43,085 nucleotides of DNA from an uncultured beta proteobacterium (GTDB taxonomy: Bacteria; Pseudomonadota; Gammaproteobacteria; Burkholderiales; SG8-41), in the NCBI GenBank assembly GCA_903889565.1, contig CAISYC010000062.1, positions 1-43,085 on the forward strand, in the 5' to 3' direction. The position numbers and the translations under genes are program-made. Positions 1-43,085 of this stretch are shown here, piece by piece. Numbering within the stretch: position 1 is the first letter of the stretch; each line of letters starts with the position of its first letter. The notes beneath the pieces are model-generated. The model saw only the letters and a list, made by a program, of their open reading frames with translations. It had not been told where the DNA came from and made no database searches.

Positions 1-90
1 ATGAGTGATAATGACGCCGCGAAGCATTTAAACGACGCACGCACAATCCTCTTCAACACCATTTTCAACCGATCGAAATCAGCCGCCTGA
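1..90 (+). CDS. Possible 3' end of an unidentified ORF
   Basis: An open frame runs from the first base to a TGA and encodes 29 residues ending RSKSAA. It opens with ATG at base 1, but because the window starts there it may be the tail of a longer gene. No family was recognised and codon use gives little help at this length. Confidence 0.2.
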   Translation: MSDNDAAKHLNDARTILFNTIFNRSKSAA

Positions 91-292
91 CCATACTCAA
101 AACCCGACCCGCTCAGACTCAAACCTCAATTGGAATGTACTCTGACTCCGCCAGGAAAATTTTTCGCGTCACATCGTCCGCTGGTGCATTTTTGGCCGTG
201 TACACGGGGCCTGCAGAATTCTTATTCGATGTGCGGTTGCAGCACGTTCCGCAATCAGACCAACCACTGGTTCTGAGCGGGGGCTTCAGCGC

Positions 293-323
293 AAAAAAAT
301 ACGGGACGGCGTTAACCGTCCCG
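293..323 (-). terminator. Intrinsic terminator, minus strand
   Basis: A perfect 8-bp stem (CGGGACGG / CCGTCCCG) encloses a 6-nt loop. On the minus strand it is followed closely by a run of T (the A-run at 294-299 on the plus strand). It lies about 150 bases downstream of the small minus-strand gene at 472-606 and probably ends that transcript. Confidence 0.7.
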
Positions 324-363
324 AAATCATCAGGGACCCGGGTTTTAAGAGGTCGCCTGATGT

Positions 364-408
364 GTATTTCTTGCGAAGAACTCCTGAAGGAGACGGGGTA
401 AGAAATAC
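364..408. repeat. Inverted repeat with nested hairpin
   Basis: Nine-bp perfect outer arms (GTATTTCTT / AAGAAATAC) surround an inner CTCC-TGAA-GGAG hairpin at 381-392. It lies in the 3' untranslated part of the small gene's presumed transcript, between its stop and the terminator. It could be a structured 3' UTR or a protein-binding palindrome. Nothing else coding is seen in bases 91-471. Confidence 0.45.
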
Positions 409-471
409 CTGTCTAATCTACCCCCGATAAAAATCCCCGAATTGAGCCATATCAAACACCATCCAAAGCGC

Positions 472-606
472 TCAGTTCGACATCAACTGGTGCAGCACTA
501 CCCACAGGCTGAGCAGTCCGCTAATCGCCAGGACCGCAATGGAGATTTGGGCGGAAATGGTGTCAGCGTTTTCGCCATGTTTGTCAGAAATATGCGAAGT
601 AGTCAT
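472..606 (-). CDS. 44-residue single-pass membrane protein, unknown family
   Basis: ATG at 606-604 is preceded by a near-ideal Shine-Dalgarno, AAAGGAGG, five bases upstream. The frame encodes 44 residues: a polar N-terminal half (MTTSHISDKHGENADT) followed by one hydrophobic segment of about 20 residues (from ISIAVLAISG through LWVVL), ending HQLMSN. This is the layout of small regulatory or accessory subunits of membrane complexes, N-terminus probably cytoplasmic. It stands alone, with its own possible promoter upstream (655-702) and a terminator downstream (293-323). The family is not recognised. The strong ribosome site, membrane helix and flanking signals argue that it is a real gene. Confidence 0.65.
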   Translation of the reverse strand: MTTSHISDKHGENADTISAQISIAVLAISGLLSLWVVLHQLMSN

Positions 607-654
607 GTTGCCTCCTTTGACAAAGGATTTCGCCTGGATGCCCGACGCTTTGTG

Positions 655-702
655 CAGTTCAATATTACTTTCGGCGAAGGTTATTGCATTGCGCTAAATC
701 AA
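655..702 (-). promoter_or_regulatory. Possible FNR/Anr-type promoter of the 44-residue protein
   Basis: On the minus strand TTGATTTAGCGCAA (702-689) matches 8 of 10 conserved bases of the FNR box TTGAT-N4-ATCAA. A -10-like TAATAT lies at 667-662. The distance between the box centre and the -10 centre is 31 bases, which puts the box near -41, the class II activator position. Expected transcription start is near 655, about 50 bases before the start codon. The second half-site is weak, so this is tentative. Confidence 0.35.
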
Positions 703-954
703 AGGTTGTCATTCATCGCGCCGCAGCAAAAGCGTGGGTATTGGATAGGTGTAAACCGACAGGATTTCGCAAACCAGGCAAGCGCTATTGCGAATCAAAA
801 TCGCGGGCCTGGCGGCGGCGCGTCCGGCCTCCAGCCGGTCGCGATGACGACAGAACTTTAAATGAAGGCGGTTCGCTGTTGGGTTGCTCTCGCAGGAGGC
901 GGGGAGGAGAATGAATTTGTAAAAATCATATTCGGGCAGGGGGATGGAGGGGCG

Positions 955-1347
955 ATGCGAAAAGCCGTTTTGATGCTGCTGCTGGCTGTATCGAGTGGTA
1001 ATGCGGCTGCGGCCTGGGTGAAGATAGGCGGATCTGCGAGCGGCGGTTTCAATATCTACGTCGATCCCGGCTCCATTGCGACTTCCGGAAACACGGTGAA
1101 ACTGTGGTGGGTAAGCGATTTCACCAACGTGCAGACGGCCGGGGGCAAACGGTTTGTTTCCACCAAAACACAGGCCGAATATAACTGCGCAACAAAACAA
1201 CTCCGGAGTGTTTACTTTTCCAGGCACTCCGGTTCCATGGGCGGCGGAGACACGGTTCACTTTCAATCCGTTCCTGACAACTGGACTGCCGTCGCATCTG
1301 GAAGCGTGGATGAAATTATGTGGAATCTCGCCTGCGCAAAAAAGTAA
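955..1347 (+). CDS. Surface-adhesin protein E-like secreted protein
   Basis: 130 residues. The frame is open further upstream, but ATG at 955 is preferred because it follows a GGAGGGG ribosome site and gives a clean signal peptide (MRKAVLMLLLAVSSGNAAAA, cleavage before WVKIG). The mature part of about 110 residues has the layout of the surface-adhesin E-like domain: an N-terminal W-x-K-I strand, YVDPGSI, then VKLWWVSDF, and two cysteines (in YNCATK and near the end in LACAKK) that could form a disulfide. The family is common in Betaproteobacteria as periplasmic or outer-surface proteins of mostly unknown role. It has no operon partner. Confidence 0.7.
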   Translation: MRKAVLMLLLAVSSGNAAAAWVKIGGSASGGFNIYVDPGSIATSGNTVKLWWVSDFTNVQTAGGKRFVSTKTQAEYNCATKQLRSVYFSRHSGSMGGGDTVHFQSVPDNWTAVASGSVDEIMWNLACAKK

Positions 1348-1431
1348 CAGCGCCCGCTACTTCACACCTGTGCTCTCTTCCAGACTTGTTCAGGGCGCGG
1401 TCAAGGATCGTTTCCGCTGCCGGCTTGTCCG

Positions 1432-1638
1432 TTATTCTTCTTCCCGGTTCGGCCTGGAATGGCGAGCCAATACCGCGCCAACCAATTGAAGCGCGATGGC
1501 CGCGCCAAACAAGACGACCGCGAGCGCCACATATTCGATCGGGGCAATCAGAAAAAAATAGGCGCTGGACACCCAGCTGACAATGCCCAGCCAAAAGCAG
1601 AATGACGCAATGCGTTTGCTAAAGGTTTCGGCCGTCAT
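1432..1638 (-). CDS. Small two-helix membrane protein, hypothetical
   Basis: 68 residues from ATG at 1638. Two hydrophobic segments are visible (about residues 12-31, CFWLGIVSWVSSAYFF, and 35-57, VALAVVLFGAAIAL), with a basic and acidic tail (RHSRPNREEE). The ribosome site is weak. It sits alone, convergent with the adhesin-like gene. No family was recognised. Confidence 0.5.
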   Translation of the reverse strand: MTAETFSKRIASFCFWLGIVSWVSSAYFFLIAPIEYVALAVVLFGAAIALQLVGAVLARHSRPNREEE

Positions 1639-1738
1639 CGGGAAATTCCGTGGCTGTCATTTGGTTTAACGAATGAACGTTTTGTCGGCTTGCAATCGGG
1701 CCGGCCATGCTCTGCATTGATTTATTCAATCGCATTCT

Positions 1739-1773
1739 AACGCCCTTCGCTTAACAGCCTCGGGGCGTTTTTT
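1739..1773 (+). terminator. Possible intrinsic terminator
   Basis: AACGCCC (1739-1745) pairs with GGGCGTT (1763-1769) and runs into six T (1768-1773). The 17-base loop is long, so it is weaker than a typical terminator. Confidence 0.4.
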
Positions 1774-1844
1774 GGATTTGAGTGACGGTTCTCATGAGCC
1801 GATACGATTTGTGGAAGCTGTTGCGAACGGGAGTCTTGCGGCGG

Positions 1845-1873
1845 TTGTGGGCGAATGTGGGCGGGCCTATAAT
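1845..1873 (+). promoter_or_regulatory. Sigma-70-type promoter
   Basis: TTGTGG at 1845-1850 and a perfect TATAAT at 1868-1873 are separated by exactly 17 bases. Transcription is predicted to start near 1880. It feeds a short unit that meets an intrinsic terminator before the MmgE/PrpD gene. Confidence 0.6.
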
Positions 1874-1879
1874 CCGGCA

Positions 1880-1977
1880 TCCGGGAAAACACTGGTGTTT
1901 AAGTCCAGGGCGAATGATTCGATCCATTCATCGTCGGGCAGGCACCTGAAGGGTTAGCGTAATCGCTAGCCCTTTTT
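1880..1977 (+). ncRNA. Candidate small RNA or attenuated leader (about 98 nt)
   Basis: A consensus promoter is followed about 100 bases later by a strong terminator with a U-rich tail (five T, C, four T), typical of Hfq-type small RNAs. Internal short stems are possible (AAACA/TGTTT near 1887-1900, GAATG/CATTC near 1912-1929). Alternatively it is the attenuated leader of the gene at 2014: an 11-codon frame (MIRSIHRRAGT) starts at 1914 after AGGG, and its stop ends at 1949, one base before the terminator stem. No match to a known RNA family was recognised. Confidence 0.4.
1951..1977 (+). terminator. Intrinsic terminator
   Basis: A 9-bp stem, GGGTTAGCG / CGCTAGCCC with one G-U pair and a TAAT loop, is followed by five T. 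It lies 36 bases before the MmgE/PrpD start codon. Confidence 0.75.
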
Positions 1978-2013
1978 CTTTTCGAAGGTCGCAACCTCAA
2001 GGAGCGCAACACC

Positions 2014-3411
2014 ATGGCATCCCTCAGCCGGCAGCTTGCACGATGGGTGACGAAACTCGCGTATGACGACCTGCCGCCAGCGGTGATCGATCGCGCCAAG
2101 GGGGTAACGCTGCAATGCCTGTCGTCGGTGCTGATCGGTTCGCAGACCAAACCCGGGCGCGATGCGATCGCCCTGATCAGGCAGGAGGAGGACGGCGTGC
2201 GCAAGGGTGCGACCATTCTCGTTAATGGCGGCACGGCGACCAGGGGCGGGGCCGCCTTCGCCAATGCCGAAATGGCCTTTGCCGGCGGCAAGTGGGACAC
2301 CTTCCGCATGCTGATGCATCCGGGCACCAGCGTGCCGCCCGCGGCGCTGGCGGCGGCCGAAGACAGCGGCGCTTCCGGCCGCGAATTCATCACCGCGATC
2401 GCGGCGGGTTACGAAGTGATGGAGCGCCTCGCAGCGGATGTGATTCCGACGCTGATGGCGCGCGGTTTCCATGCGAGCCCGGTGTTCGGCATTTTCGGTG
2501 CGGCGGTCGCCGCAGCAAAAATCTACCGCGTCAACGAAGACCAGATGAACAGCACAATTGCGCTGTGCGCCAGTCTCGCCGGCGGCAATCTCGAGGGCGC
2601 GCGCAGCGGCGGGCGCGCACTGCGCGAGGGCGCGGCGGTACGCAACGCCATGCTGGCGGTGGCGCTGGCGCGGCAGGGCCATGTCGGTGGCGAGACCGTT
2701 CTCGAAGGCGAGGCGGGGTTTTATCACGCCTATGTCGGCAACAATCAGGGGCGGCTTACCTACAGCTTCACCGGCGATACCCATGCCAGCCTCGACAACG
2801 TCACCGCCGGTCTCGGCGAGGCGTGGATATTCCTCGAGACGCTCTACCGCGTCTATTCGATTTCCGGCTACAACATCGCTCATGTCGAACTCGCCGCGCG
2901 GCTGTGCATCGAGCACGACATCCGCCATCAGGATATCGAGCGCATCGAGGCGGTCGTCAACTGGCTGGAAACCCAATACCCGAGTCCGGCGTTCGCGGTG
3001 CGCCGCGAGGATACCGATCGCGAACCCGGCAGTACTGCCTATCACCTCGCTTACGCAGCGATCAAGCGCGGCTTTCCGCTGCTGCGCGACTGGGCGCCGC
3101 AGACCGCGAACGCCGACGATCCGCCGGAAACGATGGCGCTCACGCAACGCGTAACCATCATCCCGTCGCACACCATGCCGCTGTTCGGTCCGCGCATCAC
3201 CATCGTCAAGAAAGACGGCAGCAGCCACACGATCCAGGGCACCGGCCGCGAATTCATCTGGGACTTCGACGAACAGGCCCGGCGTATTCGCGGTGTCTCA
3301 GGCGGGCTGCCGATATCCGCCGCCCGGTTCGAGGACATCATCGAAACCTGCCGCACGCTTGATCAACAGGCGCGCGCCGACGCACTGGTCAAGCTGACGC
3401 TGGTTTCCTGA
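2014..3411 (+). CDS. MmgE/PrpD family protein
   Basis: 465 residues from ATG with AAGGAG upstream. It belongs to the MmgE/PrpD family, whose characterised members include 2-methylcitrate dehydratase (PrpD) and cis-aconitate decarboxylase. The N-terminal all-helical domain is clear, with a run of glycine-rich helices (FGIFGAAVAAAKIY, ALCASLAGGN) and, in the second half, SGYNIAHVELAARLC before the smaller C-terminal domain. The sequence is clearly diverged from the two other paralogues at 5063 and 7605, which have PrpD-like HPSDN motifs; this one has MLMHPGTSVPPAALA at the equivalent place. The substrate cannot be read from sequence. It may be controlled by the leader and terminator at 1868-1977. 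Confidence 0.85.
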   Translation: MASLSRQLARWVTKLAYDDLPPAVIDRAKGVTLQCLSSVLIGSQTKPGRDAIALIRQEEDGVRKGATILVNGGTATRGGAAFANAEMAFAGGKWDTFRMLMHPGTSVPPAALAAAEDSGASGREFITAIAAGYEVMERLAADVIPTLMARGFHASPVFGIFGAAVAAAKIYRVNEDQMNSTIALCASLAGGNLEGARSGGRALREGAAVRNAMLAVALARQGHVGGETVLEGEAGFYHAYVGNNQGRLTYSFTGDTHASLDNVTAGLGEAWIFLETLYRVYSISGYNIAHVELAARLCIEHDIRHQDIERIEAVVNWLETQYPSPAFAVRREDTDREPGSTAYHLAYAAIKRGFPLLRDWAPQTANADDPPETMALTQRVTIIPSHTMPLFGPRITIVKKDGSSHTIQGTGREFIWDFDEQARRIRGVSGGLPISAARFEDIIETCRTLDQQARADALVKLTLVS

Positions 3412-3497
3412 ACCGCGCGGTGCCGGCGATTTTCTGCGCGCGATCGGCCGCAATGCGGGCCCGGTTGCATTCCCGTCATTTGTCCTGAACGGCCGGC

Positions 3498-4631
3498 ATG
3501 TCGATCAATTTTGCTTTTGCCCTGACGCTGTTCACATTCTTGCCGGTCAATGCGGCGCGCGTGTTGCTGGCGCTCTATGCCCTCGAACTCGGCGCGCAGC
3601 CGCTGGCAGTGGGTTTTCTGACCGCGACATTTTCGCTGTTTCCGATGATGCTGGCGGTCTACGCCGGCAAAATCACCGACCGCGTCGGCGCGCGCTGGCC
3701 GGTGTTCGGCGGCACCGTGATCGTGCTGTGCGGGATGCTGGTGCCGTACTTCGCGCGCAGTCTCTCCGCACTGTATATCGCCGCCGCGATGAACGGCCTT
3801 GCCTTCGCCTTCTTCAGCGTCTCGCTGCAGAACCTGATCGGCCTGATGAGCACGCCGCATCAGCGGCCGCAGCAGTTCAGCACTTTCAGTCTGATGGTGG
3901 CGATGGCGAATTTTGCCGGGCCGCTGTTCGCCGGCTTCACCATCGATCGCTCCGGTTACGGCGTGGCCTGTCTGTATGTCGCGTTATTCGCCATCATTCC
4001 GATGGTGATGCTGGCCGGCTGGGGCGGCCGCCTGCCCGGCGGCACCAGCGGACCGAAGCCGGCCGGCAGCGTGCGCGAAACGCTGGCGGATCCGGCGGTG
4101 CGCAAAACGCTCGCCACCGGCGGCCTCCTGATGGCGGGGCAGGATCTGTTTCAGACCTATATGCCGGTCTATGGCCACAGCATCGGCTTGTCGGCTTCTG
4201 CGATCGGGGTCGTGCTCGGTACTTTTGCCAGTGCGGCCTTTGTGGTGCAGATCGTGATCCGGCGACTGATCGCGCGCTTCTCGGCTGAACTGCTGCTGAC
4301 CTATACGCTCTACATAGCGGCAGCGAGTTTTATTTTCATTCCGTTCAGCCACAGTGCGACAGTGTTGACGCTGCTCGCTTTCATGTTCGGGCTCGGCATC
4401 TGCTGCGGCCAGCCGATTATCACCATGCTGATGTTCAGCCATTCGACCGAAGGTCGCTCGGGCGAGGCGTTAGGACTACGCATTACGGTCAATCATCTGA
4501 CGCGCGTGGTCAGCCCGGTGGTGTTTGGTTCGCTGGCGTCGGCGTTCGGCGTGTCACCGCTGTTCTGGATCAGCGCGGTGCTGCTGAGTGCGGGCGGCAC
4601 CATCGCGCGGCCGAAGCCGACAAAAAATTAA
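3498..4631 (+). CDS. MFS transporter
   Basis: 377 residues, about 12 hydrophobic segments. The loop between helices 2 and 3 carries the family motif in the form AGKITDRVGAR (about residues 55-65), the G-x-x-x-D-R-x-G-x-R signature of major facilitator proteins. At this length the termini are short. It lies 86 bases after the MmgE/PrpD gene in the same direction, so the two may be co-transcribed and the transporter may export or import the related metabolite. Its ribosome site is weak. The substrate is unknown. Confidence 0.85.
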   Translation: MSINFAFALTLFTFLPVNAARVLLALYALELGAQPLAVGFLTATFSLFPMMLAVYAGKITDRVGARWPVFGGTVIVLCGMLVPYFARSLSALYIAAAMNGLAFAFFSVSLQNLIGLMSTPHQRPQQFSTFSLMVAMANFAGPLFAGFTIDRSGYGVACLYVALFAIIPMVMLAGWGGRLPGGTSGPKPAGSVRETLADPAVRKTLATGGLLMAGQDLFQTYMPVYGHSIGLSASAIGVVLGTFASAAFVVQIVIRRLIARFSAELLLTYTLYIAAASFIFIPFSHSATVLTLLAFMFGLGICCGQPIITMLMFSHSTEGRSGEALGLRITVNHLTRVVSPVVFGSLASAFGVSPLFWISAVLLSAGGTIARPKPTKN

Positions 4632-4654
4632 AGTCGGTTAAGCATGCATGCGCA

Positions 4655-4682
4655 CTTGTGGCGCAGGCGCCTCGCCTGCGCT
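4655..4682. repeat. Short dispersed palindromic repeat, GCAGGCG type
   Basis: CTTGTGGCGCAGGCG followed by its near-complement CGCCTGCG. Related copies occur at 10181-10206 and 10295-10320. All lie in intergenic, 3'-end positions. Confidence 0.6.
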
Positions 4683-4703
4683 CGCGCAGCGCCGGGTTTG
4701 ATG

Positions 4704-4744
4704 CCCCTCACCCCAGCCCTCTTCCCGCACGCGGGGCGAAGGGG
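4704..4744. repeat. Dispersed repeat, inverted relative of the coxMSL-gap repeats
   Basis: Starts CCCCTCACCCCAGCCCTC, the reverse complement of the repeat arm at 20600-20620 and, with one mismatch, at 21205-21225, then CTTCCC and a GCGGGG arm. It sits between convergent genes (MFS and CDGSH), where it could act as a bidirectional transcript end. Confidence 0.6.
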
Positions 4745-4761
4745 ATATTCCTTGAATGCGC

Positions 4762-4998
4762 CTACAGTGCTTTATGGCTGCCGTCGCAGAACGGCTTGTT
4801 CTTCGACGCCTTGCAGCCGCACAGCCATTTCTTTTCGGTAGCGGTGATGGTGAATTTCTGCGGCGTGATATCGGTCGTCTTGTGCGAGCCGTCGCAGAAC
4901 GGCTGCTTCTTCGACAGGCCGCAGGCGCACCACCAGTAATCGCCGGGGGTGAGTTCCACTTCGTAGGGGGCTTTTTGCGCGATCACGGGTTCGGTCAT
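4762..4998 (-). CDS. CDGSH-type iron-sulfur protein, tandem domains
   Basis: 78 residues with GGAGC ahead of the ATG. Two copies of the CDGSH [2Fe-2S] motif are present: CACGLSKKQPFCDGSH in the first half and CGCKASKNKPFCDGSH near the C-terminus. Each has the three Cys and one His that hold the cluster in mitoNEET-like proteins. Tandem CDGSH proteins of this size are usual in bacteria; they are thought to carry electrons or clusters. It is 64 bases downstream of an MmgE/PrpD gene on the same strand and may share its transcript. Confidence 0.9.
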   Translation of the reverse strand: MTEPVIAQKAPYEVELTPGDYWWCACGLSKKQPFCDGSHKTTDITPQKFTITATEKKWLCGCKASKNKPFCDGSHKAL

Positions 4999-5062
4999 GG
5001 GGCTGCTCCGGTGGTTGGGGGAATCAATTGCCGACGGATTTCACAATAGGACCGCCGCGTGT

Positions 5063-6496
5063 TTACGTCGCCATTAAATCCATGAAGGTGTTTACCGCTG
5101 TCGCCTGCAGCCGCCGCCCGTCGGTCAAGAGCGCGGTGATGGCGGCAGCCCGTTTCGGCGCGAAATGCGCGGCCAGATTGGTTTTGAATTTGCGCTCCAG
5201 CAGCGGCATGGCTTCTTTGCGCCGGCGCGCGTCGCCGATCAGAAATTCGACATCGACCTTTGGCGTTTTCGTGCCGTCCCTGAAAAAGACCTGCAGCGCG
5301 TTGTGATTGGCCTGGCGCGCGCCATGGTAATCGCGCGTATAGCCGGCATCCTCTTGCACCACCATTTGCGCGCGCAGGCGGTCGATGCGCGGGTCGGCGG
5401 CGAACTCGTCTTCGTAGCTGGCGGTGGTGATGTTGCCGAAGATCATGCCGATGGCGACCACGTATTGCAGGCAGTGATCGCGGGCGGCGAAATTCGGCAG
5501 CGGGCCCTCGACGGCGATTTTGAGCAGCGCCGGTTTGTGCGTGGTCAGCACCACGCGCTCGATGTCAACAAGGCGATGCGCCACCAGCGGGTGCAGGCGC
5601 ACCGCGCATTCCGCAGCGGTCTGCGAATGGCGCTGCGCCGGATAGGCGATCTTGAATTGGACGTTCTCGATCACATGCGAGCCGTAGCGCCGCGTGACCT
5701 TGAGCGGCTGGCCGTTATAAAGCACATCGCAAAAGCCCCAGGTCTTTGCGGACAGCGCTGTCGGGTAGCCCATTTCGCCGCGCATCGTCAGTAGCGCGAG
5801 TTGCACTGCGCGCGCGGTGGCATCGCCCGAGGCCCACGATTTGCGCGGGCCGGCGTTGGGCATGACGCGATAGGTGTTGAGCGGATGGCCGTCGATGAAG
5901 GCGTTCGACAGCGCATCGGTGATTTCATTGACGCCGCCGCCGAGCAACTGCGTAATTACCGCGGTCGAGGCGATCTTCAGCAGGATGACCAGATCGAGCC
6001 CGGTCTCGGGGCTGTTGAAGATATTGCCCTCGGCTAGCACGCCGTGAATTTCATAGGCCTTGATCGCTGCGGTCAGCACCTCGCGCATGGTCAGCGGCGG
6101 TTTGCCGGCGGCGATGCGCTGGCGACTGACAAAATCGGCGACTGCCAGAATGCCGGCGTAGTTGTCGGACGGATGACCGCCCGCCCACCAGGTGTCGTTG
6201 AAATCGAGCCAGCGGATCAGGCAACCGGTGCTGAACGCGGCGCTGACCGGATCAAGCTGATATGGCGTGCCCGGCACGCGCGCGCCATTGGGCACGATGG
6301 TGCCTGGCACCACGGGCCCGATGAGCTTCATGCACTCGGGCACGGCGAAGGCCTGCATCGCGCAGCCCAGTGCGTCCATCAGGCACAGCCGCGCGTTTTC
6401 GTAAGCGAGGGCACTGGTGATTTTTTTCTGCGCGACGTAACGCGCCAACTCGACCAGTGCCTGATCGGGGGCGGGGCGCTTGCTGCTGGTTGCCAT
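5063..6496 (-). CDS. MmgE/PrpD family protein, PrpD-like
   Basis: 477 residues starting MATSSKRPAPDQ at 6496; the frame is open upstream but that part overlaps the preceding TctC gene and is not protein-like. Characteristic PrpD features are LGCAMQAF, GPVVPGT, IRWLDFNDT, GGHPSDNYAGIL, and the late GARQANHNALQVFFRDG stretch. PrpD members dehydrate 2-methylcitrate; other family members act on related hydroxyacids. It is a close paralogue of the protein at 7605-9020, and the two flank a TctC receptor on one strand, 26 bases separating this gene from the receptor. The substrate is not predictable. Confidence 0.88.
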   Translation of the reverse strand: MATSSKRPAPDQALVELARYVAQKKITSALAYENARLCLMDALGCAMQAFAVPECMKLIGPVVPGTIVPNGARVPGTPYQLDPVSAAFSTGCLIRWLDFNDTWWAGGHPSDNYAGILAVADFVSRQRIAAGKPPLTMREVLTAAIKAYEIHGVLAEGNIFNSPETGLDLVILLKIASTAVITQLLGGGVNEITDALSNAFIDGHPLNTYRVMPNAGPRKSWASGDATARAVQLALLTMRGEMGYPTALSAKTWGFCDVLYNGQPLKVTRRYGSHVIENVQFKIAYPAQRHSQTAAECAVRLHPLVAHRLVDIERVVLTTHKPALLKIAVEGPLPNFAARDHCLQYVVAIGMIFGNITTASYEDEFAADPRIDRLRAQMVVQEDAGYTRDYHGARQANHNALQVFFRDGTKTPKVDVEFLIGDARRRKEAMPLLERKFKTNLAAHFAPKRAAAITALLTDGRRLQATAVNTFMDLMAT

Positions 6497-6522
6497 CAGA
6501 TGGATTCCAATTTGAGATGCAT

Positions 6523-7608
6523 TTATTTGCCGTCTTGCGCCGGCCTGGCGAGACCGAGATCCGTCAGCACGGCGGTGAGCTCGCCATATTGCGCGCTCAT
6601 GTAGCGGCGTGTGTCGCGGCTGTTGAGGTAGGTATCTTCTTCGAGCTTGGCCTGTAGTTCCTGCTTCCACTCGGGCAGTTGTGCGAGACGGCCCAGGACC
6701 TCGTCCCAATAGCGCTGTTGCTCGTCACTCAACCCTTTTGCCCCGACCACGCTGCGCCAGTTGGCGGCGACCACCGCGAAGCCGAGTTCCTTCCACGTCG
6801 GCACGCCGGCGAAGTCGCCGCCAAGCCGCTGTGGCGATGACACCGCCAGCACACGCGCGCGGCCCGATTGCACATGGGCGAGGATGCTGCCCGCCGGCGT
6901 GGCGGCGACATCGATGTGGCCGCCCAGCATCGCGGTGATTCCTTCCGTCGAACCGTTGAATGGAATGACCTTGAGCCTGCGCACGTTGGCGCCGACCGCC
7001 TTGGCGAGCAGCGCGACCGCGATGTGATTGTGGCTGCCGACCGAGTTGCCGATAGCGAAGGTGAGGCCGGTTGCATCGGCGCGGATGCGCTCTGCGATGT
7101 CGCGCCCGGCTTTCAGCGGCGAATCGCTGCGCACCGCGAACACCACCGATTCGCTGCCGAGCTGCGCCAGCGGCGTGGTGTCGGTGTAGTTGAGCGCGCT
7201 TTTGCCGGCGATGTAGTTGGTCAGCATGGTCGGCGATGTGACCATCAGATAGTGGCCGTTGCCCGGATGCTGCGACAGATAGGCGAGGCCGATGGTGCCG
7301 CCGCCGCCGACCTTGTTGACCACCGATGCCGGCACCTCAATGAGTTTACGTTCGCTCAGCAGGTGCTGGATCAGGCGGCCGGTGCTGTCGCTGCCGGTGC
7401 CGGGTGAGGTGTTGACGATGATTTCAACCGGCTTGTCGGGCTTCCACCCTGGTGCGGCGGCTTGCGCAGTCAATGGCAGGATCGTCATTCCCGCGAAGGC
7501 GGGAATCCAGAATGCGTTTGATATCAGATGCCGCAAAATTCCCGGGCTCCCGCTTGCGCGGGAGCGACGTTTTTCCCATTGCAATTCCTTGGGCATGCGC
7601 AGCCTCAT
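6523..7608 (-). CDS. Bug/TctC periplasmic substrate-binding protein with repeat-derived N-terminus
   Basis: 361 residues if it starts at ATG 7608, which overlaps the upstream stop (ATGA); ATG at 7596 has a better ribosome site (GAGG). The mature part is a standard Bug receptor: PDKPVEIIVNTSPGTGSDSTGR, then GYLMVTSP-like and GVPTWKELG motifs. The signal region is odd. The usual 25-residue peptide is replaced by about 50 residues, and its hydrophobic core (NAFWIPAFAGMTILPL) is the translation of a dispersed palindromic repeat. A third ATG at 7579, with AAGGA, is in another frame and hits a stop at 7424. The gene may therefore be intact with a new leader, or disabled. Bug receptors bind carboxylates in the periplasm; no TctA/TctB is nearby. 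Confidence 0.75.
   Translation of the reverse strand: MRLRMPKELQWEKRRSRASGSPGILRHLISNAFWIPAFAGMTILPLTAQAAAPGWKPDKPVEIIVNTSPGTGSDSTGRLIQHLLSERKLIEVPASVVNKVGGGGTIGLAYLSQHPGNGHYLMVTSPTMLTNYIAGKSALNYTDTTPLAQLGSESVVFAVRSDSPLKAGRDIAERIRADATGLTFAIGNSVGSHNHIAVALLAKAVGANVRRLKVIPFNGSTEGITAMLGGHIDVAATPAGSILAHVQSGRARVLAVSSPQRLGGDFAGVPTWKELGFAVVAANWRSVVGAKGLSDEQQRYWDEVLGRLAQLPEWKQELQAKLEEDTYLNSRDTRRYMSAQYGELTAVLTDLGLARPAQDGK
7484..7570. repeat. Palindromic dispersed repeat (CCCGCGAAGGCGGGAA type)
   Basis: Two hairpins: TTCCCGC-GAAG-GCGGGAA at 7488-7505 and GCTCCCGC-TTGC-GCGGGAGC at 7546-7565, about 40 bases apart. This arrangement is a very common REP-like element of proteobacteria. Here it lies inside the coding start of the TctC gene rather than between genes. 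Confidence 0.8.
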
Positions 7609-9020
7609 TGTAATACGAAGGCATCGACAAACCGGTCGGCCGGCATCGTATCGAGCGCCGCCGCATCGCTGCACATCGCCTCGATGCGCGCGCACTGCGC
7701 GGCAGGGAAACGCCGTTTGAGGCTGGCAGCGAATTTTTGTTTGAGCACCGGCAGCACTTCGCTGCGCCGGCGTTGATGGCCGATCGGATATTCGATTTCA
7801 ATTTTCGGCGTGCTGCTGCCGTCCCTGAAAAACACTTGCACCGCGTTGGCGCTCGAGCGTTTGGCTGGATCGACGAAGTCGCGCGTATAGCGCGGCTCTT
7901 CGGTGACGACGGTGATGTCGCGCAGGGCGTCAATGCGCGGATCGGCGGCGAAGTCGTCCTCGAAATCCTGCGGTTTCAATTCGCCGTGAATGAGGCCGAC
8001 CGCGACGATGTATTGCACGCAGTGATCGCGGTCGGCCGGATTGTGCAAGGGGCCGGTCTTGTACATGATGCCCATCAATGCGGCCTGGCTGTGGATTTCG
8101 ATACGCGCGATTTCCGCGATACGGTCCTTGACCAGCGGATGCAGGCGGAATGCGCACTCGACCGACGACTGGCTGTGCATGCCGGCAGCGACAAATTTGA
8201 ACATCGAATTGGGCAGCACATAATCGCCGTAAGGCCGCTGGAATTTGAACGGTTTGCCGCTGGTATGCGCCGCGTAGAAGCCGTATTTTGGCGCGGTCAG
8301 GATCGACGGATAACCCATCTCGCCTTTGACCGCCATCAGCGCAAACTTCAACGCCTGATGCGTGGCGTCGGCGGCGGCCCAGCTCTTGCGCCAGCCGGTG
8401 TTCGGCGCGTGGCGCACCGCGGCGAGTCCGCTGTCGACCCAGGCGTTTGACACCGCATTGACCACCTGCGCATGGGTGCCGCCGAGCATGCGCGTCAGCA
8501 CCGCGCTGGAGGCCACCCGGGTCAGCAGCGGGTGATCGATCGCCATCGCCTTGAAATCGTTTTCAATCGCGATGCAGCCCTGGATTTCGTAACACATCAC
8601 CAATGCTTCGAGCACATCGGCGATTGTGAATTGCCTTTTTCCGCTGCGTGTCAGGTGATCGGCCAGCATCAGGATTCCGGCGAGATTGTCCGACGGGTGG
8701 CTACCCTGCGCCGCGGTGAAGGTGTCGTTCATGTCGAGCCAGCGGATCATCGCGCCAAATCCGAAGGTGGCGGTGACCGGATCGAGTTCGAAACGCGTGC
8801 CGGGCACGCGCGAGGCATGCGGAACCACGGTGCCGGGGACTACAGGTCCGAGCAGTTTCACGCAATCGGGAAAATCGAGCGCATCGAGCGCGCAGGCCAT
8901 GGTGTCGGTCAGGCACAGGCGCGCGGCGTCGATCGCGGGACGGCGGACCTTGAAGGTCATCACATAGTCGGCGATATCGGTGAGTTCGCGGTCAAAAGGC
9001 GGGCGTTCGTTGGCGGCCAT
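7605..9020 (-). CDS. MmgE/PrpD family protein, PrpD-like
   Basis: 471 residues from ATG 9020 (GGAA ahead); an in-frame GTG at 9032 is possible. Motifs match the paralogue at 5063: FPDCVKLLGPVVPGT, VPGTRFELDPVTA, IRWLDMNDT, GSHPSDNLAGIL and SANAVQVFFRDG. Length is that of PrpD. The stop codon overlaps the ATG of the downstream TctC receptor, which suggests translational coupling, so receptor and enzyme are likely made together. The gene is divergent from the Bug receptor at 9200. Confidence 0.88.
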   Translation of the reverse strand: MAANERPPFDRELTDIADYVMTFKVRRPAIDAARLCLTDTMACALDALDFPDCVKLLGPVVPGTVVPHASRVPGTRFELDPVTATFGFGAMIRWLDMNDTFTAAQGSHPSDNLAGILMLADHLTRSGKRQFTIADVLEALVMCYEIQGCIAIENDFKAMAIDHPLLTRVASSAVLTRMLGGTHAQVVNAVSNAWVDSGLAAVRHAPNTGWRKSWAAADATHQALKFALMAVKGEMGYPSILTAPKYGFYAAHTSGKPFKFQRPYGDYVLPNSMFKFVAAGMHSQSSVECAFRLHPLVKDRIAEIARIEIHSQAALMGIMYKTGPLHNPADRDHCVQYIVAVGLIHGELKPQDFEDDFAADPRIDALRDITVVTEEPRYTRDFVDPAKRSSANAVQVFFRDGSSTPKIEIEYPIGHQRRRSEVLPVLKQKFAASLKRRFPAAQCARIEAMCSDAAALDTMPADRFVDAFVLQ

Positions 9021-9199
9021 GGTCGATTCCACAAGAGTCGGCGGGGAGGCGCAAGATTAACAGCAAGTGCCGCTGATTTCAGCGGGGTTGCCCGCATTGT
9101 TCGATGCGGGGCGAGTTGCTAATATCGCCGCTCCCGATTCCGCCACGGTGGCGGTGTCGCACTGCCGCAATTCCGCGGTTTACAGTTGATCGAGCCCAC
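9021..9199. promoter_or_regulatory. Divergent intergenic region with several palindromes
   Basis: Contains CCGCTGATTTCAGCGG (9070-9085), CCCGCAT-TGTTCG-ATGCGGG (9091-9110) and CCGCCACGGTGGCGG (about 9141-9155). As it separates two divergent genes, one or more may be operators. No convincing -10/-35 pair was assigned. Confidence 0.35.
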
Positions 9200-10165
9200 A
9201 TGAATGCAAAAACGTTATCGAGCGCTGCTTTTGCTGCGTTAATCGCATCCACAGCTGGCGCGCAGAACTATCCGGCCAAGCCGGTGCGCGTGATCATTCC
9301 GTTTCCGCCGGCGGGTGCGGCCGACATTGTCGGCCGTCATGCCGCGAACGGGCTCAGTGAAGCCTTCGGCGTGCAGTTCGTCGTCGATAACAAGGCCGGC
9401 GCCGGCGGCGCGATCGGTGGCGAACTCGCGGCGCGCGCGGCGCCGGACGGTTACACCCTGCTGATGGCGTCATCGAGCACGATGTCGATCAATCCGCATC
9501 TGTCGGCGCGTCAGCCCTACGATCCGCTCACGAGTTTTGTGCCGATCATCCTCGTCGGTTATGCGCCCAACGTGGTGGCGGTGCATCCGTCGGTGCCGGT
9601 GCACAGCATCAAGGAACTGATCGCGCTGGCGAAGGCGAAACCGGAGGCGCTGAGTTTCGGCTCCAACGGCACCGGCACGCTCAGCCATCTGACCGGCGAA
9701 CTGTTCATGCAGCGCGCCGGTGTGCGCATTTTGCATGTGCCTTACAAGGGCGCCTCGGGTGCGGTGATCGACGTGCTGGCCGGTCAGGTCACCATGCTGT
9801 TTGCTGCTTACCCGAGCATCGCGGTGCAGGAGCGTGCCGGCAAGCTGCGCGCGCTGGCGGTGACGAGTGCGAAGCGTATGCAGTTGGCGCCGCAATTGCC
9901 GACAGTGGCCGAGGCCGCGCTGCCGGGCTTCGAGTCAAATCAGTGGTGGGGTTTTTACGGCCCGGCCGGCATGCCGGCGGCGATGGTCACGCGGCTTAAC
10001 ACCGAGCTGAACAAGGTGCTGCGCAGCGACGAACTGCGCAAGCGCTATGCGGCAGAGGGGGCCGAGGCCGGCGGCGGCACGCCGGCGGAACTGGCAATCT
10101 ATCTGAAGAACGACTACGAGCGTTGGGGCAGGGTGGTAAAGGCAGCGGGCATCAAGCCCGAATAG
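9200..10165 (+). CDS. Bug/TctC periplasmic substrate-binding protein
   Basis: 321 residues from ATG 9200 (MNAKTLSSAAFAALIAS, cleavage after AGA or AGAQ), the only in-frame start that gives a normal signal peptide. Then come NYPAKPVRVIIPFPPAGAADIVGR, NKAGAGGAIGGELAARA, PDGYTLLMASSST, FGSNGTGTLSHLTGE, HVPYKGASGAVIDVLAGQV and LPTVAEAALPGF, a full set of Bug family signatures. It binds a small carboxylate by the family's two-domain fold; the membrane partners TctA/TctB are not in the window. It is divergent from the MmgE/PrpD gene. The end of the gene is partly duplicated downstream. Confidence 0.93.
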   Translation: MNAKTLSSAAFAALIASTAGAQNYPAKPVRVIIPFPPAGAADIVGRHAANGLSEAFGVQFVVDNKAGAGGAIGGELAARAAPDGYTLLMASSSTMSINPHLSARQPYDPLTSFVPIILVGYAPNVVAVHPSVPVHSIKELIALAKAKPEALSFGSNGTGTLSHLTGELFMQRAGVRILHVPYKGASGAVIDVLAGQVTMLFAAYPSIAVQERAGKLRALAVTSAKRMQLAPQLPTVAEAALPGFESNQWWGFYGPAGMPAAMVTRLNTELNKVLRSDELRKRYAAEGAEAGGGTPAELAIYLKNDYERWGRVVKAAGIKPE

Positions 10166-10320
10166 CCGCGGGCTTACGCCCTTGTGGCGCAGGCGAGGCG
10201 CCTGCAACACAAAACCAATCAAGACTTGAGCAAGCTGGCGGAAGCGGCGGGCATCAAGCCCGAATATCAGCATCGTCACAAGCGTGCTTTGGCTCTTGTA
10301 GCGCAGGCGACCCGCCTGCC
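10142..10320 (+). repeat. Imperfect tandem duplication of the gene end plus repeats
   Basis: GCATCAAGCCCGAATA occurs at 10149-10164 (the last codons of the Bug gene) and again at 10251-10266. Each is followed by a palindromic element: CTTGTGGCGCAGGCGA at 10181 and CTTGTAGCGCAGGCGA at 10295. The unit is roughly 102-114 bases. It fills the convergent gap before the amidohydrolase gene. Confidence 0.65.
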
Positions 10321-10349
10321 ACAGACTTAATGCAGGCGCCTCTACTGCG

Positions 10350-11219
10350 CTACTTGAGTTCCGGCCAATAGAGTTTGGTCGGATTGTCGACGAGAATGCG
10401 CCGCCGTGTGGCTTCGTCGGTGATGGTTTGCGCGAACAGATCGACCTGCTCGCCGTCATTGGGCATTTCTTTCACGTTCGGATGCGGATAGTCGGTACCC
10501 CACAGCACGCGGCCGGGCGCTGCTTCAACCAGCGCACGCGCGTACGGCATGGCGTCGTGGAACGGTTTTCCGGTGGACGACACGCGTTCGAAGCCGCTGA
10601 CCTTGGTCCACACGCGGTCTTCTTTCATGAGGTCGAGCATCAGCCGGAACGGTTTTTGTTCAAGTCCGTTTTTGGCGACGACACGGCCCATGTGATCGAT
10701 GATGAAGGGCATCTCGAGACCGAGCAGAAAATCGCGGTAGGTATCGATGTCCTGCGCGTCGAGATGAACCTGCAGGTGCCAGCCGAGCGGCGCGATGCGC
10801 TTGACCACCGCCTCGATCACGGCGAGATCCGGCGCGCCGCCGAGATGGGCGACGAAATTGAAGCGCGCGCCGCGCACACCGGCCGCATGCAGCGATTCAA
10901 GTTCGCTATCGGTGACCTTGTCGTTGATCATGCAGACGCCGCGCCAGGCATTGTTTGACCACGTCAGCGCATCGACCAGCGCCGCGTTGTCGATGCCGTG
11001 GCAGCTGGCCTGCACCAGCACCGCGCGCGAAAAGCCCAGATGTCTGTGCAGCGCCGCGAGTTGTTCCTTCGGCGCATCGGGCGGCGTGTAGCTGCGATTG
11101 GCCGAGTAGGGAAAACGCGCGCCGGGGCCGAACACGTGGCAGTGAGCGTCGCAGGCGCCGGCCGGCGGTGTGTATTTCGGTTTGATCGGGTTCGGGTCCG
11201 GCGCGAGGATTGTTTTCAT
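10350..11219 (-). CDS. Amidohydrolase of the 2-pyrone-4,6-dicarboxylate hydrolase (LigI) type
   Basis: 289 residues from ATG 11219; upstream in-frame sequence is not protein-like. The N-terminal metal-site motif is CDAHCHVFGP; further signatures are LVQASCHGIDNAAL, WRGVCMIND, GARFNFVAHLGG, QVHLDAQD, FIIDHMGRV and, near the C-terminus, VLWGTDYPHPNV with the catalytic Asp. This pattern is that of the LigI group within the amidohydrolase superfamily, which hydrolyses the cyclic lactone 2-pyrone-4,6-dicarboxylate in protocatechuate and gallate breakdown. Related lactone or amide hydrolases share the fold, so the exact substrate is inferred. It has no close operon partner. Confidence 0.85.
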   Translation of the reverse strand: MKTILAPDPNPIKPKYTPPAGACDAHCHVFGPGARFPYSANRSYTPPDAPKEQLAALHRHLGFSRAVLVQASCHGIDNAALVDALTWSNNAWRGVCMINDKVTDSELESLHAAGVRGARFNFVAHLGGAPDLAVIEAVVKRIAPLGWHLQVHLDAQDIDTYRDFLLGLEMPFIIDHMGRVVAKNGLEQKPFRLMLDLMKEDRVWTKVSGFERVSSTGKPFHDAMPYARALVEAAPGRVLWGTDYPHPNVKEMPNDGEQVDLFAQTITDEATRRRILVDNPTKLYWPELK

Positions 11220-11535
11220 GGATAAAAGTCGGTCAAAGAGGCGGGGCGGGTTGGCATCGTCGTGCTGCGGATAGCCGCTTGAATTGCGCAGCACTATGCG
11301 AATTCAAATTTTAAACCATACACGCGCTGCCACTGCAGCGGCAAACGCGGGAATTTTGCCCGCAAACCTGAAACAGGCCCGCGTTTTGCTCAAGTTAAGC
11401 CGCGATCGGTCGATAAGGCGGTGGGCGGTCACGCAATGTGAGTGTTCGGGATTTGGCCGCGGGCATCGCGAGGCGCGGCCGGATTTGATGCTTGTGCGGC
11501 TATGCAGACGGCCAGCCGTCTGCCGGGAGAAATGT
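11220..11535. other. Divergent intergenic region, hairpin before the zincin gene
   Basis: No gene seen. A GCGGG/CCCGC hairpin lies near 11347-11363, and a perfect 8-bp hairpin GCAGACGG-CCAG-CCGTCTGC at 11504-11523 directly abuts the GGGAGA ribosome site of the gene at 11536. Promoters were not identified with confidence. Confidence 0.4.
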
Positions 11536-12243
11536 ATGTCGTCCTGTTGGCGCCTGTCATTTGCAATGCTGCTGCTGTTGTTCTGCGCTGTTGCAGACGC
11601 CGCACCTTATCCTACCGAAAGCCAGTTGCGAGCGGCCGTCGGCGGCATCGCGCCGTTGCTGAAGGCGGAGGGCATTGCCCTCGAATCCATCGATGCGGCG
11701 ACGGTCGGTCTCACGCAACCGCTGCTCGCCGCCGGCATGACGCCCGCCGGCGATACCTGCAAGGTTTTCTTCAATGCCAAACCCGAAAACGGCCTGATCG
11801 AGTTTTTCGCCGCATTCGAAAATTCGGAGATCCCGCTGCTGCTTGATTCGCTGGCCGTGCACGAAGCGATGCATTGTTTCGAGCAGCGCGAGGCTTTCGT
11901 GCGAAAGCATTTCGACAAAGTGCTGCCAGCCGATTTCAAACCCGATACCGTGACGCTGCAGGGCTATCTGTCGGTGGTGAAAAGCGGCGCGCTGGTCAAG
12001 TGGGGCGAGGCGCTGGCCGACATTGCCTCCATCCTCTATCTGCAGCAGGCGGCGCCCGCACAGTGGAACTTTTATGCCAGCCGCCTTGCCGCCATGCGCC
12101 ACGGTCTGGCCGCGAAGTGGCCGGAACACGATACCTCGCCGTGGCTGGCCAAGATCATCGCCGCGGATGTTGAGGCAAGCGCGGGCGAGAGCCTGTTCGA
12201 GACGGCCTTGCGCTTGCGCAGCCGCTATCGCCCCGTGCCGTAA
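11536..12243 (+). CDS. Putative secreted zinc metallopeptidase (HExxH), unknown family
   Basis: 235 residues from ATG 11536 after GGGAGA, giving a signal peptide (MSSCWRLSFAMLLLLFCAVA, cleavage after ADA). The mature part has HEAMH at residues 109-113, the zincin metal motif, at the end of a helix (LLDSLAVHEAMHCFEQRE). A candidate third ligand is Glu158 in WGEALADIASILY, 45 residues on, as in gluzincins where a Glu-rich second helix follows. The closest named family was not recognised. It is probably periplasmic. It is convergent with a Bug gene 15 bases away. Confidence 0.6.
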   Translation: MSSCWRLSFAMLLLLFCAVADAAPYPTESQLRAAVGGIAPLLKAEGIALESIDAATVGLTQPLLAAGMTPAGDTCKVFFNAKPENGLIEFFAAFENSEIPLLLDSLAVHEAMHCFEQREAFVRKHFDKVLPADFKPDTVTLQGYLSVVKSGALVKWGEALADIASILYLQQAAPAQWNFYASRLAAMRHGLAAKWPEHDTSPWLAKIIAADVEASAGESLFETALRLRSRYRPVP

Positions 12244-12258
12244 ACGCCGGCGGGTCGA

Positions 12259-13224
12259 TTACTGCCGCTGAATCTTCGCCTTGTCGATCAGCGCATTCCA
12301 CTTCGCGATGTCGCCGACCAGTACCTTGCGCATGCCTTCAGGCGTGCTCAGGTTCTGGCTGACGCCGAGTTCCTGAAAGCGCTGCGTGATCAGCGGCGAA
12401 TTCACCGCGGCATGGATTTCCTTGTTCAGTTTTTCGACAATCGCCTTCGGCGTTTTTGCCGGCGCCGCAATGCCGTTCCATGAATTGACTTCGTAGCCGG
12501 GCAGGCCCGACTCGGCCAGCGTCGGCACGTTCGGCAGGATCGGCGAACGCGCCAACGAGGAAACCGCGACTGCGCGCAGGGTATTGGCGCGTATCTGGCC
12601 GAGGACCGGCGGCAGGAATTCCATCGCGATCTGCACGCTGCCGCCGCGCAGCGCGGTGAGCACGCTGGCGGTGTTGTTGAAGGGGACGGTCGTCATGTCG
12701 AGCGCCGCCATCGATTTCAGCAACTCCGCCGACAGATGCTGGGTGGTGCCGATGTTGATCGAGCCGATGTTGTATTTGCCATTGCTGGCTTTGGCCTGCG
12801 CAATCAGGTCTTTGGTGGTTTTCACCGGCGAATCCGGGCTGACCAGCACCACGATGCTGAAGCCGCCGATGGTCGATACCGTTTCAAAATCCCTCACCGT
12901 ATCGTAGGGCAGCTTCTTGAACATCGCCGCGCTGACCGCATTGGTGTTGTTCATCAGGTACAGCGTGTAGCCGTCGGGGTCGGACTTGGCGACGGTTTCA
13001 GTGGCGACGATGCCGCCGGCGCTCGGCCGGTTGTCGATGATGATCTGCTGGCCGATCGCTTCGCTCATTTTCTGCATGACCGCGCGCGAGGTGATGTCAC
13101 CGACGCCGCCGGGGCCGAAAGGCACCAGCAGGCGGATCGGTTTCGACGGGTAGGATTGCGCCAGCGCGGCTCCATTGAGCAACAGGGCACCGAGTGCGGC
13201 GCCGGTCATATGCAGAAGTTTCAT
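12259..13224 (-). CDS. Bug/TctC periplasmic substrate-binding protein
   Basis: 321 residues from ATG 13224, preceded by GGGGGA. The signal peptide is MKLLHMTGAALGALLLNGAALA, then QSYPSKPIRLLVPFGPGGVGDITSR, DNRPSAGGIVATE, PDGYTLYLMNN, YNIGSINIGTTQHL and LPNVPTLAESGLPGYEVNSW. It is the last gene of a minus-strand run that includes UbiD 17 bases upstream, two more Bug genes, an ACMSD-like amidohydrolase and the molybdenum hydroxylase, so it probably serves uptake of the substrate of that pathway. Confidence 0.93.
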   Translation of the reverse strand: MKLLHMTGAALGALLLNGAALAQSYPSKPIRLLVPFGPGGVGDITSRAVMQKMSEAIGQQIIIDNRPSAGGIVATETVAKSDPDGYTLYLMNNTNAVSAAMFKKLPYDTVRDFETVSTIGGFSIVVLVSPDSPVKTTKDLIAQAKASNGKYNIGSINIGTTQHLSAELLKSMAALDMTTVPFNNTASVLTALRGGSVQIAMEFLPPVLGQIRANTLRAVAVSSLARSPILPNVPTLAESGLPGYEVNSWNGIAAPAKTPKAIVEKLNKEIHAAVNSPLITQRFQELGVSQNLSTPEGMRKVLVGDIAKWNALIDKAKIQRQ

Positions 13225-13241
13225 GGAATCCCCCATCAGAC

Positions 13242-14960
13242 TCAGTGTTTTTTCGACGGCTCGTTGAGCGTGCGCACTTCCGTGTTCATTTTCACGTCTC
13301 GGCGCCGCCGCTTGGCGATCAACTCGCCGGTCTTGAAGTATTCGCTTTTCACCGCGAGTTCCGCGGCGCGGTCGAATTCGGGCGACCACTCGCCGAGCGA
13401 ATAGCCGAACCACGGCGACTGCGGTTTCAATTTTGGCAGACCGAGTTCTTCCCAGATCTTCTTCGCGTTCTCCATGAACTCGCGCTTGGGCAGCGAGATC
13501 GGCGGGAAATCCTCCTTCAGCGTCGCATCGATCAGCACCGAGGCATCCTGCCCGCCGTTACGCGCGCTGCGCGGGCCGTGGCCCTGGTCGCGGTGATGGA
13601 GGATCTGCAGGTCGAGCGCCGGATTGGCGCGGTACGACATCGCCCACAGCAGTGCGTCGGCGTTGTCGGGATCGATGTCCTCGTTGACGGCGATCACGTA
13701 TTTGCCGCCGGCGCGCAGAAAGGCCGCCGCGCCGTAGAGCGCGCGCCACACTTCGGTCGGCGGCGTCTTGCGGTCCATCACCAGCACCAGCACCTTGCGC
13801 AAGTTGGTCAGCGGTTCGTGCATCGAAACTTTTTTCACGCCGTGGACGCCGAGCTTGTTTCTGAGGTGGTCGTAGAACAGCGGTTCCATCGCCACGCGCT
13901 TGATGAGGCTCGATTCGCTCGGCGTGACCTGCGAAATGATCGACGTGAGAATCGCATTCTTGCGGCGCGTAATGCAGGTCACGTCCATGAAGGCATTGTA
14001 TTCCTGCAGATTGACGTGACCGTGGGATTCGCCGAACGGCGCTTCGGGCTCGAGGAACTCGGTGTTGATATAACCCTCGATCACGATTTCGGCTTCGGCC
14101 GGCACCAGCAGATCGACAGTCTTCGCTTTGACCACATTGATCGGGCACCCGACCAGCCCGCCGGCGACGTGCAGTTCGTCCATGGTTTCCGGCAGTTTCT
14201 GCGCCGAGGTGAACGCGACGCAGGGCGGGCAGCCTAGAATCACCGCAGCGGGCAGCTTCTTGTTGCCGCGCGCCTTCATCTTTTCCCAGTGCACGAATAT
14301 GCCCGGCCGCAGTTCCAGCGACGGATTCATGCCGAGCCGCCGCTGCGCCTTGACCTGGCCGCGGTAGATGCCCATGTTCTGCACGCCCGTGTCCGGGTCC
14401 TTGGTGATGTATTGCGAGAGCGTGGTGTAGGGCGCGTTGTCCCAGCCCGGCGTCGAGATCGGCACCGGAATGCCGTCGAGGCCATTGCCGGGTTTATCGA
14501 GGTCCTTGCCCTGGATCACGATTTCCTGGCAGGGCGCGTCCTTGACGATGTTCGGCGGAATCGGGTTCGCCATCGCCTTGATCCAGGTCTCGTTGATCTT
14601 GTCGAGATCGCAGTTCATGCCGAGACGATAGATTTCGCGGTTGGCGGCGAGCACGCCGACCACCACCGGAATGTCGAATTTGCGCTTCTTGCTGTCGGTG
14701 ACGCTGGTGAACAGAAAAGCCTTGCGGTCCTTCTCCTCGATGCCGCCGCGGAATTGCCAGCGCACCAGCGGGTGCATCTCGGTGTCCTTGTTGATCTTGC
14801 GCTTGACTGTGATCAGCAACCCGGCTTTTTCAAGCGTCTTCAGATGATCGTGCAGGTCGGGGTAGCCGCGTTTGAGCGGCGCTTTTGCCTTTGCTTGCGG
14901 CCTCGCCGCCGGTTTTGCGCGCGCTGCTTTTTTTGGCGGAGCTTTTTTCTTCGTGGCCAC
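13242..14960 (-). CDS. UbiD family decarboxylase with Lys/Ala-rich tail
   Basis: 572 residues from GTG 14960 (AGGG ahead). UbiD enzymes use prenylated FMN to (de)carboxylate aromatic or unsaturated acids. The catalytic triad by comparison with fungal Fdc1 is visible as Arg200 (NMGIYRG), Glu306 and Glu311 (LEPEAPFGESHGH). The first about 30 residues are a basic tail of Lys, Ala and Pro (KKKAPPKKAARAKPAARP) that the paralogue at 22273 lacks. From RGYPDLHDHL onward the two share the same domain order. It lies in a minus-strand run between a Bug gene (44 bases upstream) and another Bug gene. No UbiX flavin prenyltransferase is present in the window. Confidence 0.92.
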   Translation of the reverse strand: MATKKKAPPKKAARAKPAARPQAKAKAPLKRGYPDLHDHLKTLEKAGLLITVKRKINKDTEMHPLVRWQFRGGIEEKDRKAFLFTSVTDSKKRKFDIPVVVGVLAANREIYRLGMNCDLDKINETWIKAMANPIPPNIVKDAPCQEIVIQGKDLDKPGNGLDGIPVPISTPGWDNAPYTTLSQYITKDPDTGVQNMGIYRGQVKAQRRLGMNPSLELRPGIFVHWEKMKARGNKKLPAAVILGCPPCVAFTSAQKLPETMDELHVAGGLVGCPINVVKAKTVDLLVPAEAEIVIEGYINTEFLEPEAPFGESHGHVNLQEYNAFMDVTCITRRKNAILTSIISQVTPSESSLIKRVAMEPLFYDHLRNKLGVHGVKKVSMHEPLTNLRKVLVLVMDRKTPPTEVWRALYGAAAFLRAGGKYVIAVNEDIDPDNADALLWAMSYRANPALDLQILHHRDQGHGPRSARNGGQDASVLIDATLKEDFPPISLPKREFMENAKKIWEELGLPKLKPQSPWFGYSLGEWSPEFDRAAELAVKSEYFKTGELIAKRRRRDVKMNTEVRTLNEPSKKH

Positions 14961-15004
14961 TGTGTTTACCCTTTCGTTATGTCCTGCTGCCGCAGTCCGT
15001 CAAA

Positions 15005-15982
15005 TTATTCACTCTTGATGCCGGCGGCCTTGACCACCTGCTGCCAGCGTGTCACTTCGCGTTTCATGATGGTGTCGAATTCCTCCGGCGTGGTGCCGAC
15101 CGCCTCCGACGCTTCGGTGGCGAGGATCGCCTTGACCTCGGACGTGTGCACCGCCTTGTTCGATTCGGTATTGAGTCGCGCAATGATATTCGACGGCGTC
15201 TTCGCCGGCGCCAGCAGGCCGATCCACGACGAGTAGTCGTAGCCCTTGACGCCGGCCTCGGCGATGGTGGGCACTTCGGGCGCCGCCGCGGAGCGTTTGG
15301 CCGTCGATACCGCGAGCGCGCGCAGGCGGCCAGTCTTGACGTGCGGCAGCGCCGTCGACATGGTCGAGAAGTTGACCTGCGTTTCGCCGGCAATCAGCGC
15401 ATTGACGTTGAGCGAGCCGCCCTTGTACGGCACGTGCACCATTTTCAGGCCAGTCATGTACATCAGCAGCTCCATCGACAGATGGGTGCCGGTGGCGATG
15501 CCGCTGGAGCCGAAGTTGAGCTGGCCGGGACGCGCTTTGACGAAAGCAATTAACTCACTCACCGATTTCACCGGCAGCGAGGGATGCACCACCAAAATGT
15601 TCGGCAGCGAGGTCAGCTGACTGATGGCGGCGAGATCGCGCACCGGATCGAACGGCAGCTTGTAGAGGCTGGGGCTCATGGTCACCGAGGCGGCGACCGC
15701 CAGCAGCGTATAGCCGTCGGGCGGCGCCTTGGCGACGAGGTCGGTGCCGATCACGCTGCCCGCACCCGGACGGTTTTCGATCACCACCGGCTGGCCGAGC
15801 GATTGCGTCAGTTGCGCCGCCAGCGGCCGCGCCACCATGTCGGTCGAACCGCCGGCGCTTTGCGGCACGACGAGGCGGATGGCCTTCGCCGGATAGGGCT
15901 GCGCCTGCGCGAGCGCGGTTGCCAACAGGCCGGCAGTGAGCAGCGGCAGGCGCGATGGCAAGCGTGATCCGTTCAATGGCAT
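15005..15982 (-). CDS. Bug/TctC periplasmic substrate-binding protein
   Basis: 325 residues from ATG 15982 with GAGGGG ahead. The signal peptide runs through about residue 28 (LLTAGLLATALAQA). Signatures: YPAKAIRLVVPQSAGGSTDMVARPLA, ENRPGAGSVIGTDLVAKA, PDGYTLLAVAAS, NFGSSGIATGTHL, HVPYKGGSLNVNALIAGE and VPTIAEAGVKGYDYSSW. Intact Bug protein; 44 bases upstream of UbiD and 39 bases downstream of another Bug gene. Confidence 0.93.
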   Translation of the reverse strand: MPLNGSRLPSRLPLLTAGLLATALAQAQPYPAKAIRLVVPQSAGGSTDMVARPLAAQLTQSLGQPVVIENRPGAGSVIGTDLVAKAPPDGYTLLAVAASVTMSPSLYKLPFDPVRDLAAISQLTSLPNILVVHPSLPVKSVSELIAFVKARPGQLNFGSSGIATGTHLSMELLMYMTGLKMVHVPYKGGSLNVNALIAGETQVNFSTMSTALPHVKTGRLRALAVSTAKRSAAAPEVPTIAEAGVKGYDYSSWIGLLAPAKTPSNIIARLNTESNKAVHTSEVKAILATEASEAVGTTPEEFDTIMKREVTRWQQVVKAAGIKSE

Positions 15983-16021
15983 GCTGCGTTCCCCTCAAGG
16001 CCCTGCATTGCGTTTGCGCGG

Positions 16022-17032
16022 CTAATATGCAGTGACGCCGGCGGCCCTGACCAGCGCGGCGTTGGATGCGATTTCCATGCGGATATAGGCATCGAATTCC
16101 GCCGGCTTCATCAGCATCGATTCGGCGCCGAGTTTGGCCATGCGTTCCTTCGTCTCCGGCGTTTGCAGCGCGGCGACGACATTTTTGTAGAGCGTGTCGA
16201 CAATCGCGCGCGGTGTTTTGGAAGGCACCATCATGCCTACATAAAAGTTGTAGTCGGAGTTCGGGATGCCGGCTTCCAGCGTGGTGGGCACATCGGGCAG
16301 CGCCGACGAGCGTTTGCTGCTGCCGGCGGCGAGTGCCAGCAGCTTGCCCTCCTTGATGAACTGCAGAACCGAGATCACCGGGCAGAAATAATAATCGACG
16401 CGGCCGGTAAGGATTTCGGTCAGGGCTTCCGGTGTGCCCTTGAACGGCACGTGCACGCCTTCGAAGCCGGCACCGAGGCGAAAGCGTTCGGCATTCAGTT
16501 GCGTGGCACTTCCGGCGCCGGCCGACGCATAGGTCAGGGTGCCGGGTTTGGCCCTGGCCGCGGCGACCAGTTCCTTCACCGAGCGGATGTTCTTCGACGG
16601 CGCGATCACCAATACATTCGGCAAGTTGGCCAGCGGCGTGACGCCGGAAAAATCTCGCTCGGTGTTGTATGGCGTGTTCGGATAGGTGGTCGGCGTCACC
16701 GTGAACGATGACGAATGCACCAGCAGCGTATAGCCGTCGGCTTCGGCGCGCGCAACCGTGCCGACGCCGATGGTGCCGCCTGCGCCGGGACGGTTTTCGA
16801 CCACCAGCGTCTGACCGAATTGCTGGGTCAGACGCTCGGCGACGATCCGCGCGACGGTATCGGTCGCGCTCGCTGCAGTGAAGGGCACGACCACACGCAG
16901 CGATTTCGCCGGCCAGGTCTGCGCAAACGCGCTACTGCTGATGAAAAGCAAGACCAAAAGCGATTTGCCACAGAGGACACAGTGATCACAGAGCAAAGGC
17001 GCTTTCCGAAAAGGCTTTGTGGAGTTGTTCAT
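16022..17032 (-). CDS. Bug/TctC substrate-binding protein, N-terminus encoded by a repeat
   Basis: 336 residues if started at ATG 17032; an in-frame GTG at 17059 lies further back. The mature protein is standard (TWPAKSLRVVVPFTAASATDTVAR, ENRPGAGGTIGVG, ADGYTLLVHSSS, HVPFKGTPEALTEILTGR, LPDVPTTLEAGI). The signal-peptide core SLLVLLFISSSAFA is normal, but about 23 residues before it, including LCDHCVLCGK, are read from the CACAGAG-type repeat at 16967-17065. The original start was probably displaced when the element arrived. The ribosome site at 17032 is weak. It sits between an ACMSD-like amidohydrolase gene and a second Bug gene. Confidence 0.82.
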   Translation of the reverse strand: MNNSTKPFRKAPLLCDHCVLCGKSLLVLLFISSSAFAQTWPAKSLRVVVPFTAASATDTVARIVAERLTQQFGQTLVVENRPGAGGTIGVGTVARAEADGYTLLVHSSSFTVTPTTYPNTPYNTERDFSGVTPLANLPNVLVIAPSKNIRSVKELVAAARAKPGTLTYASAGAGSATQLNAERFRLGAGFEGVHVPFKGTPEALTEILTGRVDYYFCPVISVLQFIKEGKLLALAAGSSKRSSALPDVPTTLEAGIPNSDYNFYVGMMVPSKTPRAIVDTLYKNVVAALQTPETKERMAKLGAESMLMKPAEFDAYIRMEIASNAALVRAAGVTAY

Positions 17033-17065
17033 GTTTTTCTCTGTGAGCTCTGTGTCCACTGCGGC
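16967..17065. repeat. CACAGAG-type inverted-repeat element (MITE-like)
   Basis: The left end, GCCACAGAGGACACAG, and the right end, CTCTGTGTCCACTGCGGC, are imperfect inverted copies about 65 bases apart. Similar elements with CCACAGAGGACACAGAG ends are common between genes in Betaproteobacteria. This one spans the start of the Bug gene at 16022 and ends 12 bases before the next gene. A remnant lies at 39825-39851. Confidence 0.65.
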
Positions 17066-17077
17066 TGGTTTTGAACC

Positions 17078-18091
17078 TTATCCGCGCGTCCACGCGTCGG
17101 CGCGCAGCTTGAAGATGGTCTGCGCGGTGGCCGACAGAATGGTTTGCTTTTGCGCCTCGGTCAGCTTGGCATCCTTGAACACCTTCAGCGGTTCCGGATC
17201 GCCGATCGGGAAGGGCGCATCGGAGCCGAGCAGAACGTGATCGACGCCGGCTTTATGCACCAGGAAATCGAGCGCATCGGAATCGAATACGCAGGAATCG
17301 AAATACATCGCGGCGAAGCCCTTGCGCGGATCGGCGACCTTGCCGGCCTGCACGGTGTGGCTGCGCACGAGGCGGCCGAGCCCGTAGGGCAGGGCTGCGC
17401 CGCCATGCGAGAGCAGGAACTTCATGCCGCTGTATTTGAGGATGTGGCCGGAGAACAGCAGGCGCGACACCGCGATGGTCGAGTCGACGAGACGGCCGAT
17501 GCCGTTGACCAGATCATAATCGGCGAGCCGCGGTTCTCCGCAGACGAACATCGGATGCATCACCACTGCCGCCTTGAGTCGCGACGCCGTTGCCCAGAAC
17601 GGATCGAGCGACGGATCGTCGAGGTTGCCGCCCAGCACGCCGTGCGGCAAGGTGCCGACCATGACGCCGGCGAACCCTTTGGCGATGGATTCCTCGAGCA
17701 CTTCGGCGGCGAATCGGCCGTTCTGCAAGGGCACCGTCGCCAGCGGCGAGAAGCGGCGCTCGTCGCGGAACTGTTCCCACATGCAATCGTTCAGATAGCG
17801 CGACCACGCCAGGCCCTCGGGGACGGGCAGTTCATAGCCGAAGCTGTCGAGCCAGCCGCCGACCACCTGGTGATCAATGCCGTTTTTGTCCATCCATGAC
17901 TGGCGCTCGGCGAGGTCGAGCAGCTTGGGCATGATCGGCCGTGTCGGTTCGGTGTCCGGAAACTGTAGCGTGACGCCCTTGTCGCCTTTTACGAGTTTCA
18001 CGCCCGGAAATTGTGCGGCGCTGGCGTCAAAGCGCTCGATCATCAGCTTCGGCGTGAAATGAGCGTGAACATCGATGACAATGGATTTCAT
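17078..18091 (-). CDS. Amidohydrolase family protein, ACMSD-like
   Basis: 337 residues. Metal-binding motifs of the ACMSD / gamma-resorcylate decarboxylase branch are visible: HAHFTP at the N-terminus (residues 9-11, HxH), MHPMF in the middle, LSHGGAALPYGLGR, and LLGSDAPFP with the catalytic Asp near residue 297. Members hydrolyse or non-oxidatively decarboxylate (hetero)aromatic and muconate-type acids with one divalent metal. The start ATG has no clear ribosome site. It lies 29 bases after the CoxL-type gene in the same direction and is likely part of the same pathway. Confidence 0.88.
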   Translation of the reverse strand: MKSIVIDVHAHFTPKLMIERFDASAAQFPGVKLVKGDKGVTLQFPDTEPTRPIMPKLLDLAERQSWMDKNGIDHQVVGGWLDSFGYELPVPEGLAWSRYLNDCMWEQFRDERRFSPLATVPLQNGRFAAEVLEESIAKGFAGVMVGTLPHGVLGGNLDDPSLDPFWATASRLKAAVVMHPMFVCGEPRLADYDLVNGIGRLVDSTIAVSRLLFSGHILKYSGMKFLLSHGGAALPYGLGRLVRSHTVQAGKVADPRKGFAAMYFDSCVFDSDALDFLVHKAGVDHVLLGSDAPFPIGDPEPLKVFKDAKLTEAQKQTILSATAQTIFKLRADAWTRG

Positions 18092-18120
18092 GGTGTCGGA
18101 CCGTAGGTAAGAAAATTATT

Positions 18121-20538
18121 TTAGCGTTTGACCGCGCCGCCCGCGGTGGAGGCCGAGATGGCGCGCCACAGGGCGTCGGGCGTGATCGGCAGCGTTTCTA
18201 CGCTCGTATTAAGCGGCGCCAATGCATCGTTGATCGCATTGGCGATCGCCGCCGGCGCGCCGAGATAGCCGGCTTCGCCCGAACCCTTCTGACCGAAGGT
18301 GGTCAGCGGCGACGGCGTGCAGTGATCGACGATATCGACCGACGGAATCTCCATCGAACTCGGCAGCAAATAATCCATGAAGGTGCCACTTTCGAACTGG
18401 CCGTCCTCGGTGTACGAGAATTTTTCATACAGCGCGGCGCCGATGCCGTGGGCGATGCCGCCGTAGGTCATGCCGTGCACGATGTCCGGGTTGATCATCA
18501 CGCCGCAGTCGTGGCCGCAGACGTAGCGTTTCAATTCTGGCTTCGCCGTCTCCGGATCGATCTCGGTGTAGACGATATGCGTCTCGAACGAATAGCATGG
18601 ATAAATCTGTACCACGCCCTCCGGCGTCGGCAGCTTGCCACCGGTGGGCACCTCCCACACGAACTTGGCCTGCAGGCCCGGTTCGAGGCCCTGCGGCATC
18701 TGGTGATATTTGCGATGCGCCACCGCGATCAGTTCGTCCCACGACATTTTTTTATCGGGGTGGCCGCGTACGGCGACGTTGCCGTTGCTGTATTCGATCG
18801 TTTCGGTCGTGCAGCCGAGGTTGTGCGCGGCGATCTCGATCAGCGTTTCCCTGATCTTGCGCGCCGCGCCGGCGGCGGCGCCGCCCAGCATGATGGCCAT
18901 GCGGCTGCCGACCGGGCTGTTCGATGGCAGCGCGTTCAAGGAATCGGCGCGCACCACGCGAATTGAAGCCGGATCGCGCCCGAGCACTTCGCCAATCACC
19001 GTCGAGACCAGCGTTTCGTGGCCCTGCCCGGAACTCGAAGTTCCCATGATGCCGGTGATCGAACCGGAGAGGTCGACGCGCACCACGCAGGAATCCATCC
19101 AGGTCGTGGTGTCGTTCTTTGGATTGAACAGCGGCTCGAAGGCCGAGTTGCCGCCCGATGGCTCGAGACAGGTTGAGATGCCGATGCCGGCGAGCTTGCC
19201 CTCCTTGCGTGCGGCGTCGCGCCGTGCGACGAGGGCGGGGTAGTCGATGGCGACCATCGCCTTGTCCAGCACCGTGTGGTAATCGCCGGAGTCGTAGGTC
19301 GAGCCGCTTGGGATCAGATAGGGAAACTCTTCCTTCTTCAGCAGGTTCTTCTTGCGCAACGCGATGCGGTCCATCTTCAGATGGCGCGCGATGTGATCGA
19401 TCGTGCGCTCGATGGCGAAGTTGGTCGGCGACTGGCCGAAGCCGCGCACCGCTTCCTGCGGTGTCTTGTTGGTCATGACCGAGGTCGGTTCGTACTCGAC
19501 CGCCTTGATGCGATAAGGGCCGCAGATTGCGGAGACCGGCTTGCCGAGCTGCAGCGGCGAGCGGCCGGCATAGGCGCCGACGTCGTCGAGCGCGCGGATC
19601 TTCAGCGCGCGGATGGTGCCGTCGTTGTCGAAGGCCGCCTGCATGTCGAACAGGCGGTCGGGGCCGTGCATGTCGCCGCCGCGCATGTTTTCGAGGCGAT
19701 CTTCGATCAGGCGGATCGGCATGCCGAGTTTTTTTGCCAGATAGCCGACCAGCGCCGTGTGTTTGATGCCGCGCTTCACACCGTAGCTGCCGCCGACATC
19801 GACGTCGTAGTGCACGCGCACCGCGTTGCCGGGCAGTCTCAACGCACGCGCCAATTGATCCGGAAACTTCGGCATCTGGATCGACGCCCAGATATCGAGT
19901 ATCTCGCGACCCGGATCCCACTGCGCGGCGACGCCGAAGGTTTCGATCGGCACTGTCGAGCTGCGGCCCCAGCGCACGCGCAGCGCAACCTTGTGTTCGG
20001 CTTTCGCGAAGGCTTCATCGACCGCGCCCCAGACGAAGCGGCGGTGAAACAGCACGTTGCTGCCGTGCTCCGGATGCACCTGCGGGCTGTCCGGTTGCAC
20101 GGCAACTTCGGGATCGACCACCTGCGGCGTTTGTTCGTATTCGACTTCGATCAGCTCGACCGCATCTTCGGCGATCGCGCGCGTATCCGCGACCACCGCA
20201 GCGACCCATTCGCCGCAGTAACGCACGACGTCTTTCGCCAAGGCATAACGCGTCACCTTGGGCGTATCGACGCCGATCGCCAGCGAATCGGTGGCGGCGC
20301 AGAATTCCTCGCCGGTCAATACATAATGCACGCCCGGCAGCGCGAGCGCCGCTTCGGCGTTGATCGACAGAATCTTCGCGCTCGCATAGGGCGAGGCGAC
20401 GATGGCGACATGCTTGACGCCGGCCAAGGCGATATCGGCAACGTAGCGACCGCGTCCCATGACGAAGCGCGGGTGCTCCTTGGTGCGGCGCTTGGCACCG
20501 ATGTAACGGAAGCCGTAGGGGCTTTTGCTGTCGGCCAT
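18121..20538 (-). CDS. Molybdenum hydroxylase large subunit (CoxL/XdhB type)
   Basis: 805 residues, the usual length for the Mo-cofactor subunit of the xanthine dehydrogenase family. N-terminal a/b-hammerhead domain (RYVADIALAGVKHVAIVASPYA, GEWVAAVVADTRAIAEDAVELIEVEYE), then the Mo-binding domain with QEAVRGFGQ at 361-369, GQGHETLVSTVIGE, CGHDCGVMINPD and the catalytic-glutamate motif GSGEAGYLGAP near the C-terminus. The form I CO-dehydrogenase AYxCSFR loop is absent, so this is not a carbon monoxide dehydrogenase. Family members hydroxylate N-heterocycles, purines, aldehydes or acyl-CoA thioesters with water as oxygen source. It follows the [2Fe-2S] subunit, with a repeat in the gap. Confidence 0.93.
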   Translation of the reverse strand: MADSKSPYGFRYIGAKRRTKEHPRFVMGRGRYVADIALAGVKHVAIVASPYASAKILSINAEAALALPGVHYVLTGEEFCAATDSLAIGVDTPKVTRYALAKDVVRYCGEWVAAVVADTRAIAEDAVELIEVEYEQTPQVVDPEVAVQPDSPQVHPEHGSNVLFHRRFVWGAVDEAFAKAEHKVALRVRWGRSSTVPIETFGVAAQWDPGREILDIWASIQMPKFPDQLARALRLPGNAVRVHYDVDVGGSYGVKRGIKHTALVGYLAKKLGMPIRLIEDRLENMRGGDMHGPDRLFDMQAAFDNDGTIRALKIRALDDVGAYAGRSPLQLGKPVSAICGPYRIKAVEYEPTSVMTNKTPQEAVRGFGQSPTNFAIERTIDHIARHLKMDRIALRKKNLLKKEEFPYLIPSGSTYDSGDYHTVLDKAMVAIDYPALVARRDAARKEGKLAGIGISTCLEPSGGNSAFEPLFNPKNDTTTWMDSCVVRVDLSGSITGIMGTSSSGQGHETLVSTVIGEVLGRDPASIRVVRADSLNALPSNSPVGSRMAIMLGGAAAGAARKIRETLIEIAAHNLGCTTETIEYSNGNVAVRGHPDKKMSWDELIAVAHRKYHQMPQGLEPGLQAKFVWEVPTGGKLPTPEGVVQIYPCYSFETHIVYTEIDPETAKPELKRYVCGHDCGVMINPDIVHGMTYGGIAHGIGAALYEKFSYTEDGQFESGTFMDYLLPSSMEIPSVDIVDHCTPSPLTTFGQKGSGEAGYLGAPAAIANAINDALAPLNTSVETLPITPDALWRAISASTAGGAVKR

Positions 20539-20552
20539 GGCTATCGACCATT

Positions 20553-20620
20553 CAAGAATTCGAATAAGCGAATTCTTGCCGTTCTCACCCTCTCCCTCGG
20601 GGAGAGGGCTGGGGTGAGGG
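20553..20620. repeat. Two-hairpin composite repeat, copy 1
   Basis: Hairpin A: CAAGAATTCG-AATAAG-CGAATTCTTG (20553-20578, 10-bp perfect stem). Then CCGTT and hairpin B, CTCACCCTCTCCC...GGGAGAGGG...GGGTGAG (20584-20618). It lies in the gap between the [2Fe-2S] and the Mo-subunit genes. Confidence 0.8.
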
Positions 20621-20660
20621 ATTGAGCGCTCAGGTTGTTGTTATCCATTTTCGGTGCCGA

Positions 20661-21146
20661 TTACTTCTTCGCCGCCAGCCGTTGCGCCGCCAGTTTCACC
20701 GCATCGACGATCTGCTTGTAGCCGGTGCAGCGGCACAAATTGCCGCCAATGGCGTCGCGGATCTGTTCTTCGCTGGGATTCGGTGTTTTGTCGAGCAGCG
20801 CCTGCGACGAGATCAGCATGCCCGGCGTGCAGTAGCCGCATTGCAGGCCGTGCGCTTCGCAGAAGCTGTCCTGCAGCACGCTCAGTTTGCCGTCGGCCTG
20901 CAGGAGTCCTTCGACCGTCGTGACGCGATGGCCGTCGGCCTGCACTGCGAACATCAGGCAGGAGCGCACCGGGTCGCCGTCGAGCATGATCGAGCAGGCG
21001 CCGCAAATGCCGTGTTCGCAACCGACATGAGTGCCGGTCAGCCGCAGCTCGTCGCGCAGCCAGTCAACCAGCGACAGCCGTGCCGGCACCTGCGCGGCGC
21101 GCTGTTTGCCATTCACTTCAACCGTGATCGGATAGAGCTTTTCCAT
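20661..21146 (-). CDS. Molybdenum hydroxylase [2Fe-2S] subunit (CoxS type)
   Basis: 161 residues from ATG 21146 (AAAGG ahead); an in-frame M at 21173 is less likely. The N-terminal plant-ferredoxin-type cluster is held by CEHGICGACS and a fourth Cys in VRSCLMFA; the second cluster is in the helical domain, with CGYCTPGM and CRCTGY. The protein passes electrons from the Mo site to FAD in the CoxM-type partner. Order on the minus strand is FAD subunit, this gene, Mo subunit, as in cox and related clusters. Confidence 0.93.
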   Translation of the reverse strand: MEKLYPITVEVNGKQRAAQVPARLSLVDWLRDELRLTGTHVGCEHGICGACSIMLDGDPVRSCLMFAVQADGHRVTTVEGLLQADGKLSVLQDSFCEAHGLQCGYCTPGMLISSQALLDKTPNPSEEQIRDAIGGNLCRCTGYKQIVDAVKLAAQRLAAKK

Positions 21147-21157
21147 AGTCGACCTTT

Positions 21158-21225
21158 CTCTAATTCGCGTCATCGAATTAGAGCCGTTCTCACCCTCTCC
21201 CTCCGGGAAAGGGTTGGGGTGAGGG
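21158..21225. repeat. Two-hairpin composite repeat, copy 2
   Basis: Hairpin A: CTCTAATTCG-CGTCAT-CGAATTAGAG (21158-21183, 10-bp perfect stem) followed by CCGTT and CTCACCCTCTCCCTCCGGG, then GGGGTGAGGG. Same order and orientation as copy 1 at 20553, and in the next gap of the same operon. Confidence 0.8.
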
Positions 21226-21255
21226 AAAGAATATTACGGAGAAACGGAGTGCTCA

Positions 21256-22131
21256 TTATTGTTTCAATGCCTCATCGCGCGCGGCGCGCAGCATGCGCGC
21301 GGCCAGCACCGCGGCGAGCTGTTTGCGATAGCCTGGGCTGGCGTGGAGATCGCCGCCGGGATCGAGTGCGGTCGCGGCGTCATGGGTGACACTGTTGATC
21401 GCGTCGTCGTCCAGTGTGCTGCCGACCAGTTGCGCGGCGAGCGCCGGAAACGCCATCGGAATCGAACCGCCGCCGGCAAGGCCGAAAGCGGCGCGCGTGC
21501 AACGGCCATCCGCGTCGAGCGCAATCTGTGCCGCCGCCGCGACCAGCGCGAAATCGCCGTGCCGACGGCTGACTTCGGTGAAGGCCGAACCGCTGCGTTT
21601 TTCAGTCCACACCGGCCAGCGAATCTCTTCGAGACATTCATCGGCGCGCGTGACGGTCGCCAGCGGCCCTTCGAAAAATTCGGCTGCACCGACGATGCGG
21701 CTGCCGGCATGCGAACGCAGCAGCAGTTGTGCGTCCAGCACCTGCGCGGCGAGCGGCAATTCGGCAGCGGGGTCGGCATGCACGAGGCTGCCGCCGACGG
21801 TGCCGCGGTTGCGTGTTTGACTATGGCCGACCCAGGACAGCGCCTGCCGGATCAGCGGCACCTGCTTCGCCAGCGCATTGTCGGCGGCAACCACGCATTG
21901 CCGCGTGCAGGCGCCGATGCGCGCGTAATCTTTTTCGAGCGCGACAAATTTGAGCGCGGCGATTTCATTGATATCGACCAAGCGCGCGGGGCGCGTCAGC
22001 CGCATCGCCATCATCGGCACCAGACTCTGGCCGCCGGCGATCAGCTTGGTTTCGTCACCGCCTTTGCGCAGCCAGTCGCAGACTTCGGCGATGGAGCTTG
22101 CGCGCGCGTATTCGAATGCAGCAGACTTCAT
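21256..22131 (-). CDS. Molybdenum hydroxylase FAD-binding subunit (CoxM type)
   Basis: 291 residues. FAD-binding signatures of the family are AGGQSLVPMMAMRL (about residues 32-45) and RGTVGGSLVHADPAAELPLA (about 108-127). Size and order match CoxM of the CO dehydrogenase family and XdhA-type FAD subunits. First gene of the hydroxylase operon, divergent from the UbiD gene at 22273. It starts MKSAAFEY with no visible ribosome site. Confidence 0.93.
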   Translation of the reverse strand: MKSAAFEYARASSIAEVCDWLRKGGDETKLIAGGQSLVPMMAMRLTRPARLVDINEIAALKFVALEKDYARIGACTRQCVVAADNALAKQVPLIRQALSWVGHSQTRNRGTVGGSLVHADPAAELPLAAQVLDAQLLLRSHAGSRIVGAAEFFEGPLATVTRADECLEEIRWPVWTEKRSGSAFTEVSRRHGDFALVAAAAQIALDADGRCTRAAFGLAGGGSIPMAFPALAAQLVGSTLDDDAINSVTHDAATALDPGGDLHASPGYRKQLAAVLAARMLRAARDEALKQ

Positions 22132-22272
22132 GAAATTTTGTCGGTTGAGCGGTTACCGTCACAGCGGGCACAGGCTCAATGGCTTAAAATCGGCGGCCTT
22201 GACCTGACTGCTCCGGCGGCGGGCGGCGATTATCTCACACCTTGCTGGAGCTTTATTTATGAAAAGCGCGCC
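22132..22272. promoter_or_regulatory. Divergent UbiD / molybdenum hydroxylase intergenic region
   Basis: 141 bases between divergent starts. On the minus strand TTGAGC then GTAACC with 17-base spacing is a weak -35/-10 pair. On the plus strand a GGAG site leads to a five-codon frame (MKSAP) at 22259-22276 whose TGA overlaps the UbiD ATG. No operator palindrome was recognised. Confidence 0.3.
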
Positions 22273-23907
22273 ATGAAAAACACCACCCGTGGCTACCCGG
22301 ATCTGCACGAACACCTCGAAACGCTGAAGGCGCAGGGGCTGCTGCTGACGATAGATGAACCGATCGACAAGGACGCCGAAATGCACGCCTTGGTGCGCTG
22401 GCAATTTGTCGGCGGCATGGAGGAGAAAGACCGCAAGGCCTTTCTGTTCACCAATATCCGCGACGGCCGCGGCCGCCAATACGATATTCCGGTGGTGGTC
22501 GGCGCGATTGCCGCCAACCGCGCAATCTACAGCATCGGCATGGGCGCGCCGGTCGACGAGATTCAGGCCAAGTGGGATCGGGCGATTGCGCATCCGATCA
22601 AGCCGGTCGTCGTCGACAAGGCGGCCTGCCACGATGTCGTGCATGAAGGCGCGGCGCTGCAGGGCGAAGGCAATGGACTCGACCGGCTGCCGATCCCGAT
22701 CTCGACGCCGGGCTTCGACTCGGCGCCGACGCTGACCGCGACCAACGTCATCACGCGTGATCCGGAAACCGGCATTCAGAACATGGGCACCTACCGCGCC
22801 GCACTGAAAGCGCCCGACCGGCTGGTCGTGCGCATGGCCACCCGCGTTGGCGGCGCCGGCGGTTATCAGCATTACCTGAAACACCAGAAGCGCGGCGACA
22901 AGTGGATGCCCTGCGCGATCGTGCTGGGTTGCCCGCCCTATGTGGCGTTCATGGGGCCGCAGAAACTGCCGCTCGGCGTCGATGAGCTTGACGTCGCCGG
23001 CGGGTTGGCCGGCGCGCCGATCAATATCGTTAAGGCAAAGACGGTTGATCTGATGGTGCCGGCAGAAGCCGAGATCGTGATCGAAGGCCTGATCGACACC
23101 GAATATGTCGAACCCGAAGCGCCGTTCGGCGAATCGCACGGCCACGTCGCGCTCGAAGAATTCAACATGCCGATGAAGATTACCGCCATTACGCATCGCG
23201 CCAAGCCGGTGATTCCGTCGTACATCAGTCAGGTGGCGCCCAGTGAATCGAGCGTGATCAAGCGCGTCGCCTACGAGCCGCTATTCCTCGCGCATCTGCG
23301 CGATGCGCTGGGCATCCGCGGCGTCAAGCGCGTGCAGCTGCATGAACCGCTCACCGGATTGCTGCGCGTCACCATCATCACCATCGAGAAGGGCACGCCG
23401 CGGACCGAGATCTGGCGTGCGCTCTACGGCGCGGCGTATTTCAAGGGCGATTGCAGCAAGATCTGCATCGCGGTCAACGACGACATCGATGCCGACAACG
23501 CCGACACGCTGCTGTGGGCGATGGCCTACCGCATGAATCCGGTGGAAGACGTGCAGGTGCTGGCGCATCGCGGTCAGGGGCACGGACCGAAGCGCGAATC
23601 GGACCACGAGGAAGATTCAACCCTGTTGATGGACGCTACCATGAAGGGCGGCATGCCGCCGCTGGCGTTGCCGAAAAAGGAATACATGGAACGCGCGCGC
23701 GTCATCTGGGAAAAGCTGGGTTTGCCGGCGCTGCGTCCGCAGTCGCCATGGTTCGGCTACACGCTGGGCGACTGGATGCCGCAGTGGGATGCGGCGGCCA
23801 AACGCGCGGTCGAGGGCAACTATCTCGAAAACGGTCGCATCAGCGAAAAACAGCAGCAGAAGGGTCTCAAGCCGGAAACCAAGTTCCGGCCCGATACAGA
23901 CGGCTAG
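22273..23907 (+). CDS. UbiD family decarboxylase
   Basis: 544 residues starting MKNTTRGYPDLHEHL; the long open frame upstream is antisense to coxM. Catalytic residues by family comparison are Arg175 (NMGTYRA), Glu282 and Glu287 (EPEAPFGESHGH). Further signatures are GLDRLPIPISTPGFDSAP, VLGCPPYVAF, AKTVDLMVPAEAEIVIEG, SQVAPSESS and QSPWFGYTLGDW. Full domain set with no basic N-terminal tail. It requires prFMN made by UbiX, which is not in the window. It is divergent from the molybdenum hydroxylase operon and clearly paralogous to the UbiD at 13242. Confidence 0.93.
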   Translation: MKNTTRGYPDLHEHLETLKAQGLLLTIDEPIDKDAEMHALVRWQFVGGMEEKDRKAFLFTNIRDGRGRQYDIPVVVGAIAANRAIYSIGMGAPVDEIQAKWDRAIAHPIKPVVVDKAACHDVVHEGAALQGEGNGLDRLPIPISTPGFDSAPTLTATNVITRDPETGIQNMGTYRAALKAPDRLVVRMATRVGGAGGYQHYLKHQKRGDKWMPCAIVLGCPPYVAFMGPQKLPLGVDELDVAGGLAGAPINIVKAKTVDLMVPAEAEIVIEGLIDTEYVEPEAPFGESHGHVALEEFNMPMKITAITHRAKPVIPSYISQVAPSESSVIKRVAYEPLFLAHLRDALGIRGVKRVQLHEPLTGLLRVTIITIEKGTPRTEIWRALYGAAYFKGDCSKICIAVNDDIDADNADTLLWAMAYRMNPVEDVQVLAHRGQGHGPKRESDHEEDSTLLMDATMKGGMPPLALPKKEYMERARVIWEKLGLPALRPQSPWFGYTLGDWMPQWDAAAKRAVEGNYLENGRISEKQQQKGLKPETKFRPDTDG

Positions 23908-23910
23908 AGG

Positions 23911-24543
23911 CTAATGCCGCATGCAGCCGCCGGCGGTTTTGTTGCAGACAAAGGTGATGGTGTTGGTGCCTGCTGATACGGCGGAAAAAAACGATTGCCG
24001 GTAGATGTGATCGGGGCGGCACTCGCCGGTGGCGCTGCCGTTGACGAGGGTGTTGCTGAAGACGAGGCCGCGCGTGACCGCGTGCTGGCAGTTGTCGGAG
24101 TTGACGCCGGTCAGCGTGACCGCAAACGTGTCGTCGGGAAAACGGTCCCGCCGCGTGTCGATGCAGAGCGTCGAAAAATCCAGCCCGTCAGCGGAATTCG
24201 CGCCGACGAGTTTTTCAGCGACTTCGGTATTGAGCCCCCTGAAATCGCCGTCATTCGCATATTGGGCGGATATTTTCTGCACCAGCGGTTCGAAGTAGAG
24301 CGGGTCGCTGATGCTGCGCCGGTGCAGCGCGTTGGCCTTTGAGATCAGTTCCCCGATCTCGCTTTTTCCGGGCCGCGCAGCGTTTGGCGACTTGGCCAGC
24401 GGCAACATGTATTTGGCGTACCAATCGGTAATCTCGTCCGTTCCCTGCGGGCCGTATACCGGCACCGGGCAGGCCGCTGTCGCAGGCAATGCGGCCAGCA
24501 TTGCCGCAAGGCAGGCGGCAACCAGCAGTGTTCGATCGAGCAT
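23911..24543 (-). CDS. Secreted hypothetical protein
   Basis: 210 residues. The signal peptide is MLDRTLLVAACLAAMLAALPATA, cleavage before ACPVPVYG. The mature part has about six cysteines (ACPVP, STLCID, SDNCQH, GECRP, FVCNKT, GGCMRH), suggesting disulfides in the periplasm. Stop is 3 bases from the UbiD stop, convergent. No family was recognised. Probably a real gene on length, signal peptide and coding character. Confidence 0.65.
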   Translation of the reverse strand: MLDRTLLVAACLAAMLAALPATAACPVPVYGPQGTDEITDWYAKYMLPLAKSPNAARPGKSEIGELISKANALHRRSISDPLYFEPLVQKISAQYANDGDFRGLNTEVAEKLVGANSADGLDFSTLCIDTRRDRFPDDTFAVTLTGVNSDNCQHAVTRGLVFSNTLVNGSATGECRPDHIYRQSFFSAVSAGTNTITFVCNKTAGGCMRH

Positions 24544-24630
24544 CGGATTTCCTGCAGCAAACGGCTGCTGCGGGAAATGATAACAGAATGGCTTGCCGCG
24601 CCGTCGCGGTCTGCGCTCAGGCCGCCGCCG

Positions 24631-25005
24631 CTAGATGGAATGAATGAAGTCGTCGACCTGTTCGATTTCGCGCGACAGCGCGTCGGCGTAATCCTGGATC
24701 GCGCCCCACTGGTTGTCGCGTACCGCATTTTCAATGCGACGGCAGGCGGCGACTACGCGCAGGGCGCCGACGATCTGGCTGGCGCCAGCAATCCGGTGCG
24801 CGGCGCGCATGACATCGAGCATGCGGTTGCCGGCGACGCCCGCGCGCAGGGACTGCAGGTCGGCCGCATTCGATTCGGCGTAATCGATCAGCAGGTCGCG
24901 GTTTTCGTGCGGATCGACGCCCCAGTTTTCACGGAACGAGGTGTAGTCAATCGGCGGGCGCATTGAGTAGCGGCTGGTGACTGTGGTCAGTGTGGATGCG
25001 TGCAT
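24631..25005 (-). CDS. Hpt-domain (histidine phosphotransfer) protein
   Basis: 124 residues from ATG 25005; ATG 24963 (MRPPIDYT) is an alternative. The core MRAAHRIAGASQIVGA (His70) is the Hpt signature, with the phosphoaccepting His in the H-x-x-x-G context followed by RVVAACRRIENAVR. A single Hpt domain of this type relays phosphate between response regulators and hybrid kinases. No kinase or regulator is next to it. It is divergent from nasA, separated by about 420 bases. It may relate to NasT only by neighbourhood. Confidence 0.75.
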   Translation of the reverse strand: MHASTLTTVTSRYSMRPPIDYTSFRENWGVDPHENRDLLIDYAESNAADLQSLRAGVAGNRMLDVMRAAHRIAGASQIVGALRVVAACRRIENAVRDNQWGAIQDYADALSREIEQVDDFIHSI

Positions 25006-25427
25006 GATTCAGTGCGTGGTCAGGTCGCGGCGTCGATGTTGTGTTGTTGAGTTTCGTCTGGTCCTGTATTGCGAGCGAGGTTTGTCTGGCGTTCCATCCG
25101 CTTGTTCCCGCAAAACCATTTTTCAGTCTGAATTCATCCGCAAGCGCCGTGCCAGCGCCGCAATCGCGGCTGATCTTGTTGATATGGATGAATAAAATAT
25201 TTGATTCGTGAATTCTGTCACCGCCGGTAGCCGCGCAATTCGTCGTTGTTTTGACGTGGTTTATTCACCTGTGTCGATAATTCATCGGCAAACAGGAAGC
25301 TGCGCACCGTCTTAAGGCGGCGTGCCGTGACAATGCACCCGGAATTGGCGTAATTTGCATTAAACCTTTGTGACAGTTTTATAAACTATTGAATTGGTTG
25401 ATTTTAGCGCTTGGCATGTCGGTTGCT
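25006..25427. other. Upstream region of nasA
   Basis: No gene. It contains a stable hairpin (CCTGT-GTCGAT / ATCGGC-ACAGG, about 25268-25296) and a GC-rich imperfect hairpin near 25303-25325. TGGCGTTCCATCCGCTT at 25087 has the right GG-N10-GC spacing for a sigma-54 site but a poor -12 element. No hexaloop pair with A1/G4 and no T-tracted terminator was found, so the nrt-leader mechanism is not visible here. Confidence 0.45.
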
Positions 25428-28247
25428 ATGAAATGGGGCATGCCACAGACGAAATCCACATGCTGCTATTGCGGCGTCGGTTGCGGCGTGCTGATCGAGA
25501 GCGACGGCGCGCGTATTACCGGCGTCGCCGGCGATCCCCTGCACCCGGCGAATTTCGGTCGCCTGTGCACCAAGGGTTCGACGCTGCATCTCGCTGATGC
25601 CGGCATTGCGCGCGCGCGTTATCCGGAACTGCGGCGCGCGCGGGATGGTTCGCGCGAGCGCGTCGATTGGGATGTTGCGCTCGATCATGCGGCTGCGCAG
25701 TTTGCCGCCATCATCCGCAAGCACGGTCCCGACAGCGTGGCGTTTTACATTTCGGGTCAATTGCTGACCGAGGACTATTACGTCTTCAACAAGCTTGCCA
25801 AGGGCCTGATCGGCACCAACAACGTCGATACCAATTCGCGCCTGTGCATGTCGTCGGCGGTGGCCGGCTACAAAATGACGCTGGGCGCCGATGCGCCGCC
25901 GGCTTGTTACGAGGACATCGACCGCGCGGACTGCCTGTTCATCGCCGGTTCAAACACGGCGTTTGCACATCCGATCCTGTTCCGTCGCATCGAGGCGGCC
26001 AAGGCGGCGCGGCCCGAACTGAAAATCATCGTCGTCGATCCACGCCGCACCGACACGGCCGCTGCGGCCGATCTGTTTTTGCCGATCCTGCCCGGCACCG
26101 ACGTCGCCCTCTACAACGCAATGCTGAATGTCATGTTGTGGGAAGGGCTGTGCGATGACCAATTCATTGCTGCCCATACCGAAGGATTCGAAGCGCTGAA
26201 AGAAGCCGTGCGCGAATACACGCCGGCAGTCGCTGCCTCGATCTGCGGCGTCGAGGCGGCCGATATCCGGCAGGCGGCGATCTGGTTCGGCGGTTCCGCC
26301 GCCACGCTGTCGATGTATTGCCAAGGCCTCAATCAATCGACCCACGGCAGCGACAACAACGCCGCGCTGATCAATCTGCATTTGGCAACGGGCCAGATCG
26401 GCCGGCCCGGCGCCGGCCCGTTGTCGCTGACCGGCCAACCCAACGCGATGGGCGGGCGCGAAGTCGGCGGCATGGCGAATCTGCTGTCGGCGCACCGCGA
26501 TCTCGCCAATGCCGATCACCGCGCCGAGGTGGCGCAGTTGTGGGGCATAGCCGACGTGCCGGCGAAGCCGGGCAGGACGGCGGTCGAGATGTTCGACGCG
26601 ATTTCCCGCGGCGAGATCAAGGCGGTGTGGATTGCGTGTACCAATCCGGCGCAATCGATGCCTGATCTGACGCAGGTGCGGGCGGCGCTTGAGCGCGCCG
26701 AATTCGTGGTGGTGCAGGAGGCCTATCGCAACACCGACACCACGCAATATGCCGATTTGTTATTGCCGGCTTCGACCTGGGGCGAAAAGGAAGGCACGGT
26801 GACCAATTCCGAGCGTCGCATCACGCGCGTGCGCGCCGCAGTGCCGCCGCCGGGCGAGGCGCGCGCCGACTGGGCGATTGCCGCCGACTTTGCCCTTCGC
26901 CTGGGCGTCGCACTGGACGATGCGCGCGCGCCGCGACTGTTTCCGTATACAGCACCCGAACAGGTTTTCAACGAACATCGCGAAACCACCAGCGGCCGCG
27001 ATCTTGATATCACGGGACTCAGCTATGCCATGCTCGAGTCGAATGGTCCGCAACAGTGGCCGCTGCCAGAGGGCGCGCCGGCAGGGCGCGCGCGTCTGTA
27101 TGAAGACGGAAAATTCCCGACCCCGAACGGGCGCGCGCGTTTTGCCGACGTGCGTCACCGCGCCACCGCCGAAAAGGTCGATGCGCGTTATCCGCTGGCC
27201 CTGAACACGGGGCGATTGCGCGACCAGTGGCACGGCATGAGCCGCACCGGCACCATCGCGCGCCTGTTAAATCACGCTGGTGAACCGCGGCTGGCGATGA
27301 ACGCGCGCGACATGGAACGCCGCCGCCTTGCCGACGGCGATGTTGTCCGGCTGAGAAGCCGCCGCGGCGAATTGATGGCGCGCGTCGAAGTTTCCGAACA
27401 GATGCGTTCCGGGCAGGCGTTTCTGCCGATGCACTGGGGCAGCCAGTTCATGAGCGGCGCAGGCGTCAACGCGCTGACGCAACCGGCGTTCGATCCGCTG
27501 TCGAAACAGCCTGAACTCAAGCACGCGGCGATCGAGGTCGAACCCGTCGTATTGCCGTATCAGGTGGTGGCAATGCGCCGCTTCGATGCGGGCGATGCCG
27601 CTTCCGTGCAGGCGCTGCGCGACGCGCTGCAGCCGCTGTTGCAGTCGTTCGATTACGCGACGCTGACGCTGAGCGGGCGCGACAACGCGGTGGTGGTGCT
27701 GCGCGGTTATGCCGCGGCGCCGATCGCCGACAGCGTGCTCGACAGGCTCGACCAATTGTTCGATCTCGCCGACACGACCCGCACCATGCGCTACATCGAT
27801 GCGCGGCGCCGCGTCGAAAAGGCCGCGCTGGTGGAGACCGGCATCGTGCAGAGCGTTTGCCTGTCGGGCGAGACCGCAGCACAGGAATGGCTGAAAAACA
27901 TGATGGTCGAGGGCGCGCCGGCCGACGCAATGCGCGCGTGGATACTGGCGCCGGTGGCGGCGCCGCCGCGCGGCAGCTTCAATCGCGGCAGAATCGTCTG
28001 CAATTGCCTGGATGTCGCCGAGGCCGAGATTACGGCCCAGCTTGCGGCGGGCGCCGGCTTCACGCAGTTGCAGGAGCGTCTTAAATGCGGCACCGAATGC
28101 GGCTCCTGTGTCCCCGAACTGAAACGCATGTGCCAGCCGCAGGAGCGCAGTCTGCAGTCCGCCAATGCAGATAAAAAATCCGTTGCGCACGAGGCCGGCG
28201 ATTTTGCCGGATTCGACGATGCAGGCCGGTCGCTCGCGCCGATATGA
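25428..28247 (+). CDS. nasA: Assimilatory nitrate reductase catalytic subunit
   Basis: 939 residues from ATG 25428; starts at 25416 and 25440 are also open and no ribosome site decides. The [4Fe-4S] site is CCYCGVGCG followed by GRLCTKG, as in NasA. The Mo-bisMGD domain follows (NTNSRLCMSSAVAGYK, VDPRRTDTAAAADLFLPI, GQPNAMGGREVGGMANLL, TNSERRITRVR), then the C-terminal molydopterin-binding domain. At the end is a BFD-like [2Fe-2S] domain: CNCLDVAEAEIT and CGTECGSC. It reduces nitrate to nitrite in the cytoplasm. The partner diaphorase is not in the window. ybiB and nasT follow in the same direction. Confidence 0.95.
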   Translation: MKWGMPQTKSTCCYCGVGCGVLIESDGARITGVAGDPLHPANFGRLCTKGSTLHLADAGIARARYPELRRARDGSRERVDWDVALDHAAAQFAAIIRKHGPDSVAFYISGQLLTEDYYVFNKLAKGLIGTNNVDTNSRLCMSSAVAGYKMTLGADAPPACYEDIDRADCLFIAGSNTAFAHPILFRRIEAAKAARPELKIIVVDPRRTDTAAAADLFLPILPGTDVALYNAMLNVMLWEGLCDDQFIAAHTEGFEALKEAVREYTPAVAASICGVEAADIRQAAIWFGGSAATLSMYCQGLNQSTHGSDNNAALINLHLATGQIGRPGAGPLSLTGQPNAMGGREVGGMANLLSAHRDLANADHRAEVAQLWGIADVPAKPGRTAVEMFDAISRGEIKAVWIACTNPAQSMPDLTQVRAALERAEFVVVQEAYRNTDTTQYADLLLPASTWGEKEGTVTNSERRITRVRAAVPPPGEARADWAIAADFALRLGVALDDARAPRLFPYTAPEQVFNEHRETTSGRDLDITGLSYAMLESNGPQQWPLPEGAPAGRARLYEDGKFPTPNGRARFADVRHRATAEKVDARYPLALNTGRLRDQWHGMSRTGTIARLLNHAGEPRLAMNARDMERRRLADGDVVRLRSRRGELMARVEVSEQMRSGQAFLPMHWGSQFMSGAGVNALTQPAFDPLSKQPELKHAAIEVEPVVLPYQVVAMRRFDAGDAASVQALRDALQPLLQSFDYATLTLSGRDNAVVVLRGYAAAPIADSVLDRLDQLFDLADTTRTMRYIDARRRVEKAALVETGIVQSVCLSGETAAQEWLKNMMVEGAPADAMRAWILAPVAAPPRGSFNRGRIVCNCLDVAEAEITAQLAAGAGFTQLQERLKCGTECGSCVPELKRMCQPQERSLQSANADKKSVAHEAGDFAGFDDAGRSLAPI

Positions 28248-28306
28248 ACCGCGCCGCCTGAATATCCGTCAACCGATCCCGAATCAGGAATTCCGAGACT
28301 CAACCT

Positions 28307-29290
28307 ATGTCCTATGCCCAATATCTGAAAGCGCTCGGCAGCAACGATGGCAGCGAAGCCGATTTGTCGGAACACGATGCGCAGTTGCTGTTCGGTGCGA
28401 TGCTCGATGGCGGTGTGCCGGAACTGGAACTCGGCGCGTTGCTGATGGCCTTGCGCATGAAGACGGCCACGCTGTCGGAACTGGCCGGTTTCGCCGGCGC
28501 CCTCAATGAACGCCTGTTCCGCCTTGCGGTGCCGCACGCCAAAGCGCTGCCGGTGGTGCTACCAAGCTACGGCGGCGGGCGCGACCAGCCGAATCTGCTG
28601 CCGCTGCTGGCCTTGTTGCTGCAGCGTTTCGGCGTGCCGGTGCTGGTGCACGGCCCGCTGCACGGCGAAGGCGGCATCGCCAGCGCGTACGTTTTTCGCG
28701 AACTCGGCGTGATGCCCTGCGCCAACCTGGCGCAGGCGCAGGATGTGCTCGGCGCCGCCGGCATTGCCTTCGTGCCGACGGCAGTCCTCGCGCCCGGACT
28801 CGCCGAACTGCTGGCCTTGCGCGGCCGGATGGGCGTGCGCACGATGGCGCACAAGGTGGCGCGCCTGCTCGATCCCTTCGAGGGCGAAAGCCTGCGCGTG
28901 GTCGGCGTCGAGCGGCCGTCGGCACTCGAACTGACACGCGAGTTTCTGCTGGCCGCCGGCGCCCACTCCCTCTTGTTGCTGGGCGCGCAGGGAGAGCCCT
29001 ATGCCGACCCGACCAACCGGCCGCGCATCGAACATTTGTTCGAGGGCAACGCCGACGTGTTGTTTGAAGCCGAGACCGCGGCCTTGAAAAAAATCGCGAC
29101 GCTTCCCGAAAACGTCAATGCCGCATCGACCGCCGACTGGATCCGCCGCGCGCTGGCGGGCGAAACGCCGGTGCCCCTGCCGCTCGTGAATCAGTTGGCG
29201 ACCTGTCTGTTTGCCGCCGGCTATACTACCGACATGAACCAGGCCAAGGCGATCGTTGCGGTCGAAACCGGCAGTCTTGCCGCGGCCTGA
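28307..29290 (+). CDS. ybiB: YbiB family protein (TrpD-like phosphoribosyltransferase fold)
   Basis: 327 residues. It has the anthranilate phosphoribosyltransferase fold but lacks the canonical PRPP motif. The stretch LPSYGGGRDQPNLLPLLALLLQRFGVPVLVHG is typical of YbiB/TrpD2, and RMGVRTMAHKVARLLDPF and SLRVVGVERPSALEL support this. E. coli YbiB is a nucleic-acid-binding protein under SOS control. It lies between nasA and nasT, 59 and 16 bases from them, so it is probably part of that transcript. Confidence 0.88.
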   Translation: MSYAQYLKALGSNDGSEADLSEHDAQLLFGAMLDGGVPELELGALLMALRMKTATLSELAGFAGALNERLFRLAVPHAKALPVVLPSYGGGRDQPNLLPLLALLLQRFGVPVLVHGPLHGEGGIASAYVFRELGVMPCANLAQAQDVLGAAGIAFVPTAVLAPGLAELLALRGRMGVRTMAHKVARLLDPFEGESLRVVGVERPSALELTREFLLAAGAHSLLLLGAQGEPYADPTNRPRIEHLFEGNADVLFEAETAALKKIATLPENVNAASTADWIRRALAGETPVPLPLVNQLATCLFAAGYTTDMNQAKAIVAVETGSLAAA

Positions 29291-29306
29291 TGCGCCTGCT
29301 TTGACC

Positions 29307-29882
29307 ATGCTCAAGGTCATGATCGTCGATGAAGTCATCGAGCGTGCCGAGGTGCTGCAGCAGGCACTGGTGCAGGCCGGCTACGAAGTGGTCGCTTACG
29401 CGCCATCGACGTTTGACCTGCACCGTCAGGTCGGCGCGGTGAAGCCGGACATCGTCATCATCGACACCGATTCGCCGGACCGCGACACGCTCGAAAACCT
29501 CATCGTGCTCAGTCGCGACGATCCGCGGCCGATCGTCATGTTCACGCACGATGGCGACAGCGAAAAAATCCGCGCCGCGACCCAGGCCGGCGTCAGCGCC
29601 TATGTGGTCGATGGCATGGCAGCCGAGCGCATCGGTCCCATCATCGATGCGGCGGTGGCGCGCTTCGACCAGTATTACGCCCTGAAGCGCGAGTTCGATG
29701 AAATTGAAGAAAAGCTTGCTGACCGCAAGGTCATCGAACGCGCCAAGGGCATCCTCATGAAGAGCCGCGGATTGTCCGAAGACGAGGCCTACCGCGCCTT
29801 GCGCAAGCGCGCGATGGAGAACAACGCCAAGCTGGTTGATGTCGCGCGCCAGCTGGTCGCCGTCGCCGGTTTGCTGACCTGA
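29307..29882 (+). CDS. nasT: NasT-type ANTAR-domain antiterminator
   Basis: 191 residues from ATG 29307; the open frame before it belongs to the end of ybiB in another frame. N-terminal pseudo-receiver (MLKVMIVDEVIERAE, DIVIIDTDSPDRDTLENL, IVMFTHDG), a coiled linker (YYALKREFDEIEEKLADRKV), then a C-terminal ANTAR domain (IERAKGILMKSRGLSEDEAYRALRKRAMENNAKLVDVARQL as short segments). ANTAR proteins bind paired hexaloop hairpins in leader RNA and prevent termination. A matching leader lies 200 bases downstream. The usual partner, the nitrate sensor NasS, is not adjacent. Confidence 0.93.
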   Translation: MLKVMIVDEVIERAEVLQQALVQAGYEVVAYAPSTFDLHRQVGAVKPDIVIIDTDSPDRDTLENLIVLSRDDPRPIVMFTHDGDSEKIRAATQAGVSAYVVDGMAAERIGPIIDAAVARFDQYYALKREFDEIEEKLADRKVIERAKGILMKSRGLSEDEAYRALRKRAMENNAKLVDVARQLVAVAGLLT

Positions 29883-29951
29883 AACGACGCCACCACAGCG
29901 TGCGCTTTAGCGTCGCTGCGCAACCCATTTCGATGCATGGTATCGATTGAC

Positions 29952-29966
29952 GCACTGCAGCAGTGC
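29952..29966. promoter_or_regulatory. NtrC-like enhancer palindrome
   Basis: GCAC-TGCAGCA-GTGC, within a longer inverted repeat CGCACTG/CAGTGCG. Half-sites and 7-base spacing match the NtrC consensus GCAC-N7-GTGC. It lies about 113 bases upstream of the expected start at 30072, a normal enhancer position for a sigma-54 promoter. Confidence 0.6.
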
Positions 29967-30045
29967 GCATTCGGCGGGCGTCCTCAACCGTCGATTGCGG
30001 TCTAATTGTCATACAAATCAATTGTCTGGTTTGTTTCTCTGGCTA

Positions 30046-30061
30046 TGGCATGACGATTGCT
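30046..30061 (+). promoter_or_regulatory. Sigma-54 (-24/-12) promoter of the nrt operon
   Basis: TGGCATGACGATTGCT matches the RpoN consensus TGGCACG-N4-TTGCT at all but one position, with the strict GG-N10-GC spacing. The expected start is near 30072. NtrC and RpoN control of nitrate assimilation is well established. Confidence 0.8.
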
Positions 30062-30086
30062 AAAAATTAACGCCATAGCGCATCGC

Positions 30087-30131
30087 GCCCAATGGCGGGC
30101 CGGCGCCGGCAACGGACAACGGCGTCCCGTT
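30087..30131 (+). promoter_or_regulatory. ANTAR (NasT) RNA target: two hexaloop hairpins
   Basis: Hairpin 1: GCCC-AATGGC-GGGC (30087-30100). Hairpin 2: GGAC-AACGGC-GTCC (30114-30127), extended by AAC/GTT with one bulged C (30111-30131). The loops, AATGGC and AACGGC, differ in one base, and both have A at position 1 and G at position 4, the hallmark of ANTAR targets. The second hairpin uses the bases of the 5' arm of the terminator at 30118, so the two structures exclude each other. Confidence 0.75.
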
Positions 30132-30171
30132 TTCGCGGCAGTTTGCTGCGGAAACAGGACGCCGTTTTTTT
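30118..30171 (+). terminator. Leader attenuator terminator of the nrt operon
   Basis: AACGGCGTCC (30118-30127) pairs with GGACGCCGTT (30157-30166), a 10-bp perfect stem, followed by a run of seven T (30165-30171). It lies 40 bases before the nrtA start codon. Its 5' arm overlaps ANTAR hairpin 2. Confidence 0.88.
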
Positions 30172-30211
30172 ATGGCCCGTTGCCCCGGGAATTTTTTTAC
30201 AGGAGTCCATC

Positions 30212-31498
30212 ATGAGCAACGGAGACAAATATGAAACAACCAGCAGCGTCCTGCCCGACGACCAGCGCCGCGAGTTTCTGCGCCGGGGCAGCCTGCTCAC
30301 CGGCGCCGCAATCATGAGCCTGGTGCCGGACGCGGTGCGCAATGCCGCGTGGGCGGCGGGTTCCGATGCGCCCGAGAAGACCGAGGTGAAAATCGGCTTC
30401 ATCCCGCTCACCGATTGCTCGAGTGTAGTGATGGCCAACGTCATGGAATTCGACAAGAAGTACGGCATCAAGATCGTGCCGAGCAAGGAGGCTTCATGGG
30501 CCTCGGTGCGCGACAAGCTGGTCAATGGCGAACTCGACGCGGCGCATGTGCTCTACGGTCTGATCTATGGCGTGCAGATGGGCATCGGCGGACCGAAGAA
30601 GGATATGTCGGTTCTCATGGCCATCAACAACAACGGTCAGGCAATCTCGCTGTCAAAGAAACTCTTCGACAAAGGCGTCAAGGATGGTCAATCGCTGAAA
30701 GCATTGATGGACAAGGAAAAGCGCGAATATGTGTTCGCGCAGACTTTTCCGACTGGCACGCACGCCATGTGGCTTTATTACTGGTTGGCCGCGCACGGGA
30801 TTAATCCGTTTACGGACGCCAAGACCATTACGGTGCCGCCGCCGCAGATGGTGGCAAATATGCGGGTCGGAGCGATGGACGGATTTTGCGTCGGCGAGCC
30901 CTGGAACAATCGCGCGATCGTCGATGGCATCGGCTTCACCGCCGAGACCACGCAGGCGATCTGGAAGGATCATCCGGAGAAAACGCTGGGCACCACCGCC
31001 GAGTGGGTGCAGAAATATCCGAATACGGCGCGTGCGATGACGGCGGCGGTGCTCGAAGCGGGGCGCTGGATCGATGCGTCACTCTCGAACCGGCAGAAGA
31101 CGGCGCAGACTGTCGCCGACAAATCATATATTAATACCGACTCGGATGTGATTCTTGCGCGCATGCTCGGCCGCTACGACAACGGTATCGGCAGAAAGTG
31201 GGACGACCCCGACTACATGAAGTTCTACAACGACGGCGCGGTGAATTATCCCTATCTGTCCGACGGCATGTGGTTTCTCACGCAGCACCGGCGCTGGGGT
31301 CTCCTGAAGGACGACCCGGATTATCTGGCGGTGGCGAAAAGGGTCAATCGCATCGATATCTACAAACAGGCCGCAACTGCGGCGCAGGTGCCGTTGCCGA
31401 AATCGGATTTCCGCACCTCGAAACTGATCGACGGCGTAATGTGGGACGGCAAGGATCCGAAAAAATATGCCGGCAGCTTCAAGATCAAGGTGGCCTGA
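30212..31498 (+). CDS. nrtA: Nitrate ABC transporter substrate-binding protein
   Basis: 428 residues from ATG 30212 with CAGGAG ahead. A twin-arginine signal, RREFLRRGSLLTGAA (from residue 19), marks export in folded form. The CmpA/NrtA-type binding domain follows (VKIGFIPLTDCSSVVMANVMEFD, KYGIKIVPSKEASWASVRDKLVNGELDAAHVLYGLIYGVQMGI as separate pieces, FPTGTHAMWLYYWLAAHGINP, DGFCVGEPWNN). Family members bind nitrate or nitrite. The Tat signal distinguishes it from cytoplasmic NasS. First gene after the leader; nrtB begins one base after its stop. Confidence 0.95.
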   Translation: MSNGDKYETTSSVLPDDQRREFLRRGSLLTGAAIMSLVPDAVRNAAWAAGSDAPEKTEVKIGFIPLTDCSSVVMANVMEFDKKYGIKIVPSKEASWASVRDKLVNGELDAAHVLYGLIYGVQMGIGGPKKDMSVLMAINNNGQAISLSKKLFDKGVKDGQSLKALMDKEKREYVFAQTFPTGTHAMWLYYWLAAHGINPFTDAKTITVPPPQMVANMRVGAMDGFCVGEPWNNRAIVDGIGFTAETTQAIWKDHPEKTLGTTAEWVQKYPNTARAMTAAVLEAGRWIDASLSNRQKTAQTVADKSYINTDSDVILARMLGRYDNGIGRKWDDPDYMKFYNDGAVNYPYLSDGMWFLTQHRRWGLLKDDPDYLAVAKRVNRIDIYKQAATAAQVPLPKSDFRTSKLIDGVMWDGKDPKKYAGSFKIKVA

Positions 31499-31499
31499 A

Positions 31500-32426
31500 A
31501 TGAGCGCAGCCATCCTCAGTCATGAAAAATTCGCCGCCGCGCCGCCGGCGGGCAGCGCGGTGACTGCGCCGGCGGTTGCGCCCTCACCGGCGGGCATGGC
31601 GCCTGCCGGTGACGCACCGCCGCTACGCCGGCATACCCCGCTGGTCGAAAAATACGGCGACGACATCGCGGCTTTTTTTCGCGCTGCCATTCCGATGGTG
31701 TTCGGGCTGGGCATCTTCGTCGTCGTCTGGGCGGTGCTGTCCGCGCACAGCACACTGCCGGGACCGCTCAAGACCTGGCATTCGGCGGTCGGCGTGTTCA
31801 GCGACCCGTTCTACCGCAAGGGGCCGAACGATCAGGGCATCGGCTGGAATATTCTGATGTCACTGGGCCGCGTCGGCATCGGCTTCGGCATGGCCGCGGT
31901 GATCGGTATTCCGCTGGGCTTCATGATCGGCCGTTTCAAATTCCTGTCCGGCATGATGGCGCCCATCATCAGCCTGCTGCGGCCGGTGTCGCCGCTGGCG
32001 TGGCTGCCGATCGGACTGCTCGTCTTCAAGGCGGCCAATCCGGCGGCGATCTGGGTGATTTTCATTTCGAGTATCTGGCCGATGATCGTCAACACTGCGG
32101 TCGGCGTGCGCGAAGTGCCGCAGGACTACCTCAATGTGGCGAAGGTGCTCAACCTGTCCGAGTGGAAGGTGTTTACGCGCATTCTGTTTCCCGCCTCGCT
32201 GCCCTTCGTTTTGACCGGCATCCGCCTGTCGATCGGCGTCGCCTGGCTGGTGATCGTCGCCGCGGAAATGCTGACCGGCGGCGTCGGTATCGGCTTCTGG
32301 GTGTGGGACGAATGGAACAACCTCAACGTCGAACACATCATCATCGCGATTTTCACAGTCGGTATCGTCGGCCTGCTGCTCGAGCAGTCGCTGATGCTGG
32401 TGGCGCGCCGCTTTGAATATCGTTAA
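31500..32426 (+). CDS. nrtB: Nitrate ABC transporter permease
   Basis: 308 residues from ATG 31500. After an Ala/Pro-rich cytoplasmic stretch come about six hydrophobic helices, and the EAA-type loop common to binding-protein-dependent permeases (VPQDYLNVAKVLNLSEWKVFTRILFPASLPF region, about residues 203-234). The VAAEMLTGGVGIGFWVW segment is typical of NrtB/TauC/SsuC. It forms the channel for the NrtA-delivered ligand. Confidence 0.93.
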   Translation: MSAAILSHEKFAAAPPAGSAVTAPAVAPSPAGMAPAGDAPPLRRHTPLVEKYGDDIAAFFRAAIPMVFGLGIFVVVWAVLSAHSTLPGPLKTWHSAVGVFSDPFYRKGPNDQGIGWNILMSLGRVGIGFGMAAVIGIPLGFMIGRFKFLSGMMAPIISLLRPVSPLAWLPIGLLVFKAANPAAIWVIFISSIWPMIVNTAVGVREVPQDYLNVAKVLNLSEWKVFTRILFPASLPFVLTGIRLSIGVAWLVIVAAEMLTGGVGIGFWVWDEWNNLNVEHIIIAIFTVGIVGLLLEQSLMLVARRFEYR

Positions 32427-32453
32427 CTGAATACCGCTGATCGGGGGGCTGTC

Positions 32454-33245
32454 ATGGAAAAATTCGTATCCGTCGAAAATATCGACATGAGTTTCAAGAC
32501 CAGGCAAGGGGCTTTTATCGCGCTGAAAGACATCAACCTGTCGATCGGCGAGGGCGAGTTTGTCACGCTGATCGGTCACTCCGGCTGCGGCAAATCGACG
32601 CTGCTTAATCTCGTTGCCGGTTTGCTGGTGCAGACCGCCGGCGTGCTGATCTGCGCCGGCCGCGAGATCAGCGGTCCCGGGCCCGATCGCGGCGTGGTAT
32701 TCCAGAATCATTCGCTGCTGCCGTGGCTGACCTGCGCCGAAAATATTTACCTCGCGGTCGAGCGCGTGTTTGGCGCGACCGAATCGAAGGCACAGTTGAA
32801 GGCGCGCACCCTCAAAGCGCTCGACCTGGTGCAGCTTGGTCACGCCGCCGACAAGCGGCCGAACGAAATCTCCGGCGGCATGAAGCAGCGCGTCGGCATC
32901 GCGCGCGCGCTGTCGATCGAACCGAAGGTGCTGCTGCTCGACGAGCCCTTCGGGGCGCTTGATGCGCTCACCCGCGCCCACCTGCAGGACGAACTGCTGA
33001 AGATCGTCGCCAAAACCGGCAGCACCGTGCTGATGGTGACGCATGACGTCGATGAGGCGGTGCTGCTGTCGGACCGCATCGTCATGATGACCAATGGTCC
33101 GTCGGCGACCATCGGCGACATCGTCAACGTCGATCTCGAGCGCCCGCGCGATCGTCTCGCGCTGGTCAACGACAGCCGCTACCACCATCTGCGCGGGCGC
33201 GTGCTCGAGTTCCTGTACCAGAAACAGTTGCGGGCGGCGGCGTGA
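32454..33245 (+). CDS. nrtD: Nitrate ABC transporter ATP-binding protein
   Basis: 263 residues. Walker A GHSGCGKST (about 43-51), Q-loop FQNHSLLPW, ABC signature ISGGMKQRVGIARALS, Walker B KVLLLDEPF with GALDALTR after, and H-loop VTHDVDEA. A single-domain ATPase of the NrtD/NasD type, without the C-terminal binding-protein-like domain of NrtC. 27 bases after nrtB and overlapping the start of an upstream alternative cobA start. Confidence 0.93.
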   Translation: MEKFVSVENIDMSFKTRQGAFIALKDINLSIGEGEFVTLIGHSGCGKSTLLNLVAGLLVQTAGVLICAGREISGPGPDRGVVFQNHSLLPWLTCAENIYLAVERVFGATESKAQLKARTLKALDLVQLGHAADKRPNEISGGMKQRVGIARALSIEPKVLLLDEPFGALDALTRAHLQDELLKIVAKTGSTVLMVTHDVDEAVLLSDRIVMMTNGPSATIGDIVNVDLERPRDRLALVNDSRYHHLRGRVLEFLYQKQLRAAA

Positions 33246-33262
33246 TTCGCAAGGAGACAGGC

Positions 33263-34018
33263 GTGAGGCGTGAGGCGGGCAAGGTATATCTGATTGGCGC
33301 GGGACCGGGTGACCCGGAACTGGTGACGCTCAAGGCGGTGCGCGCGCTGGGCCATGCCGACGTCGTGCTGATCGACGATCTGGTTGATCGTGCGGTGCTT
33401 GTACATGCGCCCCGCGCGCGCGTGGTGCCGGTCGGCAAACGCGGTGGTTGCAAATCGACACCCCAGCGCTTTATTGAAAAATTGATAGTGCGTCTGGCGC
33501 GGCGCGGCCAAGTCGTGGCGCGAGTGAAAGGCGGCGACCCCTTCGTGTTCGGCCGCGGCGGCGAAGAGGTGCTGGCGCTCGCCGCTGCCGGCATCGAATG
33601 CTCGGTGGTGCCGGGCATCACAGCCGGAGTCGGTGTGCCGGCGGCGTTCGGCATTCCTGTCACGCATCGCGATATTGCGCGCGGCGTGACCTTTGTGACC
33701 GCGCACGCGCGCGACGGCGCCGGACCTGATTGGGCGGCACTTGCGCGCACCGGGACCACGCTGGTGATCTACATGGGCATGCAGCACATCAACGCCATTG
33801 CCGCCGCGCTGTCGGCGGCGGGGCTCGCCGCAATGCCGGCGGCGGTGATCGAGCGCGGCACGACTGTCGATGAACGCTCGGTGGTGGATTGCGTCGGCGG
33901 CATTGCAGAAGCAGCACGGGCGGCCGGACTCGGCAGCCCGGCATTGATCGTGATCGGCGAGGTCGTGCGGATGGCGCGCAGCAGCGAACGCGCGCAACCG
34001 CTGCGGCGTCAGGCCTGA
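33263..34018 (+). CDS. cobA: Uroporphyrinogen-III C-methyltransferase (SUMT)
   Basis: 251 residues if started at GTG 33263, which follows AAGGAG; GTG 33242 overlapping the nrtD stop is also in frame. Signatures: YLIGAGPGDPELVTLKA, VPVGKRGG, RVKGGDPFVFGRGGEE, PGITAGVGVPAAFGIPVTHR, TLVIYMGM. It makes precorrin-2 from uroporphyrinogen III, the first step to siroheme, the cofactor of NirB. No fused CysG oxidase/chelatase domain; a separate CbiX lies at 38961. Confidence 0.93.
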   Translation: MRREAGKVYLIGAGPGDPELVTLKAVRALGHADVVLIDDLVDRAVLVHAPRARVVPVGKRGGCKSTPQRFIEKLIVRLARRGQVVARVKGGDPFVFGRGGEEVLALAAAGIECSVVPGITAGVGVPAAFGIPVTHRDIARGVTFVTAHARDGAGPDWAALARTGTTLVIYMGMQHINAIAAALSAAGLAAMPAAVIERGTTVDERSVVDCVGGIAEAARAAGLGSPALIVIGEVVRMARSSERAQPLRRQA

Positions 34019-34040
34019 ACAGCAGCGGAGGAAGACGAAC

Positions 34041-36482
34041 TTGAAGAAAATGAAACTGGTGATGGTCGGCAACGGCATGGCCGGCGTGCGCGCGATTGAA
34101 GAGTTGATCAAGATCGCGCCCGATCTCTACGATATCACGGTGTTCGGCGCCGAGCCGCACGCCAATTACAACCGCATTCTGCTCTCGCCAGTGCTGGCGG
34201 GTGAAATGACGCTCCAAGACATCATGTTGAATGATGTCGACTGGTATGCGGCCAACAACATTACGCTGCATCTGAACAAAAAAATCGTCAAGGTCGACCG
34301 CGTTGCGCGCAAGGTGATCGCCGCCGACGGCACCGAAGCCGACTATGACCGCCTCCTGCTGGCGACCGGTTCCAATCCGTTCATGTTGCCGGTGCCGGGC
34401 GCCAAACTCGATGGTGTCATCACCTATCGCGACATCCAGGATACCAACGCGATGATCGAGGCCGCCGGCAAATACCGGAATGCCGTTGTGATCGGCGGCG
34501 GACTGCTCGGCCTCGAGGCGGCCAACGGATTGAAACTTCGCGGGATGAATGTCACCGTCGTGCATCTGATGGAATGGCTGATGGAGCGCCAGCTCGATCG
34601 CACTGCGGCCGGCATGCTGCAAAAAACGCTCGAAGCCAAGGGCCTTGCATTCAAACTGAAGACGCAGACTGCGGAAATCGTCGGCAGCGAAGATGGCGGC
34701 AAGGCCGGTCGCGTCACCGCGGTGCGTTTCAAAGATGGCGCGGAAATTCCGGCCGACCTCGTGGTGATGGCGGTCGGCATCCGCCCCAACACCGATCTGG
34801 CCGAGGCGGCCGGTCTGTATTGCAACCGCGGAATTGTGGTGAACGACACCATGCAGACCTACGATCCGCGCGTTTACGCGGTCGGCGAATGCGTCGCGCA
34901 TCGCGGCCTTGCATACGGTCTCGTCGCGCCGCTGTTTGACATGGCCAAAGTGTGCGCGAATCATCTGGCCAATTTCGGCATCGGCCGTTACCAGGGCTCG
35001 ACGCTATCAACCAAGCTCAAGGTCACCGGCGTCGATCTGTTTTCGGCGGGTGACTTCACTGGCGGCGCCGACACTGAAGAGATTCTGTTCAATGATGCGG
35101 TCGGGGGCGTTTACAAGAAACTTGTTTTGCGCGACAACCGTCTGATCGGTTGCGTGCTCTACGGCGACACCGTGGAGGGCGCCTGGTATTTCCAGTTGCT
35201 GCGCGACAAGCAGGACGTGCACGAGATACGCGACCATCTGATGTTTGGTCAGTCGCATCTTGGCAACAGCGGCCACCTCGGCCAGAACAAGGCCGCCGCA
35301 ATGTCCGACGAGATGGAGGTCTGCGGCTGCAACGGCGTGTGCAAGGGCAGCATCGTCAAGGCGATCAAGGAGCAGGGCCTGTTCACGCTCGACGATGTGA
35401 GAAAGCACACCAAGGCGTCGAGTTCCTGCGGCTCCTGCACCGGTCTGGTCGAACAGATTCTGTCGTCCACGGTCGGCGGCGCCTATCAGCCGGCGGAGGC
35501 AAAGAACAAACCGGTCTGCGCCTGCACCGCGCATACGCACGAGGAAGTGCGGCGCGTCATCCGCGAGCAGCATCTGTTGACGATTGCGGACGTCATGAGG
35601 TTCATGGAGTGGACGACGCCCAACGGTTGCGCGACCTGCCGGCCGGCGCTGAATTATTACCTGCTGTCGAGCTGGCCGCACGAGGCGAAGGACGATCCGC
35701 AGTCGCGCTTCATCAACGAACGCGCGCACGCCAATATTCAGAAGGACGGCACCTATTCGGTGATTCCGCGGATGTGGGGCGGCTCGACCAGCGCGGCGGA
35801 GTTGCGGCGCATTGCCGACGTCGTCGACAAGTACAAGATCCCGACGGTCAAAGTGACCGGCGGCCAGCGCATCGATCTCCTGGGTGTGAAGAAAGACGAT
35901 CTGCCCAGGGTCTGGCGCGATCTCGATATGCCCTCCGGGCACGCCTATGCAAAGGCGCTGCGCACGGTGAAGACCTGCGTTGGTTCCGAGTGGTGCCGCT
36001 TCGGCGTGCAGGATTCGACCAACATGGGCATCGACCTCGAAAAGGATTTGTGGCGCATGTATGCGCCGCACAAGGTCAAGCTCGCGGTGTCGGGCTGCCC
36101 GCGCAACTGCGCCGAGGCGACGATCAAGGATGTCGGTGTGATCGGCGTCGAATCGGGTTGGGAAATCTATGTCGCCGGCAACGGTGGCATCAAGGCCGAG
36201 GTGGCGCAGTTTTTGTGCAAGGTGAAAACACGCGACGAGGTGCTTGAATATGCGGGCGCCTTTCTCCAACTCTATCGCGAAGAGGCGCGTTATCTCGACC
36301 GCACGGTGCATTATGTCGCGCGCGTCGGCCTTGATTACATCAAGAGCAATATTGTCGACGATGCCGAAAAGCGCAAGGCACTCTATGCGCGTCTGCACTT
36401 TGCGTTGCAGGGCGAGCCCGACCCGTGGCGCGAGCGCGCCGCCGGCGCCGAGGCGCGCGAATTTGAGCTGCTGGAGGTTTGA
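34041..36482 (+). CDS. nirB: Nitrite reductase (NADH) large subunit
   Basis: 813 residues from TTG 34041 with GGAGGAAG ahead, giving MKKMKLVMVGNGMAG; ATG 34050 is an alternative. Order of domains: FAD/NADH reductase (VGNGMAGVRAIEE, VIGGGLLGLEAANGL), a BFD-like domain with CGCNGVCKGS and CGSC, a second cluster site with CACTAHT and CATCRP, then the ferredoxin-type nitrite reductase half with the siroheme and [4Fe-4S] cysteines CVGSEWCRFG and SGCPRNCAEA. It reduces nitrite to ammonium with six electrons from NADH. nirD follows two bases later. Confidence 0.96.
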   Translation: MKKMKLVMVGNGMAGVRAIEELIKIAPDLYDITVFGAEPHANYNRILLSPVLAGEMTLQDIMLNDVDWYAANNITLHLNKKIVKVDRVARKVIAADGTEADYDRLLLATGSNPFMLPVPGAKLDGVITYRDIQDTNAMIEAAGKYRNAVVIGGGLLGLEAANGLKLRGMNVTVVHLMEWLMERQLDRTAAGMLQKTLEAKGLAFKLKTQTAEIVGSEDGGKAGRVTAVRFKDGAEIPADLVVMAVGIRPNTDLAEAAGLYCNRGIVVNDTMQTYDPRVYAVGECVAHRGLAYGLVAPLFDMAKVCANHLANFGIGRYQGSTLSTKLKVTGVDLFSAGDFTGGADTEEILFNDAVGGVYKKLVLRDNRLIGCVLYGDTVEGAWYFQLLRDKQDVHEIRDHLMFGQSHLGNSGHLGQNKAAAMSDEMEVCGCNGVCKGSIVKAIKEQGLFTLDDVRKHTKASSSCGSCTGLVEQILSSTVGGAYQPAEAKNKPVCACTAHTHEEVRRVIREQHLLTIADVMRFMEWTTPNGCATCRPALNYYLLSSWPHEAKDDPQSRFINERAHANIQKDGTYSVIPRMWGGSTSAAELRRIADVVDKYKIPTVKVTGGQRIDLLGVKKDDLPRVWRDLDMPSGHAYAKALRTVKTCVGSEWCRFGVQDSTNMGIDLEKDLWRMYAPHKVKLAVSGCPRNCAEATIKDVGVIGVESGWEIYVAGNGGIKAEVAQFLCKVKTRDEVLEYAGAFLQLYREEARYLDRTVHYVARVGLDYIKSNIVDDAEKRKALYARLHFALQGEPDPWRERAAGAEAREFELLEV

Positions 36483-36484
36483 GC

Positions 36485-36823
36485 ATGAGCGCCGTCATTA
36501 AGCCCGCCGCCGCCGTGAAGTGGACGCGTGTGTGCGCGATCGAGGACATACCCCAGCTCGGCGCGCGCGTGGTCAAAAGCGCGCATGGCAATATCGCGGT
36601 ATTTCGCAACGCCGAGGACGAAGTGTTCGCCCTGCTGGATAAATGCCCGCACAAGCGCGGGCCGCTGTCCCAGGGCATTGTGTTCGGCCGCAAGGTCGCC
36701 TGCCCGCTGCACAACTGGAATATCGGGCTCGATGACGGCAATGCGGTGGCGCCGGACCAGGGTTGTGCGCGCTGCTTTCCGGTGAATCTTGACGGCGGCA
36801 TGGTGTTCCTCGATTTGAGCTAG
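36485..36823 (+). CDS. nirD: Nitrite reductase (NADH) small subunit
   Basis: 112 residues from ATG 36485 with GGAGG ahead. Rieske-type fold with CPHKRGP and CPLHNWNIGLDDG, the two Cys and two His ligands of a [2Fe-2S] Rieske cluster retained (many enterobacterial NirD proteins lack them). It acts with NirB. Last gene of the nrt-nir operon; no T-tracted terminator was seen directly after it. Confidence 0.93.
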   Translation: MSAVIKPAAAVKWTRVCAIEDIPQLGARVVKSAHGNIAVFRNAEDEVFALLDKCPHKRGPLSQGIVFGRKVACPLHNWNIGLDDGNAVAPDQGCARCFPVNLDGGMVFLDLS

Positions 36824-37140
36824 GCGCCGGCCGCAGCAGCAATAACCCTCATTCACGCACGGTGATTCGGGCGCCCGATTCCCTTATATTGCGGTTTTGC
36901 CGGCGTCAAATCGCCCCGCATTCGTCGCGGCATCTGGACAAGAGGTCGCACCCTCCTGTATATATAACGCCCTTTGGTGCGGCCCCCGCGCATCGATAAA
37001 AACCGTTGGAATCTGCTGGATCGGGGTCGGGGCATTGTATTCGTGTGCCCGTTATTCCAGGCGCGCAAAGCGCATCGCCGCCACCGGCAGTCCGGGCGGA
37101 GCAGGTTTAAAAGTATTTTGAATTTTTTCAGGAGAGCAAA
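36824..37140 (+). other. Intergenic region upstream of sodB
   Basis: No gene. Contains a palindrome TCGGGCGCCCGA near 36867-36878 and a possible promoter TGGACA-18-TATATA near 36937-36966. AGGAGA precedes the sodB start. Otherwise nothing specific was recognised. Confidence 0.3.
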
Positions 37141-37719
37141 ATGCCGCATCAACTTCCCGCCCTGCCTTATGCCATCGACGCGCTGCAGCCGCATATTTCG
37201 AAGGAAACCCTCGAGTTTCACTACGGCAAACATCACCAGACGTATGTGAACAATCTGAACGATCTGATCAAGGGCACCGAGTTCGAGAATTCCTCGCTTG
37301 AAGACATCGTCAAGAAATCCTCCGGCCCGCTGTTCAATAACGCGGCGCAGATCTGGAACCACACTTTTTACTGGAATTCGCTTTCGCCCAAGTGCGGCGC
37401 GCCGGCCGGTGCGCTGGCCGCGGCGATCGACAAGAAGTGGGGCTCGTTCGACGCCTTCAAGGACGCCTTCGCCAAATCGGCGGCCGGCAACTTCGGTTCG
37501 GGCTGGACCTGGCTGGTGAAAAAGGCCGACGGTTCGCTCGACATCGTCAACACCAGCAACGCGGCGACGCCGCTGACCGGCGCCGACAAACCGCTGCTGA
37601 CCTGCGACGTGTGGGAGCATGCCTATTACATCGACTACCGCAACCGCCGGCCCGATTACCTCAAAGCGTTCTGGAGCCTGGCCAACTGGGGATTTGCCGC
37701 AGCGAATTTCGGCGGCTGA
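37141..37719 (+). CDS. sodB: Superoxide dismutase [Fe]
   Basis: 192 residues. [20 protein letters not shown] opening, [30 protein letters not shown] (Gln before the WNHTFYW, Fe-type), SGWTWLV, and [13 protein letters not shown]. Metal ligands are His27-type, His in WNHT, Asp and His in DVWEH. It converts superoxide to oxygen and hydrogen peroxide in the cytoplasm. Single-gene unit with AGGAGA ribosome site. Confidence 0.96.
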
Positions 37720-37730
37720 TCCGGTTCGGC

Positions 37731-37754
37731 GCGGCGCCCGTTTGCGGGCGCCGC
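37731..37754 (+). terminator. Strong hairpin after sodB
   Basis: GCGGCGCCCG-TTTG-CGGGCGCCGC, a perfect 10-bp stem 12 bases after the sodB stop. There is no T-run, so termination is not certain; it may stabilise the 3' end. Confidence 0.5.
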
Positions 37755-37803
37755 CGCATTGCCCGCAAGTTCGAAAATACCGATAACAACGGGGAACGCT
37801 GAC

Positions 37804-38403
37804 ATGGGCGCATTTTTTCAGTCGCTTGGCCGCACGGTCGCTGCGGGCGTCGTACTTCTCGTCGTCATACTGCTGGCGGTCGGCGCCTTCGTCAGTGAGG
37901 CCGGGGCGCGGCCCGGCGACCACATGTGGTGGGCCTTCGTCATGCGCTGGCTGCACGTGCTGTCCGGCGTCATGTGGGTCGGCCTGTTGTGGTATTTCAA
38001 CTTCGTGCAGACGCCGTCGATGCCGAAAATCCCCGACGAGCAGAAACCGGCGGTCAGCAAGGTGATTGCGCCGACGGCGTTGTTCTGGTTCCGCTGGGCT
38101 GCGCTGTCCACAGTCGTCACCGGCCTGATGGTGGCGGGCATGAACGGTTACCTTGCCTCGGCCCTGATGCTGACCAAGGGTGTGCATGCAATCGGCATCG
38201 ACATGTGGATTGCGCTGGTGATGGCGTTCAACGTCTGGTTCGTCATCTGGCCGAACCAGAAGAAGGCCTTGGGTATTGTCACCGTGACTGCAGAGGAAAA
38301 GGCCGCGGCGGCGAAACTCGCCGGCCTGGTCTCGCGCATCAACACCATGCTGTCGATTCCGATGCTGTTCTGCATGGTCGCGCAGCAGAACGTCGGCATG
38401 TAA
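37804..38403 (+). CDS. PuuD-like membrane protein (urate hydroxylase N-domain type)
   Basis: 199 residues from ATG 37804. Four to five hydrophobic helices; the segment WLHVLSGVMWVGLLWYFNFVQTPSM is typical of the Urate_ox_N/PuuD membrane domain. Characterised PuuD proteins are longer and carry a C-terminal cytochrome c domain, which is missing here. The function of the short form is unknown. It is followed by a bidirectional terminator. Confidence 0.75.
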   Translation: MGAFFQSLGRTVAAGVVLLVVILLAVGAFVSEAGARPGDHMWWAFVMRWLHVLSGVMWVGLLWYFNFVQTPSMPKIPDEQKPAVSKVIAPTALFWFRWAALSTVVTGLMVAGMNGYLASALMLTKGVHAIGIDMWIALVMAFNVWFVIWPNQKKALGIVTVTAEEKAAAAKLAGLVSRINTMLSIPMLFCMVAQQNVGM

Positions 38404-38431
38404 GCGGCGTTCTTCCCGTTGCGGGCAGGGC

Positions 38432-38465
38432 AAAAAACGCGCGGCTAATGCCGTGCGTTTTTTTT
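38432..38465. terminator. Bidirectional intrinsic terminator
   Basis: ACGCGCGGC-TAAT-GCCGTGCGT, a 9-bp stem with one G-U pair, has six A before it and eight T after it. It serves both the gene ending at 38403 and the one ending at 38476. Confidence 0.9.
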
Positions 38466-38475
38466 GCGGTGCGAT

Positions 38476-38925
38476 TTACTGCGCCGCGGGCGCCTTGTCG
38501 AGTCCTTCGACCCGGGCGCCGGCCTTGATGCCGCGTTTGGCGAACCAGCCCTGGTTCATTTCGAGTGCATAGCGCGCCGGCCGCGTTGACGGATGCGGAT
38601 CGGTGGTGAGCGGCTTCATGTCGGCGATGTTGATGATGACACCCGCCTCGTCGAGAAAAGCAATGCTCAGCGGCAGGTAGGTATTCTTCATCCAGAAGTT
38701 CAGCACGGATGTATCCTGGAATACAAACAGCATGCCCCAGTTCTCCGGCAGCATGCGACGGAACATGAGGCCGGTTGTGCGCGAGTTGTCGGTGGCGGCG
38801 ACTTCCGCCGTCAGCTTGTGGCCGTTGATCGTCAGCGTGATCTCCGGCAGGGCGGCATCTGCGGCGGCGGCCATGCCTGAGGGCAGCAAACACGCGAATG
38901 CAAATACAGCGAGAAATTTTTTCAT
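38476..38925 (-). CDS. DUF192 family secreted protein
   Basis: 149 residues. Signal peptide MKKFLAVFAFACLLPSGMAAAADA. The DUF192 core is clear: AEVAATDNSRTTGLMFR, MLPENWGMLFVF, FWMKNTYLPLSIAFLDEAGVI, and ALEMNQGWFAKRGIKAG. Role in the family is unknown. Minus strand, 35 bases after cbiX. Confidence 0.9.
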   Translation of the reverse strand: MKKFLAVFAFACLLPSGMAAAADAALPEITLTINGHKLTAEVAATDNSRTTGLMFRRMLPENWGMLFVFQDTSVLNFWMKNTYLPLSIAFLDEAGVIINIADMKPLTTDPHPSTRPARYALEMNQGWFAKRGIKAGARVEGLDKAPAAQ

Positions 38926-38960
38926 GGGTATCCGATCATTGTCTGTTGCTGTGCGGTAAA

Positions 38961-39350
38961 TTAATCCGGCAATTCGCTGAGCAGCCAGTCGGCAATTGCG
39001 TTCAGAATGGTTTCGACATCACCCACCGCCGGCAACAGGGTGATTTCGATGGTTGCATTTTGCGCACGAATCGAGTCCAGCAGTTTCGGCAGGTCGTGAC
39101 GCAGATGTCCGCCCTGCGCCATGAATAGCGGTGCAATCGTGATGCGGCGGTGACCGCTGCCGACCAGCTTGGCGATGGTTTCCGGCAGCGGCGGCTGCAT
39201 GAATTCGAGAAAAGCCAGCTCCACCGCAGCATCCGAACGCCGCGCGCGAATGGCGGCCTGAATGCGCCGAAACGGTTCGGCCCATTCCGGATCGCGCGCA
39301 CCGTGCGCAAACAGTACCAGTGCGGACGGCGTTTTTGCAGCGTCGCTCAC
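38961..39350 (-). CDS. cbiX: CbiX-type sirohydrochlorin chelatase
   Basis: 129 residues from GTG 39350. One-domain CbiX/SirB: LVLFAHGARDPEW with the metal-site His at the N-terminus and IAPLFMAQGGHLRHDLP with the second His. Such short proteins insert cobalt or iron into sirohydrochlorin. With CobA at 33263 it could supply siroheme to NirB. It starts 10 bases after the dut stop. Confidence 0.85.
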   Translation of the reverse strand: MSDAAKTPSALVLFAHGARDPEWAEPFRRIQAAIRARRSDAAVELAFLEFMQPPLPETIAKLVGSGHRRITIAPLFMAQGGHLRHDLPKLLDSIRAQNATIEITLLPAVGDVETILNAIADWLLSELPD

Positions 39351-39360
39351 GGATTCTGAA

Positions 39361-39810
39361 TCAATGCTTGCCGGTGCTGCCGAAGCCGCCGGCGCCGCGC
39401 GAACTTTCGGCGAAATCCCCGACCACGTTCCATTCGACCTGCGCTACCGGCACGATCACCAGCTGGGCGAGACGCTCCATTGGATTGAGCACGAATGCGG
39501 CGTTGCCGCGGTTCCAGGTCGAGACAAAGATCTGGCCCTGATAATCGGAATCGATGAGCCCGACCAGATTGCCGAGCACGATGCCGTGTTTGTGGCCGAG
39601 GCCGGAGCGCGGCAGGATGACTGCCGCGTAACCCGGATTACCAAGATGGATCGCGATGCCGGTCGGCACCAGTTCGGTTTGTCCCGGCGCGAGTGTGATC
39701 GCCGCATCAATGCAGGCGCGCAGATCGAGTCCGGCGGATCCGGGTGTCGCGTACTGGGGCAATTGTCCAATGAGACGCGGATCGAGAATTTTGACGTCGA
39801 GTTTTTTCAT
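39361..39810 (-). CDS. dut: dUTP diphosphatase
   Basis: 149 residues. All five dUTPase motifs are present: [35 protein letters not shown] and [10 protein letters not shown]. It hydrolyses dUTP to dUMP. Follows coaBC on the minus strand, the order common in Proteobacteria. Confidence 0.95.
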
Positions 39811-39824
39811 GGTCTTGATTCAGC

Positions 39825-39851
39825 CGCAGGTGGCACAGAGAGCACAGAGGC
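39825..39851. repeat. Remnant of CACAGAG-type repeat
   Basis: GCAGGTGGCACAGAGAGCACAGAGG lies between dut and coaBC. It resembles one end of the element at 16967-17065. Confidence 0.4.
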
Positions 39852-39891
39852 AACACCGGGATCGCAGATCTGAGCGCTGTCTGCAGATCGA

Positions 39892-41097
39892 TTATTTCCT
39901 GATTTTTCTGCGCGGCGTCACGAGTGATGCGATATGCGCAACGATTTGACGCGCCACTTCCGTTTTCGGCGCGCGCGCCAGTTTGTGCAGGCCGGCGTCG
40001 TCGAGCAGCGTGACTTCGTTGTCGTCGGCGCCGATTGCATGCTGCGCGAGATTGGCCACCATCAAACGCACCTTCTTGCGGCGGCGCTTGGCGTCGGCGA
40101 ATTCGTTGAGTTTCTGGCTTTCGGCGGCAAAGCCGACGGTGAACGGCGCTTTCGGTTGCGCGGCGACCCACGCCAGGATGTCGGGATTCTGGATCAGCTG
40201 CAAGGGCATATCGCGATCGGTTTTCTTGATCTTCTGCGTGCTGACGCGTGCCGGACGGTAATCGGCCACCGCGGCGACGCCGATAAAGATGTCGGCCGCC
40301 TTCACATGCTTTTTGACTGCCGCAAACATCTGCTCTGTGCTCTCGACGCGTTCGATATGTGCGCCGACCGGCGGTTCGAGATGCACCGGGCCGGACAGTA
40401 GCGTGACCTTGGCCCCGGCGTCGAGCGCGGCGCGCGCAATCGCGTAACCCATCTTGCCGGAACTGCGGTTGGTAATGCCGCGCACCGGATCGAGCGCCTC
40501 GAAGGTCGGGCCGGCGGTGATCAAGACCTGTTTGCCCGCAAGCAGTTTCGGCGCGAATTGCGCATTGATCGCTTCGAAAATTTGCGCCGCTTCAAGCATG
40601 CGGCCGAGGCCGGTTTCGCCGCAGGCCTGATCGCCGCTGGCGGGGCCGAGGAGGTTGACGCCATCGCGTTCGAGCAGCGCGACATTGCGTTGGGTTGCCT
40701 TGTTCTCCCACATCTGGCGGTTCATTGCCGGCGCCACCAGCAAAGGGCATTCGCGCGCGAGGCACAGCGTCGAGAGCAGATCATCGGCGAGGCCGTTGGC
40801 GAGTTTGGCCATGAAATCGGCGCTCGCCGGCGCGATGACGATCGCATCTGCGCCGCGCGACAATGCGATATGCGCCATGTTGTCGGCGACGCGGCCGTCC
40901 CACAGATCGGTGAACACCGGTTTGCCCGACAGTGCTTGCAAGGTTGCCGGCGTGATGAAGCCGCAGGCGGCTTCGGTCATTACCACCTGCACGTCGATGC
41001 CGTCCTTGATCAGCAGGCGCGTCAGTTCGGCGGCTTTGTAAGCCGCGATGCCGCCGGTGATGCCGAGTACGATCCGCCGTTGCCGCGATTGCGCCAT
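39892..41097 (-). CDS. coaBC: Phosphopantothenoylcysteine decarboxylase / synthetase
   Basis: 401 residues from ATG 41097 (MAQSRQRRIVLGITGGIAAYK); the open frame before it is not protein-like. CoaC half: GGIAAYKAAELTR, IAPASADFMAKLANGLADDLL, VAPAMNRQMW. CoaB half: AGPTFEALDPVRGITNRSSGKMGYAIA, AAVADYRPA. It forms 4'-phosphopantetheine for CoA. Essential gene. Confidence 0.95.
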   Translation of the reverse strand: MAQSRQRRIVLGITGGIAAYKAAELTRLLIKDGIDVQVVMTEAACGFITPATLQALSGKPVFTDLWDGRVADNMAHIALSRGADAIVIAPASADFMAKLANGLADDLLSTLCLARECPLLVAPAMNRQMWENKATQRNVALLERDGVNLLGPASGDQACGETGLGRMLEAAQIFEAINAQFAPKLLAGKQVLITAGPTFEALDPVRGITNRSSGKMGYAIARAALDAGAKVTLLSGPVHLEPPVGAHIERVESTEQMFAAVKKHVKAADIFIGVAAVADYRPARVSTQKIKKTDRDMPLQLIQNPDILAWVAAQPKAPFTVGFAAESQKLNEFADAKRRRKKVRLMVANLAQHAIGADDNEVTLLDDAGLHKLARAPKTEVARQIVAHIASLVTPRRKIRK

Positions 41098-41501
41098 GAC
41101 TGTGGGCTGTTTCGCTGAAAAGGGAGCCAAGTGTAAACCAATTGATGCCCCGCACAAAACCGGCGACTTTAAGATCATTGCCGCTACCGAAGCGCTTGCC
41201 GTGATTGTCAGTATCCCGGTGCGCCCGGGGTTGTCTGCGCGCGCGTCGCCACATGCACCGGCGCGGCCCGCACCCATGCAGATGGGACAACTGTGTTGAC
41301 CGAGGCCGCCATCGGGTCAATGAAAGGTTCAATCAATCAACGAGCGCGGGGAATCGTCACAAATCATCGCGCGATTGTCCGCTTGCCTAGCCGGCGATAT
41401 AGTTGCGGATCGCGAAAAGGTAGTTTGATTTTCCCATTCCCATGATTCATCCGGCACCGACCGCTTGGACGGCGGATTGATCTACACTCAAAGGAACCAC
41501 G
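41098..41501. other. Intergenic region between coaBC and a hypothetical gene
   Basis: Short frames on both strands have no protein-like features. No RNA gene or repeat was recognised. Confidence 0.35.
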
Positions 41502-41831
41502 ATGCCCGTTTCGCCCAATACAACTGACGCCTACGTCAGCGGCTCGAATCTCGTTGATGTCATCCTTTCTCATATCGATCGAATTTTGTGCTCGTCGGAG
41601 GAGAAGTATTATCGGCACGGCTCCGACGACGATTATTTTTATACGTTCGCGTTTGCGATCGGGCATCTTGACGACGGGGATGCGGTCACTTTGAGGCAGG
41701 CATACATTAATGCCGGTTGGGGCAACGTCCAGGTTCGAAATTTTCTGGAAGAAGAACTCGCAGCAAAGTTCATTGTGGTGCGAATTTTTCGCAAAAAGCA
41801 CAGTAAATTCTCCACCTGGACAGCCAAATAG
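41502..41831 (+). CDS. Hypothetical protein, lower GC
   Basis: 109 residues from ATG 41502 with AAGGA ahead. Opens MPVSPNTTDAYVSGSNLVDVIL, then an acidic stretch (HGSDDDYFYTF) and a basic C-terminus (RIFRKKHSK). No signal peptide or membrane helix. The DNA is visibly richer in A and T than its neighbours, suggesting acquisition. No family was recognised. Confidence 0.6.
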   Translation: MPVSPNTTDAYVSGSNLVDVILSHIDRILCSSEEKYYRHGSDDDYFYTFAFAIGHLDDGDAVTLRQAYINAGWGNVQVRNFLEEELAAKFIVVRIFRKKHSKFSTWTAK

Positions 41832-41886
41832 CCCCTATTCTTCACGGATATGCACTTCCTCGATGACTACTTCGCGCAGCCGGTTG

Positions 41887-42159
41887 ATCAGCGCCGGCCT
41901 GCGTGCCCCGGCCATGCCCGACATGCCCATCATCTTCAAGCAGGGCTTGCCCGGGTTTTAAGTCATCGGCCGCTACGGCTGGTGTGCGCCAGCCGGCTGC
42001 TCCGCAACGGTACCCCGCAAACTGTTTGTGGAAGTCGTGCGCATCTCCGGTCTGCCGGACCTGAAAAGCTTTTAGACCGACGCCGGCCTCGACGTTTCCA
42101 TGATTAACTGCCCCGCCATAATCGATGCCCGCATCAGGAGCGGATGCGGCCGCGTGTGA
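41887..42159 (+). pseudogene. Remnant of a Bug/TctC receptor gene (C-terminal third)
   Basis: One frame reads ISAGLRAPAMPDMPIIFKQG, then LPGF, stop, VIGRYGWCAPAGC, ... VEVVRISGLPDLKSF, stop, TDAGLDVS ... IDARIRSGCGRV. This follows the C-terminal part of Bug proteins (LPDVPTxxExGLPGFE-V-W-G-FAPAGTP, ... LPDLKERFxxxGLDV, ... FDAYIRSE-RW). In-frame stops at 41959-41961 and 42073-42075. The N-terminal two thirds are missing. Confidence 0.75.
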
Positions 42160-42307
42160 ACGTCATATAGGCGGCGCGTAAGCGCAACGACCGCGGTGCC
42201 TTCTTCTTTTACTCTGGCGCACCACCGGCGGATTAAGCCCTTTGGACGACGGCGCCGGACGCGCACCCCGCGTTGAGTGGTTATCAAAAAGGATTGCGGG
42301 AGCGACT

Positions 42308-42983
42308 ATGACGATCGCCGATTGTCCGGCTGACGACCGGCCGCGCGAAAAGCTGCTGGCCAAGGGGCCGGCCGCATTGTCCGACGCCGAATTGCTGGCG
42401 ATTTTTCTGCGCATCGGCGTCAGCGGCAAAAAGTGCGGTCGATCTTGCCCGCGAGCTGCTGACGGAATTCGGCTCCTTGTCCGCGCTGTGCGCTGCCGGC
42501 GAGGCGGAGTTATGCAGGCTGCACGGCATCGGCCCGGAAAAATTCGCGCAGCTGCAGGCGGTGATCGAGATGGCGCGCCGGGCGCTGCGCGAAAAAATCT
42601 CCAGCGGCAACGCGCTCAACTCGCCGTCGGCCGTGCGCGATTATCTGCGGTTGAAAATGCAGAGCCTGCCGCATGAAGTATTCGTCGCGATGTTTCTCGA
42701 CGCGCAAAACCGCGTGATCGAAACCGAGGAATTGTTCCGCGGCACGCTGACGCAAACCAGCGTGTATCCGCGTGAAGTGGTCAAGCGCGCGCTCCATCAC
42801 AACGCCGGTGCAGTAATCCTCGCCCACAACCATCCGTCGGGTGTCGCCGAGCCGAGTCACGCCGATGAAACGCTCACCCAGGCGCTAAAGCAGGCGCTGG
42901 CGCTGGTCGATATCCGCGTGCTCGATCACTTTATTGTGGCGGGCAGCGGCGTGCTGTCGTTTGCGGAGCGGGGATTGCTGTGA
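42308..42983 (+). CDS. radC: RadC-family protein with one-base frameshift
   Basis: ATG 42308 opens [39 protein letters not shown]. After Lys the reading frame changes at the A5 run 42428-42432: removing one A restores [16 protein letters not shown] and the full RadC sequence to 42983. The length, 676 bases, is one over a multiple of three. The JAMM metal motif is intact ([35 protein letters not shown]). Whether this is a real mutation, programmed slippage or a sequencing error cannot be told from the window. Later in-frame starts exist but would lose the helix-hairpin-helix part. Confidence 0.85.
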
Positions 42984-43085
42984 GCAATCAGGCTTGACCC
43001 TGACATCGCGCGCCGACTCGAAAAATTGGACGCGAGCACGGATACCGGACGCAGCAAAGGCCGGCGTGAGCAAGGCTGTCATGCG
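42984..43085 (+). pseudogene. Possible fragment of a ribbon-helix-helix antitoxin gene
   Basis: Directly after the radC stop the frame reads AIRLDPDIARRLEKLDAST, then DTGRSKGRREQG, matching the start of CopG/RHH antitoxins (IRLDP-I-RLE-LA--TGRTK). There is no start codon and the window ends here. Low-confidence fragment. Confidence 0.35.

Follow-up and report, generated by a model that had tools for sequence, protein, structure and literature searches.

A probable NtrC/sigma-54-started and NasT-antiterminated leader preceding the nrtABD-cobA-nirBD operon of an uncultured betaproteobacterium

Described NasT and ANTAR leader systems

The NalA leader of nirBD-PA1779-cobA in Pseudomonas is said to have been described by Romeo in 2012. 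In this system NtrC/sigma-54 initiation is combined with NasT-dependent antitermination in the leader that precedes nirBD (excerpts of PMC12830290). The mechanism of ANTAR proteins is further known from PMC3369931 and PMC8934654, as excerpted, in addition to PMC12830290. The available portions of PMC3369931 place ANTAR targets upstream of nitrogen genes in numerous bacteria, with Burkholderia named among the hosts, while sigma-54 promoters have been predicted before the genes for ANTAR proteins, including NasT, in beta- and gamma-proteobacteria (PMC12316311, in part). The Paracoccus NasS keeps hold of NasT as long as neither nitrate nor nitrite is sensed, and in Azotobacter NasS acts negatively and NasT positively (both from excerpts of PMC3795266).

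A leader of this kind is located between nasT and nrtA in the stretch of 43,085 nucleotides analysed here (hereafter the window). It is a further member of the known NtrC/sigma-54 and NasT leader type and, since the NalA scheme is already in print, it is not novel in kind; it does offer a clean and compact case of nitrogen control in two layers beyond the species studied. Like the NalA leader as excerpted in PMC12830290, it combines a predicted NtrC/sigma-54 start and NasT antitermination with downstream nitrite reductase and cobA genes, but nrtABD comes first in the window and NasS was not found. The dual hairpin motif and terminator are shared with the Klebsiella NasR-nasF leader (PMC3369931, in part), and the P1 and P2 hexaloops, with P2 overlapping the terminator and the spacing limited, are shared with the EutV-dependent eut leaders of Enterococcus (excerpts of PMC3369931 and PMC8934654). 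The regulators differ, as Klebsiella NasR senses nitrate through its own NIT domain, whereas the NasT of the window has a receiver-like domain. EutV, which serves different genes, is activated by phosphorylation, carried out by EutW.

Organization of the nitrate locus

The nitrate locus comprises, in order, nasA, ybiB, nasT, the leader, nrtA, nrtB, nrtD, cobA, nirB and nirD, all on the forward strand. The nasA gene (25412-28247 including its promoter; start ATG at 25440) was assigned by resemblance and context, as no NCBIfam model reached its cut-off, the best being formate dehydrogenase alpha (565.5 of the 666.25 required), followed by the NasA and NasC models. Directly before it lies a second sigma-54 site (25412-25427), which ends 12 bases before the ATG, and the predicted start at 25438 would render the nasA mRNA nearly leaderless. 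The same layout was observed in all four relatives examined (L002, L003, L005 and L007). No NtrC-type palindrome, with up to one mismatch allowed, was found within 550 bases upstream of nasA.

Between nasA and nasT lies a TrpD2-like gene, ybiB (28307-29290; NF006005, 315 bits against a cut-off of 185), which also precedes nasT in L002-L005, L007, L008 and L095, with only the end of ybiB present in L004. Its Escherichia coli counterpart is a DNA-binding interactor of ObgE (PMC10123104, in part). The nasT gene (29307-29882) encodes a protein of 191 amino acids with receiver-like and ANTAR domains (PF03861; e-value: 2.5e-22; 81 bits), a predicted RNA-binding antiterminator. It received no specific NCBIfam name and its receiver matches fell below cut-off. 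The stretch IIDTDSPDRD, which we take to be the phospho-acceptor region, is kept, while the lysine usual in receivers was not seen. This is the sole PF03861 match found in the genome, and its gene adjoins the leader, an arrangement kept in relatives.

The first gene of the downstream operon, nrtA (30212-31498), encodes a nitrate-binding protein (PF13379; e-value: 3.1e-104) with a twin-arginine signal recognized by eye. It is followed by nrtB, nrtD and cobA (31467-34018; TIGR01183, TIGR01184 and NF004790, all above cut-off) and by nirB and nirD (34041-36823), of which nirB matches TIGR02374 above cut-off and the nirD frame (36479-36823) was identified by eye. The operon is thus nrtABD-cobA-nirBD, as the preliminary description of this DNA had it. 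Elsewhere in the window (1-24000), several tricarboxylate-transporter-type binding proteins and MmgE/PrpD-like and UbiD-like proteins were noted by eye.

Elements and folding of the leader

NtrC/sigma-54 promoters consist of a -24/-12 element and an enhancer about 100 bases upstream. Upstream of nrtA the -24/-12 element TGGCATGACGATTGCT occupies positions 30046-30061 of the forward strand, with the -24 G at 30048 and the -12 C at 30060, which places the predicted transcription start near 30072. Only two matches to TGGCAYR-N4-TTGCW occur in the 43 kb, against 0.09 expected, and both, at 30046 and 25412, lie in the nitrate locus. The candidate enhancer is the NtrC-like palindrome GCACTGCAGCAGTGC (GCAC-N7-GTGC; 29952-29966, strand not assigned), centred at -113. 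By itself, the pattern GCAC-N7-GTGC is no more frequent in the window than chance predicts (two found against 2.16 expected), and the assignment draws on its positional conservation in relatives.

The leader further contains two hairpins with A1/G4 hexaloops, the second of which overlaps an intrinsic terminator, the two features by which ANTAR-target leaders are recognized, and a single ANTAR protein was found in the same genome. The upstream hairpin (30087-30100, forward strand) closes the loop AATGGC (30091-30096) with the arms GCCC and GGGC, while the downstream hairpin (core 30114-30127, extended to 30111-30131 with one bulged C) closes the loop AACGGC (30118-30123) with GGAC and GTCC. The terminator (30118-30171, forward strand) consists of the 5' arm AACGGCGTCC (30118-30127), the 3' arm GGACGCCGTT (30157-30166) and seven T residues (30165-30171), and an inner hairpin of 12 bp lengthens it in the predicted fold. 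As read from the sequence, its 5' arm is part of the downstream hexaloop hairpin and the two structures are mutually exclusive. A scan for the composite, defined as two A1/G4 hexaloops 14-34 nt apart with a terminator arm matching at 9 or more of 10 positions and a T run, returned this single place on either strand of the window and none in 60 shuffles. The generic terminator scan, which covers loops of up to 8 nt, did not report the terminator. The ATG within the AATGGC loop opens a frame (30092-30212) that runs through the terminator into nrtA; this was taken as chance, the corresponding frame in L002, the only relative compared, not being in register with nrtA.

When folded with its terminator, the leader is more stable than shuffled sequences (z-score: -5.3), while the segment 30072-30132, which precedes the terminator 3' arm, folds about as stably as shuffles do (z-score: -0.5). 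In the full leader the terminator fold reaches -63.8 kcal/mol against -49.7 kcal/mol for the forced two-hairpin fold, such that the hexaloop pair is not the minimum-energy structure; this modelled deficit of 14 kcal/mol fits a default-off switch, with which it is compatible and of which it is no proof. In nascent RNA up to 30135, however, the two-hairpin fold (-26.3 kcal/mol) lies within 0.9 kcal/mol of the best fold (-27.2 kcal/mol). The near-equality suggests that the antiterminator is able to form ahead of the terminator and then needs to be held, which is the known mode of ANTAR action. The preliminary description had listed the palindrome, the sigma-54 site, the two hexaloop hairpins and the terminator sharing its 5' arm, and all were recovered at the positions it gave. 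In the constrained folding it had proposed, the hexaloop pair comes close to the best fold in nascent RNA and is the less stable alternative in the full leader.

From these elements we infer the transcription start, the promoter activity, the binding of NtrC and NasT, and the readthrough as follows. When nitrogen is limiting, sigma-54 polymerase at 30046-30061 would be activated by phosphorylated NtrC sitting at 29952-29966, and the transcript would begin near 30072. By default a short terminated leader would be produced, because 30118-30127 pairs with 30157-30166. Active NasT dimers would bind both A1/G4 hexaloops (30091-30096 and 30118-30123), and the second hairpin, when held, would occupy the 5' arm of the terminator and allow the polymerase to continue into nrtABD-cobA-nirBD. 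The presumed nasA-ybiB-nasT operon would also lie behind a sigma-54 site. Overall, the leader is very probably an NtrC/sigma-54-started, NasT-antiterminated and default-terminated switch before nrtABD-cobA-nirBD.

Conservation of the leader among relatives

Related loci were collected with NasT as query, using the best 80 of 94 relatives, of which the clear relatives (L002-L060) were retained and the weaker ones (L061-L081) left out. The window and its seven nearest relatives (L002-L008, among which L004 and L005 are near copies of each other) share the enhancer GCACYGCARCAGTGC, the promoter, both hairpins and the terminator in the same order and spacing. In all eight the enhancer lies at -112 or -113, and the best terminator-arm match is 8 to 10 of 10 positions, the place listed for L002 being a later equal match. 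L002 and L004 carry the names Chitinophaga and Bordetella, respectively; these MAG names look doubtful, as gene order and identity fit betaproteobacterial relatives. Of 59 regions, 54 have a sigma-54 site and five are without one; in 45 of the 54 an exact GCAC-N7-GTGC palindrome precedes that site by 40-150 bases, where base composition would predict 0.039, the regions being related rather than independent. A sigma-54-like site, by a looser pattern, is also found 26-72 bases before nasT in 46/51 of the loci L009-L059, suggesting that nasT and the leader lie there on one transcript, with nasT first.

The terminal hairpin pattern is present in 54 of the 59 regions and missing in five, and this comparative set of 54 leaders describes the NasT target sharply. 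Hairpins of at least four pairs with A1/G4 hexaloops number 90 in these leaders, whereas shuffles gave 8.4 on average and 18 at most, so that some of the 90 are chance. Among the 16 possible signatures of the first and fourth bases of six-nucleotide hairpin loops, A..G accounts for 90 and the next for 15. The stems change with pairing kept in the nearest relatives (GCCC/GGGC, GTCC/GGGC, GTCC/GGAC and ATCC/GGAT). In 36 leaders the pair covariation is 0.526 against 0.185 when shuffled, and structures slid along the alignment reach at most 0.130; these 36 rows were selected for having four pairs, so that full pairing is given by construction and the variety of pairs is the informative part. The comparison of related leaders that the preliminary description had proposed thus bears out its hexaloops, the A1/G4 loops being kept.

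Further A1/G4 hairpins within 125 bases, counted when they have three or more pairs closed by C-G (a cut-off set without a shuffle control), are absent from two of the 54 leaders, single in 13, double in 37 and triple in two. Eight of the 13 leaders with a single further hairpin are of the window type (the layout of the window and L002-L008), and the window leader holds the near hexaloop pair only. Three or more hexaloops in all are found in 39/54 leaders, every one of them in L009-L059 (39 of the 46 there with a terminal hairpin), and their hosts are mostly labelled Methylophilaceae or Methylotenera. Some NasS-positive genomes of the order have three-loop leaders as well (for example L188, L191 and L193). 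An upstream hairpin is present in 52 leaders; the nearest one with at least four pairs lies 14-30 bases from the terminal hairpin in 43 of them, measured from its loop, and 36-66 bases in the remainder, while distal hairpins are found approximately 50-113 bases away. In the EutV system, a linker 20 nt longer abolishes antitermination (excerpts of PMC8934654). By analogy with this limit, the near pair may be the functional one and the distal hairpin a possible extra recruiter. Three Methylotenera-labelled loci (L049, L054 and L055), whose leaders contain at most one further hexaloop, carry after the leader an NrtA-like gene that leaves no room for a signal peptide.

Control of NasT activity

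A NasT-type ANTAR regulator lies beside the nitrate assimilation genes, as in NasS-NasT systems, but the cytoplasmic NrtA-like sensor of such systems was not found, the NasS query giving no match at 1e-40 in the genome (99.69% complete, 74 contigs). The two best NMT1_2 proteins of this genome, the NrtA of the window and another NrtA, each carry a twin-arginine signal. All 34 genomes searched among the relatives (for 34 of the 59 loci L002-L060) contain a match at 1e-20, which exceeds 400 bits, and represents a clear NasS, only in G033 and G034; G029 has an NrtA-like frame lacking a signal. No NasS was found in the 31 remaining genomes of the 34, where the best match falls in a frame of NrtA length (413-599 amino acids); the signal of this frame was checked only in those cases in which the locus examined included nrtA. 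The twin-arginine motif test is crude, flagging 52 of 58 rows, including the NasS of L057 by way of upstream letters, and two of the six unflagged rows are masked pieces of L026. NrtA-like genes without room for a signal, taken as nasS, directly follow nasT in 12 of 50 loci of the order (L114, L183-L191, L193 and L195), while L192 and L194 are ambiguous; the 50 comprise the 30 best NasT matches and 20 picked loci, many chosen for looking NasS-positive. With NasS seen elsewhere in the order, its lack concerns the lineage of the window and its near kin.

Since NasS was not found, NasT would be limited either only by its own synthesis or by another input; its gating here may depend on its own amount, another ligand or another partner. 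Nitrate gating in its usual form is doubtful at this leader. The preliminary description had nitrate acting at elongation, a step left unsupported where NasS, the nitrate gate of known NasT systems, was not found in the genome or in 31/34 of the relatives' genomes searched. In an alignment of NasT proteins, the motif FTHDGD or FTHDGE occurs in 8/8 sequences without NasS seen beside them, and another motif in three with NasS. It was rejected as a mark of NasS-less NasT, with FTHDSD found in the NasS-linked L183 and FSADGN in L105, which has no adjoining NasS.

Two alternatives retain the leader and NasT as proposed and differ in the signal. In the first, nitrate would gate NasT through an unrecognised sensor, whether an unusual NasS, a cytoplasmic form of NrtA, or YbiB; this is a real possibility, which we hold only tentatively. 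NasT systems elsewhere are nitrate-gated (PMC3795266, as excerpted), ybiB is co-directional with nasT in the window, L002, L003, L005, L007 and L008 (its end only in L004), and the signal-less NrtA-like genes of L049, L054 and L055 would suit such a sensor. Against it, both of the best NMT1_2 proteins of the genome carry export signals, the second start in nrtA seen by eye has no clear ribosome site, and ybiB was not seen beside nasT in L006 or L009-L060, for which reason YbiB was rejected as an obligatory partner.

In the second, NasT would be free rather than nitrate-gated, and the leader would measure the amount of NasT in a nitrogen-limitation feed-forward through the two sigma-54 promoters, a reading that is conceivable yet falls somewhat short of probable. 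It agrees with the missing NasS, with nasA, ybiB and nasT running co-directionally behind the second sigma-54 site, and with the 46 of 51 loci in which a sigma-54-like site precedes nasT and nasT its own leader. Furthermore, the NasT of Azotobacter stays active after loss of nasS, which we count in its favour. A terminator gated by NasT level alone, however, would add little beyond the promoter, and no NtrC-type palindrome was found in the 550 bases upstream of nasA. Other inputs also exist: in Pseudomonas putida, NasT is reportedly inhibited by c-di-GMP (Nie 2024, as cited in the excerpted PMC12830290).

That the terminator, which begins approximately 235 bases after nasT, serves chiefly to end the nasA-ybiB-nasT transcript, with NasT control a mere vestige, is highly improbable, given that the sigma-54 promoter sits between nasT and the terminator and the A1/G4 hexaloops are kept while the stems change.

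For the preferred switch, started by NtrC/sigma-54 and antiterminated by NasT, we tentatively suggest, without favouring it over its negation, a NasT lineage without NasS that is under other control, either nitrogen-limitation feed-forward or a ligand acting through the receiver-like domain. The same broad group would commonly have a three-hexaloop target, with the distal hairpin recruiting NasT, and the window would represent a reduced two-hexaloop form.

Rfam families and distribution across the order

No Rfam family matches the window at gathering score. P11 (RF00625), which by resemblance we take to be the NalA RNA, aligns to the leader over its whole length (25.8 bits; e-value: 8.8e-4), far below its gathering score of 70. 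Its printed consensus, as we read it, has three A1/G4 hexaloops, compared with two in the window leader. The consensus of the narK RNA (RF03032), also by our own reading, contains a sigma-54-like element and two A1/G4 hexaloops, as in the window, where its score (23 bits; e-value: 0.03) is below the gathering score of 43.2 and its e-value no better than that of the chance match PsiU2-55 (0.031). Along with the latter, the sub-threshold matches to MIR8670 and P31, with scores near that of narK, were taken as chance. RF03032 does reach gathering (43.3 against 43.2) at the NasT leader of G175, the sole such place in 40 loci scanned (L113:1100-1169, recurring as L125:1500-1569, both on the minus strand). 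This match and the sigma-54-like element in the consensus suggest that the narK RNA is probably a NasT leader together with part of a sigma-54 promoter, which is DNA rather than RNA. Two separately named Rfam families are thus probably tied to one mechanism.

A leader model (R1), in whose training set the window was included, finds the window leader with 39.5 bits (e-value: 7.6e-8). This is the one match below an e-value of 0.1 in the genome; a second, at 0.9, was taken as chance and rejected as a further leader. Among 300 genomes of the order, which are related and yield counts that are not independent, NasT is present in 120 and an R1 match at an e-value of 0.01 in 74. NasT accompanies 60 of these 74, against 120/300 overall, and 44 of the 45 with a match at 1e-4 or better. 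Conversely, 60 of the 120 NasT genomes have no R1 match, the strict filters losing weak ones. The preliminary description had assigned the operon to an NtrC, sigma-54, ANTAR and terminator leader; this chain stands as one conserved module with nasT adjoining and a strong co-occurrence of leader and NasT, and its nitrate step is unsupported. An R1 match without a NasT match at 1e-15 was found in 14/74 genomes, the strongest in G058 (e-value: 3.2e-5) and G198 (e-value: 1.3e-4). In these two and in G320, likewise without a NasT match at 1e-15, the R1 leader lies just before an NrtA-like gene.
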